Below, piece by piece: positions 1 through 64,000 of a DNA stretch of 64,000 nucleotides (its first letter is position 1; every line of letters starts with the position of its first letter). A program made the translations under genes and the position numbers. The notes below the pieces were generated by a model, which worked only from the letters and a program-made list of their open reading frames with translations, was not told the origin of the DNA and ran no database searches. Source of the DNA: Saturnia japonica (taxonomy: Eukaryota > Arthropoda > Insecta > Lepidoptera > Saturniidae). The stretch spans positions 1,237,705 through 1,301,704 of the forward strand of contig CM065334.1 of the NCBI GenBank assembly GCA_033032175.1, in the 5' to 3' direction.

Positions 1-836
1 GATGGTATTTTGTGTTGCGAACATTATTGTTGTTACTTGTGTTTGGGTATATCCAAATATACCAGTTGTTTCATTGCTAGAGTCAGCAGCGGCTTTAATC
101 ATTACAAGGCTCCGGGCGACAGATCTTTGAGAAGCCCTTGTCCTTTGTGGATTGTTAGTAGGAATTTCTGATATATAACAAGAAATACAAAAGTCATAAA
201 TAAATAAGTTTTGAGTTTTAATATATTATACATTCGAAGAATAATAAAAGTTAAAAAACAAAAAGACGACAAATTATGAATGAGGATAAAGTAAATGCAA
301 GGAAAGATATTATAGGAAGGCATATAAAATGATACTTTTGACTTTTGGTCTCGATTGTCCATGGTGGTAGGGTATTTCTAATGCTCGCCTGCCTAGCAAC
401 TGCCCTCAAGTTGAAAATCTGTCGCAAAACATCTATAACTGTGTTCCGGCAGTCGCACTTGAGAGCTAGTTTTCACTAGACCTAGCGTGCAACCCTCTTG
501 GGCAAATCATGTGAGATTGTGGCCAAAAGCTAAACGGTCAGACGGTCGTTTGTAAAATTGCGACAATATTAAGATTATCCAAAATCAATTAATACGGAAT
601 TCCTTTTAAAATACAATTCAGTAATTATAATACGAAACTAAATAAAATATTTTTTCATCTGATCATCCGGATATATATCCGGCCATAACACCATCCGGTC
701 TACGTATGGTCCACAACACTACTTTAGCGTCAAGCATAAAACTTGTTAATTGACGTATAATAACCACAAGTCACATGATGCAATGTCACAATGTGTGTGC
801 AGTGTGTTTCTAACGGATTTTTTTTTCATTTATTTA
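1..836. other. AT-rich region with a family J repeat copy at about 330-525
   Basis: No gene is seen. Positions 364-470 resemble the two family J copies at 14.2-14.9 kb (the same order of a GTGGTAGGGTATT block, a CTGCCTAGCAAC-like block and a GTGTTCCGGCA block), so this is a diverged third copy in the same orientation. The rest is AT-rich without recognised structure. Confidence 0.5.
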
Positions 837-1311
837 CTAGCTGTGCTCGCGGCTTCGCTCACGTATGCCCGCGCGAATATTGCTCCCCCGCTCCGGGCTA
901 ATTTAAAGAAAAAATACTCATTGTGGGTGTTCCTTAGAAGATAGACATATACTCTCGCTGACTTTTATGTAGGTGTTTTTAATATATCTGTTATGGTTTA
1001 CTCAGCGTAAGCCATTCAAGCGCCCGAATTTATTCCCCATGACCAGTTTTTTTTATTTGCACGCATCCTAATTGGTTAAAAAATAAAAGTAGCCTAAGTT
1101 ACTCCTTATAAAATCAGCTATCTGTTAGTGAAAGTCCCGTCAAAATCGGTCCAACCGTTTCGGAGATTACCCGGAACAAACAGACGGACAGACAAGAATT
1201 ACACAAATGGGTTTTTTGTTATAGGTATCGTATATACTTTGATATGTATTTAGTAAAAAGCTGTTATTTTGCCAATACAAAGAGACACTTGCATTTTATT
1301 AATTGTATAGA
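837..1311 (-). mobile_element. Family A Helitron-like repeat, near-complete copy
   Basis: Strand is given with the CTAG terminus as the 3' end. On the minus strand the copy begins TCTATAC (1305-1311) and ends in CACAGCTAG next to a T (837-840), matching the 5'-TC and 3'-CTRR rule of Helitrons. Inside is the segment recurring throughout the window, with CCGTTTCGGAGATTACCC near 1160 and ACAGACGGACAGACA. It encodes nothing. Related copies lie near 15.2, 32.7, 35.7, 38.5, 46.0, 46.4, 48.0, 55.5, 60.2 and 63.7 kb. Confidence 0.6.
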
Positions 1312-1387
1312 TTTTTCTATAAGTTTCAGCACTGGTATTAAAGATCTTCGAAGTGAAATCTTCATTAGGTAACGTTGTGATTTGTGT

Positions 1388-1615
1388 CGAGTGGTTTAGA
1401 TAGACGGAATATCGTTTCGATGTCCGCAGGTTCGACTCCGAGCGTATGTATACCAACGTTAATAGGTACCAATGTATGTGAGAAAAACATAGAACTGTTG
1501 ATTTTTTTGGCGTTTGTAATCGCCAATATGTCATGGACTGGCGTGGTAATTAAGCCTGTGCCTTCACATGGGGAGAGGCCTTAATGCCTAGTTGTGGGAT
1601 ACTTACACGCTGATA
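1388..1615 (+). mobile_element. tRNA-derived SINE copy (Bm1-like layout)
   Basis: A tRNA-like head with a B-box-like GCAGGTTCGACTCCG at 1427-1441 is followed by a body containing GGACTGGCGTGG and the block GGGGAGAGGCCTTAATGCC, ending in a TGGGATACTTACACGCTGAT-type tail. This order (RNA polymerase III head, body, GTGGGAT..GCTGAT tail) is typical of lepidopteran SINEs. A shorter relative lies at 53.06-53.23 kb. Confidence 0.5.
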
Positions 1616-1639
1616 TTATTAACGGACTACAAAAAAAGA

Positions 1640-2115
1640 CGAACGTTACATACTCAATTCGAATGTATATTTAGCCAACTTCTTTGTTTATCAACCGATT
1701 TGGATTATTTTGTTGGATAGGGGATACCTTAAAGGTGGTCCCATTTTAAAATTTCATTTGCATTGGAACTTCAACTTCGAAGATACACCAGAGAACTGTT
1801 CAAAATATTTGAAGTTGATTTATTTTTTGTTAAAAATTCTCTTGTTGTAACAAGATTAACAAGCAAAATTATTAAAAAGGAAACTAAAAAAACCGACTGC
1901 AACAAAAACACGAAAAAAAAATTTTTTTTTTCAATTTTTGTCGTTTATTTTATTCCCAGACGTTGTACTTGGATATTATATAGCCTATGTCACTTCCACA
2001 ATTAAGACGAATCTAACGACTCCTCGTATGCTAAAATCCATCCAGCCTTTTAGGCTACAGAGCGTGACAAAGAAACAGAAATAATAAATATACGCTCGGA
2101 AAACATAACTCACCT
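1640..2115 (+). repeat. Family D repeat (two adjoining segments)
   Basis: Segment D2 (1640-1885) carries CAACCGATTTGGAT, a GGATAGGGGATACC block, GGTCCCATTTTAA and CTTCAACTTCGAAGATACACC. Segment D1 (1885-2115) starts ACCGACTGCAACAAAAAC and runs through GACGAATCTAACGAC to a TTTTAGGCTACAGAGCGTGAC block. Both segments recur many times on both strands, alone or side by side. There is no coding capacity and no clear terminal repeat, so the class is undetermined. Confidence 0.6.
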
Positions 2116-3574
2116 TTTTCGTATTCTGGTAAAAACAAAGAGAACACATTGGATTTCTAGTATGTCCCGCTTAAAATTACAAATCATAATTTAAAAAAAA
2201 TCCAAAAAAAACCAAAGAACTCGCTTCATTCAACCGTTATTCACTATCTCGCTCTGATATCGTGTCCTCCCGCTCGCACACATCACATTCCAAACTCGCT
2301 TAATAAGTCATCTTTTTTAAGAAGAGTTAAGCCCACGTTCAAAAACCAGTAAGTTTATTCCGTGCCAGATAGAAATCTATGTAATTCTGGGTGGTACGAC
2401 TCGGTTTTCACCACCATATACGTAGTGAAATACCTCTATATTTGCTTCGAAGTGTCAATTTTCAACATCAATCAAAATAAAATTGGATAAGTAGCGAACA
2501 AAACTCGCGACCCGATGGTTCCGTAGTTTATATAAAAATTATTTGTATTTAGGGTTGCGAACTTTTTTTATATGTAATAAATATTTTTTAATTAGTTTTT
2601 CAGCCACAACTTCTTGTTAATGAACTGATTTATATGATTCTTTTTTTATTGGATAAGGGATATCTCAAGGGTGTTTCGGTTCCATTTTAATTTCTTTGAA
2701 ATGAGAACTCTTTGTTTTCTTTTTGTTATAAATGGTTTTATTTATCCATAATTCCTATCAAAAAGGCAAGTTCAATATTATGATATATGCCTTGGTTATT
2801 GACTTCACCGACAAAAGGAGTGAGATCTAAACGGGTGCCAAGTTAAATGGTCAGTCCCGAAAATAATTTATAACAACTTAAAATATCATTTCTTCTTATA
2901 ACTTAGGGTAATATATTGAAGCCTAAGGTCTGACTTGGCTAGATCGTATATACGATTTATTATTAAGTACCTACTAAAACAGTCATGGAAGAGCCCTATG
3001 TTCGATGTCTAGTTTCTACCAGCAAGCCAAGTTTTCGGAAGAATAAAATAAGAATCTACAGCTTTAGAACTTGCGAAGGCTATAATATAATTCGTATATA
3101 AAAATGTATATGTGTCAATAGTTAGAAATATTTTATTGACAGATATGAGTAGGTGGATTATCATTTTGATAATATCTTAAAAATCACCTCACGCTTTTTT
3201 TTACAATAATTACTTTTTTTTTCTTAAACATTTTTACACTATTTTTAATTGTAATTTATTAAAAAATATTTTTCATTATCTAGTTGGATTTTCGCTAACC
3301 CTGATTAACTGTTTGAAATATTGAATTGTCATCGCTCCTTAATAAGTTTGCCCAATTTTGAGTTAATTCGACGTTTTGAGGGGCGTCAAAATCATGTTCA
3401 AAGTTTCCGTTACATACATAAGCTAATAAAAACGTATTAAAAACGCAGTTAAGAAAATTACAAGAAAACTCCAGTAGAAACAATTCTAAAATTGACTAAA
3501 TACATGTTATTAGAAACCAGGAAACGATCTGTACGGGGGACATCCTTGAAGCATAAACTCCATAGATTATAAAC
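2116..3574. other. Unassigned AT-rich sequence with a partial D2 copy
   Basis: Around 2590-2720 is a truncated D2 segment (AACTGATTTATATGATTC, GGATAAGGGATATCTCAAGG). The remainder shows no credible exon, RNA gene or recognised repeat. Confidence 0.4.
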
Positions 3575-3885
3575 TAATAAACAACTTCCGGCCATAGAGT
3601 AGATATTATAAATAATAACAGAGGAAGCAAATATGAAAATAGCACCAGCCATAGAGACGTTGAGGAGTACTAGTTTAGCATGGTATGGAGATGTTGCGAA
3701 GAGGTATGTTGTAAGCCATATAAATAGAAGAATTTTCAATATGAAGGTTGACGAATAGAGGAATAGTGGATGTTGGAGGAAGGTAAAAGGTGAGAATAAT
3801 AAGATGCCAGCTGATAGAAGAGAGTGGAAGAGAATACATTTGGTGTCAATCCTACATAAGTGGTATAAAGGTAAGAAGAAGCATA
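3575..3885 (+). pseudogene. Decayed RTE-type retrotransposon C-terminus
   Basis: Reading the plus strand with breaks gives a stretch like the C-terminus of lepidopteran RTE-clade endonuclease/reverse transcriptase proteins: a WYGDVAKR segment near 3680 (family WxGHVxRR), then MPADRREWKR (3804-3833) and a closing Lys-rich WYKGKKK. In-frame stops lie between. The spacing of the AWYGD and ADRREWK blocks fits the RTE tail. It is a non-functional 5'-truncated copy of a different subfamily from the one at 51.9-52.6 kb. Confidence 0.55.
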
Positions 3886-3954
3886 GTGAAACAAAATTAA
3901 TACTGAAACCTTATTGGCTAGTCGATATCCATACATTTACGATAATAAAATTTA

Positions 3955-4160
3955 TGTTTCAGTTTTCACTCTTTCATTTAATTCCTAGACGTCGTAAATA
4001 TAATATTATATAGCCTAAGTCACTCCCACAAATAAGACGAATCTAACGACACCTCGCATGCTAAAACCCATCAAGCTGTTTAGACTAAAGAGTGTGCCAA
4101 AGAAATATACATACATATATACGCTTGAAAACATAACCATCCTTTTTCGAAACCGGGTAA
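3955..4160 (+). repeat. Family D1 segment
   Basis: Contains TTCCTAGACGTCGTA, the ATTATATAGCCTAAGTCACT block, GACGAATCTAACGACACC and the terminal ATACGCTTGAAAACATAACC, collinear with 1885-2115. It lies immediately after the RTE remnant. Confidence 0.55.
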
Positions 4161-4400
4161 AAGTAACCTAATAAATGTGGGAGAATAGAACATTCTAACA
4201 CAGCAACATTTGAGTAATATAGGTATTTTTAATTTTTTCCTGGCAACAAAAACAGATCTGTCAAGTTGGTTGAACAATGAATATGTGTTTTTACGATTGC
4301 GATTATAATTTATAAATATTAAATAAAAGAAGATTTAAAGAATTACAGGATCTTTATTCTGAGCACTTTTGACACACATCCCACATAAATATATAATAAT

Positions 4401-4435
4401 GCGGATAAGTTTTTCCGCTTTAAAAACTTATCCGC
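4401..4435. repeat. Perfect 14-bp hairpin at a repeat edge
   Basis: GCGGATAAGTTTTT (4401-4414) and its exact reverse complement (4422-4435) flank a 7-nt loop. The arm also resembles the 5' end of family I (compare the GGAAAAGTTTTTT side of the minus copy near 33.97 kb), so it is probably an inverted stub of the element's own 5' end. Confidence 0.6.
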
Positions 4436-4439
4436 TTTA

Positions 4440-5064
4440 TTATATTAGTATAGTTTTTGTTTAATAAGCTAATCTCTGGAACTACCAGTCGTATATGAAA
4501 AATTATTTTTGTATAATATGATACCCAGACTTTCGAGGGATAGTATTTGCTATTTAATATTAGGCTACAACTCTCAGATAGTCTTAAATATTGATTTTTG
4601 TTTCGTAAGTCGGAAGTCGAGGACCTCCCGAACTGCTTTATCCGCGTGCGCTGGCGTAATCGTTAATGATACGGAAATATAGTGTTCTACAATAATAGCG
4701 GTCCTTACTATATCTAAAAAAAAATAGCGATAGCATATACTTATCTCTTATACATAAGCCACAATAAGGTATTTTATGACAAAGATTTGTTGAAAATTAA
4801 AAAGTAATTTATAAGCATTATAATTAGACATGGCATTTTAATCCTTACAAACAAAAGTTACTTCATCATAAAGACAATTTTATGAAGTTAAATTTTGATC
4901 CTTTGAGTATGCTATTTGGACACATAGTTTAGAAGATAATGAAAACTTAAAATAATTAGTACTTGCGGGAAGAACAATTATGATAGACTGACTACACGGG
5001 TGCGTTGGCAGCGTGGTGTTTGTCGGATAAAATTAACACGGGTGAAACCGTGGGACACAGCTAG
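4440..5064 (+). mobile_element. Family I Helitron-like element, near full length
   Basis: About 625 bp and non-coding. The 3' end has the Helitron layout: a CACGG/CCGTG stem (5037-5041 and 5048-5052) around a GTGAAA loop, 8 nt, then CTAG (5061-5064) followed by T. The interior holds CTCGAGG-like and CTTATACATAAGCCACAATAAG blocks shared with copies at 21.4, 33.6, 39.05, 43.15 and 59.2 kb. Confidence 0.6.
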
Positions 5065-5373
5065 TTCTTTTATAAGGATGAAGAAATATTTTAAAAGAAC
5101 GAAGAAAAATAAAATAATATGCTAGGTCTTTTTATACTTATAAAATGTGTAGTCGTGTACCATACGCTCATCACATTACCAAGGGCTAGAAGAGAGAATA
5201 ATTTGTACATTGAAAAAAAAAAAAAAACATCCATAGACAAGTTAGAGCGGCGCGTTTGAAAAAGTATACACGTAATGACGACCGCGCGCTGCAGCGGTTA
5301 CGATGCACGGCCAGTAAAGATCAAAAAGATAGGTAAAAGGTACTTTAGTTATTTTTTGTATCAAACTATTGTT
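5065..5373. other. No gene; short poly-A tract
   Basis: AT-rich sequence with a run of A at about 5213-5226. Nothing else is supported. Confidence 0.4.
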
Positions 5374-5730
5374 ATTAGCGATCGTCCAATAATCGAAATT
5401 CGACCAGCGACTTTTTAACCATAGACTATTTTCTGTTTGACATTTGCCGTATGAACCTGAACAATGAATATTACTAACTGTCACTTTTAATTGAATGACA
5501 ATGTCAATATTTTGAGGGGACTAAGTTCAATGACATTGGTCGGTTTAGGATTCGCAGTGTTCATTTATTTAATTTAATATATAAGTAACAGATATTACAG
5601 ATAAATTTTAGCTTTCTGCATTCCTTCTCCATATAAACTTTAACCATAACAAATCTCAGAGTCTTCCGTTCACGCAATACGCTTAAAAAGGTGTACAAAG
5701 TTTTTCCTTCATATAATATAATGATAAGCG
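5374..5730 (-). mobile_element. Family B Helitron-like element
   Basis: On the minus strand this reads from a TTAAAAAG..GCGTGAACGGAAGACTC block, through CCATATAAACTTTAACC (seen on plus), to a GTCGAATTTCGA-type hairpin and a CTAA end (the R of CTRR) at 5376-5379. Other copies are near 12.1, 20.9, 41.3, 42.2, 45.0, 56.3 and 59.9 kb. It is non-coding. Confidence 0.55.
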
Positions 5731-5798
5731 AAGTCTTTAGACAACAGTATAGAGTATACAGTGTACATAAAAACGTGTGCGTCTCGGGACGCTCGACA

Positions 5799-6092
5799 GA
5801 AGTGATAACTTAAACTAATCTAAGTTGAATTATTTAATATTGAAATTGTTTAACTTGAGAAAAGCTTAGGTTATCACTTAAACTTTATGTATATTAATAT
5901 GATATTGTGAGGAAAGGTTATTTATTAATAAAATCTTTTATTAATTATAAAATATATTTTATCCTTAGTTACAATTCTTGAATATGTATGTACATTAGGA
6001 CACTGAGTAGAGAAGGTAAGCCAGACAGAGAGGCGCCGTAACGCGTTACGTTACGAAGCGGTTTACCCTCCCTTAAGAAGTTATCACTTCAA
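5799..6092. mobile_element. Small inverted-repeat element (MITE-like)
   Basis: GAAGTGATAACTT at 5799-5811 is mirrored by AAGTTATCACTTC at 6080-6092. The interior has a GTAACGCGTTAC palindrome near 6040. The ends resemble the GAAGTGAAACTTC motif at 16.42, 17.95 and 48.24 kb, suggesting one superfamily. A target-site duplication could not be fixed. Confidence 0.45.
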
Positions 6093-7389
6093 AAAGCAAT
6101 GACAAATAGAACACTATACTAAATTACCAGTCGATATTCGAGAAACAGCTTAAATCCAATAAAATTTTAGAAAACGCATCTTGAGAAGTAGAGCTGAAAG
6201 AAAATTCTTTGTAGATTTCTTTTTACTTGAGGCACTCCGACTGGAGGAATACCCTCCACCCTAACGGAGATCACACGCAAATAACCTTGTGTTCTGTTCA
6301 TACGGTTAGTAGGGTTTCCAGAGCTCCTCGAGGTCCCTTAAAATATTTCTCAAGTGTTCAAGTTTTTGTGTTGCCAAGTATTACATTCTGGGACTGGAAC
6401 CTGCGGTCATCGAATCAATATTCCACTGGTTTAAACTAACAGACACCACTACTGAACCTTATAACCGTTTACTACACCATAACATTAAAGAAACTTAAAC
6501 TGATAATAACTTTGTCGTTCGTGAGTTTATTTGATTTTTACGCATATTCGAATCACGTTTTAGCAGTAAACAGCGCGAACCAGGACCACAGATAATAAAA
6601 AGACGACATATTTCGCAATGACGTCACTTCCGATTAGGTCATAGACAATAGCGCGCGCGTTTAAATCGGCCTGTGCCTCAAGCTTGAGCGCTTTGTGAAT
6701 CCCTAAAGAGGTATTAGGGATGTGCCATTTAGTCTGATTATCGATAAATACTAATACCATTTGGAGGACAGTTGTGTGATTCCAAACAAAGTTTAAAAAT
6801 AAAGTAAGTTAATTTCAAACAATAAATAAATAATAATAGAATATAACACAGTTATATTATAGACAACATTCAACAAGGTAAATTGAAAATTTAATAAACC
6901 CCCCGATATAAGTAACCTATTCATTGAGACCACCCCAATGAATCCAAATAAGATAACTTTGTTGAAAATTGTTAAGAAGTTAGGTATCCTACATATACCA
7001 GATGACGCTGCAGCATCAGATCAAGGTTTTGAAGTATGTAGAATATAATTCAAGTAACAGATTACCAAATCTCGTCTCAATTAGACCTGTCGACGATGAC
7101 CACATCTATTTACTAACATAAAAGAGATAAAAAAATCATAAAAAGGGAGTAAACACATTTGACAAGCAAGTTACAAAATCGAAAACATCGATATCATCGA
7201 GAAGATTCACATCGATATTTTGAAATATCGATGAACGTACAGCATCCCTTTTTCGTAACCAGTACAGCAACAATCTCAACAAGGACACTCGAGGCTGTGT
7301 GTACATAGTTGAATCATTACGGAATGCCTTTCCCGAGCTATTTGAAACCTAGCCTTCTATATGTTGGAAAGAAAATGATACAAGTATTA
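6093..7389. other. No gene; family E fragment and small repeats
   Basis: Positions 6285-6345 (CCTTGTGTTCTGTTCATACGG through GTAGGGTTTCCAGAGCTCC) match family E pieces at 11.95, 21.74 and, inverted, 41.87 kb. Positions 6975-7035 match, inverted, 19.66-19.72 kb around GAAGTTAGGTATCCTACATA. Positions 7186-7235 carry several ATCGAT motifs. Confidence 0.4.
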
Positions 7390-8020
7390 AATCAAATAAA
7401 AAAAATCTTTATTCAATTTAGGCCCTAAGAAGGCACTTATGAACGTCAAAACACTACCACCAGTTCGGAAAACATCCCAGACGTCAAGAAGAACCGCTAA
7501 GAAACTCGATCGGATCTATGTTTTTTTTTTTCCAAATAGTGTTAATATACAACATTAATAATAATTTAGTAGATGCACAGAGAGGGAGTCACTTGCAGAC
7601 ATCACTATTTATATCTAGGCGAACGAGCTGCGCTCGGTGTCTTAAACAACTACCTAGGTATACTTGGAATGTAAAACATTATCTAAATATAAAGTTTCAT
7701 CCAAATCGTTGAAGCAGTTTCCGAGAAACCGATTACATATATATATATATATATACAAGAATTGCTCACTGAATATAATAAAACTTACATAATGATCCAC
7801 CCTATAATAATCCTTTTGACAGTAAAACTCGCTTGACATGGTCCTTGAACTTGTTGTCCGGTAAATCAGTAATGTGCTTCGGGATCTTATTATGAAACCT
7901 GACACTATTACTTAAAAAACTTTTATTGGACCTACTTAGTCTAAATAACGGTACGACTAATTTATCTCTATTTCTAGTATTAACATTATGCTGATCTTTG
8001 ACAAAATCTAACTGACAAAG
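7390..8020 (-). pseudogene. Non-LTR retrotransposon 3' end (ORF2 C-terminus and 3' UTR)
   Basis: The minus strand from about 8020 translates without a break into a retrotransposon C-terminus: LVVPLFRLSRSN, then NKIPKHITDLPDNKFKDHVK, the usual tail of jockey/CR1-like lepidopteran ORF2 proteins. It is followed by a 3' UTR with CGATCGAGTTTC and a TTCTTAGGGC end. The same 3' end recurs at 12.98, 50.2-50.6 and 56.1-56.7 kb. It is 5'-truncated, as usual for LINEs, and interrupted by a nested repeat at about 7625-7790. Confidence 0.6.
7625..7790 (-). repeat. Repeat nested inside the non-LTR 3' end
   Basis: This segment, including CTACCTAGGTATACTTGG and GTTTCATCCAAATCGTTG and ending at a (TA)n microsatellite (about 7736-7757), is absent from the parallel non-LTR copies. 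It matches, inverted, about 41150-41245. Confidence 0.5.
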
Positions 8021-8199
8021 TTTTTACGAATATACAATCATATTAGAAGTATAGTACAGGGTTTCTCATCGGAAAGAACTCAGGAAATTTAATACCATTA
8101 GGGGATGAAAATAATACTTACTTGGTGCTCATATTTTTTCTTATAATTAACACGGCAAAGTGGGGTCACTAAACCTTATGTTAAACCTAAGCATAGTAC

Positions 8200-8460
8200 C
8201 ATACAACAAAACAATTCTTGTACAGAAAAGAAAACTAATTTCAATGGCTTTGAAGAGTTCCCTTGTGTATCTTCGACCTTGAAGGTCCAATGCCAATGAT
8301 ATTAAAATGGGACCAACCTTGAGGAATCCACTTTCCAACGAAATAAAAAAAAATATAGAATCATCCAAATCGGTTGATAAACAAAGAAGATATGGCTGAA
8401 CATCCATAAAAAATAAAATACATTCGAATGGAGTAAGCTCCTCCATTTTTTTTATTTGGT
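8200..8460 (-). repeat. Family D2 segment, inverted
   Basis: Reverse complement of the 1640-1885 type sequence (CCTTGAAGGTCCAATGCC, GGACCAACCTTGAGG, AAATCGGTTGATAAACAAAG). It forms a loose inverted pair with the plus copy at 8600-8810. Confidence 0.5.
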
Positions 8461-8524
8461 AATTAAGCTCTAGAGGTGACGTGGGACACCTGGTATATAA
8501 TATATATACTATACAATATTATGT

Positions 8525-8610
8525 GATGACCAGACTTGTCCGCACTGTTGTATGTACAGTATGTACGAGAGGTCGATGTTTCGAGTGCCGCTGATATAGG
8601 ATTTTTAACA
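8525..8610 (+). repeat. tRNA-like SINE head fragment
   Basis: GACCAGACTTGTCCGCACTG and GTCGATGTTTCGAGTGCCGC match the SINE head at 57515-57600, which has a better B box. It is only a fragment. Confidence 0.4.
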
Positions 8611-8810
8611 GACTTCAATTACTCAATTCTAATGTATATAATTTTTTTACGAATGTTCAGCCATAACGTCTTTGTTTATCAACCGATTTGGATGATTCTT
8701 TTTTTGTTGGACAGGGTATAATGCCACAAAGGTGATCCCGTTTTAATTCCGTTGACATTGGACCTTCAACTTCGAATATTCTTTTTTGTTAAAAATTGCC
8801 TTGTATTAAT
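8600..8810 (+). repeat. Family D2 segment
   Basis: Has TCAACCGATTTGGATGATTC and GGACCTTCAACTTCGAA in the family order and is truncated before the D1 part. Confidence 0.5.
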
Positions 8811-10199
8811 ATTACTTGATTGACAATCATATCGTTATTGTCGCTATAATAAATTATTTTGATAATAATAATTATTATATATTAAAATATAAACAAATTA
8901 TAAATTTATTTACTACATTCAATTTTAAATCGACCACTCTTAACTGTAAAACATGCGACAATGCGTACAAATCTGGTCATACCATAGCTGGGTCAATTCG
9001 GCGACAGTCTTAGTTTTGAAAAGTTTTTTTTTTTCAGTATCGGTCGGTTGGACACTTCTTCAGTCTAACTCCCATCGCGCGATAAGTAACTTCGTTACAA
9101 AAGTATTAAGATGTGTTTAAAGTGAATGAACTCGCGTTTAGTAATTAGCATTGTATTACGGCCGTTTACAATAAACTATCTATCCGTTGTTTAGGTTACT
9201 AATCTTTCCTTTTGTCCTTATTTTCGTTTTAAAAACCTATCTAAGGATAGTATTTCGTATCTACATATTATATTCAAATCCTATAGTTTGGATAGATAAG
9301 AGGGAAGCCGATACTCTTTTAAAATAAAGATAGATATTGCTTAATACAAAAATGTACTAATCGGGAATAGTGATCTCAGATATGTTATTGAAAACGGACG
9401 TAAGACGCGTAATCCGTAAGAAAAATAGTATTTATATGATAGGAATTTGTCTCAACTTTAAACTTTTTTGATAAAAACAAACAGTAATTAGTAATTGATA
9501 CTAAAAAAACTTTATAAAAAGTTCAGCTTGAAGTATGCTCTTCAAAAACAATGTATTTTAACAGAATGGATCGATATCAGAAATTAAAATTAATACAACG
9601 TTACAAACAATTCTAAAATGTAACTTCCTACAAATAAAGTTCATTGTCAAATCAATATAATTTCGCAACCATCCCTTCGCTAAATAAAAGCAGGTGCTAT
9701 CACACCCCACTCACACTTCCCATATATTATTTTTACCCCAAGTTATTATATATGTATATATTTATATGTTGCAATGAAGCAGTTAAAAAAAACTTTCTTA
9801 ATGGCGGAAAGGTTCGAACATAATCCGCGTCTAATGGACAATTGGAACAAAATTAAACGTCAAATTTGAATTACGAACACACACAGATGATAAGATGCGA
9901 CCATAGATAATTCTAATCTTTACCTTTTTATAATAATTCTTCGATTATATTAATTTACTGTTTTTAGAGTGGAAGTTAATTGACTTCCTGACGCAATATA
10001 AAATTTGACTCAATAAATAAGCATTTTCTGTAGTATTTGACTAATGAAACCAATATTAATCGATTTCAGATATTAACATTGTAAGTAGGTTACATATGTT
10101 CAATATTTTTTTTTTTTCAACCCTGAAATCACTAGCGGCCATGGTGTGACGTCATAGGACTCTAAGAAAAATTTCTTGTCGGAACTTATACGAGTGAAA
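8811..10199. other. No gene or recognised repeat
   Basis: AT-rich sequence. No frame keeps open across a splice pair, and no strong inverted or tandem repeats were noticed. Confidence 0.35.
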
Positions 10200-10385
10200 T
10201 TCGCTATGTAGTCTGTGTTGTGATGAATGCCAATGAAATGAAATGTAAATTGAGGTATCCCCTTTCCAACAAAAAAATGACCATCTAAATCGGTTCATAA
10301 ACAAAGAAGTTACGACTGAAAATCCTTAAAAAAATAATACATATATGTATATTTTTTTACCTCGTTTAAAAAAAAGGAAATTAAT
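10200..10385 (-). repeat. Family D2 segment, inverted
   Basis: TGAGGTATCCCCTTTCC and ATCTAAATCGGTTCATAAACA identify an inverted D2 copy ending in the TTTTTTTACCTCG edge. Confidence 0.5.
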
Positions 10386-10529
10386 AAAATCCTACTCAGT
10401 TTAATCGAGTACTATGATGAACGCTGGTAGATCTAAATATTTTATGCTACCCCAGAACAAAAACAGAGAGGCGCTGTAGTCGAATTATTGATTACTTCAA
10501 AGGGCAGAACGGTATATTCGGGGCCAGCT

Positions 10530-10775
10530 CTGTTTCTAGCCTAGGTGTCCGAAGCGCGACTGCTATGCTCGAGGTCCTGGGTTCGATTCGGTCAAGTGTT
10601 ATTTGGTATTTCTATGAAATGCTCAGTAGCAGCTCGGAGATTGGCTTTGTGCCCGATTAACGGCAATAGGCTCGCCCCCTATTTCATGGGACTTAAAACA
10701 TACACCGCTTACTGTGGGTGTACACGTTAGTGAACACCTCTGCCTAATCCTTCGGCGATACAGGCATGTTGGTAT
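10530..10775 (+). mobile_element. tRNA-derived SINE, family C
   Basis: The head holds an A-box-like AGCCTAGGTG and a B-box GGTCCTGGGTTCGATTC (10571-10587). The body runs through GCTCAGTAGCAGCTCGG and GCCCGATTAACGGCAATAGG to CTTCGGCGATACAGGCATG. The opposite-strand copies at 18.46 and 20.01 kb allow head-to-tail comparison. It is not a tRNA gene: no cloverleaf can close downstream of the B box. Confidence 0.6.
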
Positions 10776-10870
10776 GTTATGTTTATTTGAGGAATGTGTT
10801 TTAAATGTTGATAGGTCCTCCACACATTATCTGCACAACAAATAAACTATGTCACCGAAAATGCAACCAA

Positions 10871-11141
10871 TCTATACCAATATTATAAGAGGAAAGATTT
10901 GGTTTTTTTATTTGTAATGGATAAACTCAAAAACTACTGGACCGATTTCAAAAATTCTTTCACCAATATAAAGCTAAAGTATCAGCGAGTAACGTAGGCT
11001 ATAATATTGTAATTTGAAAAATTAATTTATTCCTCATAAAAAAGTCGATAGTTTAACACTATATATAAAAAATTGCGTACACGGGTGCGTCGATGTTTGT
11101 CGTATAAAATAAACACGGGTGAAACCGTAGGGTACAGCTAG
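10871..11141 (+). mobile_element. Family H Helitron-like element, complete-looking
   Basis: Begins TCTATACCAATATTATAA (10871) and ends CGGGTGAAACCG..ACAGCTAG (CTAG at 11138-11141) before T. The interior contains ACCGATTTCAAAAATTC and ATCAGCGAGTAACGTAGGC. An inverted copy lies at 34795-35047. It is 271 bp and non-coding, with the same terminal signals as families A, B, G and I. Confidence 0.6.
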
Positions 11142-11860
11142 TATTATATAATATAGGGTCAAAAACCTAAGTTAATTAATTAAAAATAAAAACGTGACCT
11201 ATTGTGGATATGTCACTTCAAGATCCCGCAAAAAAAACTCTGAAATAAAGTTATCCGTTTATTGAAAAATCGCCTCTAAGTTGTTTAATTGCCATATCCA
11301 AAAAATAAGACTACCTTTTCTTTTTTAACCGTCAAACCACAATGGCGGCCACCTTTATGATCATGCGAAAAAAGAAACGCAATTATCGTTTACATATTCC
11401 TTCTTACAGTTTAATTATGATAAACACATCAATTTTGAATTTCGAACGTCTCATTCGAACCGTACCATAGACACCGTTTCCAGGTTTTTCATCCTTCACT
11501 TAACCGCCTCAGTGCACAATGGCCAGTCAGTAATTATTTGCACAAAAAAATAAATAAAAACGAACTCCAACATTCATAACTAACACGCAAGTTATTTACA
11601 ACAAGAGGAAATAACAAAATCACTATACTTTAACAACGGTTTGCTTTCAGACGGTTTGGAAATACATATTTTCGTTATATTTTTTATTAAGGCAACTACA
11701 TCTTCAATTGTCACGAATTTCATGTGAATAGAATTTTTCTGCCTTCTTTCTTTGTAAATCTTCAAACATTTAATTAACAAGATGGCGGCACCCTCGCTAA
11801 AAATGTCCAGGGACTTTTATGGCTAATTAAAACGCATGTTCCTAACTATTGTGTAATCTA
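11142..11860. repeat. Fragments of dispersed family K
   Basis: Pieces containing CACTTCAAGATCCCGC (about 11215), AATGGCGGCC (about 11341) and CAAGATGGCGGC (about 11780) recur at 15.5, 37.3 and 38.1-38.3 kb. The copies are too broken for borders. No gene is supported here. Confidence 0.4.
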
Positions 11861-11929
11861 ACTACATTAAACTTCTTACATCACGTAAAATGGGTCACCC
11901 CGACTCGTCGAATGCTACCAACCTACAGA

Positions 11930-12190
11930 AAATCGGAGCCAAAAAACCTTGTGTTGTGTTCATGCGGTTAGTAGGGTTTCCAGAGCTCCTTGTGGTAGGG
12001 GGTTCATCAGGTGGACCGAATGCTTGTGAACACCACATGACAGTTCAAGTCTGGGTGTTGAATATCATTATATTAATACGTGAAGCAAAAACTTTGTACC
12101 CATTTTTAAATGTATTGCCTGCACGGAAGACTGTGAGATTTAGCATGGTTAAAATTTATATGGAGAAGGAGTGCAGAAAGCTAAAATTTA
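11930..12190 (+). repeat. Family E fragment joined to a truncated family B copy
   Basis: Positions 11950-12000 (CCTTGTGTTGTGTTCATGCGG, GTAGGGTTTCCAGAGCTCC) are family E. Positions 12075-12190 (ACGTGAAGCAAAAAC, GCACGGAAGACTGTGAGATT, GGAGAAGGAGTGCAGAAAGC) are the 5' part of family B, cut off at about 12192 where unrelated GC-richer sequence begins. Confidence 0.5.
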
Positions 12191-12774
12191 CTGCACGCGC
12201 GCCTATTTCGCGAGACCACCCTGAGCGTCCCCAATTGTAGAACAATATTTTGCAATTGTGCGGTAGCCTGAGAAGGGGTACACAACCGGCCGCGTACGAT
12301 ATTCGTCTGCTCGGATCTCGACACTCGCACGCATACACTCTCGTATATAATAGAAAAAGACAGAAGTAGAGAAAGAAGCATGGAACTCCTACCGCAAGCC
12401 GATGACAGCTACGACTGTCGATAAATTGTAGATCCCACGGTGGTTGCCACTGTTGTTATTGCACTGTGGTTACCATCACGTACAGTGACATCACTTCGCC
12501 ATGCCACGATATAAAAGATAATAGTGTTAGGTTAATAGGTTCGTCACACTTTGGTAGATTCGCCGGGGGCGGCGAACGCAACCCCTCTTCGACCGCTCAC
12601 TGAGGGTGGGGACGCATCTGCTAAGTTCATCGAACTATCCACTAGCATCGATCGGTGCCTAGCCCTTTGTTTTTTTTGTAATATCTATAATTTTGCAGCG
12701 GTTCTATTGCAAAATCAGCGTAGGCCCACAACAATAACTTGCCAAAAATAAATGGAAAAAGATGATTTTTAACA
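12191..12774. other. GC-richer unassigned stretch
   Basis: Noticeably richer in G and C than its surroundings, with CpG-rich patches (GCCGCGTACG, CGCCGGGGGCGGCG). Short open frames exist on both strands, but none has a supported partner exon, and the left border is a truncated repeat, so it may be part of an unrecognised mobile element. Confidence 0.3.
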
Positions 12775-13350
12775 AAATAGAAAACCAACTTGAGGGGTTC
12801 CCCGGTCTATCTCCAAAGTCTAATGTCCAATACGAATGAAATTAAAATGGGACCACAATTGAGGTATCCCCTTTCCAATAAAAAAAGAATCATCGAAATC
12901 TGTTTATAAACTAAGAAGTTATATGCCTGAACATCAATAAAAATATACATACACAAACGCATTCGATTTGAGAAATTTTGCGGCCCTAAGAAGTGACTTC
13001 GAACGTCAAAACACTTCTTTCTACCAGTGAGACAAACATCCCAGTCATCGAGAAGATGACAGAGATTTGATCGCTTCGACGGTAAATCAGGGAACTCCTA
13101 AAACCCATCTAAGTTGATTTTCTTTTTTGGTAAAAATTGTCTTGTAATACCGTCATAGGCTTAGTGTTATGGGCATAATTTCACCTGATCTTAAGTAAAG
13201 ACGTGGCTCAAGATGGTAACACGCTCAGTAGATAACCCAAGGATGGTCCCATTTTAATTTCATTAGTACTGGACCAATTCGAAGATGCGTCAGGGAACTC
13301 ATCAAAATGTTTGAAGCGTGTTTTCTGTTTTGTTAAAATCGTCTTGTGGT
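12775..13350. repeat. Cluster: D2 (minus), non-LTR 3' tail (minus), D2 remnants (plus)
   Basis: 12775-12965 is an inverted D2 segment. 12980-13070 (GGCCCTAAGAAGTGACTTCG, CATCCCAGTCATCGAGAAG) matches the 3' UTR of the non-LTR element at 7390-7500. 13230-13345 is a plus-strand D2 remnant (GGTCCCATTTTAATTTC). These mark successive insertions. Confidence 0.45.
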
Positions 13351-14231
13351 TTTTGATTTTATTACTTCCAATCAGCCTTTACGTGGCTTACATTTAAAAA
13401 TAGTTTTGTTTTGTTACGATATAGAAATGTAACTTCTTATACTATTTCCATTTCTTTATTTTCTCGATGACAGTTCTAATTTGATAGCTGTAGTGTTGTG
13501 ACCAAATAAGTAATGATATCGATCGCATATGTCGATGACCATTCATCAGATTTTGATTAAAATAAATAAATAAAGATTACCTGTCGCTATAATTATTTCG
13601 TTTCATTGTCGAGTACCTACCTACCTATACCTACTTATTCTATAACAGCTTCGAAATTTTTGAAGAAGTTGGCATTATCAATCAAGAATTAATACGTGTT
13701 ATATCTTGTAATGAAATATAATATTAGTTAATAAATTAATACAAAAGTATCCGGCAGTAGTTTAGTTTCTTACACTTTGTAAAAAAATATCGGGTCAGTT
13801 ATCGTCTTACGTTTATCGATATAGCTCAATCCCTATCAGTTTCTCCGACCCTAGTATAACCTTGTACGTGTGTAAACGTCATATTTTTATAGAATAATGC
13901 ATACATAATGTAAAAAAGACGCTCGTTCAAGTTTTCACAGGAGCTGTCATCGAGAAAATAAAGAAATGGAAATGGTATACGTGCTTACATAAGTACACTT
14001 TTTTTTCATAAGTTTGAAAACGAATAATGTACAATCATAGTATGAAAGTCGTCCCTAACGCTGCGCACGCGCACGGCCCCGTGACGCGCCGTTAACGTAC
14101 GCTTTAACGTTAGAGATAAACATATGGCTTCAACTGTTGCCGCATTAATATTTACTGGTCCAATAGCACACTCTCCCTTTCAAATATCAAAAAACAAACA
14201 AGGTTCTACTCCCTACTTTTTTTTGGTAATT
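13351..14231. other. No gene seen
   Basis: AT-rich except for a short GC-rich island at 14050-14115 with a CGTTAACG core. No recognised element. Confidence 0.35.
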
Positions 14232-14510
14232 AGGTATTAAAAAAAAACTGTTCTGATTTACAAAACATATTTCACACGATTACTTTCAAAACAGGTAAAT
14301 CTTAGGCGCCATAAGTGACCGTAAAAGATCACGAACCTTTTACACATTAAAAGATTTGTATACAATACGTGGTAGGGTATTTTGTAATGGTCACCTGGCT
14401 GGCTACCACCCTCATATGAAAGTCTGTCGCCAAGCAACATCAGGAGTGTTCCGGCAACTGGACTTGAGTTTTGTGGCGCGATTGTTGCCAAGCGTTTTAA
14501 ACCTATATTA
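14232..14510 (+). repeat. Family J repeat, copy 1 of a direct pair
   Basis: Shares with 14641-14920 the blocks CTGTTCTGATTTACAAAA, CTTAGGCGCCATAAGTGACC, GTAAAAGATCACGAACC and GTGTTCCGGCAACTGGAC in the same order and orientation. A 77-codon antisense frame here is not kept in copy 2 and is not called a gene. Confidence 0.6.
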
Positions 14511-14640
14511 GATTCCTTAGCCTTATATTGTATAGAACAACTTTATATATGGTTTACTATGGGCTGGTGAACTCTCTGCTTTCTTATGGGCTGGCATGCT
14601 ACTGGAATACATTTAAAACTTATTTATGATAAAGTTAAAA

Positions 14641-14920
14641 GCTGTTCTGATTTACAAAATATATTTCCCATGATTACTTTCAAAATAGGTAGATCTTAGG
14701 CGCCATAAGTGACCGTAAAAGATCACGAACCTATGTAAAAACATTAAAAGTTTTGTATAGAGTTATTTCGTGGTAGTGTATTTTGTAATGGTCGACTGGC
14801 TGGCTACCACCCTCATATGAAAGTCTGTCCTTCAAGCAACATCAGGAGTGTTCCGGCAACTGGACTTGAGTTTTGTGGCGCGTTGATTGCCAAGCGTTTT
14901 AAATTCTATATCTAGATTCA
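14641..14920 (+). repeat. Family J repeat, copy 2 of a direct pair
   Basis: About 280 bp, offset by about 405 bp from copy 1, with scattered substitutions and small indels. The 130-bp spacer is unrelated. A degenerate inverted relative lies at about 24225-24320. Confidence 0.6.
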
Positions 14921-15149
14921 CGTTAGTCTTCATATTGATAATAGAAACATTAAACGATTCGAAGTGCCCACGTATATTACGGACAAAGATGTAGAAGTTA
15001 TTTAATTCCAACTATTTTTAATAACATACCGTGTGAAATAGAAAGTAACTGCTTTACAAAAAGATCTGTTTAAAAAAAGTTGACCAAGTGTCTTTTTCAA
15101 GATTTTTGTATAAATCTTAATTTGGGAATTAAATCGGGTGCTTAAATGT

Positions 15150-15362
15150 ACGCCATTTAACCATATGAGATATAGCAAATTAATGTACTACACAATTATA
15201 GGCATTGAAAATACCTACGAAAAAGTCCGCGAGAGTATATATCTGTCTTCTAAGGAACACCCACAATAAGCATTTTTGTCTTTAAAATAGCCGGGAGTGA
15301 GGGAACGAGATTCGCGCGGTCATTCTGTAGTCCACGTGAGCGAAGCCACGGGCACAGCTAGT
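15150..15362 (+). mobile_element. Family A Helitron-like repeat, 3' part
   Basis: Only the CTAG-proximal part is present: ACACCCACAATAAGC, then CACGTGAGCGAAGCC and GGGCACAGCTAG (CTAG at 15358-15361) followed by T. It is truncated at its 5' side near ACCATATGAGATATAGC. Confidence 0.55.
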
Positions 15363-16730
15363 TTTTAATAATAATTTATTGTTTAGTCGCTTTGTTTCTG
15401 TTTTAAATCCATGTTTAGCAAAACTCCTTTATGTAAACTTAGCGATGAATGTTAGAGGACTGTTGTACCTATATAACATGTGCCTTATTTCGCGAAGCCG
15501 CCTTGTTCTTTTTTTTTATTTGTAATGGCAACTGTCTACATCCACAATTCTGCCAACGTCACGTGAATGGAATATTTTCCTAATTATTCTTATAATCTTC
15601 AAACACAGCTATAACAAGAAAACGGTTCAGGGAGTTTTTGTGGCAACTGACTGACGACATATCCAACGTACGGCCGAAACTACTGGGCTAGGACCGTGAA
15701 AATTGGCATGCGGGTCTCTTTTACACTTTATATGACCACTAAGGAAGGATTTTTGGAAAATTCAACCTCTAAGGTAGTTAAAAGGGGGATGAAAGTTTGT
15801 ATGAACATCCGTCATTTTTGAAGATAGATCTATGAAAATTTATATTTACCAATTCAATTTCCAATGGGACTCAAAAAAATATAACGAGATATAACTCAAA
15901 TAAGACAAGAAGCGGCAGCAAAAGCGCTAATTATTTATAATCCACCTCAATTGTGCACAATTATAACCAAACGAAAACACATAAAATACCAACAAAATTG
16001 CATATCATAGGGCCAAATAACATAAGTTTATGAAATTAAAATAATGACCACCAGATGAAGGATAACTATTCCGCCAAAAAGTTCATTAAATCACATTTAA
16101 TAAGTATCACTTCACTATCACAGACACTACATACATGATAAAACTAAAAAATAAAATATAAAGCTATTTTTAAACAGAAAATTGAAACCATACGGGTCCA
16201 GTGTTCTTATAACCATAGACAACCGCAACTACTCCCGCGCTTTGAAACATAAACCTCTTTAATCTATGGTTCTTTACGATCTAATTTCAGTTTTTTTTTT
16301 TATTGTAACCAATATCTGCATTTTATGGAATACGCTTTATGAGGTCGTTGCAAATTGTTTTTTGGTTATGATCAAGTAATAGAAAAAAATGTGTGCGTGT
16401 ACTAGCGTACACTCGTAAGAAGTGAAACTTCTTTATGACGTTATTTTTCAAAAAATAATTTACTATATGCAACTTTACAGACATTGGTTAAATAAAGTTA
16501 AATTAGATAAAGTTTAATAAAAGGCTTTTATTATCATAGACATAAATACAAATTCTACAATTATTTCATTTTAGCTTATTACTACAAAGATTATTATTGA
16601 ATTTCATTAATTGTAATAGAATTATTACTATCATTGATGTCGTTATTATATATTTGTGTTATTAATGGCTTATGGTAACTGAAATACGAAATATACTGTT
16701 TACATTCCACAAAATTTAGTAACCGAGCGA
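15363..16730. other. No gene; family K fragments and a palindromic motif
   Basis: The 15.53-15.62 and 16.0 kb segments resemble family K (GGGCCAAATAACATAAGTTTATG). At 16419-16436 is GAAGTGAAACTTCTTTAT, an exact reverse complement of 17951-17968, 1.5 kb away. Confidence 0.4.
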
Positions 16731-16987
16731 CTTTATCGGGGTTGGAAAAAAATGTAGCGTAACATTTTTTCGTTACACGTCACATTTTTCCGTTACGCGC
16801 CATCTTTTTCTTATCCCTACCACGCGTGATTCGAAGTATACTTTCTCCAGCGGAGTAGGGATTGGTAAATGTATCCAATGTATTTTGCGGCCCGTTTTGA
16901 GTAGTTAAATTTTTGAAATCCAGGTGGCGATTGCATCGACTTCCATAAGAGCCCATGACCCGCTTCGAGTAGTGATGACTTTGACCA

Positions 16988-17236
16988 CTAGGTGGTGTCG
17001 TGCAATTGCCATTTACCAATAGCATATCGTTTTAACGGACTTACTCCTACCACTATACTTGCCCGTTTTTCTATTGCCGCGTTTTTGTTCAGAACCTCAT
17101 TAAGCATGGAGCTCTCCGTGTCGCTGGCTCTGCGTCTGGCGCCCACCTCACTCTGGCGCAACCTTCTATATGTTGCCTCACTGTCACTCTTAGGTTTAAG
17201 CGTCTTGATTCCAGTATGTTGGCGTGATGTAGACAT
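16988..17236 (-). CDS. Small basic ORF inside the inverted-repeat element (hypothetical)
   Basis: 82 codons, starting MSTSRQHTGIK. The product is rich in Arg, Lys and Ser (SEATYRRLRQSEVGARRR) and ends shortly inside the left half of the element. No family is recognised. Its codon composition is GC-richer than the flanks, so it could be the remnant of the element's original protein or a chance frame; no splice partner was found. Confidence 0.25.
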   Translation of the reverse strand: MSTSRQHTGIKTLKPKSDSEATYRRLRQSEVGARRRASDTESSMLNEVLNKNAAIEKRASIVVGVSPLKRYAIGKWQLHDTT

Positions 17237-17647
17237 CCTGGTTTTGTATATATTTTAAAAAGTAGTGTAAATTATAAATTGTAAATAAAAATTCAAAAAA
17301 TTCAAAACATACACGTTAATAAAATTCTAAATTAAATTACTAATCATTAAATTTGTCAATATTTTATAAAATAGTCCTGTTGTCAAATTATATCTACCTT
17401 ATAATAGTCAGTCTCAGCGTCGAATACTTATATCTATATTTAATTACCTAATACATGTAATCAATGGGGTTTAGCTCTTTTTAAAATTTTTATTTTAAAA
17501 TATTTGTTAAAATGTTATCAATAATATATAATTTGAGAAATGTATTGGGGTCAGTTTGTAGGCCTTTTTCCCCCGATTACAATGACACCAAGCACGGGTC
17601 TGTAGGAGCAAAGATGGCTAAGTTAGATCTCGCGGGGGTGAAGTTTC

Positions 17648-17667
17648 GGGGGGGGGGGGGGGGGGGG
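17648..17667 (+). repeat. Homopolymer of 20 G
   Basis: An uninterrupted run of 20 G follows TTTC and precedes ATTTTTG. It sits in the interior of the inverted-repeat element, in a G-rich 200-bp stretch. Confidence 0.9.
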
Positions 17668-18462
17668 ATTTTTGAGGGTGGGTTCTTTGAATCGACACCC
17701 AACCTTAGACTCCTCCCACTCACCACCAACTATCCGTCCTCCAAGATGGTGACTAAAATTCTTTTAGCGGGGACTGAGGCACCCGAAAGACGGGGGGGAA
17801 GCAACCGCAGGGAAGAAGAAAATGTGAGGGGCGGGATAGGGGTCACCCACAATTGGTGATGGTTTCGTCTAGTATGACGAAAGGCGGCGCGTAACGGAAA
17901 AATGTGACGCGTAACGAAAAAATGTTACACTAAAATTTTTTCCAACCCCGATAAAGAAGTTTCACTTCAAAAAAAAAACGTAACATTCCGAAGACAACTT
18001 AATTAATTTCAATTATTTTAACCTTTAATATAGTAGGTAAAAATTGGCATAAATTATGCAATACAAGAGAGCGGAGTTAAGTTTCTTTGTTGGTTATTGA
18101 ATTTCTTATATTATCTTCAGATATGGGTTATTTATTTATAATTATAACGTTGTTTTGTCGTGTTTACTAAAGGGTAAAATTGTCAACTGCGCGCGCATCA
18201 TGTGACACCCATCAAAATATATAGTATATATCACTATATAAATAAGATACTCAAGAAAATTTAAATTCAGTAACCGATTGAAACATTGCCTAATCGAAAA
18301 CGGTCTGTGAGAAACTATGCGGGAAGCTGGGAGCCGGTTTATTGAAGAAAAAATGTTTATAACTAGACATATTTCCCGGTACCTTGAACTCTGCTAATAT
18401 ACTCTGTTTCAGTTGGTCTCATTAAAAGTTAAAATAATAAGTATTTATAGTTCATCTAAATT

Positions 18463-18718
18463 CGATAAAGAATACCATCACGCTTGTATTCCCCGAAGGG
18501 TTAGGCAGAGGTGTACTAATGTACACCCACAGTTCGCGGAGTATGTTTTTAGGTCCCATGTAATAGGGGGCGAGCTAATTGCTTTTAATAGGGCACAAAG
18601 CCAAACTCCGAGCTGCTAATGAGAAATTCATAGGAAAAACCCAATAACACTTTGCTCGACCTGGGAATCGAACCTAGGACCACTCTCACAGCAAAGAATA
18701 CAGGTGTAAACAAACCGT
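18463..18718 (-). mobile_element. tRNA-derived SINE, family C
   Basis: Inverted relative to 10530-10775. The tRNA-like head is at the right (GACCTGGGAATCGAACCTAG read on plus is the B-box region) and the tail at the left (CGCTTGTATTCCCCGAAGGG). It looks nearly full length. Confidence 0.6.
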
Positions 18719-20012
18719 TTTAGGGTCATCACAACTCTCAAACACAAATCTTTTATTATTGATTTAATTATTTGCATATTACCGACCACAATATTATGAC
18801 GGTTATTATTGAAGAACATTGTACTCGAATCACTCATCATCTTGGGTCTTAATAATAAAAATATGACTTTTTTTAAATAAAATTTCTCGATAACCCTAAT
18901 AAATAAATAAATAACATTAGCGAAATTCATGTACTCTAAACAATTTTGCTAATTTTAACATGTAACATGTTGTTATTGATAATTATAATAAATAAGTTAC
19001 ATAATTAAAAAAAAAAAAATTTTTGTAGCATAACTTATAACCCTTGTAAGCAATTTCGCCAATATCAGGTGTAACAAATATGCGCATTAAAGTATCATAA
19101 AAAAATAATATGTATGTATGTGGTTTAGGATCTGCAGGGACACGAATAAAATGATAATGTATTAAACATATATAAATAGATAGCATAATTATATAGAAAC
19201 GAACAAAGGACTCATTGCAATTTTATACTGTTGTGATAACTAGAGACAGTAAATATTTATATAAAAGGGTAATACACAATATATCCGTATTTCTTCCTAG
19301 TAATATTCAATTAGTTAATTATTTATATATATATGTAAGTAAACAGGATAGTTTGCCTTAGTTGATATATACGATGCACGAGTCCCTAAGCATTATTAAA
19401 CTAAATGGTTACTGATTTGTACTGACTGAAAAAGGTTGATGATATATGTCTGTCATGGGTTGCCAGGCAACGCTTTGTTATTAAACATTCTATAACCAAT
19501 TTGATTGGAGTATATGTACTTACAGCGTGACCAGATATTCTTCGGGATTCTACCAAAAATTCCAGCTAAATCTACCAAACAACCAATAGAAAATCTACTG
19601 TTTCTAATTATTAACAGTTTTTTCAATAGTTCATGAATCGATGTGAGCATCTTATTAGAAGAACTAGGCAACCTTGACCTGACGCTGCAGCATTATTTGG
19701 AATATGTAGGATACCTAACTCCTCACAGACTTACAGCAGAGATATCGTGAATGATCTCAATGAATATTAGTCAAATCGCGATTTAGTTGTGTTTCGCAGC
19801 AACAGCCAAAGCCGAGGTCCGGCCATTTTGGCACCCTTGCGCTCATGTTGCCCACGCTTTCGCGGCTGAGTGCGTTAAGCGCTCGCCCCCAAGCTCAGAA
19901 AAGCTGTAAAAGTCATCAGAGACCTTGTTTACGGATAGGGCCCCTAAGCCTAACAGTAAGGTTAGTTAAAAAAAATTGTGTCAAGAGTTTCATAATGTTT
20001 TCATTTACATAC
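18719..20012. other. No gene; small repeats only
   Basis: AT-rich sequence. Positions 19660-19720 are the inverted counterpart of 6975-7035. Positions 19790-19930 are slightly GC-rich without a supported frame. Confidence 0.35.
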
Positions 20013-20260
20013 ATACCATCACGCCTGTATTCCTGAAGGGTTAAGCAGAGGTGTACTAATATACACCCACAGTTCTCCGAGTATTTTTTTAGGTCCCATG
20101 TAATAGGGGGCGAGCCTATTGCCATTAATCGGGCACGAAATCAAACTCCGAGCTGCTACTGGGAATTTAATAGAAAAACCCAATAACATTTTGCTCGACC
20201 TGGGAATCGAACCCAGGACCTCGATCATAACGGTCGCACTTAAGACTACTAGGTATATTA
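20013..20260 (-). mobile_element. tRNA-derived SINE, family C
   Basis: Closely similar to the copy at 18463-18718 (CATCACGCCTGTATTCC; GTACACCCACAG-like block; CTCGACCTGGGAATCGAACC). The head ends near CGCACTTAAGACTACTAGG. Confidence 0.6.
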
Positions 20261-20319
20261 AAAACAATATAAATTATTAAAAGAGAAAATAAAAAACTTC
20301 AATGCAAAAAAAAAAAATG

Positions 20320-20490
20320 CCTTTTATTTGATTCCCAGAAGTCGTACTTAAATATTTTATAGCTTATTCACTCCCACAATTAAGACAAATCAAACGACAC
20401 TTCGTATGCTAAAAACCATCAAAAAAATAAACATAGATACATACTACATACGCTCGAATAACATAACCCTCCTTTATCGCAGTCGGATAA
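20320..20490 (+). repeat. Family D1 segment
   Basis: TTTGATTCCCAGAAGTCG, AATTAAGACAAATCAAACGAC and ACGCTCGAATAACATAACCC are collinear with 1885-2115. Confidence 0.5.
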
Positions 20491-20865
20491 AAAATAAATT
20501 TAATTCGTGTATTGATACATAGTACCATTTGAAGCGACCTAAACGCATATTCTTGCTAGTTCTCATGCCATTTCCCGTCTCCCGTCTAACAACTTTCCTG
20601 TCTCGCTCTGACAGCGGATAACTAACGAGTGCGAGTGAAACGGAAACATAAACACTAGAGCATTATCGGCCGCTTCCAACGGCTGATTTGATAAAAAAAT
20701 AACATTAGTTTAATTAATTTATAAATACGCAAATTCTACATTCAACCTTTTTTCTACATTACAGCCGCTTCACTCGTGTTGCAAATATTAAGACACTTGA
20801 ACATAATATGAAATATATTTAATTAGTAGTTGCGCTCCGCGATTACACCCGCGTATAATCTAATA

Positions 20866-21225
20866 AATTAATAATACGTGAAGCAAAAGCTTTCGGTACC
20901 TTTTTATGCGTATTGCGAGCACGGAAGACTGTGAGATTTGGCATGGTTAAAGTTTATATGGAGAGGGAATGCAGAAAGCTTAAATTTATGTATAATATCT
21001 GTTACTTATATATTAAATTAAATAAATTTATACAGCGAATCCTAACACGTCCATTGCCATTGAACTTAGACCCCGCAAAATATTGACATTGTCACTGAAT
21101 GAAAAGTGACAGCAAGTGATATAATTAATATTCATTGTTTAGGGTTCATATTGCAAATCTCAAACAGATAATAGTCTATGATTAAAAAGTCGCTGGTCGA
21201 ATTTCGATAATTGGGCGATCGCTAG
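20866..21225 (+). mobile_element. Family B Helitron-like element, full length
   Basis: Runs from AATACGTGAAGCAAAAGC through GCACGGAAGACTGTGAG and GGAGAGGGAATGCAGAAAGC to TCGCTGGTCGAATTTCGA, then CTAG (21222-21225) before T. The 3' hairpin is slightly imperfect here compared with the copy at 42.2-42.4 kb. Confidence 0.6.
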
Positions 21226-21429
21226 TTTAAAATAAATCACTGACTGTTAATAAAATTCATAGTACTTCACTATAGACAATATTTTTAGTAAATTTTTCTT
21301 GTCGCATTGGAATATATTGGTTTCCATCACACCCTGTTCTAACGAGCCGAGTGTTGAATTATTTTAATTTTCCACTACCAACTAATCTATGTGTACAAAT
21401 AACATGCTATATAGAGCAAAATATTCAAT

Positions 21430-21715
21430 AAATTTTTGTCGCAATATGCCTGATTGTGGCTTATGTATAAAAAATAAGCATACTGTATCGCAGGCATTTA
21501 TTGAGATGTAATGATGATTAATATTTTTGTAGTACATTGTATTTACGTATCACTAACCGTTATGCCAGCGCACATGGATAAAGCAGTTCGGGAGCGCTTT
21601 ACCTTCCGATTTACTTGACAAAAATCAATATTTAAAACTAACAGAGGTGTAGCTTAATGCTAGATAGCCTATACTATTCCTCGTAAATCAGGTATCATTT
21701 AAGACCTTCACCGTA
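21430..21715 (-). mobile_element. Family I Helitron-like element, partial
   Basis: Inverted relative to 4440-5064. It contains TGTGGCTTATGTATAAAA, CGCACATGGATAAAGCAG and TAGATAGCCTATACTATTCC. The CTAG tail is missing. Confidence 0.5.
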
Positions 21716-21734
21716 CTACTGTATTGTGTACTTG

Positions 21735-21850
21735 CGGTAGGTAGGGTTTCCAGAGTTCCTTGAGGTAATGGAGGTTCAGACACGGGAATGCGCTTGCGAT
21801 ACCTATGGCAAGCGGTGCTATGTGGAAGGTAGCCGTTGGCATCTTACCTA
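21735..21850 (+). repeat. Family E fragment
   Basis: GTGTACTTGCGGTAGGTAGG and TTTCCAGAGTTCCTTGAGG match 11.95-12.0 kb. It ends where the SINE at 21.85 kb begins. Confidence 0.45.
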
Positions 21851-22360
21851 CCATTAGGCCTGTATCCGTGAAGGGTTAGACAGAGGTGTACTATACATCC
21901 ACATTTCGCCGGGTATTTTTTTAGGTCCCATGTAATAAGTGAGCGAGTTCATTGCCATTACTCGGGTACAAAGCCAAACTGAGAGCTGCTACTGAGAATT
22001 CCATTGCTAGCGCGCGATGGCCACCACGACGCATGCTGGCCGTTGTGAGAAAAAAGTATCTTTTATATAAATCATATTGAATATTTTGTTTTGTTTTCAG
22101 TTTACAAGCAATTACATATATCTCAATTTACAGTTTGTCTAATATCTTACAATTAAACAACATATTCAGCCAAGTCTGATACATTTATATGTAGCATTGT
22201 ACTCAGAAGCAGAGCATCAACAAAGCGCATCGGAAGTACCAATATAATTCATTAACATTCATAGGAAACCTCAATAACACTTCACTCGACATGGGAATCG
22301 AACTCAGAACTTCGAGCATAGAAGACGCGCTTACGACCACTAGGCTAACGAGGTAGTTAT
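21850..22360 (-). mobile_element. Family C SINE split by an insertion
   Basis: The tail half is at 21857-22007 (CTGTATCCGTGAAGGG .. GCTGCTACTGAGAATTC) and the tRNA-like head half at 22257-22360 (CATAGGAAACCTCAATAACAC .. GACCACTAGGCTAACGAGG). Joined, they match the uninterrupted copies. The insertion is flanked by ATTC on both sides. Confidence 0.6.
22008..22256. mobile_element. Insertion of about 250 bp inside the SINE, identity unknown
   Basis: Starts with a GC-rich block (GCTAGCGCGCGATGGCC, ACGACGCATGCTGGCCG) and continues AT-rich. The flanking ATTC is a candidate 4-bp target duplication. No terminal repeat or second copy was found. Confidence 0.4.
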
Positions 22361-22433
22361 TTAAGCAGAGTACACATGTAACATGACATTATGTCCACAA
22401 GTTCAACGTCCCAATCTGTTTCAAGGTTGTGTG

Positions 22434-22722
22434 TAGAGGTGGGCGATTATGAATGATTTACATAATCGAGATATTTCAATTATGATTGATAATTCATAAT
22501 CGAATTACGAATATGAATGATCATTCATAATCGAGACTGTGATATATATACCCAAACTATAAAAAACGAAGAGTGGAAAGCAAAAAAAAAAGTCGTTCGG
22601 TCGTAATAATTACTAAATTTATCAAATTAGTAATCTAATATTAGTAATTACTAATGGATATAATCGAGATATCTTCATAATCGAATGATTATATTAGTAT
22701 ATGTTATAATCGCCCACCGCTA
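22434..22722. mobile_element. hAT-type MITE with 17-bp TIRs and 8-bp TSD
   Basis: TAGAGGTGGGCGATTAT at 22434-22450 and its near-exact reverse complement at 22706-22722 (one mismatch) bound a 289-bp element. Flanks GTTGTGTG (22426-22433) and CTTGTGTG (22723-22730) agree at 7 of 8 positions, fitting an 8-bp duplication. The (C/T)AGAGGTGGGC terminus is typical of hAT elements. The interior is a set of ATAATCGA-type inverted motifs and no gene. Confidence 0.75.
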
Positions 22723-22935
22723 CTTGTGTGTGTTTTTACCATTCAAATCTAATGACGTAATCTATTCAAAACATGATAAACTTGCAGAGCTAACTTAAAG
22801 TGTACCGGCTGAAAACCAGCGCTATAGTATTTTACTATAGCATTTATAATGCTGACCCGAGGTCCTTTTCATGTTGATCGCGGTATTTGTTTGGCAACGT
22901 TACATTACTTTAAAATTAAATTAGTAATACTCCAA

Positions 22936-23165
22936 TCTATACTAATATTATAAAGCTAAAGAGTTTGTTTGTTTGAACGAGCTAATCTCAGGAACTACTG
23001 GTTGGAATGGAAAATTATTTTAGTGTTGTATAGTACATTTATCTAGGAAGGCTATAAGCTATATAAGATCACGCTACGACCAATAGGAGCGGAGCATCAA
23101 TGGAAAATGTTGCAAAAACGGGGAATATTATGCCTTTTGAAAGTTTCCATTGCGTGCGCTGCGTA
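22936..23165 (+). mobile_element. Lep1-type Helitron-like element (family G), 3' truncated
   Basis: Begins TCTATACTAATATTATAAAG and contains GAACTACTGGTTGG, ATAAGATCACGCTACGACC and GGAGCGGAGCATCAATGG, as in lepidopteran Lep1 Helitrons. The CTAG end is lost at about 23165; compare the complete copy at 34269-34527. Confidence 0.6.
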
Positions 23166-23714
23166 AATGCTTAAAGTTACGCAAGGATTATGTGTGACGG
23201 GACTGTTTCTCTTAAAAAGTTATAAAAAAGTCCGTTAAAGCATACTGTCTGTCTTTTAAGGTGGACGCAATATAACCTATTTTATAGTAATAAAATGAGT
23301 TCTAAAATAATGCATTATTTACGAAGGTATTTTTATAAACATGGTATTTTAATTCTTATCGAAATAAATACGTTATTCAACACAAGTATTTAATTTTTGA
23401 CAAAATTGCCCTTTACATCATTTGATTTCAATGAATATCTTAGGAGATATCACAGTTTTAAAATAACTCCGCAGCAAAATAATAATGAAGTATCGCGCGT
23501 GCATTTTAGCGGAATGATGTGGCAGGCGGGCGGCACCTATAAACTATATTGTAAGTGCCTACAATAAATTATTGTCTCTGCCTACGCATAAGAAATGTAG
23601 ACGAAGGTGCGCAGGTTAGCCAGTTTATTATAATCTCATTTTTAATGTATGTTGTGTTAATTATTACCACGTTGTCAATATCAAATAAATATGCTTTCTT
23701 TTTTTCACTGCTGT
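23166..23714. other. No gene recognised
   Basis: AT-rich sequence with a short GC-richer patch near 23510-23535. No splice-compatible frame and no clear repeat. Confidence 0.3.
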
Positions 23715-24000
23715 CCGTTACCAGGTAGTCGGAGCCCCTTGTGATGGGTCTGCCTACGCTAAGTCTTCTGGTATGTGGCCGCCACTCGAGAACTCTTTGG
23801 CCTCATCGGCCATCCGTTCTACAAATAACTGCCCTACTCACTGCCACATAAGTCTAGCTAGCAGTTCTTAAGTATATATCGTTGACTTTGGTTCTTCTGC
23901 GGATCTACTCATTTGTAATTCGATCACGCAAAGAAACTCTGAACATGGTCCACTCCGATGCCTTTCAATGACCTTTGAATCTTCTTATTTCTCATGATAA
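23715..24000 (-). pseudogene. Decayed RTE-clade retrotransposon fragment
   Basis: Collinear with 52.06-52.29 kb: GGCCGCCACTCGAGAAC corresponds to TGGTCTCCACTCGAAAAC, CTGCCCTACTCACTGCCAC to CCCCGCCCACTGCCAC, and GTTGACTTTGGTTCTTCTGCGG to GGTGACCTTAGTTTGTCTACGG. It encodes, with many breaks, the WAGH..RPPxRW region of the RTE C-terminus on the minus strand. It is older than the 52-kb copy. Confidence 0.55.
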
Positions 24001-25263
24001 ATTTAGTAGGTATAACTTGAAATAAATGCATTATCAAACTTTTAGTAAGAAAATTCAAGAACATTTTAAATTAGTAATTCCATATTTTATTGTTAAAAAA
24101 AACAGGGTATAAAATGCAAAATAGTAAAAAAAACTTGCCAACTCTCGAAGTTAAAGGCAGATTCCAGTTTTTGGGTATAATTCGTTACAATCTGAACTGA
24201 AGAATATAACTGATGTCAAGTTTAGATGCCGGAACACACATTATTAGGTGCTTGGTGATATATTTTCATCTTAAGAGTGTGGTAGCTAGCCAGGCGATGT
24301 TAACAAAATTCCCCCATCGAAGCTATGGTTTCATCGCGATGTTTTACTTCACCGAAAGCTCAGGCTAAATTCAAAGCCACGTCGATCAACGACAAGTCTG
24401 AAGTGTTTGGAACACATTACGAAATACGAAACCATTTAAATTAGTCGATATATTCTGGATATGTAATTTAAATAAACATTGACTTCACAATAAAGTTAGT
24501 ATTGGCAATCCTAATTAAAAAATAAACATAGATTATATATTTAATTTGTTATTCTCATCAAAGACAATATAAAAAATAACATAAAATTTGCCAAAAAAAT
24601 GGCGAGTTATTAACACAAAAAAGCTGCTTCAGCGGCAACGCTTACATTAACATAACGATTACGTAATAACTTCCGCAGTACAGTTGATATATTTGACTGA
24701 TCAATGTTGCTTAACAATTTTTAACATCGATTTTGAAGGTCTTCCAACTTTCAAAACAAATAGATTTATTACGTTGCCAAGTACGATTCAAAGGCTTGAA
24801 AAACATTTTGTAAATCTCAAAAGACCTTAGCGATTAAGAGATCAAGACAGAAATAAACCTACATTTATTACTATTTAATATTTAAAAAATATTATATCCA
24901 GATAAAAGTTTCTGTCACTATATTGAATAGGTATGTACTTACATACATATTGGTTTTACGAAATATTACAGACACGACAAATTTAGGTTTTTCACACTTT
25001 ACACTGTACAGCATAATTATAAACGTTTTGCTCAAAAGTTAGTTTTTAAATATCTCTAATGGACGCAAGCCGTTGCCTGAAGAATCCAAAAATGCAGCCA
25101 AAAAGAATAAAACGTTAGAGGCAAAAATTTAAAAAACGAACTCCAGTACACGTCACTTCTATTTTTAAATAAAAGATAGGTTTATAGATTTTTTCCTGTA
25201 AATATTAACTGATATGCACCTATTTTTAACTGAAAAATATAACTGTAGTAATAAATATACAAT
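24001..25263. other. No exon found; degenerate family J copy at about 24225-24320
   Basis: GATGCCGGAACACACATTAT and GGTAGCTAGCCAGGCGATG are the inverse of family J. If the exon at 25270-25319 is real, this is part of its first intron. No next exon could be fixed. Confidence 0.4.
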
Positions 25264-25269
25264 ACTCAC

Positions 25270-25319
25270 CCGGAACACTGGCAGTTGATTTCGCAGTTCT
25301 TGCTGCTTTCACCCCACAT
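25270..25319 (-). CDS. First coding exon of an unidentified gene (17 residues)
   Basis: ATG at 25319 opens a frame reading MWGESSKNCEINCQCS that runs into CCGG|GTGAGT, a perfect splice donor (exon end 25270, phase 2). The ATG context is TCAAAATG. Upstream, on the minus strand, is a non-repetitive, GC-richer region with an ATATAAAG box and several hundred bases without recognised repeats, as expected of a promoter. The peptide is Cys-rich and shows no signal sequence. Later exons would lie to the left, behind a repeat-filled intron, and were not found. A chance ATG-donor pair cannot be ruled out. Confidence 0.4.
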
Positions 25320-25570
25320 TTTGATTCACAGTTCTTTTTAACACTATACACAAAATAACTAATCACGTGTCCATTACAAATCAGTCTTTATATTCACAGC
25401 TGATTGATATAATCATTGGAGTTCGTTGCGGCACGAACTAAACAGTTCGACGGCCGGCGAGCGACTGAATCCGCTTCCCATTGTCAAACTTGCGACCGTT
25501 TTTCGTTAAACGCCGGAGTTGCCACTCCTGTTATCCAGGAATAGGGATAAATGAAAATATTTCTAAAATG
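25320..25570. promoter_or_regulatory. Promoter-like, possibly bidirectional region
   Basis: The segment is unique-looking and CpG-richer, with GACGGCCGGCGAGCG at about 25449-25463, a CACGTG E-box at about 25364 and, on the minus strand, ATATAAAG. On the other side, ATG at 25551 starts MKIFLK and meets a donor AAAATG|GTAAGT (25570/25571), so a divergent plus-strand transcript is possible but weakly supported. Confidence 0.35.
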
Positions 25571-28106
25571 GTAAGTTTTAATGTCCCAGCATAAATTTAC
25601 TTTTGAACTGTTATGTAGTGGTTTTTATTTTAAATCATAAACTTATGCTATTTGACACTTTATTATATAATTTTGCGGCACTTTTAATTATGGTTATTGT
25701 GCACAAATGTAGTGAGTTCTTAAATAATAACTAGGAACATGTATTTTAAGTTGTCACAAAAACTACTAAACTAGACAGTTTTAACAAAAGAGCTTCCATT
25801 TTATTAGTGCTATGTTTGAAGTATAAGAAATATTTTATTCACGTAACGCTGCCAAAATTTTTGACAAACAAGTTGTCATTAAATAAAATGCATTATAAAA
25901 CCTTTTTTATTACTTCGTTTTTTTATTGTTACGTCATATTACATGTTGTCTTCAACTAAAGACACATATGTTATTATGTGCTAATATATGGTAACACGAG
26001 AGGTCTAGACAGATTAATCGTCTGATAACTATTTTCTCGAATAGCAGTGGATAGCTTCTTAATAAAGGGTAAATGAGAAATAAATTTACCGAAACTTAAC
26101 CTTCCTAGAACAACTATACTTTTTACTAAAGGCTTCGCAAACTGATTATTCAATTCTCCCATAGAAAAGATTTTTGTGTGACAAAAATGATTGTTATTTA
26201 TTTTGTCTCCATTTTGTTTTGTGTTTAATGGGATGACAAATTGACGTTGTTTTGTGGAGCCAGTACGAAACTTAGTATAGGAGATCTGGGAACAAGATTT
26301 GAGTAAATTAGTTAGAACTGGTAAGTACAGTTATGTTGTGCATTGTAATAACTTTATAAAGCCTTATTACGATCATAATAATGTGCATAGTTTTTGTATT
26401 ATAATTGTTCAAGAAGAAAACATAAACTCAATGCTTCAATCATAGATTAAAATTGCTTTAAATAAATAAATACCTGCCTCTAATAACTAACTGAATATTT
26501 TGAAGACGTACTAATTGATACAAGAGACGTTGTTTTATACTTTTCCGTATTAAATAACTTGACCACAGCGCCATCTATCCCGTCCAGACTTTCTATTTTC
26601 TTTTTTGGCACAAAACCAATATTATAAGTGTGCCTTTGATCCATATATATATAACTAAGGGACCATCGCAACTTCGTCTGCGTCACATAAGAGAGAATGT
26701 GATGAAATGATAGATATATGCTATCGCAGACTTTTTTTTGGAACTTTTTAAGAGAAACAAATCTGTGATATGTCATTGATGCGTAACTTTAATTATTCGC
26801 AAAATACACAGATTTTCACAATTAATAAATTTTCCCATTTTTGCAACATTTTACATTGATACTCTGCTCCTATTAGTCGTAGCGTGAAATTATATAGCCT
26901 ATAGCCATCCTCGATAAATGGATTATCCAACGTTAAAATATTTTTTCATTTCAACCAGTACTTCCTGAAATTAGCTTTATAATACATACATATTTGTACC
27001 TATGGATTTTGTTATAAGGACTACAACATCACCTACTGCAATCGTTACATTGATAAAACCAATATATTATGTGAATATGAGGTCAATTGGTGAACACTAT
27101 CACTAAGAGACATACCAACGATATATAAATATGTATATACATTTGAAGTATGTATAATGACAATATGTACCAAATTCTTATCTAACAATTCATATCAGAT
27201 GCTATTTTGACATTCGTCTTAAGCTTCTGAACATCTGTAGGTATATTTATTAGATGTCTACTGCTTTTAGAGTAAAAAATAAAATATGGGTTTAACAATA
27301 AGCTAAGATATTTATAGAATTTTAGTAACTATTTCACAATTTTCAGAGATTTTATAATATTCATTTGTAATATCTTTACCAAAATACGTTCAGCAGTTTT
27401 ACATTGATAATGGCAATCGTGTGTAAACAACATAAAATTTTGTATTGAATAGAATAAATGGTAAATTATTTTTTCCACTGAAATAAAATTTTAAATAAAC
27501 GTTAATTATATCGAAATATGGTATAATTTAATTATTAAATATGACCACACTAAAAATACAGAGCTGCCAAACCCGGCCCGTATCGCGCCTAACTGGATCC
27601 GGCAAAAGGAATAAATGTAAATCAATTTTAAGCCTTATGCCTAGCAGTTAAAAGTAAAAATATACTTGACGAAAGAGCATAAAGAATTCCATACAAAAAT
27701 CATATGGTGAGAGAAATCCTGTTTTAACGTAAACTGTAATTCGAACTTTATATAAATTTCAACTCTAACTCCTTAAAATAAGACATAATATTGCATGACA
27801 GTGACATATACATTCCAGTATTCCACATCCAATTCGAATTCAAGTCATATGGTGGTCCTTTTAAAAAAATGTTTCTGTGTAAATCAACTTTAACATGTTT
27901 AATTTAGAGGTTGAAATAGCTTGAAATAAAAATATTAACTATAATACAAAACGACAAAGTTGTTTTACCATTGCAAAAATCGATTTATATCCTTATTGAT
28001 AGGTCTGTTTAAAAATAAATAAGTTTTTAAAGTGTTTGAGATCAGTTTGTAGTTTTTAGGTAATACCGTTTTTGTCCGATCATATGTTTGAGACGTAGAT
28101 AGAAAC
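25571..28106. other. Mostly unassigned; inverted Lep1-type fragment 26655-26993
   Basis: 26795-26993 (TTTGCAACATTTTACATTG, CTCCTATTAGTCGTAGCGTG, GGATTATCC) is an inverted, decayed family G copy with family I-like sequence beside it. A donor-like GAACTG|GTAAGTAC at 26317-26318 might end an untranslated exon. Otherwise AT-rich and featureless. Confidence 0.35.
28099..28106. repeat. 8-bp target-site duplication, left copy
   Basis: ATAGAAAC immediately precedes the left terminal inverted repeat and is repeated exactly after the right one at 29838-29845. Confidence 0.8.
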
Positions 28107-28262
28107 CTCAGAATACAGAAAAAACCAGAAACCGCGAACGCACATAAAACTGAAGGTACAAAAACCACTCTTAAATAGAGTGGTTTGACGTTGTTGCGAT
28201 TAGTCACTCCTTTGTAAGTAGCGCGTCGTGACGTATTTACAAGTGCCAATTTTAATTTTAAA

Positions 28263-29643
28263 ATGCCATCTTGTGTTGTTCCTACATGTAAAAATGCTGC
28301 AGGGATTATAAAAAAACAGGATGGGATCACATTTCATCTGTAAGTAGCGCATTCTAAAGTATATTTATTCAATTGTTTAATTTATTTTACATTTAGAAAA
28401 TGACGCGTCCATTTTTTAAGTGTTGCCATTTTATTTTCATCGAAAATTTTACCCATTTCTTTTTTTAATACTCGTGTAGAATACTTACTATTTTTGTGTA
28501 TATAGAACCTTTGTAATTTTAGTTTCCCTGCTGATGAAAATAGAAAATCGGACTGGATGAAAGTCATACAAAGAGCACGACTAGATGAGTTTTGGAAACC
28601 ATCAAGCCGGAGCGTACTTTGCTCAATTCATTTTGAAGCGCAATATTTTTATGATACAAAAGGTGGTTTGAAAAGACTGAAGAAAGCAGCTAATCCAACT
28701 AAGGTAGATATAGTCATAATAATTACTATATTTATACTGTATCCGTCCTGGTGAAAATATTTGTCATGTATTTTGAAGTAAGGTTTTGGTCCATATATAT
28801 ATATATATATATGCTCACGCCTGTAATCCCCGAAGGAGTATGCAAAGGTATAACAAGTATGCCCACTTTTCGTCGAGCTTATCCGCCCCTCATCGTGATA
28901 AGGGGCGAGCCTAAACCGGGCGCAAATTTCAGATTCCGGGCTAATGAAACTTCGGTGAATTAAATATATGAATAATCTAATACTAACGTTCTATTTCAGT
29001 ATTTGGCCGTAACAGCAGAATTTTCCGAGTTACACATAGAAACGTCTAAACCTTCGACATCGGACAATGTGCGTACCCACCTATGATAATAATGTTTTTT
29101 TTTTTTAATAATATTGAAAGGCAAACAAGGCACTTAATCGATATACTTAGTTACAAGTAAACTAATGTAGTAAATAAACACTAGTAGTAACAGTAATAAA
29201 TGTAAAATAAATTAAGTAAGGCCCTTGGACATTTGCAAGCTCAGGCACAAAGTGCTATTTATTACTAATGCGTTTCCATCCGTGAGGACTGAAATGTCAT
29301 GCCTTGTACGGCAGAAATATTCTGTATTTAATTAAAGTTTTTGTTAATCTATTACATGATACAACAACATACAACTTAAGGTTTTTCATTTCAGGTTACA
29401 CAACCACAATCTCCTGCGCGATCGAACTCAGAGATCGGTGATGTCAATATTTCTGATTTGGAATCTGTGTTTGATACGCCGAGAAAGGTCAAACTTAAAT
29501 CTCAATTACGACGAAAACAATTATTTTGTAAACAACATGTTCGACGAATGAAAACATTACAACAAAAATACAACAGACTTGCCAAGAAGTACGAATCTTT
29601 AAAAAGTATATTAAAAAAATTAAAAAGCAATCCATGTAAATAA
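28263..29643 (+). CDS. THAP-domain and coiled-coil protein, four exons, 191 aa
   Basis: Exons by splice consensus and frame: 28263-28339 (ends CT|GTAAGT), 28523-28703 (after TTTTAG, ends AAG|GTAGAT), 29000-29068 (after TTTCAG, ends AAT|GTGCGT), 29395-29643 (after TTTCAG, stop TAA). Phases 2, 0 and 0 agree. The product has a C2CH THAP zinc finger: C4, C9, C59, H62 (MPSCVVPTC; LCSIHF), with conserved P28, W37 and F63 and an ANPT block at 82-85 in place of the AVPTF motif. An acidic/Ser linker of about 60 residues follows. The last 60 residues are a Lys/Arg/Leu-rich helix (QLRRKQLFCK, NRLAKKYESLK), likely a dimerising coiled coil. AATAAA signals start at the stop codon. THAP fingers bind DNA specifically, and in P elements this is the transposase module that contacts the transposon ends. 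Inference: a nuclear DNA-binding protein, perhaps a repressor like the truncated P-element KP product. The second and third exons overlap no other feature. Alternative: a host THAP gene, but the exact TIR/TSD frame argues against it. Confidence 0.75.
28808..28963 (-). mobile_element. Old family C SINE tail in intron 2 of the THAP gene
   Basis: CACGCCTGTAATCCCCGAAGG and GGGGCGAGCCTAAACCGGGC align with SINE family C tails but with many substitutions. The tRNA-like head is missing. An (AT)n tract precedes it at 28793-28812. Confidence 0.5.
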
Positions 29644-29837
29644 ATAAATATTTTTTAATAAATATCTTTTCTTTAGTGTTATAAGACTACCCCAAAAAGT
29701 GGGAAACCGCTCCCGAGCTAGCAACATTATGCGTATGGGAAGTGGGGCAGGTGCGGGACGTACGTATTGTTTTTGGACACAGTGCAGCGTATGTAATTAT
29801 TCTCGAACGCGGCTTCTGGTTTCTTCTGTATTCTGAG

Positions 29838-29845
29838 ATAGAAAC
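29838..29845. repeat. 8-bp target-site duplication, right copy
   Basis: Second exact copy of ATAGAAAC, directly after the terminal GAG of the right TIR. Confidence 0.8.
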
Positions 29846-30429
29846 TGAACTAGACAGACAGATCGTGTAACCGGGTGCCGGTGTAAGATAAAGATATTTT
29901 AGAATAGTGTTATCATTTCATTCAATTTAATTAACTTAAATTTAACTTTATACGCGTGCGTAAAACACTGTTCAATGTCAGATGTACAATAAAACGTTAA
30001 GTTATTTTATTCCAATTAAAAAAAAAACACGACAAAACACTATAAACTTCGACTGTGTTGACAACTGTAGCGCTTTTAGCATTAAAAATTGAATGAAAGC
30101 GATAGAGACAGAGTATCCATAGCTCTTTCTCCTTCGTTCTTCATATTTTTAAAGTGATAACTTCTTAGCATCGTTGTGATTAGAACTCATTAGCATGCGA
30201 GAGAATTAGATAGAATACTTTATACACAGTTAATGCAAGTCCTAATTTTTACGTCTATGATCGTCGTCGAATTGGAAGGATCGAAGAGGAAGGCCTAGAC
30301 GAACATTCATCGATTAAAAGAGTAAGAAATATCCCTAACTCTATTCATTACTCCCTCTACGGTTTGGATACATATTATTGGTCAATGTAGAATGGATTAT
30401 TTTAGCAAGGTTGTCTGACGATCGACTCA
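29846..30429. other. No gene; short dispersed repeat at 30195-30260
   Basis: GCGAGAGAATTAGATAGAATA and the following bases match 57430-57500 in the same orientation. Nothing else is recognised. Confidence 0.35.
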
Positions 30430-32215
30430 AGTACCTGCCATGCCGGGGTCCCGCATACAATTCTCGGGTCAGGTAGGAAATATTTGATTTATTTCAATCT
30501 TCGATCGATGACATTCTTTAGACTTTCTTTAGTCCATGTGAGCGAAGTTGACCCCCCGTCCTTTGCGGAGAGAACGGTGGTTACGCTGGCGTGGGCGGTG
30601 ACACGCTCTGTTTGGAGAGACGGTGGAGTAGTACGCGTTAGCTTTCTCGACTTTACCGTCGAGTTCGGTGAAAATGTTTCGCGGTCGGCGTTTTTTCCGT
30701 GAAGCGGTAGACTGTCGGCGATTTTCCTGTGAGGCGGTTGGAATAGGTACATAAGTAGCGGCTGCTATAATTAGCGGGTTGGCGTGATTCGTCGCGGTAT
30801 CGAAGTAAGATCGCGTCAGGAATTTGACGTAAGAGTGAATCCTTTGAAGATCCATATCTCTATGCAACTGTTTGAAATTAGATTTTGACATATGTGCGAA
30901 CGCGGGGCAACTATATGTCATGATCGGACGGATACAGATCTTGTATAGCGTAAGCTTGTGTCTCGTGGACATTTTGCTGTCCTGTGCCGGACTATACGGA
31001 CATGTGGTCTAAAAGAGAGCCTACTGTCTAGTATAGGGTGACGCCTAGATATTTGGACCCTTTGACCCAGGGAGGGAGTTACCGAGGAGTTCGAGAGATT
31101 TGAGTTTCTGCGGTATCCGTGAGGAGTCTATGTCGAAGAGCATCGCGGCGCTCTTAGAGGGTTTATGGCTATTCGCCAGTCGTTAAACCACTCCCCGAGA
31201 GTGGTCACGGCGCGTTGGATTCTATGTTTGAGGTGGAATCTGTTCCTTTTAGAGGCGTATATGACTGTATCGTCAGCGTATAGACCTACCTTGACTTAGG
31301 TCACTGACGTACAGATTAAACAGACTAGGAGCCAGGATGGAACCTTGGGGGACGCCTGAGCGTATGGGGCGAGGTGTTGATAGCTCACGTTCCACTCTGT
31401 AGTGAAAAGTGCGATCTGTAAGGTATTCGCGGATTACTTTAACTAATCTATCCGGGATTTCATTACAGTACAACTTGTAGACTAATCCTTCGTGACAGAC
31501 CTTATCAAAGACCTTGACAACGTCAAAAGAGACTGCAAGTGTACGACGAGCTTCACGTAACTCAGAGAAGTTAAACGTGATGTGCTCCGTGAGGCGGTGC
31601 ACTTGATGAGTGCAAGAATGTCTAGCACGAAAACCGAATTGCTCAGGCGGATAGAGGGTTTTCTCCTTTATTACGGACTTGAGACGGTTCATAAGGAGGC
31701 GCTCATAAATTTTACCTAACGTATTAAGACGACTGATAGGGCGGTAGCTGTCGGGAAGCGACGCGCTCTTGCCGGGCTTATGAAAACCTGTCACTATGGC
31801 CGTTTTCCAGACAGCTGGGAAATGGCAGTGGGCTATGGCTACATTGAAGATGCAGACCAATAGAGCTATGAGGTGATCAGGAAGAACTTTTAGTACTTCA
31901 TTCCTGATCCCGTCGAGACCTGGTGACTTTTTAAGCTTTTGGCTTTTGAGTAACGCACAGACTTCCTCAGAATTGACTGGGGACAGGGACTCTGTCGCGG
32001 GAAGCGTGTACAGCATCCCCACGCAGGCTTCGATACCTTTAACTCGGACGGTATTTGCATTTACACTGTTCGGAGAGCACTGGCTCTCCAAGCAGGTGGC
32101 GAGGCACTCCGCCTTGTCGGTGCTATCGAACGTGAGTGTGGTGCTGGAACTCCTGTCGAGGGGAGACATCTATTTTAAGGGAGTGGGCTACTTTCCAGTA
32201 AGTCAGATGGGATAA
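30430..32215 (-). pseudogene. 5'-truncated, broken jockey-type non-LTR retrotransposon (ORF2)
   Basis: Reading the minus strand: a frame broken near 32168 (YWKVAHSLK then a shifted frame), then 32169-31273 with the reverse transcriptase fingers and palm (KKSPGLDGIRNEVLK; SYRPISRLNTLGKIYERL; motif A FDVVKVFDKV; motif B GVPQGSILAPSLFN). A frameshift near 31283 puts the catalytic YADD motif (about 31271-31282) in another frame. More breaks follow, and 30972-30529 gives the thumb/C-terminal region (LYKICIRPIMTYSCPAFAHM; NPLIIAAATY). A C-terminal frame ends at 30489. The order and motifs are those of jockey-clade ORF2; the endonuclease and ORF1 are missing. It is dead by several frameshifts. The region is clearly GC-richer than its flanks. 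Confidence 0.8.
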
Positions 32216-32225
32216 TCTAAAACCT

Positions 32226-32256
32226 ACTGAAAGCTTTTGCTTCATGTATTAATATT
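32226..32256 (-). repeat. Tail of a family B copy cut by the jockey element
   Basis: GAAAGCTTTTGCTTCATG at 32230-32247 is the inverse of the family B 5' end (compare 20866). It abuts the 5' truncation point of the jockey remnant. Confidence 0.4.
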
Positions 32257-32682
32257 TAGATGTTTAAAAATTGACTCTTATAATATTTTTTCGTAAGGCA
32301 ACTACAGGAAAATAACTACGAAAAAATGCGATTGAAATCCACATGCTTTAACGCTGGATGTCTCGCAGAAGTTAAAATGACTAATTCGCCTTATTTAGAA
32401 CCCCTCTGACCTCTCGCATGTGTCCTCTTTCTGAAGTGGGACCAATCAAAACTCACAGTCATTCTTCACCTACATTAATAATACATTATTGTAAGCAATA
32501 ATACATCAACCTGACCTAGATATTTAACTAGACTTCTATCTAGATATACTTACTTATGTAAAAGGAAACTGTGATTGAATGTCTGTTTTATCAACACATT
32601 TCAAATGGATTGGGCAAAAATTTGGCATACAAATAGTTGTTATGTTTGGTTATATTACACAAGTGGCGAGGATTATAAATAA
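32257..32682. other. No gene recognised
   Basis: AT-rich sequence; GGAAACTGTGATTGAATG near 32566 recalls the element at 45290-45511 but is too short to call. Confidence 0.3.
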
Positions 32683-33610
32683 CTAGATGTGCCCGCGGCT
32701 GCGCTCGCATGGTCTACAGAATTCCGTCGATCTTGAACACGCGCAATTCGTGCTACCTCCGATCCCGTTAGTTTTAAAGACAAAAATGCTTATTGTGGGT
32801 GTTTCTTAGAAAAAAACATATACTCTGCCGGACTATTTTGTAGTTCTTTTTAATGTCTACAATCATGTAGTACATTAATTTGCTATATCCCATATGGTTT
32901 ACTCAGCCCAAGCCATTTAAGCACCCGAATTGATTCACCATGACCAGTTTTTTTATTTGTGCGAATTCCTGGTTCTTTTTCTGCCTAAAGTAATAAGTAG
33001 CCTAAGTTAATCCCTATTGGTAACGCCATCTGTATGTTTATAATATTATCTATACTTTTCCATTTATCTATACTTCACACGTTTTTTTTTTTTTTTTTTT
33101 TTAACTGACTACACTGTTAGCCTTATGGGCCCTAAAGCCGCTGCGGCTTTTACAGCTTCACCGGACTTGGACACTCTATATATTTAATCTATGTAGTATA
33201 TACTACCCCTTCCCTTTTTTCTGAACGGAACGCACAACTGCCAAAATCCACTCTCTGTTGAAAAACTGACCGCTACGCATCGCACGCTAATCTTTTCATC
33301 TATAAAAAAAGTGTATCAGTTATAAAACATTACCAGGACTTAAAGTGTTTTTAAAGAACTACTCAAAGTGAAATTGTGGTGGAATAAGCAATGCGAACCA
33401 GCAAGTTAAACAGAGCGAGTTCCTGGTAAGTTCCGTTCTCTTTCCTATCAAAATATTTCCACCACCTATTAAATCAGCTATCTATCAGTGAAAGTTTCGT
33501 CAAAATCGATCCAACCGTTTCGGAGATTACCTGGAATAAACAGACAGACAGACAAAAATTTTAAAAATGGATGCTTTGTTTATAGATATCGTACATACTT
33601 TCATATGCGT
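32683..33610 (-). mobile_element. Family A Helitron-like repeat interrupted by a second insertion
   Basis: 32683-33021 runs from the CTAG side (CTAGATGTGCCCGCGGC) to AAGTTAATCCCTATT; 33468-33610 resumes with AAATCAGCTATCTATCAG and the CCGTTTCGGAGATTACC block. The break falls in the middle of a segment that is continuous in other copies. Confidence 0.6.
33022..33467. mobile_element. Insert of about 446 bp in the family A copy
   Basis: Flanked by CCTATT on both sides, a possible target duplication. It contains a 24-nt T run (about 33079-33102) that could be a minus-strand poly-A tract, and a GC-richer part including AAGCCGCTGCGGCTTTT. A frame starting MRTSKLNRASS meets CTG|GTAAGT at about 33430, which could be a 5' exon carried by the insert. 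Identity unknown. Confidence 0.4.
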
Positions 33611-33639
33611 TTAGTAGAAAATTCTACAAATCTTTGTCA

Positions 33640-33995
33640 CAAAATAGCTTGTTGAGGCTTATGTATAAGAGATAGGTATATGCTATTCGCTGACTTTTTT
33701 TACATATACTAAGGACCAATATTATTGTAGAACATTGTATTTCCGTATCATTAACGATTACGCCAGCGCACGCGGATAAATCAGTTCGGGAGGTCCTCGA
33801 CTTCCGACTTACGTAATAAAACTCAATATTTAAGACTATCTGAGAGTTGTAGCCTAATCTTAAATAGCCTATACTATTCCTCGAGAGTCTGGCTATTATA
33901 TAAAAAAATAATTTTTCTAATCCGACTGGTAGTTGCAGAGATTAGCGTGTTTAAATAAACAAAAAACTTTTCCGCTTTATTATATTAGTATTGAT
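33640..33995 (-). mobile_element. Family I Helitron-like element
   Basis: Inverted relative to 4440-5064 (CTTATGTATAAGAGATAGG, CGCACGCGGATAAATCAG, TTCCGCTTTATTATATTAG at the 5' end). The CTAG end is absent on the left. Confidence 0.5.
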
Positions 33996-34268
33996 TTTGT
34001 TTTATTATTTCTTGTGGAAGTACATAATAAAGAGTTAGGGTTTATTTTATTTTTTATTGTTAGAGTTTTTGATTAATATTAACTTTGCGACGTATTTTCA
34101 ACTGCACTGATATCATTTCTTTTTTTTACTCGGTTATTGTGTTAAGGTCATTTGTAAAGCATACGGTGGTGGCCTTCAAAAGTTAGTCACTGATAAGTGT
34201 TTTGACTTTTTAATTATAATTGTGCTATATAGTTTATTGGCCACTGGCCATCCATTTATATCTATAAT
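33996..34268. other. No feature recognised
   Basis: AT-rich spacer between two Helitron-like copies. Confidence 0.3.
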
Positions 34269-34527
34269 TCTATACTAACATTATAAAGCTGAAGAGTTTG
34301 TTTGTTTGTTTGGTTGAACGCGCTAATCTCAGGAACTACTGGTTCGAATGGAAATATTATTTCAGTTTTGTATAGCCCATTTATCGAGGAAGACTATAGG
34401 CTATATAAGATCACGCTACGACCAATAGGAGCGGAGCATCAATGAAAAATGTTGCAAAAACGGGGAAAATTTATTCCTTTTAAGAGCTTCCATTATGCGA
34501 CGGTGACGAAGTTGCGCTTATCAGCTA
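34269..34527 (+). mobile_element. Lep1-type Helitron-like element (family G), complete
   Basis: 259 bp from TCTATACTAACATTATAAAG to GCGCTTATCAGCTAG (CTAG 34524-34527). It carries the ATCACGCTACGACCAATAGG and AAACGGGGAAAATTT blocks known from Lep1 elements. No coding capacity. Confidence 0.7.
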
Positions 34528-34794
34528 GTAAATAAATAAAATAGATGAGTAAAAGCATAATATATTAAGTATTTAATAACACAGACCGACAACATGACGG
34601 ATCCAGATCCATCCAAAAACTTCATTCGATTTCATAATGAAATATCTGAGGCCTGTTTTCACATAATAAGTAAAGCTTTAGATAAAAGTTTTCGTTAGAT
34701 TAGCCGCAAGGGGTCGCCGCCGCCGCCGTCGCTACGCCCGATAAAACTTGATAAACGATGACGTAACAGATAACGCAACGGATTTTTTATAACA
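34528..34794. other. Unassigned; GCCGCCGCC run
   Basis: Contains GGGTCGCCGCCGCCGCCG at about 34710-34727 and a 34-codon open frame from 34594, without other support. Confidence 0.3.
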
Positions 34795-35047
34795 CTAGCT
34801 GTGTCCCACGGTTTCACCCGTGTTAATTTTATCCGACGAACATCGCTAACGCACCCGTGTAGGCAATTTTTTGTACTTCGTGTTAAACTATCGACATTTT
34901 TTATGAGGAATAAATTATTTTTTCAAATTATTATATAGCCTATGTTACTCGCTGATACTGTAGCTTTATATTGGTGAGAGAATTTTCAAAATCGGTCCAG
35001 TAGTATTCGAGTTATCCATTACAAACATAAAATCAAATCTTTCCAAC
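34795..35047 (-). mobile_element. Family H Helitron-like element
   Basis: Inverse of 10871-11141: CTAG (34795-34798), CACGGTTTCACCCGTG hairpin, GTTACTCGCTGATACTG, and the CCAATA-type 5' part near 35040. Confidence 0.6.
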
Positions 35048-35109
35048 CAGGAGCGGGGGTAGAACGATTCGCGCGTGTGCCCGATCGACAGCATTCTATA
35101 GTTCACAGC

Positions 35110-35240
35110 TCGTGCCCTATACACCTTTTCATAATAAAACCTCTTTGACGTGGTCCTCAAGAACCCTTTATCTGCCAAATCAATAATATACTTCGAGATG
35201 TTAATATCGTACCTAATATTATTATATATTGGTTTAAGTA
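35110..35240 (-). pseudogene. Diverged non-LTR ORF2 C-terminus
   Basis: The minus strand reads YDINISKYIIDLADKGF and TTSKRFYYEKVY, aligning in pattern with the NKIPKHITDLPDNKFKDHVK tail at 7.8 kb (same spacing of IxxL, K and VK..LL positions). Short and weak. Confidence 0.35.
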
Positions 35241-35684
35241 CATACTTAGATAAGTTTTGTTCGTCAGTCGCGAGCTCATACCAGCGTCGTCTGCTCGTGT
35301 GTTGATTGAACTCTGTAACAAATATTAATAAACTGATTGTGCGAAATATACTGGCTACTTAATTCAATTCCCAACATACCTTCATAAGAATCGATTTATT
35401 TAAAAAACCCCGGTATGGAAAATTTTGTAAGGAGTGAAATTTATAAAAGCGTTAACAGAATGCGTTACGTTGTTTATACAACATGTATTAAAAACTCTGT
35501 CGTATCCGAAAAGTGTTTATAGGTACCCCAATGACATCTATACAAATAAATAAAATTGCAATTCGTTTAAAAAAAAACAAACCCATAGACACGATGTAAA
35601 AAATCAAACGATACGATACGAAAATCGTGACAGCGCCATCTCTTATCAATACAAAAAGTAACCATGAAAATATTTGATTTATTG
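35241..35684. other. No gene recognised
   Basis: AT-rich; an antisense frame across 35488-35799 is hydrophobic by composition only. Confidence 0.3.
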
Positions 35685-36207
35685 ATATATCTACTGATCT
35701 ATTAAACAATAAAATAAAATTGTAATGTCTGTTTGTAATGTCAAAGCAACAGTTTCTTAGTAAATGCATTTGAAAGTATTCTATACGATACTTAAACAAA
35801 AAAAAAGATTTTTAATTTTCTTGTCTGTCTGTTTGTTCCGGGTAATCTCCGAAACGGTTGGACCGATTTTGACGGGACTTTCATTGATAAATAGCTGATG
35901 AAATATGAAGTAACTTGGGCTACTTTTATTTTTAAAAAAGAATTAGGGTTCCGCACAAATAAAAAAAGAACTGATATGGTGAATCAATTCGGGTGCTAAA
36001 ATGGCTTATGCTGAGTAAACCATAAGAGATATAGCAAATTAATATACTACATAATTATAGGCATTAAAAACACCTACAAAAAAGTCCGGGAGATTATATA
36101 TCTATCTTCAATAAGCATTTTTGCCTTTAAAATAACCGGGAGCGGGGGAGCACGATTCGTGCGGGCATTCTGTAGTCCACGTGAGCGAAGCCACGGGCAC
36201 AGATAGT
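35685..36207 (+). mobile_element. Family A Helitron-like repeat, near full length
   Basis: From AATAAAATAAAATTGTAATG, through GGTAATCTCCGAAACGG and ACCATAAGAGATATAGC, to CACGTGAGCGAAGCC and CACAGATAG, a substituted CTAG. Confidence 0.6.
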
Positions 36208-36594
36208 TGTAAATAATTTTTTTTAAATCAAAAAGCGGCTTTTCTAGGCAAAGGCCACAAAATTTAAACTACGTTCGTCCAAAATACACATACCTACTTT
36301 TCTTATTATTGAAGGCCGTTTTTGCTTTTGTCTCATTGTGCTAGATCGGTAAAGAAATATTAACAATCAGCTGTCATCCTTTTCGTTGTACAGCCTTCTT
36401 GTAATGTAAATTAATTTATTACTGGAAAAAGTAACGTTTATCAATGTAAATAGACATTTATTTGATTCGGTGTGATTTTTTTGTAATGTTATACACATAT
36501 ACTTTACCACATTTCCTAAGTGTTAATTCCCCCGATAACAATTTATCGTTCAAATGTGCATTCAATGAATTTATAAATCAATAAATTCCGAGAA

Positions 36595-37110
36595 ACCCGA
36601 AACAGCCATAATCTACGCGCCGCGTCCGCGTCGGCCCATTGTAAAAAAAATCCTTATCTGTCAAGTGTAAATCGTTGACAAACATAACTTTGCGTTCGGT
36701 ACGAAACAAATTTTAAGCTACAGTGATAAATTCGTGTTGTTGTCGAACGAAAAAGAAATCTTTGCGGGATGCAAAAGCGCGCGAAACCGACGCGTCGGTT
36801 ACGGTACCGTTGTGCGCGGGCGTTAACTTTTCAAATCTGGAATGTTTGGTACTTCCAGACGACTCTCCCGCCCAGCTTGACCACCCTATATTTACCTTAA
36901 AAAAAATTACCAATGCACCTTATGTTAATAGATTAAGGTTTAATTTTGTATTTATAAATTTTATTAAACTACAAATCTATTTTGGTTATTATGACACATC
37001 GACAAACTTTGTAATGCGGCTGGGAAACACTCTTTCCGGTACATTTTTAGTGTAACCAGGTAACAATATTATGTTTGTTGTATGCACTTGTCGCCGTGCG
37101 TTGGTCGAGT
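36595..37110 (+). other. GC-richer unique-looking stretch; possible 5' exon end
   Basis: ACGCGCCGCGTCCGCGTCGG (36613-36632) and a CpG-rich block near 36770-36830 stand out from the AT-rich flanks. An ATG at about 37070 (MFVVCTCRRALV) runs into TCGA|GTGAGT near 37106. This could be a promoter and first exon on the plus strand, but there is no second exon and no homology. The 110-codon frame at 36723-37055 has random-looking composition. Confidence 0.25.
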
Positions 37111-37194
37111 GAGTATATTTAACAATAATAAATTATAACTTTATAGGTACACTGTATGTAGTAATAGATAAAATAACAGAATTATGTTGTCATT

Positions 37195-38360
37195 CACAGA
37201 CCAAACAAACAAATATTTTTTTCTTCTTCTTGTTCTGGCCCCGCAGAAGCACTTGCCAGTGTCAATGTTTTTAAGCCGTCGTAGAATTTTCTATTCCAAG
37301 ATGGTGGCTTCCTGGTCAGAATTAGTTTTAAAGGGACTTTTTATGGCATTTCAGAATTCATGATATTGTCTCTATTTCATTTGTGCGCAATAAACCAAGC
37401 TTTATTATGCAAAATGCCACATATATTATACATTATAGGGTCAATCAACATAAATTTATGAATATAAAACAAAAACCAAGTACATGACACTTTGAGATCC
37501 CGCCAAAAACTCCCAATACCTAATTAACACTTTTTTTTTACATCCGGTGACTGCAAAGGTCATACAAATTATACAGCCATTACTTGTAAGTTGCGAACTT
37601 ACGAATATAATTATCATGGACATAAATAATTATTTAAAACAATAACAATAAAAAAGAGCGACACAATATTTTAATGCGATCCTTTAAATGTTCCTGTTTA
37701 TAATATTTGTGATAAGATGCCCACTGAAGTACAATGAATTAAAGTACTAATAATAAAATAACCTATGAGCTGTATAAAATATACCACGTAATCTAAATTC
37801 ATATTTATTTTGTTACTTGTATGACAAGTGGCAGCCACGTGGAAATTTGGGCGGCAAATTGCAGTGATAGCTTTCATTCACGTAAATAATTTGGTCAACA
37901 GTAACAAGTACCTATAGGAAAGAGGTATTTATTGCTGCTTTGAGATTAGCACATTTGGCACCAAAATGTACATCGACGCGGAGGAATGATTTACGATATA
38001 GGATAACATGTCTATGGGAAATATACATCAGACACAGTATAGATAGTAGAGTATAGAGTAGTATACTAGATAGAGTTTTTGGTAGGATCTTGAAGTGATA
38101 TGTTTTGGTTTTTATTTTAAATTAATTAACTTAGGTTTTTTGACCTTATATTATGTAATATTTGTGGCGTTTTGCGTGATATAGTTTGGTTTTTGTGCAT
38201 AAGTTAATTGGATTATAAATATAAACTGAAAGCATGCATTCTGGGATCCCACAAAAACTCCGAAGAAAATTCTAGCAAGGGAGCCACCATCTCGTTTGGA
38301 TGTTGAAATTGTCATAAGGCAGCACACTATTCACTTGATAATGGCAGAAATGGTCTTCAA
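37195..38360. repeat. Dispersed family K fragments
   Basis: 37300-37510 (CCAAGATGGTGGC, TATAGGGTCAATCAACATA, TTTGAGATCCCGCC) and, inverted, 38090-38300 (GGATCTTGAAGTGATATG, GTGGCGTTTTGCGTG, TTCTGGGATCCC) are two halves of one family in opposite orientation, separated by unassigned AT-rich DNA. Confidence 0.4.
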
Positions 38361-38499
38361 TAAAGAGGACTAGTTGTCAAGTTAGGAAGAAGAAGAAGTA
38401 GAATATTTACCTAGTACACCACTAGAACCTAAAACCTGGTACTTGTACAAGGTATCTGGTACGTCTCTCATCCTTCCTTTAAAGTTATAGGCTATCAAT

Positions 38500-38937
38500 A
38501 CAATTAATAAAACTGAAGTGTCTGTTTGTTATATCAAAATAACAGCCTCTTTACTAAATGCATATGAAAGTATACACCGTTCCTAAAACAAAAACCACAT
38601 TTTTTTAATTTTAGTCTGTCTGTTTATAACGGGTAATCTCCGAAACGGTTGGACCGAATTTGACGGGACTCTCACTGGTTGATAGCTGATATTATAAGGA
38701 ATAATATAGGGTTCCGCGCAAATAAATAAGAAAAGCAGATCATGGTGAATCAATTCAAGAGCATAAATAGTTTAAAGTCAGCAAGAGTATTTATGTCTAC
38801 CTTCTAAAGAACACCCACAATAAGTATTTTTGTTTTTAAAATAACCGGGAGCGGGGAGCAAGATTCGCGCGTATACCCGATCCATGGCATTATGTAGTCC
38901 ACTTGAGCGAAACCGCGGTCACAGCTAGTTGTATAAT
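38500..38937 (+). mobile_element. Family A Helitron-like repeat
   Basis: TACAATTAATAAAACTGAAG at the 5' side, GGTAATCTCCGAAACGG, ACACCCACAATAAGTA and GGTCACAGCTAG at the 3' side. An internal deletion removes part of the middle. Confidence 0.55.
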
Positions 38938-39050
38938 ATAACATAACGCTATGACCCTTAGGAAGTTTCACCCGTGTTAAATTTATTCGTTTGTTATTTT
39001 CAATTCTCGTACATATAACTAGCTTAAGAAATTGCTTGACGTTCATAGTT

Positions 39051-39631
39051 ACTAATTGTTTGTTTGTTTAAACACGCTAATCTCCTGAACTATCAGTCGG
39101 ATTCAAAAAATTCTTTTAGTATATAATAGCCAGACTCTCGAGGAATAGTATAGGCTATTTAAGATTAGGCTACAACTCTCCGATAGCCTTAAATATTGAT
39201 TTCTATTACGTAAGTCGGAAGTCGAGGCCTTCTCGAACTGCTTTATCCGCGTGTACTGGCGTAATCGTTAATGATACGTAAATACAATGTTCTACAATAA
39301 TATTAGTCCTTAGTATATATAAATAAAAATCAGCGATAGCATATGCCTATCTCTTATACATAAGCCACAATAAGGTATTTCATGACAAAGAATGTTGAAA
39401 ATGAAAAAGTGATTTATAAGCATTATTTTTAGACATAGTATATTAATCCTCACAAACAAAAGTTACTTCATAATAAAGACGATTTAATGAAGTTAAATTT
39501 TGCTCTTTAGAGTATGCTATTTAAACACATAGTTTAGGAGATAATGAAAAATTAAAATAATTTGTACTTGCGGGAAGAACAATTATGAAAGACTATACGG
39601 GTGCGTTGGCGGCGCGCACGGGTGAAACCGT
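39051..39631 (+). mobile_element. Family I Helitron-like element
   Basis: Collinear with 4440-5064 (AACACGCTAATCTCC, CGAGGAATAGTATAGGC, ATACATAAGCCACAATAAGG, CACGGGTGAAACCGT) but lacking the terminal CTAG. A second, inverted 5' stub follows at 39640-39705. Confidence 0.55.
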
Positions 39632-39705
39632 AAAGCAATGCAAAAGTAATTTTTCAAATATTCCTAGTAGTTCCAGAGATTGGTGTGTTCAAACAAGCAA
39701 GCAAT

Positions 39706-41149
39706 GTTATATGCTTTTTAACATTTGTAAAGATTATAGACACATAAATGTTTTGTTTAATACACCAAAGTAATAATTCGGTACAGCTCTACACGTGGTC
39801 TCCACTATTGATATCTGGTCTCCACATACAAACTCGTCCAGAAACCCGTCTATCCAATCTTCAGTTCATCGACACATGTGAACATTGCTCTGCTCGAATT
39901 ATGTATAAACTGAATGCTGATTAATTAAATTCCATATATTAAATTTATTGTAATTCTTTTTTGATAATTGTTGTTATTTTAATTCGTAATGAAAATATAA
40001 AAACCGCTGGCTGTATGATCTTACGATCTTTGCCCCAAAAAAAAAACTTTTAATTGGTTCTAATAATTATATCCTCTTAAAATTCAATTAAACATCAATA
40101 AACACTGATAGAAGTACCTATGAATAGAATACGTTTGTCAAACATCGCCATCTCGTTCACACTCGTGACGTAACACGCGTCGAGTAACGAAAACAAAAAA
40201 CGCTCCGACAAAACAGGTAATATGGTCGTCATAAAGCACATGCAACCTTCATACTCAAAAGCGCGCCAATGTCATTAGACAGTTGCTTTATAAATATCGA
40301 CTTTAATAATGTTACATAAAAACTTTTTTCGTATGTACGTCCATTATCAACTCCATATTCCTTTGATCGTGGGAATTTAATTTACACATTGTAAAATAAA
40401 TTTTACTGCTACAGCTATAAGTATGAAAGTTAGAAATATAGTTCGATAAAACTCGTTTCTTTGACCGATAGTGACCTCTTAAAAAGCGCGGGAATTAGAC
40501 ATAAATCAATAAAGTAAAATTGAACTCTATTTGTAATATAAATAAAACACAATTTACTTTGATAGTAACAAAAGAGGTCAATGACGTAATCAGAGGCACA
40601 CTTGATAAAGAACTGTGCCAAAATTGGTTCCACAGAGCCGATGGTCTATTCAGAAATATGAAGTTCGAGTTTACAGATATTAAAAAAAGAACTAGCTGTG
40701 TCCCGCGGTTTCATTCGTGTTAAATAGCTGTCAGCTGACTTGCCAACGGATTGCCTATCATTCATGGTCACGGTCAAGATTTTTAGCGTCGTAACGTGAA
40801 CTTACATAGCCTTTAACTTTCTTCAATATTCCTGGTGGTCCCCGTTGTGTTTTGATTGTACTGCGCTTTTGTGATTGTTTGTTACTACAATCTTATTATA
40901 TTAAGTGAGCAATTCTTTTATATAGGAGTGTTCAATAATAATAAATTTGAAGGTGGCTTTGAAACACCATTGGAATAAATTTATCAATGTGTCTTGGTAA
41001 ACGAATCATTTAGTTTTTTTTAAATTTGTCACTTGTTTGCTCTCTTACGTTTTACTGTCATGTCGAAGTGTCTCATAAAATAAAAGTATATCTGTTATTA
41101 AGAAATCTAACTCAGTTTTATTCAAATAAAGCTTAAACCCAATGGTATA
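39706..41149. other. No supported gene; one family H tail fragment
   Basis: CTAGCTGTGTCCCGCGG at 40691-40707 is an inverted family H/I terminus. The 40130-40270 stretch is slightly GC-rich with ACGCGTCGAG. No exon chain could be built. Confidence 0.3.
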
Positions 41150-41245
41150 TGTTATTGGTTTCTCGGAAACGGCTCCAACGATTTCGATGAAACTTTGTAT
41201 TTAGATAATGTTTTACATTCCAAGTATACCTAGATAGGTGTTTTT
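41150..41245 (+). repeat. Counterpart of the 7.6-7.8 kb nested repeat
   Basis: TTGGTTTCTCGGAAACGG, CGATGAAACTTTGTATTTAG and CCAAGTATACCTAGATAGG are the reverse complement of 7650-7735. Confidence 0.5.
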
Positions 41246-41275
41246 TTTTTTGTAACACTCCGAGCAAATCTCGGC

Positions 41276-41460
41276 CAAAAACTTTCTACCCCTTTTTAAG
41301 TGTATTGCGTGCACGGAAGACTGCGCGATTTGGCATGGTTAAAGTTTATATGGTGAAGGAGTGCAGAAAGCTAAAATGTATCTATAATAACTGTTACTAA
41401 TATATAAAATTATAAATATAAAATTAATTAAATAATTAGATAAAAATTAGTGTGTATTTG
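41276..41460 (+). mobile_element. Family B Helitron-like element, 5' part
   Basis: GTATTGCGTGCACGGAAGACTG and AGTTTATATGG..GGAGTGCAGAAAGC match 20866-21010; the CTAG half is missing. Confidence 0.5.
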
Positions 41461-41737
41461 ATCATTTACTGATTTAAAAAACCCTACATGTGAAGGTATC
41501 AATTCTACCACGTGTGAATTGCACACATGATTTTTTTTAACATCAAACTTGCTACAGTACAATATCACCTAATTGTGAATATGGTACAGTTAACAGACAA
41601 CAACGGCGACCGTCGGTAATACAATCTCTGTCGACAGTTCTCGCCGTCATGCTGACTTATTGAAATGCTTCTTCACGTTCCATAGGAAGGAGGGATTACG
41701 TTGACCACAATCCGCACGTTTTGCCTTGCTTGCTGGA

Positions 41738-41751
41738 GGGGGGGGGGGGGG
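41738..41751 (+). repeat. Homopolymer of 14 G
   Basis: Lies between TGCTGGA and CTGCTAACTG, at the border of the family E and RTE-like fragments. Confidence 0.85.
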
Positions 41752-41784
41752 CTGCTAACTGACCGTACGTGGTACGTATGGAGC

Positions 41785-41960
41785 TGTGTCAGTGACTTTT
41801 GTTCTTGTGTGGATCTCTTCATTAGATAAACTCCGCGCATATTCCAACTTTGAACCCCCCTACCTCAAGGAGCTCTGGAAAACCCTACTCACCGCAAGAA
41901 AACAACACAAGGTTATTTGGCAGCGGTCTGCTGTAGGGTGGAGTTATTCCACCAGTCGGA
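41785..41960. repeat. Fused RTE-like and inverted family E fragments
   Basis: 41790-41830 (CAGTGACTTTTGTTCTTGTG, GATCTCTTCATTAG) resembles the RTE segment at 52.21-52.24 kb. 41868-41925 (CTCAAGGAGCTCTGG, AACCCTACTCACCGC) is inverted family E. Confidence 0.4.
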
Positions 41961-42157
41961 CTGTTCCCAAGTAGAGACAAATCTCCAAAGAAATTTTTGG
42001 TTTGCGATGATGAAATTTTGGTTCACCGACATAACAGAGCAATAAACGTTTTAAATAAAAACTATTCATAATGTAAAACTAAAAATATGAACACGAGGTG
42101 CTCAGACGGCTTACTTAAATGATAAATATAACTATATACATATAAAATAATAAAGAA

Positions 42158-42439
42158 TCTATATAATGATACGTGAAGCAAAAGCTTTCGGTACCATTTT
42201 TAAGCGCATTTATTACGTGCACGGAAGACTGAGATTTGGCATGGTTAAAGTTTATATGGAGAAGGAGTGCAGAAAGATAAAATTAATCTATAATATCTGT
42301 TACTAATATATTAAATTAATACTGCGAATCCTAACACGAAAAGTGCCATTGAACTTGACCCCCCAAACAAATGTCAAACAAAAAATAGTCTAGGATCAAA
42401 ATGTCGCTGGTCGAATTTCGACCTTAGGGCGATTACTAG
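42158..42439 (+). mobile_element. Family B Helitron-like element with a textbook 3' end
   Basis: Starts TCTATATAATGATACGTG. The 3' end has a perfect 7-bp stem GGTCGAA/TTCGACC (42409-42415, 42417-42423) with a 1-nt loop, then 12 nt, then CTAG (42436-42439) and T. This is the clearest Helitron 3' structure in the window. Confidence 0.7.
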
Positions 42440-42894
42440 TTATATAATTATAATATGCTAAGATGATGACCAAGTAATACTTTGACGGAATATCGAAACA
42501 GACTTGGTAGGTGAGTGGTTATCGCAAACGTTCTCGTGGTACACGGGCGCCTCAATACGGCAAATCAGCTGAGAGCCGGACTGTCCTTTTTTTCATGCGT
42601 TTTTTTTTTGTTGTAATATATCGTTAAACAGGTTCCCCACCACGCCAGCATGCATTCCGACTTACACCGCTTTCCGAGAATGTTTGAAACGGTTTTTTTT
42701 AACCATTCGAGGGCAGGTAGAGTTCCGGCCGAATTGTCTGTATTATAAATTTGATTTCTTTTTTCATTACCAACCGCTGGCCTGTATGGCCTTCGGTATG
42801 TCATTTATGGACGTCTGTGAGCACCAATTGTAGTGCCTTTAAGTTGCTCGCTTGTAGAATATCGATCGCTTATAACACTTTGATCAGATGATAT
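42440..42894. other. No gene; possible SINE head
   Basis: GGTAGGTGAGTGGTTATCGC at about 42508-42527 resembles an A box, but no B box follows. The 79-codon antisense frame at 42565-42804 is not supported. Confidence 0.3.
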
Positions 42895-43100
42895 CATTTT
42901 TTTTACCGACTTCAAAAGGGGGGAAGTGTTCAATCAGAATGTTTTTTTTTTTAAATGAAATATTCAGCCATTTCTTTGTTTATGAACCGATATCGATGTT
43001 TCTTTTTTCGTTGGAAAGAGGATACTTCAAGGGTCGTCCAATTTTTATTTTATTGGCACTGGACCTAGAAAATCCATTCTAGGAACTCGTCTTTGAAATT
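42895..43100 (+). repeat. Family D2 segment
   Basis: GACTTCAAAAGGGGGGAAG, TTATGAACCGATATCGATG and GGTCGTCCAATTTTTATTTT follow the D2 order. Confidence 0.45.
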
Positions 43101-43142
43101 TCTTTATTTTTGATATAGTATATGATTTAAACTTTATTAAAG

Positions 43143-43694
43143 CTTAATAGATTTTTTTTGAACGCGCTCATTTCTAGAACTGCTAGTCCAATTTCAAAAA
43201 ATCATTTAGTACATATTTTAACATTAGTCTACAACTCACAGTTAGTCATAAATACTGATTTTTGATATAGTAAGTCAGAAGAGGCAGCCCTCCCGAACTG
43301 CGTAATACGCATGCGCTAGCATAATAGTTAATGATACGTAAATACAATGTTCTACAAAAATATTGCTCTTTAGTATATCTAAAAAAAGTTCGCGATAGCA
43401 CTATTAACATATGTCTATCTCTTATACATAAGCCGCAATAAGATATTTTGCGTTTTTTTTTTTGTTGAAGGTTAAAAATTGATTTACGAGTATTATTTTT
43501 AGACATGTCATATTAATCCTTACAAACAAAAGTTACTTCATCATAAAGAAAATTTTACGAAGTTAAATTTTACCCTTTAAAGCATGTCATTTGGACACAT
43601 CGTTTAGAAGTTATGAAAAGTTAAACAATTTGTACTAGCGACAAGTGAGAACCATTAGGCTACACGGGTGAAACCGTGGCGCACAGCTTGTACA
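43143..43694 (+). mobile_element. Family I Helitron-like element
   Basis: Collinear with 4440-5064; near the end GGGTGAAACCGTGG precedes CACAGCTTG, so the CTAG has become CTTG. Confidence 0.55.
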
Positions 43695-44213
43695 GTATAA
43701 TAGAAGTGAATTTAAAATGATAATAATATATAATAGGAATTCTAAAATGTCATAAAAGTCACTGCATTTCGTGATCCACTATTTTGTTCTAGACCGTATA
43801 AGTCATTTGACCTTTGTATAAATACGTAACAATTACCTACTTTTTATTGGTAGTAACAATCTTTCACGCAGAGAACTAATTGTCAAAATGAAGAAGAAAA
43901 AGAGACTTGTAGACTGAAGGGGAGTTAAAAAAGATGATGGGCTCCATGCCGGCCGGAGGAACGCTCCTAGAAAACTGATAAAAATAATATATGTTTACAT
44001 CCGTATTAACATAAACGTATTAAATTAGACATACCTAAGATAATTGTAGATACATTGATTTATAATATAAAGAAATACCACTGATGTTGTTCGCTAAGAA
44101 CTTTGGTTTATTGTTTTTTTTTTTGTCATTTTGCAAATTCCTCGAATGAAAGGCGCCCGCCAAACGAGTTTCGGAGTCAGCTGATTCCCGCCGAAAATAC
44201 AATAAACTATTCT

Positions 44214-44283
44214 ATGCACCTCATAACAAGGAATCTTCTACACTTTACAAGACAATGTAATATTGTTAAAACAGGTTTACGAC
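44214..44283 (+). CDS. Possible first coding exon with a mitochondrial-type presequence
   Basis: ATG at 44214 starts MHLITRNLLHFTRQCNIVK and after 23 codons reaches CGAC|GTAAGT, a strong donor (phase 1). The peptide is free of acidic residues, has Arg and Lys spaced among Leu/Ile/Phe, and is Ser/Thr-bearing, as in amphipathic mitochondrial targeting sequences. The 80 bases upstream are GC-richer (GGCGCCCGCC) and may be the 5' UTR. No second exon was located on the plus strand to the right, and an upstream short ORF begins at 44148. Candidate only. Confidence 0.3.
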
Positions 44284-44634
44284 GTAAGTAAGTTGTTTTG
44301 TGTTAACATTGTTAACAATACTTTTTTTATCTAAGTAAACAGCTGATTTTAGCGGGAAAGGCGACTCAGCGGCCATCTTGTCAGCAAGGTTGTTGCTATG
44401 GTGATTTAATTCGTGGAGCTATTTCGGTCTCTTTCGATATTGTATCTCGAATAGTGATATTATACTTAATCCTCGTGTTGACAACTTTTGGAAAATTGTT
44501 TTAAATACTATATATGTTGAAAATAATACCTATGAATATATATTTTTTCATTAATACACCTCAAAAAGTGGTTAAAAAATATGTCACATTAATATCCCGC
44601 CAAAAACTCGGACACAAAAGTCTAACGTTCACAT

Positions 44635-44820
44635 TTCCTGATCGGTGACGTCTACTTCTTTGTCACGCTTTGTAGCCTAAACGGCTTGATTGATTCAAGC
44701 ATATGCGGTGTCGTTAGATTCGTCATAATTCTGAAAGTGACATAGGCTAGGAATAAAATAAAAAGCAAAATATAAAAATATGTTTTATTAGTAAATTTTT
44801 TTTGTTGCACTCGGGTTTTT
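44635..44820 (-). repeat. Family D1 segment, inverted
   Basis: TTTGTCACGCTTTGTAGCC, GTGTCGTTAGATTCGTC and TGACATAGGCTAGGAATAAA are the reverse complement of the D1 order. Confidence 0.5.
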
Positions 44821-45014
44821 GGTTTCCTCTTTAAACAATTTAGCTTGTTTTGTTACATGTGTTCGTTCATATTATGTGAAAAGGTGTGTACATTTTAGAA
44901 AATTACGATTTTTGGAAAGTTTAATAAGACCATCTCATGAATCATAATATTTAAATAGCAAATAATATTAATATAGTTGGAAATATATGGTTCTTATTAC
45001 ACGGTTCGTAATAT

Positions 45015-45200
45015 AAGCATTCAGTAGCATTTTAAGCGTATTGCGTGCACGGAAGACTGTGAGATTTGGCATGGTTAAAGTTTATATGGAGAAGGAGTGC
45101 ACAAAGCTAAAATTTATCTATAATATCTGTAACTAATTTATTAAATTAAATTATGAATACTGTGAATCCTAAACCGACAAGTGCCATTGAACTTAGATAT
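45015..45200 (+). mobile_element. Family B Helitron-like element, 5' part
   Basis: TTTAAGCGTATTGCGTGCACG and GGAGAAGGAGTGCACAAAGC; it stops near CGACAAGTGCCATTGAAC without the CTAG half. Confidence 0.5.
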
Positions 45201-45289
45201 AATATTTTTCAAAATATAAAAAAAAAAATCACTAAAATTGGTAAATTATAAGATAACTATGACTTTTCAAAAATTATTTAAATATAGTT

Positions 45290-45511
45290 TTACATGGAAA
45301 CTGTGATTGACTGCATATAGCTGAAACCACTGAACGGATGGGGCTGCGATGTGTCATACAGATAATTATTACGGCGCAGATATCCGCTAAGAACGGATAT
45401 TTGAAAAACCAACCCCTAAAGGGGTGCAACAGGGTTTCTAAATTAGTAAGCAGAAATCATATGACCTAAGAATTATATTTTAACACGGGTGATACCTGGG
45501 GACACAGCTAG
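45290..45511 (+). mobile_element. Another Helitron-like element with CTAG end
   Basis: AAACTGTGATTGACTGCATA and GGCGCAGATATCCGC lead to AACACGGGTGATACC, GGGGACACAG and CTAG (45508-45511) before T. Termini are as in families H and I but the interior differs. The 5' border is uncertain. Confidence 0.45.
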
Positions 45512-45965
45512 TCATTCAATATATAAAAAAAGACAATCCAGAAACATAATTTTTTTTTTTAAAGTTAGCTAGCTGGGTACCAAAGAAGTTTTGTACCCAT
45601 ATTTTCGTCTAAAGAATTCTTTGTGGATTGTTTTTTTTTTTTATGTAAAAAGGTTGCAACCATTAACACTAATAATCCTCTTTACAAAAATCGACAAAAA
45701 AGGTCCATACCATTGTGTTTTTATTCTAATTTATGATAATCCGAGTTTGAAAGTTCAAAGGCGGATATTGAAGCAATGAATTATTATGTAGTCTGTGCGT
45801 TGTTCGCTATATCTACACTTCAATAAAGGTTTAAAAACAGGATTCAATTTACACAACATTACACTATTTTGCAAGTGCTATGTAGTAAAATGCTGCGTGT
45901 CAACTCGGACGCGCGCCTCGAGTTTTTACTGTTTAATTGTCTTGGAATACAATAGGCAAAGTTAA

Positions 45966-46931
45966 TCTATACAATTAATAAAATTGTTTGTTGTTTGTAA
46001 TGTCAAAATAAAAGCTTTCTACAAAATAGATCAGAAAGTACATATGATACCTACAACAAAAAATCTATTTTTAACACTTTTGTCTGTCTCTTTGTTGCGG
46101 GTAATCTCCGAAACGGTTTGACCAATTTTGACGGGAATTTCATTGGTAGATAGCTGATGTTTTAAGGGGTCGTTTAAGCTAATTTAATTTTTTTTTTTTA
46201 AACCAGTCGTGGTGAATAAATTCGAGCACTTAAATGGCCTACGCTATGTAAACCTTATACGATATAGCAAATTAATGTACTTCATAATTGTAGATATTAA
46301 AAATATCTACAAAACGTCAGTGAGAGTGTATGTCTACTTTCTAAGGAACACCCACAATAAGCATTTATGTCTTTAAAATAACCTGAAACACATTTACATA
46401 TATTATGTACTAGCTGTGCCCGTGGCTTCGCTCACGTGGACTACAGAATGCCCGAGCGAATCTTGCTCCCCCGCTCCCGGCTATTTTAAAGACAAAAATG
46501 CTTATTGTGGGTGTTCCTTAGAAGATAGATGTATACTTTCGCGAACTTTTTTGTAGGTCTTTTTATTGCCTATGATTATGTACTACATTAATTTACTATA
46601 TCTGTTTTTGTTTACTCAGCATAAACCATTTAAGCGCCCGAATTTATTCACCATGACCAGTTTTTTTTTATTTGTGCGGAAACCTAATTCTTTTTCTAAA
46701 ATAAAAGTAGCCCAAGTTACTCCCTATATCATCAGCTATTTATCAGTGAAAGTTCCGACAAAATCGGTCAAACCGTTTCGGAGATTACCCGGAACAAACA
46801 GACTGACAGACAGACAAAAATTTTAAAAATGGGTATTTTGTTATAATATTGTATATACTTTTTATGCATTTAGTAAAAAACTGTTATTTTGACATTACAA
46901 ACAGACACTTCAATTTTATTAATTGTATAGA
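45966..46931. mobile_element. Foldback pair of family A copies
   Basis: 45966-46386 is a plus-oriented copy starting TCTATACAATTAATAAAA and losing its CTAG end. 46412-46931 is a minus-oriented copy with CTAG at 46412-46415 and TCTATAC (reverse) at 46925-46931. Together they form an imperfect inverted repeat of about 0.97 kb with its centre at about 46.4 kb. Confidence 0.65.
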
Positions 46932-47299
46932 TAGTTCACTTTTCAAAATAGCGAACCCTCCAAGAACGTAAGCGCTAAGTATATTTGCCATTTCGAAGTT
47001 AAATTGCAAATAGCCCTACAGTCGCCGGAATTCGCGAGTTGTGAGTACATACATTTATTCCTGGCAAATAACCCGAGTTTGCAGTTCCCAGCCGTCATGG
47101 TTAGTAGACCTTTTAAGGAATTTCTAGAGATTTTCCGAAGTATCTATTGATTTTGTGTTGCTTAATTTTTCCTTATACAATTTCTTTCCGACCATATAAC
47201 GTACAGATAATGAGTAACTGTTTAAAAACGTAAGTTTTAAATTTATTCCATCTCTGCAGCCAACACACCCGATTAATATATCGTTTTATTTATTTACCG
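46932..47299. other. No gene recognised
   Basis: Unique-looking AT-rich sequence between the foldback pair and the hAT-type MITE. Confidence 0.3.
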
Positions 47300-47879
47300 T
47301 AGTGATGCAACTCGATTAGCATTTTGTGACTCGCGCCATTCGAGTAATTTTACTACGTCACTCGAGTAAACTACTTACACTCTTTACAAATCGAGTAAGA
47401 ATTTATCACCCGAGCTGAGTTTCGATTAAAAAATTTTAAATACCTTCATTAAATTAGCAATATTTGGTTATATGAAATAAAATACAAAATATTATTTACT
47501 TTATTTATCTCATTATTCAACAAAGAAAAAATAAAATGACTTCTTACGACTAATTAAGTTGCCATGTAAAAATGACTTTAAATTGCAAATAAGAACTTAT
47601 CAGTTTTATCACTTTTGATGCTATATACTAGGTACTATAATAACAAAAATATAATTTTTAATCACACTTTCATATAACAATAACAAAACTATAAAAAGCC
47701 GCACGTAAATTCAACTAACGTTTGTTTACATTCAATTAGCAAGTTTGATCTTGTAAAGTCCCGACGTATACTAGTGACGTAGTGACATCTAGCGGAGCGC
47801 GTAGCGTAGCGCTTGAATACGAGTTTAACAAATTCACTCGAGTCACTCGAGTAAAAAAACGGCTCGAGTCGTATCACTA
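47300..47879. mobile_element. hAT-type MITE, 580 bp, with 8-bp TSD
   Basis: TAGTGATGCAACTCGA at 47300-47315 pairs with the reverse of TCGAGTCGTATCACTA at 47864-47879 (14 of 16). Flanks ATTTACCG (47292-47299) and ATTTCCCG (47880-47887) agree at 7 of 8. Sub-terminal CACTCGAGT motifs repeat near both ends, as transposase-binding repeats do in hAT elements. The 62-codon antisense frame inside is not a credible gene. Confidence 0.7.
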
Positions 47880-47980
47880 ATTTCCCGTACTTGCGTACAG
47901 TTTGTCCAGATTAGTTGATGTTCATTGTTAGTATTCTGCTCCTAAGAGTCATATCTTGAAGTTAAGTTATAAAGCCTACT

Positions 47981-48515
47981 AGCTGTACCAGTGGCTTTGC
48001 TCACGTGGAACACAGAATTCCCGCGCGAATCTTGCTCCCCGCTCCCGGCTATTTATTTTAAAGACAAAAATGTTTATTGTTGATGTTTCATTATAAGATA
48101 GATGTATACTCTCCGTGAATTTTTTTGTAGGTCTTTTTAATGCCTACAATTATGTTGTACATTAATTTGATATATCTCTTATAGTTTTCAGCGTATGTCA
48201 TTTAAGCGCCCAAATTGATTGACCATGATCAGTTTTTGAAGTGAAACTTCTTTATCGACGTATGGGAGAAATTTTGTGGCAGCGTCACGTTTTTCGGTTA
48301 CACGCCATGTTGCTTTTTTTTATTTGTGCGGAACCCTAAATCTTTTTCTAAAATAAAAGTAGTCTAATTACTCCCTATAATGTCAGCTATCTATCAGTGA
48401 AAGTCCCGTCAAAATCGGTCGAACCGTTTCGGAGATTACCCGCAACAGACAGATAGTATAGTTATCGTATATACTTTCTTAACCATTTAGTAAAAACCTT
48501 AAAAACAGACACATC
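47981..48515 (-). mobile_element. Family A Helitron-like repeat carrying a MITE arm
   Basis: CTAG (47981-47984) CTGTACCAGTGGC to AGACACATCAATTTTATAAA. Between GATCAGTTTTT and ATTTGTGCGG lies an 80-bp foreign piece (48238-48315). Confidence 0.6.
48238..48315. repeat. Solo arm of the 16.7-kb inverted-repeat family
   Basis: GAAGTGAAACTTCTTTATCG followed by GCAGCGTCACGTTTTTCGG and TTACACGCCATG matches the arms at 16731-16806 and 17882-17968 and is absent from other family A copies. Confidence 0.5.
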
Positions 48516-50214
48516 AATTTTATAAATATCCTTCTTTAATAAATATGCTATAAAATACAAAGAGATTTTTTTCAATCTGAGTATTATAAAAATACAGTTT
48601 GCATTAGATACTAAAAGTTTTGATAATATCGACTTCAGACGATCGATCGATATTTTGAAAGCCTTCGAATATATCGGAGGGATTGTGCGGGAACTGCAGT
48701 GGCAGCACTGTTCAGTTGTAGAAAGTAGAGCACTCTAGTGTTAAATTAGCAAAAGTTTTCTAATGTAAACAACCTATTTTAGTAAGTAGTAGGAACCCAT
48801 AGATAATACACTAATACGGGATGTAGGAACCATTCTCTTTGTGAATATGGCTTAGAGGATGGTTCCCTGATCACATTTTTTTTTATTGTTCCAAAAACAG
48901 ATATTCCCTTTATGACATTTTACCTCCTTCTCCTCCTCGTCCTATGTATTTTACATACCTTTAGTAATTAGTAATCCTCTCATTTTACATGTTATGCCTC
49001 AGTTTATCCTAATTAACTAAATAATGCTTTAATTAGATGTTCTGTATTTAATTTGTTGTGTATGTATTTACTACTTTTGGATATATTAATAACTCGGTTT
49101 GTATACATACTACACATACTAAAAATTATTCTTTTTTGGACTTTTATCATATAACAATTAATTTCCTTCGTTTATAACTCTACCTACCACAGAGAATGTA
49201 CATTCATATCTACTGACATTGGCGAAATTGTGTTATTTACACACGGTGCCATAATTAAGAAGAAAATCGATATATTTGCATGCTATAATACATTTAAAAA
49301 ATTCATACGACAAGGTAATTTGTGAACTTGTTTTTGCGTTTTTGTATTGGGCTCTTTAATATTTATAATTTTATTATATTATTGATACATAGTTGGTGTA
49401 TCGACATCTCTCGGGACTGTTATTTGTGATAGTAATAGGAACTCGTATTGTTTATTGCTAGATTATGTGGGAACTAATTTTGGTTTGTGTTTCATTTTTT
49501 CTTGTAAATTTGTATTAAGGAATTGTAACTGTTTGTTTCCTTTGTAATAAATAAATAAATAAGAAGAAGGTGTAGTACATACATTAAAAGAACATTTTAA
49601 AAAATGATAAAAATTTGGCTTTTACCAATAACCAATTACCGTACTCGTGGTCATAATGACTATAAAGGTGAAAAATTTCTCAAATCCCGTCACATTTTTA
49701 AAGTTACTGAAGTAGAAAATACAATTATAAAAGCAGTATGTAATAACTTTGAAAAGTAGTTGCTCAAGCGAGTATTCCTAGTGTATATGATGCTAAAGTT
49801 ATTGTATGTAGTTATTAAAGTTATATCGTCCATTTGATAAAATTAATTAATTCTGGTATAAATAGTAAAAATCTTGGGTTGGATTTAGATTCGTTTGGCA
49901 CGAATGGGGGGTAGAAATCGACAGAGATTAGATCCTTGATTATGACAGTACCACTCTTATTTCAAAGTAATTCGCTGTTTTACCGAGAAAATTAATAAAC
50001 GCAATTCTACCTCAAAACCTAAAAAAAATATGGTTGCAAATATGTAAATACAAAATCTATAAAATGAAAAACAAAATTACGATTCAGTATTCTTATTCCG
50101 TCTTTGTGTTGGTAAATTGATGGTATGTAAGACGTACACAGAACATTTACTATGAAGACTGATGTAATGGATTATCCAGCCTTTATTTCTAACGAACGAA
50201 TATTTCCTAAAATG
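48516..50214. other. No gene recognised
   Basis: About 1.7 kb of AT-rich DNA with long C+T-biased plus-strand tracts. 48630-48680 holds clustered CGATCGAT motifs. A (AAATA)-type tail at 49545-49560 may end an unrecognised retroelement. No frame passes the splice and length criteria. Confidence 0.3.
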
Positions 50215-50600
50215 TAATAAAATAAAAGAAATTAGATTATCAGTGCCGTGCTTAGCGAGGTTTTTAAATAGTCTCAGGTTTTTTAATAAAATCCCGAAGC
50301 ATATTACTGATTTGCCGGACAACAAGTTCAAGGACCATGTCAAAAGGTTAATATAGGGTGGATCATTATGTGAATGATAGTGATGTCTGGAAGGGACTCC
50401 CTCTCTGTGCATCCACTAATATATTATTATTGTTTCATATTAACACTTTTGTATAGTTGGAAAAAAAAGATAATCCCGATCGAGTTTCTTGCCGGTTCGT
50501 CTCGATGTCTGGGATATTTTCCGAACCGGTAGTAGTGTTTTGACGTTCTTAAGTGCCTTCTTAGGGCTAATTTAAATAGAGATTTTTTAAATTTTGAATT
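50215..50600 (+). pseudogene. Non-LTR retrotransposon 3' end
   Basis: Same element as 7390-8020. The C-terminal NKIPKHITDLPDNKFKDHVK stretch is encoded, with a break, at about 50275-50345. The 3' UTR follows with CCCGATCGAGTTTCTTGCCG and CTTCTTAGGGC. It ends just before the mariner. Confidence 0.6.
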
Positions 50601-50681
50601 TTTATTTTGACAATAGAAGAATTTAGATGTAGAAATCGCCAAAAGTAATTTTCGCATCGCATTTTAATCTTTTTTGTCATC

Positions 50682-51701
50682 ATGGATACGTTAAAAATTC
50701 GAGTAATTATGGAATATGAGTACCGTCGTGGCAGCAACGCGGCACAAGCGGCACGCAACATCAACGACGTTTACGGAGCTAACACTACAAACCAACGCAC
50801 CACCTGTTATTGGTTTGGTCGCTTCCGTTCTGGGAATTTCGACCTGAAAAATGAACCTCGCGGTCGTCCGAAGACTTTGGTCGACAATGACGAATTAAAG
50901 GCGATTGTGGAAGCTGATGATACACAATCTACGGCTGAATTAGCGGCAGCTTTCGACGTTAGCGTCAAAACAATATTGGTCCATTTGCGTCAAATTGGCA
51001 AGGTAAAAAACCTTGACAAATGGGTGCCCCACGAACTCAATGATCGCCAGCGAGAAGTACGCGTCGAGACGTTCCTTGCACTGCTTAACAGACACACAAA
51101 TGAAGGAATTTTGAACCGCATTGTTACCTGCGATGAAAAATGAATTCTGTTTGATAACCGTAAGCGCTCAGTAAGTTGGTTGGATCCTGGTTCAGCACCT
51201 AAACAATACCCTAAACGAAAACTTACCCCTAGAAAAGTGATGGTCACTGTTTGGTCGTCTAGCGCCAGTGTGATTCATCACAGCTTCTTACCAAACGGGG
51301 TGAGCATTACTGCAGATGTGTACTGTGAAGAACTGAACACAATGATGGAGAAGCTGGCACATCTCCAACCAGCATTGGTCAATCGCTCGTCTCCGCTGCT
51401 CCTGCACGACAACGCGCGACCTCATACTGCACAGCAGACTGTCTCCAAGTTGCAAGAACTGAGGTTGGAAGTTTTCCGTCATCTGCCCTACTCACCAGAC
51501 CTTGCGCCTACAGACTACTACTTTTTCCAGAATTTGGATAACTCCTTGGCGGGAAAAAAATTCAATACCCGAGAGGCAGTACAAAATGCCTTTGAAGAAT
51601 TTGTTGCCTCCCGTCCAGCTGATTTCTTTAAGAAGGGCATCAATAAACTGCCACTGCGCTGGCAAAGATGCATTGATTGCATGGGTGATTACTTCGATTA
51701 A
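50682..51701 (+). pseudogene. Mariner transposase (cecropia subfamily) with one in-frame stop
   Basis: A complete-length mariner transposase frame of 340 codons, broken only by TGA at 51141-51143. Upstream part: paired helix-turn-helix DNA-binding region (about residues 1-110), linker motif KWVPHEL, then TCDEK with the first catalytic Asp. The stop sits where the family has Trp. The downstream part continues in the same frame: the second Asp in HDNARPH and the third in YSPDLAPTDYYFF, 34 residues apart (DD34D), ending CMGDYFD. The WVPHEL, CDEK and HDNARPH blocks and overall sequence fit the cecropia subfamily, to which the human SETMAR domain also belongs. TIRs were not found next to the ORF. 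No other damage is visible, so inactivation is recent or the truncated protein is tolerated. Confidence 0.85.
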
Positions 51702-51941
51702 TACAAATAAAAAATACATGAAAAAAATCGTTTCAATTTTTTCATACAAAACGGCAATTTCATAGGTAAAGACCTAATATTTGTCCATTGATAAAAAACT
51801 TAAAACAATATGTACATATCTGGTAAAAATAATTGTTTATTTATTTAATTTTTCTTTATTTTTGTCTGTGGGACACGTTATTGGGTACGTCAACTTAAAG
51901 AAAATGTCATGTCATCGTTCAATGAAAATACACCATCATCA
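51702..51941. other. Mariner 3' flank
   Basis: AT-rich. No terminal repeat partner was found upstream of 50682, so the mariner borders stay open. Confidence 0.3.
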
Positions 51942-52577
51942 TCATCATCATTTCGGCCGTAGGACGTCCACTGCTGAACATAGGCCTCCCCCATAGATCT
52001 CCAGAGCGACCGATCTTGTGCGGCCTGCACCCAACGGCTCCCAGCGACTTTTATTATGTCGTCTTTCCATCTAGTGGGGGGCCGTCCTACGCTGCGCTTT
52101 CCGGTGCGTGGTCTCCACTCGAAAACCTTTCTGCCCCAACGGCCGTCAGTTCTCCGAACTATGTGCCCCGCCCACTGCCACTTCAACTTGCTAATCCTTT
52201 TGGCTATGTCGGTGACCTTAGTTTGTCTACGGATCTCTTCATTTCTCGATTCGAGAGCCCCATATGAGAGCCTTGAGCTTTCTTATGAGGCCCACAGTGA
52301 GCGACCAAGTCTCTGTGCCGTATGTCATCACTGGCAACACACACTGGTCAAAGACTTTCGTCTTGAGGCACCGAGGTATTTTGGACGAGAAGACGTCGCG
52401 CAGTTTCCCGAACGCTGCCCAGCCGAGTTGGATTCGTCGACTGACCTCTTTTTCAAAGTTGGACCTACCTAACTGGACTGTTTGTCCCAGGTAGACATAT
52501 TCTTCAACAACTTCTAGACAAGAGTTCCCTACTGATACTGGGGTGGTGATACACAGTTGAGCGTTATCTTTTGACAA
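51942..52577 (-). pseudogene. RTE-clade retrotransposon, C-terminus and microsatellite tail
   Basis: The minus strand 52577-52239 encodes the C-terminal part of an RTE endonuclease/reverse transcriptase (EYVYLGQTVQLG; SRRIQLGWAAFGKLRDVF; QCVLPVMTYGTETW). An internal deletion with a frameshift near 52240-52260 removes about 20 residues; 52260-51950 goes on with WQWAGHIVRRTDGRWG, RPPTRWKDD and WTSYGRN. The copy ends in repeated GAT codons (plus strand CATCATCATCAT, 51944-51958), the short-repeat tail typical of RTE elements. It is 5'-truncated and dead. Confidence 0.8.
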
Positions 52578-53057
52578 GTGACTTTATACATATTGATAAG
52601 TGTTGAAATTGTGGCTTCAAAATTACATACTCATATTGAAGAAATTTTAGTAAAGTCAACTTTTACCTTAGTTCTATTTATTGAATGACGATGTCACGCG
52701 CGTTTTAGCGACATGTTTTTCATTTATCAAAACATTTTCTATTTTTCATTTCTCTCTGAAAGCCACGCAGACGAAGTCGTAGGCAAAAGTTTGTACGAGA
52801 TAAATTTATTAAAAACAACTAGCGCCATCTATGGTATATTGGTGGGACTATGTGAGAGCTTCATGTAAATACTACGTGACGGTAAGCGAACGCAATAAAG
52901 AACACGAACACGCCTTATATTGATAAATATTTATTAGTGGAAGTTAAGATGGCGTTACTATCGCAAAAAGGTCTAATCAAATTTAATTATGTACCCACTG
53001 TTATCTTTTTACTTTTTGTGGTGTTCCAGTTCATAGATAATACAAAGTCGAGTTGTT
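52578..53057. other. No gene recognised
   Basis: AT-rich; CCACGCAGACGAAGTCG (about 52762) resembles a Lep1 tail fragment. Confidence 0.3.
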
Positions 53058-53230
53058 TAGACCGTCGGGAAAACGATTCGATGTCCGCAGGTTCTAAGCC
53101 CGGCAAGTACTAAAAACTTTTGTGGAATTTGCCTACATTTACTAGTTCAAATTGGTAACAATTTGGACTGTCGGTCAAGGTAAATAACGTGAGGACTTCG
53201 TCGTGAACTGGCGTGGTATTTTTAATTATG
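53058..53230 (+). mobile_element. SINE fragment related to 1388-1615
   Basis: GATTCGATGTCCGCAGG followed by TTCTAAGCCCGG is a mutated B-box region. GAACTGGCGTGGTATT corresponds to GGACTGGCGTGGTAAT at 1535. Confidence 0.45.
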
Positions 53231-53309
53231 TATTGTGAAAGTTTGAGATTTCGTAATATAGTTGTTTGACTTCAAAATCAAATAAACGAGCGAAATAAAA
53301 ATGTATTTA

Positions 53310-54082
53310 TTAGAGCCGATGTGAACTATTACCAAAAAAATTATAAATTTTACTTTTCAGTACAATTTCTTCGTCGCTATAACTAGACACATAGTCGATT
53401 TTGTTATATTTTTCAAAATTGTGACTTTTTTTATCAAGTGCGTCGTATTTTTTGCTACCATGTCTCATCAGTGCATTGTATAAATTGAGTTTTATCCATT
53501 TGCCCTCATCGCTGTAACTGGATTCTTCGATAATCTTATTTATCTTCAATTCTCTATGCATCTCATAATTTAAATTGTTTATTTTAGTAGATCTGTGGTA
53601 TGAAAATGATTTAGAATTTGTTTGTGATCGACCACCATATTGTTTTGTTTTGACATTAGGCAGATCATTTAAGGAGTTAGTTACAGGAATAAAATTTATA
53701 TATTTATTTTCGTGGAATTTTCTAGAAAACTTATTCGATGTAGTCTTGCGTTTAAATTTTAATTTATTATCTTTGGCACTGGAATGTATAATATTTTTCT
53801 TCAACATATTATTTCTAAGATAATATTCATATATGTGAGAAAGTCTTCTCTCGTGCTTTCTTTGTTTTGTAAAATATATTTTTGTTTTCTTTCTCTTTCT
53901 ATTTACTGTTTTATCTTGAATCTTATAGTGTTTGAGATGTTTTTCATACATTTTCGTATGATTCATTTTGATCTGTTCGAATTTGCCATGTATTTTATAG
54001 TGTTTCTTGTGTTGCCTTGTAGTATTTGAACGGAATTTTCGTTTCTGTATATTTTTATTGTTTTCAGAGATACGACCTGTAT
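53310..54082 (-). CDS. Probable last exon: basic, low-complexity tail
   Basis: Open for 257 codons (and in fact up to about 54153), unusual in AT-rich DNA. Preceded by a good acceptor (CTTACCATTTCAG) and followed by AATAAA just after the stop. The product is rich in Lys, His, Asn, Ser and Tyr, and its last 75 residues hold an internal duplication: SSYSDEGKWIKLNLYNAL against SSYSDEEIVLKSKIYNFF. No domain is recognised. If the phase match to 55062 is accidental, this would be the 3' exon of another gene; the opposite-strand frames are shadows. Confidence 0.45.
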
Positions 54083-57000
54083 CTGAAATGGTAAGAAGGA
54101 ATATGGACTTATCGAAAGATAAACGTTCTTTTGTCGCATTTATTAGAGGGTAAAATTGTTAAGTTAGCCGTTAATGATAATAATGTGAATTCTTTTTACC
54201 CAGCCCCGGATCTAGAAAACACCCTGTTGGTCCCACATCTTAAGGGTTCATTCCGAAGTTATAAAAAAAAAAAAAATAGTATTTCCTTTCAAAATATTTT
54301 CACACATGAAGTCACACAAATGAAAAGTTAGAACAGTGCAAATTTATTAAAAGTATATTATCCTGATCACAAAAAATGCCACCCATTATTATATTTGTGA
54401 TTTTTTTTAAACGCTGCGGAGAGGGGGCGCCACTATCAAGTTTTTGCCCCGATTCGAAAAAATTTTTAGATCCGAGGCTGATTTTACCGACTGTTTTTTT
54501 TCTTAAATTGTGTAAAAATAATTTGAATTACACGAATTAATAACATTTTTTTAACTAACTTCAAGCAAAAAGGAGGAGGTTTTAATTCAAATGTGTTTTT
54601 TTTAATGTATGTTCAGCTTTGTTTATTATCCGATTTGGATGAATCTTTTTTTTATTGGCAAGGGGTGGTTCCATTAAAATTTCATTTACATTGGACCTTC
54701 GACTTTGAAGATGCACCGGTGAACTCCTCGAAAACATTGAAGATGGTTATCTTTTTCGTTGTTGTACATTCGAATTGAGTAACATAACTGTCTTTTGGTG
54801 AAGTCGGTTTAAAACTCGATTGCAACAAAAACATTACAAAAAAAAAAAATTACATTTTATTTCATTTCAATTTCCAGAGAACGTAAATATTATATAGCCT
54901 ATGTCACTTCTACTATTAAGACGAATCTAACGACACCTCGTATTCTAAAATCCATCCAGCCTTTTAGGTTACAGAGCGTGACAAAGAAATAGACATACAT
55001 ACGCTAGAAAAACAATAACCCTCCTTTTTGCAGTCGGGAAAAATGAAGACAGTGCCGATACCTTTCTGAGAGAATTTAACTGCTGAAGCTTCACGAGTTT
55101 CATCAGCAAACCTTCGTATTGGGAAATGTTTTAGCAGTGCCTTGTTAAGGTTGTCCAAAAGTATCTTCTTCTTTTCCGTCCCCATCATCCTCTTGAACGG
55201 TTCTAGAAGTGCTTCGTCAATGACTTCGATAGCCAACACTCTGGCCGTCTTTGCTGTGTTCGGGAATGCTTTCACGCCCTCTAACGACTGGAATCAGTGT
55301 ATTAAACTTTTCAACAAGTTCGTGCGCGACCGTCCTTTGTTGCGACAGCCGATAACGGGGGAGGGTTTTGTAGCGGGGAAGGGATGCGCATGCAATTGCG
55401 TGACGTAGGCGAGCAGTCACAGTACACTAAAGTAAACAGTATTACACTTTACGTAATTTATAATAACTAGGTGTGCCCGCGGCTTCGCTCACGCGGACTA
55501 CAAAATTCCATCGATCGGCCACATACGCGTACCTTGCTTTCCCGCTCTTGGTTGTTATAAAGAAAAAAATGGTTATTGTGGGTGTTCATTAGAAGATAGA
55601 CTTGTGGATTTTTTTGTGGGTCTTTTTTATTATCTAAAATTATTTTGGACATTAATTTGCTATATCTCTTATGGTTTACTCAGCGTAAGCCATTTAAGCG
55701 CCCGAATAGATTCATCAAGACCAGTTTTTTTTTATTTGCGCAGATCCGTTACTCTTTTTGTAAAATAAAAGTAGCCTAAGTTACTGCCTATAACATCAGC
55801 TGTCTATCAGTGAAAGTCCCGTCAAAATCGGTCCAACCGTATCGGAGATTACCCAGAACGAACAGACAGGCAAACAGAGAAAAAAATTTAAAATTGGTTT
55901 TTTGTTATAGGTATCGTATAAACTTTCATTTGCATTTAGTAAAAAGCTTTTATTTTGACATTACAAAGAGACACTTTAATTTTGCTAATTGTATATTATA
56001 GATTAGTCAAACCTACATCCCCAGTACTGATTTGAATCGACTAATATATTATTTCACTTGAAAAGGTGCATCTTTAATTAAAGTTTTTAGGTAACAGTGT
56101 TAGGTTCTATAATAACATTCCGAAGCACATTCCTGATTTACCGGACAACAAGTTCAAGGACCATGTCAAGCGGGCTTTACTGTCATAAGGATATTGTAGT
56201 TTGGATCATTATGTGTATGATAGTGATGTGATCCACAAAATTAAATAGGTTATATTACTAGCGGTCGCTCAATGATCGAAATTCGATCAGCGACTTTTTG
56301 ATTATAGACTATTTTCTGTTTGACATTTACAGTATTCATGAACCTAAACAATGAGTATTAACAACATCACTTGCTGTCACTTATCGTTCAATGGCATTGG
56401 TCGGGTTAGGATTCGCAATATTAATTAGTTTAATTGAATATATTAGTAACAGATATTATAGATAAATTTTAGCTTTCTGCACTCCTTCTCCATATAAACT
56501 TTAACCATGCCAAATCTCACAGACTTCCGTGGGCGCAATACGCTTAAAAAGGGGTAGAAAAGTTTTGCTTCACGTATTAATATAATGATTACATTAAACT
56601 CAAATATGTACCATTAAATATAATTCTATTAAGTTAATACTATTGAAAAAAGAAGGTAAACCCGATCGAGTTTCTTGCCGGTTCTTCTCGATGACTGGGA
56701 TGTTTTCCGAAACGGTGGTAGAAACTGCCGTTATTTTTTAACTTCAAGTTCGTTGGCGCTTACCTCGAAAAGTCTGATGCCCTCGTGATCCTTGTATAGC
56801 GAGTCTGCGTAGTCCACTACTGCATTCATCACTGGCGACATTACAACCCTTCTATGCGTTAAATAATAATATGCAAGGGAACATTGACCTTAAAAAAAGA
56901 AAAAAAAAATATTTTACTATTGCAAAATTCGAAACGATTTTATTTGAAACAAATAAGCGACCCAGGGCTCACAACCGTACAATAAACGTACTCTTGCGTA

Positions 57001-60000
57001 AATTGACACATTTGTCACTGCTATCATACAAAATGAAAGATGACGTCACGGGACCATAATGTCGCGTTTTTGTGGCATATTATTTATTTACATGAAAAAA
57101 TATTTGTAAATTACTTTTTATGGTTTATTAATGAAAAAAAATATTCATAGCTATTATTTTCATCAATATAAAGTGTTTCTGTCTGTGACAATTTTCTTAG
57201 AGTTGTCAACTCCCGGATTCCTTAGAACGCTGGCGCACTGGTGTGTGGTGATGAGTAACGAAAGCTGTGACAAAACCAAGTGGACAAATATATTAAAAGT
57301 TTCAATTACTGATTACTTTTCTTACATTGACACAGTTTATTTTTCTAGGACCTTGTGGTCTCTGCTAATAATACGTAAATCAAAGTTGTGCCTGTTCGAG
57401 AAAAGGCTGGGAACCATTGACGTATGGGCTGAGGCGAGAGAATGAGATAGAATATCTTTTACACGGTTCATGAAAGCCCTGATTTTCACGACAATTTTCG
57501 TCCTTGTACTGGCCTAGTGGTATGCCGACCAGACTTGTACGCACTGTTGTACGTACAGTGCGAGTGGTCGATAGTTCGAATCCCGCTCATTTCTAAGATG
57601 TTTTTATAAGTGTAGATGCGTTACCCGCACTCTAATTTGGCAACATTAAAGTCAGGTAATTGCCTGACATTTTCTTAGTCACTTATTTTTCAGTGTCGCG
57701 GTTGCACGTTTTTAAAACTAAAAATATATATTCCTTTCATTCTAACAACAAAAATAACACAATAAGTCGGAGAAAAAGTTTCTTCGCATTTTTATATGAA
57801 AACTCAAGACATTTATTTACAGTATATATGTGCCGTTTTGTTCGATGACTTTTGCCATTTTGTAGGTAGAGATATGATCCCGTTTCTGTAGAAACTTTGG
57901 GACTTCTGATAAAAAAAACGCAACAAATAGTTTTGTCATTCCTCTCTTGATGTTTACCTTACAGAACCTAAAGAATTCTGAAGAGATCGAAACAGGTGCA
58001 AGGTCAGGGTGTATGGTGGATGCACTAACACCTCCCAGCCAATCTCTCTTCATTTTTGCTAAGTGGTTAAAGATGTGTGTGGTCTAGCATTATCGTGATG
58101 AAAGACCAAACCCTTCCTGTTGGTCAATTCCGGCCGCTTTCTCTCAACTGCATCCTTTAATCTCATGAGTTGTTGGCAGTAGAGATCCGAATCGATGGAT
58201 TTGCAGGGCGGTAAAAGCTCATAATGAACAATGCCCTTCCAGTCCCAGCATACACACAGCATCACCTTATTTCGAGTTAGCCCAGGTGTAGCCACAGTCT
58301 GTGAAGCCTAACCGATCTTAGACCACGACTTTTTCGCACGTTATTGTCGTACGTGATCTACTTTTCATCACCAATTATCAATCTCTTCAAAAACGGCTCG
58401 GTTTCATTACGTCTCAATAATGAATCGCAAATGAGTGCACGGTTCATTAGGTTTCTTTCAGTGAGCTCGTGTGGCACCCAAATATCGAGCTTTTTGGTAT
58501 AGCCAGCTTTCTTCAAATGGGTTAAAACTGTTCTGTGATCAATTACCAGTTCTTCAGCTACATCGTAACTACTGATATGATGATCTTGCTTCACTTTTTC
58601 AAAAATGGCGTCCATTTTATTCGTAACTGGGCGACCAGAGCGAGGTGCATCTTTACCATCAAAATTTCCGGACTGAAAACGTTTGAACCAATTTTGTGCT
58701 ACTCTTACTGACACTGCATTAGGTCCATAAACATAACAAATTTTTTTCGCTGCTTGAGTTGCATTTTTGCCTTTTTGTAATAATATTTTAAAATGTATCG
58801 AATTTCTTCATTAGATTCACTGATTTTTACAGAAAGAAAAACAAATGAAAAATAACGGAAAACAACTTTTTAAATTTTTTTTTTTAATGTATCCTTTTTA
58901 ATGTTACCAAACCAGCCAGACACAAATAGTACAGTCAAATAAATTTTATAACAAGTTTAAAATCACTGATTGATGATTTATGTTACTTCTAGTATATTGG
59001 GCAATATTTTTATCAGGCGTCACATCGCACGGGTCGTTCGCGCCATTACTAAACACTAATACAAACATAGACCCGAGCCGAGATTTTATATTATCTCCGA
59101 AACTATACGTCCAAATAACATGCTATAAAGGGCAAAGTTTAACTTCGTTTTATAAATTATCTTGATAATAATAATGCTAATAAATCATTTGTACATAAGT
59201 TTTTTGTTACAAAAAATCTTATTGTGGCTTATATATAAAAAATAGGTATATGGTAACGCAAACTTTTTTTTTTAAATATATAAGGAACAATATTTTTGTA
59301 GAATATTGTATTTACGTATCATTAACCATTACACAAGCGCACGCGGATAAAGCAGTTCGGGAGCGCTTTCACTTCCGACTTAACAAAAATCTATATTTAA
59401 GGCTAGTTGAGAGTTGTAGCCTAATGTTAGATAGCCGATACAATTCCTCGTGAATCTGTCTATCATATACAAAAATAATTTTTCGAATCCGACTGATAGT
59501 TTCAAAGATTAGTGTGTTTAAACAAATTAATTAACGCGAACGAAATTACGGGCGATTGCTGGTAAAATATAATAATAATTATTATGATAGTTACTTTGTA
59601 TGACGTCAGGTGGGGCTGTTGTGAGCAAGCGGGAGTATTTCACCAGCACCGTAGTCAAAGGCTCCCCAAATTCCATTGTATGCTGCATTTCGCACAATCT
59701 TCCAAGCAAAGCCATGTTAGAACATTATTACTACGTTATATTCTGTGAAGGAATAATTGTCGGGGCAGATGGATGACCAAGCAATGACGGCCCAGTCTGA
59801 CATACAGACAGATTTTTTTTTTACGCCATATACGTGATCACTATCTGTACAAACTAGCGATCGCCCTAAGCTCGAAATTCGACCAGCGACTTTTTGATCA
59901 TAGATTGTTTTCTGTTTGACATTTGCAGTATTCATGAATCTAAACAATGAGTATTATCTACATCACTTGCTGTCACGTTTCATTGAGTGACAATGTCAAT

Positions 60001-63000
60001 ATTTTGGGGGGTCTACGTTCAGTGGCACTGGACGGGTTAGGATTCGCAGTAATTATTTATTTAATTTAACATATTAGTATCATATATTATAGATAAATTG
60101 TAGCTTTCTGCACTCCTCCTCCATATAAACTTTAACCATGCCAAATCTCACAGACTTCCGTGCACGCAATACGCTTAAAAAGGGGTAGAGGTTTTGCTTC
60201 ACGTATAAATGAATAAAATTGAAGCGTCTGTTTTTAATGTCAAAATAACAGTGTTTAACTAAATGCATTACGAGACTCATAACAAAAAAAAAACATTTTT
60301 TTTGTTTTAGTTTCTCTGTCTGTTTGTTCCGGGTAATCTCTGAAGTTGTTCTATAATTTTTTTCATTTTCACTGGCAGACAGCTGATGGTATAAGAAAAA
60401 AGAATGCGCAAATAAAAATCAATTCGCAAAAAACGATGAATTTAGGGCGCTTGAATAGCTTACGCTATGTAAACCATAAGAGATATATCAAATTAATGTA
60501 CTACATAATTGTAGATATTAAAAATACCTACAAAGTAGTCAGCGAGGTCATATGTCTACGTTCTAAAGATAGCCCACAATAAACATTTTTGTCTTTAAAA
60601 TAACCGGGAGCGGGGTAGCACGTTTCCGCATATGCCCAATCGATGGCATTCTGTAGTCGAAGCGAGCGCAGCCGCTGTCAAAGCTAGTTTACAATAATAT
60701 ATCAGGTACAGCAAAGTGTGTTTAAAATGGTCGATTTCCACCTGTTTACAGTTGCTTCCATTTCAATCAATAAAGGTGAAAGATCCTCTCTGTTCTTAGT
60801 TGCCAACAACTCGAAGAGTTTGATCAGGAAGGTGCTTAGGTAACCATTCCTCCTGGTCTCCATATCATCGACTAGGCCACTGACAAACGGGTTTACTGTG
60901 GTCATCGTTGGGTTCGAACTAGCTGGAATATTCACAAGATCAAAATCAAAACTTTAAAAATCACGTGGTACATGTGAAACATACAAATATCTAGATTCTT
61001 TGAAATCATAAATCACCAGGACTCAAAATATGGACTATTCGTACTGTTACAAGTCTGGTCACCACACTGCTAGGACAATTCGAGGATAATCATAATTATG
61101 TCAGCACTTGCATTAACTACCTCATTAGCCTAGTCGTCCTAGGCACGACTGCTATGTTCGAATCCAAGGTCGAGCGAAGTGTTATTGGGTTTTTAACCGA
61201 TTTCACAAAAAGACGGAGGTTCTCGATTCGAATGCACATTTTTTTTAATGGATGTTCAACCATAAATTCTTTGTTTATGAATCGATTTTGATGATTCTTT
61301 TTTTGTCGAATAGGGGATACCTTCAAGAGTGGTCCCATTTTAATTTCATCGACATTGGACCTTCAACTTCAAAGATACATCAGTGAACTCATCAAAATCA
61401 CTGTGGTTGGCTTTCTTTTTTGTTAAAAATTGTCTTTTCTAAGAATTTCTCAGTAGCAGCTTGGAGTTGGTTTCATGCCCGATTAATGGTAACAGGCTCT
61501 CCCCCTATTACATGGGACCTAAAAACATACTCGGCGAACTGTGGGTGTAAATTAGTACACCTCTGTATAACCCTTCGGGGAATACAGGCGTGATGGTATG
61601 TGAATGAATGAATACTTTATTACAGTTTTAGTTGTGTCTATAAAACATTTTCTTCCAGCGGTAATACACGGTAGTACAATAGGACTATAAATTTAAAATA
61701 AGGCAATTCCAAAAAAAACATCAATGTTTTTGAAGATTTCCCTTGTGAATCTTCGAAGTTGAAGGTACAATGACAATTAAATTAAAATGGAACCGGACCA
61801 CTCTTGAGGTATCCCCTATCTAATGACAAAAAAGAATCATCCAAATCGGTCCATAAACAAATAAGTTATGGCTGAAAGTCCATAAAAACATACATTCGAA
61901 TTGAGAGCGGTTAAAAAACTGTTAACTCAGAAGTAGAGTTTCCTCTCAAGTTAAGCTGAAAAACATATTTATATAGATTAAGAATTGATGGTTGATAGCC
62001 TGGTCAGGCGAAACACTACCAGAGCTAAACAACCAAGAATTAAAGTGTCTACTTATATAAAATTTGACCAGGTTTATGTAACTCACCTGACCCTATAAGA
62101 CTGCCCAGAGGTCGCTTCGGATCCGAATGAGGTGTTGACACTATATGTCCTGGATTATCCTGGCTTCCTGAATGCGTTGGCGGGTAGTGAGGACTATCTG
62201 GGATAGAGACTGTCGTTTCCGCATATCCTGAATGCCCGGGATTTTCTAAATATAGAGTGGTGTCTTCTTGGAGAATGGTTGTGTTTGTTTCGATCGGTGG
62301 AGGGTACTGGGTAGTTGTTGGAACTTTTGGATTTGTTGGTGGTAATGTTGGACTTGGAATGGTAGGGTGAATTCCTGAATATGGTGGTGGGTTGGGAGGA
62401 CTACCCATATCCGGGATAGTTCCTGAAGTTTCCGTGTATACTGGTACAGGAAATCCTGGATGGTCGGGATTTTCTAAATTATCAGTAGGGACTTCCTGCT
62501 CAATAGTTGAGTTAGTTTCGATCGGTGGAGAATAATGGGTAGTTGTTGGATCATTTGGATCTGTTGATGGTAATGTTTGACTTGGAAAGGTAGGATTAAT
62601 TCCTGGGTATTGTGGTCGGTTGGGAGGACTACCCATATCCGGGATAGTTCCTGAAGTTTCCGTGTATAGTGGTACAGGAAATCCTGGAACATCGGGATTT
62701 TCTAAATTATCAGTAGGGACTTCTTGCTCAATAGTTGTGTTAGTTTCGATCGGTGGAGAATAATGGGTTCTTGTTGGAACATTTGGATCTGTTGATGGTA
62801 ATGTTTGACTTGGAAAGGTAGGATTAATTCCTGGGTATTGTGGTCGGTTGGGAGGACTACCCATATCCGGGATAGTTATTGAAGTTTCCGTGTATAGTGG
62901 TACAGGAAATCCTGGAACATCGGGATTTTCTAAATTATCAGTAGGGACTTCTTGCTCAATAGTTGTGTTAGTTTCGATCGGTGGAGAATAATGGGTACTT

Positions 63001-63505
63001 GTTGGAACATTTGGATCTGTTGGTGGTAATGTTTGACTTGGAAAGGTAGGATTAATTCCTGGGTATTGTGGTCGGTTGGGAGGACTACCCATATCCGGGA
63101 TAGTTACTGAAGTTTCCGTGTATAGTGGTACAGGAAATCCTGGAACATCGGGATTTTCTAAATTATCAGTAGGGACTTCTTGTTCAATAGTTGTGTTAGT
63201 TTCGATCGGTGGAGAATAATGGGTAGTTGTTGGAACATTTTGATCTGTTGGTGGTAATGTTTGACTTGGAAAGGTAGGATTAATTCCTGGGTATTGTGGT
63301 CGGTTGGGAGGACTACCCATATCGGGGATATTTCTTGAAGTTTCCGTGTATACTGGAAAAGGGAATCCTGGATACTCCTGATTTTCTAAATTATCAGTAG
63401 GGACTTCTTGGTCAATAGTTGGGCTTGTTCCAAACGGTGAAGTATTTACATTTGTTGGTGGAAAAGGTGGACTTGGAATACTTGGGTTCTGTCTTCCTGG
63501 GTAAT
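53310..63505 (-). CDS. Inferred multi-exon gene: Pro/Thr-rich repeat protein, C-terminal 894 residues in window
   Basis: Five minus-strand blocks join in frame: 63505-62087, 60922-60742, 56851-56764, 55287-55062, 54082-53310. Junctions: acceptor TTATAG|AT, donor GTCAG|GTGAGT (phase 1); acceptor TTCCAG|CT, donor AACAG|GTGGAA (phase 2); acceptor CATAG|A, donor GAG|GTAAGC (phase 0); acceptor TTCCAG|TCG, donor AAAG|GTATCG (phase 1); acceptor TTTCAG|AT; stop TAA. Total 2687 nt, 895 codons including stop. The product begins with 76-aa Pro/Thr repeats, then about 160 residues predicted helical (LSTFLIKLFELL; SPVMNAVVDYADSLYKD; LAIEVIDEALLEPFKRM; ILLDNLNKALLKHF), then a 256-residue basic Lys/His/Asn/Ser tail. 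The start lies beyond the window. The repeat exon is the firmest part; the last exon is the least sure. NTT sequons and the Pro/Thr bias suggest a secreted or surface mucin-like protein (inference). No family is recognised. The introns are full of mobile elements, including a mariner. Confidence 0.5.
54550..55045 (+). repeat. Family D copy (D2 then D1) between inferred exons
   Basis: 54550-54780 is D2 (TTATCCGATTTGGATG, GACCTTCGACTTTGAAGATGC). 54830-55045 is D1 (AAGACGAATCTAACGACACC, CCTCCTTTTTGCAGTCGGG). D1 ends 17 bases from the inferred donor at 55062, so an open frame that seems to run past the exon reads into this repeat. Confidence 0.55.
55468..55998 (-). mobile_element. Family A Helitron-like repeat
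   Basis: CTAG (55468-55471) GTGTGCCCGCGGC through GTTTACTCAGCGTAAGCC and CGTATCGGAGATTACCC to TTTGCTAATTGTATA. Confidence 0.6.
56085..56720 (+). pseudogene. Non-LTR 3' end split by a family B element
   Basis: 56085-56257 gives NNIPKHIPDLPDNKFKDHVK and the GATCATTATGTGTATGATAG block; 56600-56720 gives the 3' UTR (CCCGATCGAGTTTCTTGCCG, GATGACTGGGATG). In the copy at 50.2-50.6 kb the two parts are continuous. Confidence 0.6.
56258..56590 (-). mobile_element. Family B Helitron-like element inside the non-LTR copy
   Basis: CTAG at 56258-56261, hairpin ATCGAAATTCGAT near 56276, GCTTTCTGCACTCCTTCTCC, and the 5' end TTTTGCTTCACGTATTAAT near 56585. Confidence 0.65.
56852..57514. other. No exon found; short repeat at 57430-57500
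   Basis: Part of a 3.9-kb inferred intron. 57430-57500 matches 30195-30260. The 104-codon frame at 57131-57445 lacks support. Confidence 0.3.
57515..57600 (+). mobile_element. tRNA-like SINE head
   Basis: TGGCCTAGTGGTATGCCGAC gives an A box and GATAGTTCGAATCCCGC a B box. The acceptor stem cannot close, so it is a SINE and not a tRNA gene. Related to 8525-8610. Confidence 0.5.
57636..58911 (-). pseudogene. Second mariner-family transposase, badly decayed
   Basis: On the minus strand: an N-terminal part with a likely frameshift near 58775, then an open frame 58714-58358 (AQNWFKRFQSGNFDGKDAPR; KLDIWVPHEL; IGDEK with the first Asp). TAG at 58358-58360 replaces the Trp that follows DEK in mariners. 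A 1-nt frameshift near 58325, TAG at 58308-58310, then 58295-58059 (WDWKGIVHYELLPP; HHDNARPHTS with the second Asp). After that come stops and a deletion removing the third Asp region. The C-terminus (KVIEQNGTYIL) survives to 57817. Candidate TIRs TTTGGCAACATTAAA (57636-57650) and its reverse complement (58897-58911, 14 of 15) give a 1276-bp element, the usual mariner size. It belongs to a different subfamily from the 50.7-kb copy. Confidence 0.75.
58912..59199. other. No gene recognised
   Basis: AT-rich flank of the mariner; a short plus-strand frame from 58980 is unsupported. Confidence 0.3.
59200..59535 (-). mobile_element. Family I Helitron-like element
   Basis: TTATTGTGGCTTATATATAA, GCGCACGCGGATAAAGCAG and CCTCGTGAATCTGTCTATC follow the inverted family I order. 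Confidence 0.55.
59536..59853. other. GC-richer unassigned patch at 59590-59800
   Basis: Open frames exist on both strands (for example minus MALLGRLCEMQHTMEFGEP from 59715), with no splice partner in phase with the inferred gene. It could be a skipped exon or an unrelated fragment. Confidence 0.25.
59854..60215 (-). mobile_element. Family B Helitron-like element, full length
   Basis: CTAG 59854-59857, AGCTCGAAATTCGACC, ATGCCAAATCTCACAGAC and GGTTTTGCTTCACGTAT. It abuts the family A copy that follows. Confidence 0.6.
60205..60688 (+). mobile_element. Family A Helitron-like repeat
   Basis: TGAATAAAATTGAAGCGTC to CGAGCGCAGCCGC and CAAAGCTAG (60680-60688). It lies 54 bases from the inferred donor of the exon at 60742-60922. 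Confidence 0.55.
61117..61602 (+). mobile_element. Family C SINE split by a family D2 copy
   Basis: Head: ATTAGCCTAGTCGTCCTAGG .. AGTGTTATTGGGTTTTT (61127-61196). Tail: GAATTTCTCAGTAGCAGC .. CTTCGGGGAATACAGGCG (61443-61591). The D2 insert 61205-61440 has ATGAATCGATTTTGATGATTC and GTGGTCCCATTTTAATTTC. The joined SINE matches uninterrupted copies. Confidence 0.65.
61715..61915 (-). repeat. Family D2 segment, inverted
   Basis: CACTCTTGAGGTATCCCC and CATCCAAATCGGTCCATAAAC; in opposite orientation to the D2 inside the neighbouring SINE. Confidence 0.5.
62087..63505 (-). CDS. Internal exon of 76-aa Pro/Thr-rich tandem repeats
   Basis: 1419 nt, open throughout, phase 1 at both ends (acceptor TTATAG|AT at the right, donor GTCAG|GTGAGT at the left), so it can be skipped or duplicated without a frameshift. 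Four near-identical units of 76 aa are flanked by diverged ones. Unit order: MGSPPNRPQYPGINPTFPSQ, then a TDPNVPT block, THYSPPIETNTTIEQ, EVPTDNLENPDVPGFPV and YTETS.TIPD. One N-linked sequon (NTT) per unit and many Thr/Ser/Pro suggest glycosylation. The last, degenerate unit (NPPPYSGIHPT) is followed by HSGSQDNPG and RPLGSLIGS. The frame would stop at 62049 only if the donor were not used. Confidence 0.7.
62167..63505 (-). repeat. Tandem array, 228-bp period
   Basis: The GGAGGACTACCCATAT block occurs at 62395, 62623, 62851, 63079 and 63307, exactly 228 bp apart each time. The four central units differ at only a few positions; the units at each edge are more diverged and shortened, the usual pattern of unequal crossing-over in the middle of an array. 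Confidence 0.9.
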
Positions 63506-64000
63506 CTATAATTAAATTTTAATAATGTCGTTAGGTTTTTTAAGTTATTAAGTAGTATTTAAATGTTACTGTTAAGCTGATGTTAAGTAATCACAAAACT
63601 AATATATTTTATAAACAACTAGCGCAGCCCCGCAGTTTCATCCATTGTAAAATCATTCATACAATTAATACAATTGAAATGTCTGTTTGTAATGTCAAAA
63701 TAACAGCTTTTTACTAAATGCATATGAAAGTATATAAGATACCTATAAGAAAACACCCATTTTTTAATTTTTTTTTGTTTGTTTGTTCCGGGTAATCTCT
63801 GAAACGGTTAGACCGATTTTGACGGGACTTTCACTGGTAGATAGCTGAACTTATTGGGAGTAACTTAGGCTACTTTTATTTTAGAAAAAGAATTAGGGTT
63901 CCGCACAAATAAAAAAAAAACTGGTCACTGTGAATCAATTCGGGCGCTTAAATGGCTTATGCTGAGTGAACCATAATTGATATAGCAAATTAATGTACTA
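63506..64000. other. Intron sequence with a family A copy running off the end
   Basis: From about 63655 a plus-oriented family A copy starts (ATACAATTAATACAATTG) and continues through GGTAATCTCTGAAACGG to the window end without reaching its CTAG. The upstream exons of the repeat-protein gene must lie beyond it. Confidence 0.55.

Follow-up and report, generated by a model that had tools for sequence, protein, structure and literature searches.

How should a short transposon-like element carrying an apparently intact, spliced THAP-domain gene be read: as the source of a repressor protein, as a passively spreading relic, or as a gene recruited by the host? The element in question is 1,731 bp long and lies in the 64-kb stretch of DNA analysed here (the window), where an exact 8-bp duplication, ATAGAAAC, forms its outer borders. 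An initial annotation had taken it for a P-superfamily element that has lost its transposase core, and had proposed that it may be a mobile repressor or a step toward domestication. The features needed to follow the argument are listed below, with the basis of each in brackets.

28099..28106, unstranded: left target site duplication ATAGAAAC (direct sequence reading)
28107..28136, plus strand: 5' terminal inverted repeat (28/30 against the 3' repeat; identical to the 5' repeat of the full-length copy L198)
28263..28339, plus strand: exon 1, with the start codon and THAP zinc ligands C4 and C9 (reading frame; parent intron mapping)
28523..28703, plus strand: exon 2, with the remainder of the THAP domain, including C59 and H62 (reading frame; Pfam; parent intron mapping)
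28704..28999, plus strand: intron 2 (its parent counterpart, at 294 nt, is almost equal)
29000..29068, plus strand: exon 3, linker (reading frame; parent intron mapping)
29395..29643, plus strand: exon 4, with linker, coiled coil, the new residues PCK and the stop (reading frame; parent intron mapping)
29630..29632, plus strand: deletion junction with the 3-base microhomology ATC (alignment to parent; size by arithmetic)
29644..29807, plus strand: 3' subterminal region, parent sequence kept (alignment to L198)
29808..29837, minus strand: 3' terminal inverted repeat (28/30 against the 5' repeat)
29838..29845, unstranded: right target site duplication ATAGAAAC (direct sequence reading)

Both the terminal inverted repeats (TIRs) and the exact target site duplication (TSD) described initially were borne out at these coordinates. 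The inverted repeat can be traced out to 41 nt at an identity of 83%, and we take its sequence to differ from that of the Drosophila P TIR. No third site matching the TIR pattern was found in the 64-kb window with up to three mismatches allowed (mean over 100 shuffles, 0.00). A scan for short repeats close to the element ends recovered a 12-base repeat at 28213 and 28339 and no clear binding sites, and Rfam and tRNA scans of the whole window were empty. When viral contigs were compared with the 14-base start of the TIR, all of the matches listed were taken as chance, and the longer TIR pattern gave zero matches to them.

Joining the four exons gives 576 nt encoding 191 aa, with GT-AG introns, a complete C2CH set of zinc ligands (C4, C9, C59, H62) and a Pfam THAP match over residues 4-85 (E = 2.5e-15), so that the four-exon frame proposed from the sequence stands. 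Support for the exon joins comes from relatives whose sequences continue across them, some of which are themselves gene predictions, and from the full-length parent described below, whose mapped introns are likewise GT-AG. Hydrophobic heptads occupy residues 161-188 of the predicted product; a structure model of the relative P0001 places a helix at 132-187 (mean pLDDT 70), at a low pTM of 0.32, and a PDB search with this model returned no match. At position 83, the deleted forms carry N and relatives a hydrophobic residue, a replacement that might weaken the THAP domain of those forms. Intron 2 holds a copy of a dispersed repeat within about 28815-28980; four further copies (~150-180 bp) lie in the window near 18478 and 20003 and, on the minus strand, near 61593 and 10768.

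A protein search returned 13 relatives, including short THAP proteins of similar length predicted in Spodoptera exigua (72% identity), Parnassius apollo (64%) and Ostrinia furnacalis (50%), as well as P0005 (source tag lgn), in which the same coiled coil is fused to a P-element HTH domain. A search with a padded query yielded 21 proteins, the best of which, P0014 (878 aa), has a THAP domain, a P-type HTH, both RNase H parts, a GTP-binding insert and a C-terminus like that of THAP9; its match to 6p5a, the solved structure of the Drosophila P transposase, has an E-value of 6.6e-21. Similarity between the window and P0014 stops where the coiled coil ends, at residue 186 of 191; no stretch of the window resembles the rest of P0014 with an E-value below 1, and no trace of the P-type HTH, the split RNase H or the GTP-binding insert was found there.

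We then have to ask what the element derives from. We searched its own genome (580 Mb in 402 contigs) with P0014 and scored the best 52 of 1,167 first-look candidates, which gave at least two copies that are open over 809 aa and 78% identical to the query, together with several damaged or shortened copies, the total being a lower bound. The full-length copies L198 and L199 are 3,954 bp each, differ from one another by one base, and are each flanked by their own exact TSD, GTATAGAG and ATGTATGT respectively. Their ends are the same as the TIRs of the window element, and their introns, located by comparison with the window, measure 183, 294 and 325 nt, bounded by GT-AG and placed at the same positions. 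The joined parent frame is open for 913 aa, with identical proteins in the two copies; Pfam assigns to it THAP, HTH, RNase H, GTP-binding and THAP9-like C-terminal domains, and it matches 6p5a. Acidic motifs occur in it at 300, 387 and 645, which we judged, from the alignment of P0014 with 6p5a, to correspond to the catalytic residues D230, D303 and E531 of Drosophila P transposase (PMC7776569). Full-length relatives that have these TIRs and encode THAP, RNase H and GTP-binding regions, which the initial annotation had suggested looking for, are thus present in the genome, and L198 and L199 support its view of a P-superfamily element stripped of its transposase core. Five further P-like loci, 38-47% identical to P0014, have open frames of 837-907 aa (C16:10463945, C16:10441651, C9:17806538, C6:5395243 and C14:16481306), so that the genome has more than one apparently intact P family. 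A different internal deletion is seen at C17:8471640-8472425, where transposase residues 89-231 are followed directly by residues 762-878, both in an open frame given as 266 aa.

The same full-length copies bear on the reading in which the element belongs to another superfamily with 8-bp duplications, such as hAT, and encloses a THAP gene by chance. Duplications of this length do occur in that superfamily, as in hobo (PMC3276498), but the full-length copies sharing these ends code for a P transposase, and we regard this reading as already refuted.

Local alignment of the window element with L198 falls into two overlapping parts, element positions 1-1526 at 96.7% identity and 1524-1731 at 97.6%, indicating that a single block of about 2,225 bp is missing. 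A global alignment gave the lower figure of 1,597 identical positions out of 1,721 (92.8%), which we put down to the placement of the long gap. What has been deleted comprises parent residues 189-913, the stop and the beginning of the 3' untranslated part; residues 1-188 are kept at 95.2% identity, and the terminal PCK and stop of the 191-aa frame derive from sequence past the parent's stop codon. The deletion thus spares the ends, the introns, the THAP domain and the coiled-coil stretch, and removes the HTH, RNase H, GTP-binding and C-terminal parts. Since the HTH, RNase H and GTP-binding insert are gone from the window and present in the parent, the window element is a deletion derivative, that is, a non-autonomous P element with an internal deletion.

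We next considered the short form across the genome. Searches were made with the window element (best 40 of 354 first-look candidates scored) and with one of its copies, L157 (best 40 of 351 scored). The 65 distinct short copies examined are the best matches to these two queries, and the sample leans to them; L194 lies outside this set. An exact 8-bp TSD flanks 37 of the 39 copies fetched in the first set, the exceptions being L163, with a 9-base duplication, and L149, with none. In the second set, for which 30 copies were fetched, an exact TSD was present at 26 of 26 loci with both ends found, a count that includes four places of the first set and seven array copies with one common duplication. 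The 38 target sites are all different and show a palindromic preference reaching past the TSD, with T at -2 in 27/38 and A at +11 in 25/38. A 14-bp palindromic target motif has been reported for both the Drosophila P element and hobo (PMC3276498), so the motif is not specific to P elements. Two copies, L142 and L143, are identical across 1,716 bp and lie on different contigs with different TSDs, indicating recent movement. The short form is itself a mobile family present at many TSD-flanked sites. Absence of the TIRs from every other genomic copy had been named at the outset as a finding that would count against the annotation; instead, they recur on the full-length relatives and on many copies at different TSD-flanked sites. 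The second such finding named there, a single-copy orthologue at the same position in distant Lepidoptera, is made improbable by the number of copies and by their TSDs.

At C1:8989467-9079651, at least ten copies (L169-L172, L174, L182, L186 and L188-L190) have one target duplication, ACTATACC, and some lie about 3,128 bp apart, a pattern that would suit amplification of a single insertion together with its flanking DNA; the flanks of the three pairs compared, aligned without gaps, are no more than 0.31-0.75 identical. A stop by residue 66 and the loss of the intron-2 acceptor are common to all ten.

This distribution is difficult to reconcile with the view that the host has taken over the THAP frame for a function of its own at one fixed locus. 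The short THAP proteins of similar length in the three lepidopteran species named above would agree with such recruitment. In a tree of 25 proteins, the window protein groups with the S. exigua protein and P0002 (support 95/88), and the hypothesis that the closest short forms arose only once is not rejected (p = 0.17 to 0.36). A single origin of all 11 short forms, however, is rejected (p = 1.6e-6), and the many TSD-flanked copies occupy different sites, some of them being nearly identical. We consider domestication very improbable, and found no support for the initially proposed step toward it in a multi-copy mobile family with many broken copies. Some lepidopteran "short THAP-domain proteins" may instead be P deletion derivatives of this kind.

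The copies do not all descend from one deletion. The exact junction word GCAATCCATG is present in 44 of the 65, and ten more belong to the same deletion class: six with one junction base changed, two otherwise changed (L189 and L190), and L150 and L153 with a local rearrangement. Another ten copies have a 45-nt insert relative to the window (44 nt in L161). Neither form can be derived from the other, because each retains bases absent from its counterpart. Comparison of these junctions indicates at least two independent deletions, both ending just behind the coiled coil and sparing the same half of the protein. One further copy, L167, keeps 180 nt beyond the window form, including the start of the HTH region. 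We dropped it as a third independent deletion, since it keeps all of the window form plus more; it may be a third deletion or an intermediate.

Is the retained frame maintained, or has it simply not yet decayed? The whole frame (190 or 191 aa) is open in 25 of 65 copies, or in 32 of 65 when frames stopping at 181-184 are allowed; among the 25, L140 and L141 have lost the intron-2 acceptor and L129 lacks zinc ligand C9. In a neutral simulation at 5 substitutions the open fraction was 0.45 with indels and 0.74 without them. The observed fraction is close to that expected from neutral decay at about 1% divergence, and the share of open copies therefore proves nothing.

These counts agree with the main rival reading, in which the element is a passive hitchhiker that spreads because it is short and keeps its ends, its frame being an undecayed relic with no useful product. 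The whole frame is absent in 29 of the 54 copies of the window class, ten of these belonging to the one dead array. In eight of the ten 45-nt-insert copies the frame is stopped by residue 173, and the remaining two (L158 and L164) lack zinc ligand C4. Deleted P elements are, moreover, likely to be mobilised preferentially (PMC12393704). Spread of this kind needs no protein.

Variation among copies points the other way. For the selection test we estimated mutation rates from the introns and used 43 copies of the window deletion class. Left out were 22 of the 65: the ten copies with the 45-nt insert, the ten array copies, L167, and L176, which duplicates L175 with identical flanks. Variants common to at least two of the 43 copies comprise 13 synonymous, 12 missense and 3 stop changes, which, for an expected synonymous fraction of 0.229, gives omega about 0.34 (p = 0.006). 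Singletons, at 17 synonymous, 36 missense and 9 stop, fit neutrality (omega 0.78, p = 0.37). Replacements are thus depleted in shared variants and not in singletons, which speaks against a hitchhiker. Among the 25 intact copies, a set chosen for intactness, the shared class consists of 11 synonymous and 7 missense variants (p = 0.0005). When a simple kappa of 2 was used instead, the shared class of the 43-copy set still gave omega 0.38 (p = 0.014). A first pN/pS count under a simple mutation model, on 40 copies, gave 0.76, 0.60 and 0.70 with no contrast between classes; the contrast did appear in counts based on the intron-derived spectrum, for which several copy groupings were tried and p-values are uncorrected. 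The ten 45-nt-insert copies alone gave no significant selection result, and variant density is only slightly lower in coding sequence (90/555 sites) than in introns (150/769).

A second indication against the hitchhiker is that changes on the window branch avoid conserved columns (2/45 vs 14/68, p = 0.025; p = 0.0007 and 0.07 at other thresholds), although part of this branch may predate the deletion. Since the tested copies have the deletion in common, depletion among them would mean constraint after it arose, barring exchange with full-length copies. To us this is evidence, of modest weight, that a useful protein was retained by source copies once the deletion had arisen. Overall, the hitchhiker seems to us a real contender, though the less probable account.

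The reading that we prefer, with a probability of roughly 0.6, is that the window element is a KP-type non-autonomous P element whose product acts as a KP-like repressor. Transposase from full-length copies would have moved the short form in trans. The 191-aa protein would pair through its coiled coil, its THAP domain would bind the element ends that are common to the parent, and it would then compete with, block or poison the parent transposase, as the KP protein does in Drosophila. Such a role fits the domains kept, the apparently intact parent, the selection signal and the fact that two deletions left the same half in place. Putative P repressors are marked by an interrupted transposase and a kept DNA-binding domain (PMC12393704), and the window element has both. 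As for the "mobile repressor" of the initial annotation, its mobility is established by the many TSD-flanked sites, and repression, an interpretation of the kept domains, draws modest support from shared variants.

The closest precedent is KP of Drosophila melanogaster, an internally deleted P element encoding a 207-aa repressor that keeps the DNA-binding domain and has lost catalysis (PMC7776569, PMC12393704); a title cited in PMC7776569 indicates that its dimerising region is also kept. Like KP, the window element is an internal deletion with the DNA-binding domain kept in frame and catalysis lost. Unlike KP, it belongs to a distant P family, with a 913-aa parent, three introns ahead of the main exon and a predicted product of 191 aa, in a genome whose nearest named relatives are Lepidoptera, and its repressor role is putative. 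The 66-kDa P repressor, produced by intron retention, is likewise a truncated transposase with a THAP domain (PMC7776569); here, in contrast, the truncation lies in the DNA rather than in splicing, and the catalytic block is absent. The P elements and P-MITEs of Anopheles gambiae, with TIRs of 27-32 bp, 8-bp TSDs, transposases of 873-895 aa and many short derivatives (PMC1562414), resemble the window family in having TIRs of about 30 bp, 8-bp TSDs, a similar transposase size and short derivatives; a short form keeping the THAP-coiled-coil frame is not described in the parts of PMC1562414 on which we draw.

Deletion derivatives of P that could act as repressors are already known from Drosophila, and the present element adds one from a genome whose nearest named relatives are Lepidoptera. 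We found no description of a KP-like element in Lepidoptera in the open-access literature, judged from listings, and one may exist elsewhere. Proposed explanations for deleted P elements in Drosophila are drift, preferential mobilisation and selection for repression (PMC12393704). In the present family, a KP-like form occurs outside Drosophila alongside an apparently intact parent, with at least two deletions sparing the same half and copies enough for a selection test, which makes the choice among these explanations testable in another lineage.

Comparison of the full-length and deleted forms provides one further lead. L198 and L199 differ from the window-type consensus at residues 73, 76, 83, 92, 96, 154 and 157, and the 45-nt-insert consensus and L167 differ from L198 at the same seven residues, among others. 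With P0001 and P0002 as outgroups, six of the changes fall on the full-length lineage and I83N on the deleted-form lineage; numbers are small, and at residue 73 only P0002 agrees. By our reading of the domain map, the six changes would affect the THAP loop, the linker and the first part of the coiled coil, that is, putative DNA-binding and pairing surfaces. It is conceivable, though we think it doubtful, that the short copies are selected repressors from which the autonomous P lineage is evolving away. If true, this would amount to an arms race in which a transposon is pitted against derivatives of itself that arose by deletion.

Elsewhere in the window, two open frames at 50682-51701 (plus strand) presumably represent a mariner-type transposase, judging by motif, and open frames at 30529-32169 (minus strand) are, again by motif, what we take to be fragments of a non-LTR reverse transcriptase. 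A 423-aa open frame of proline- and threonine-rich repeats lies at 62049-63320 (minus strand).
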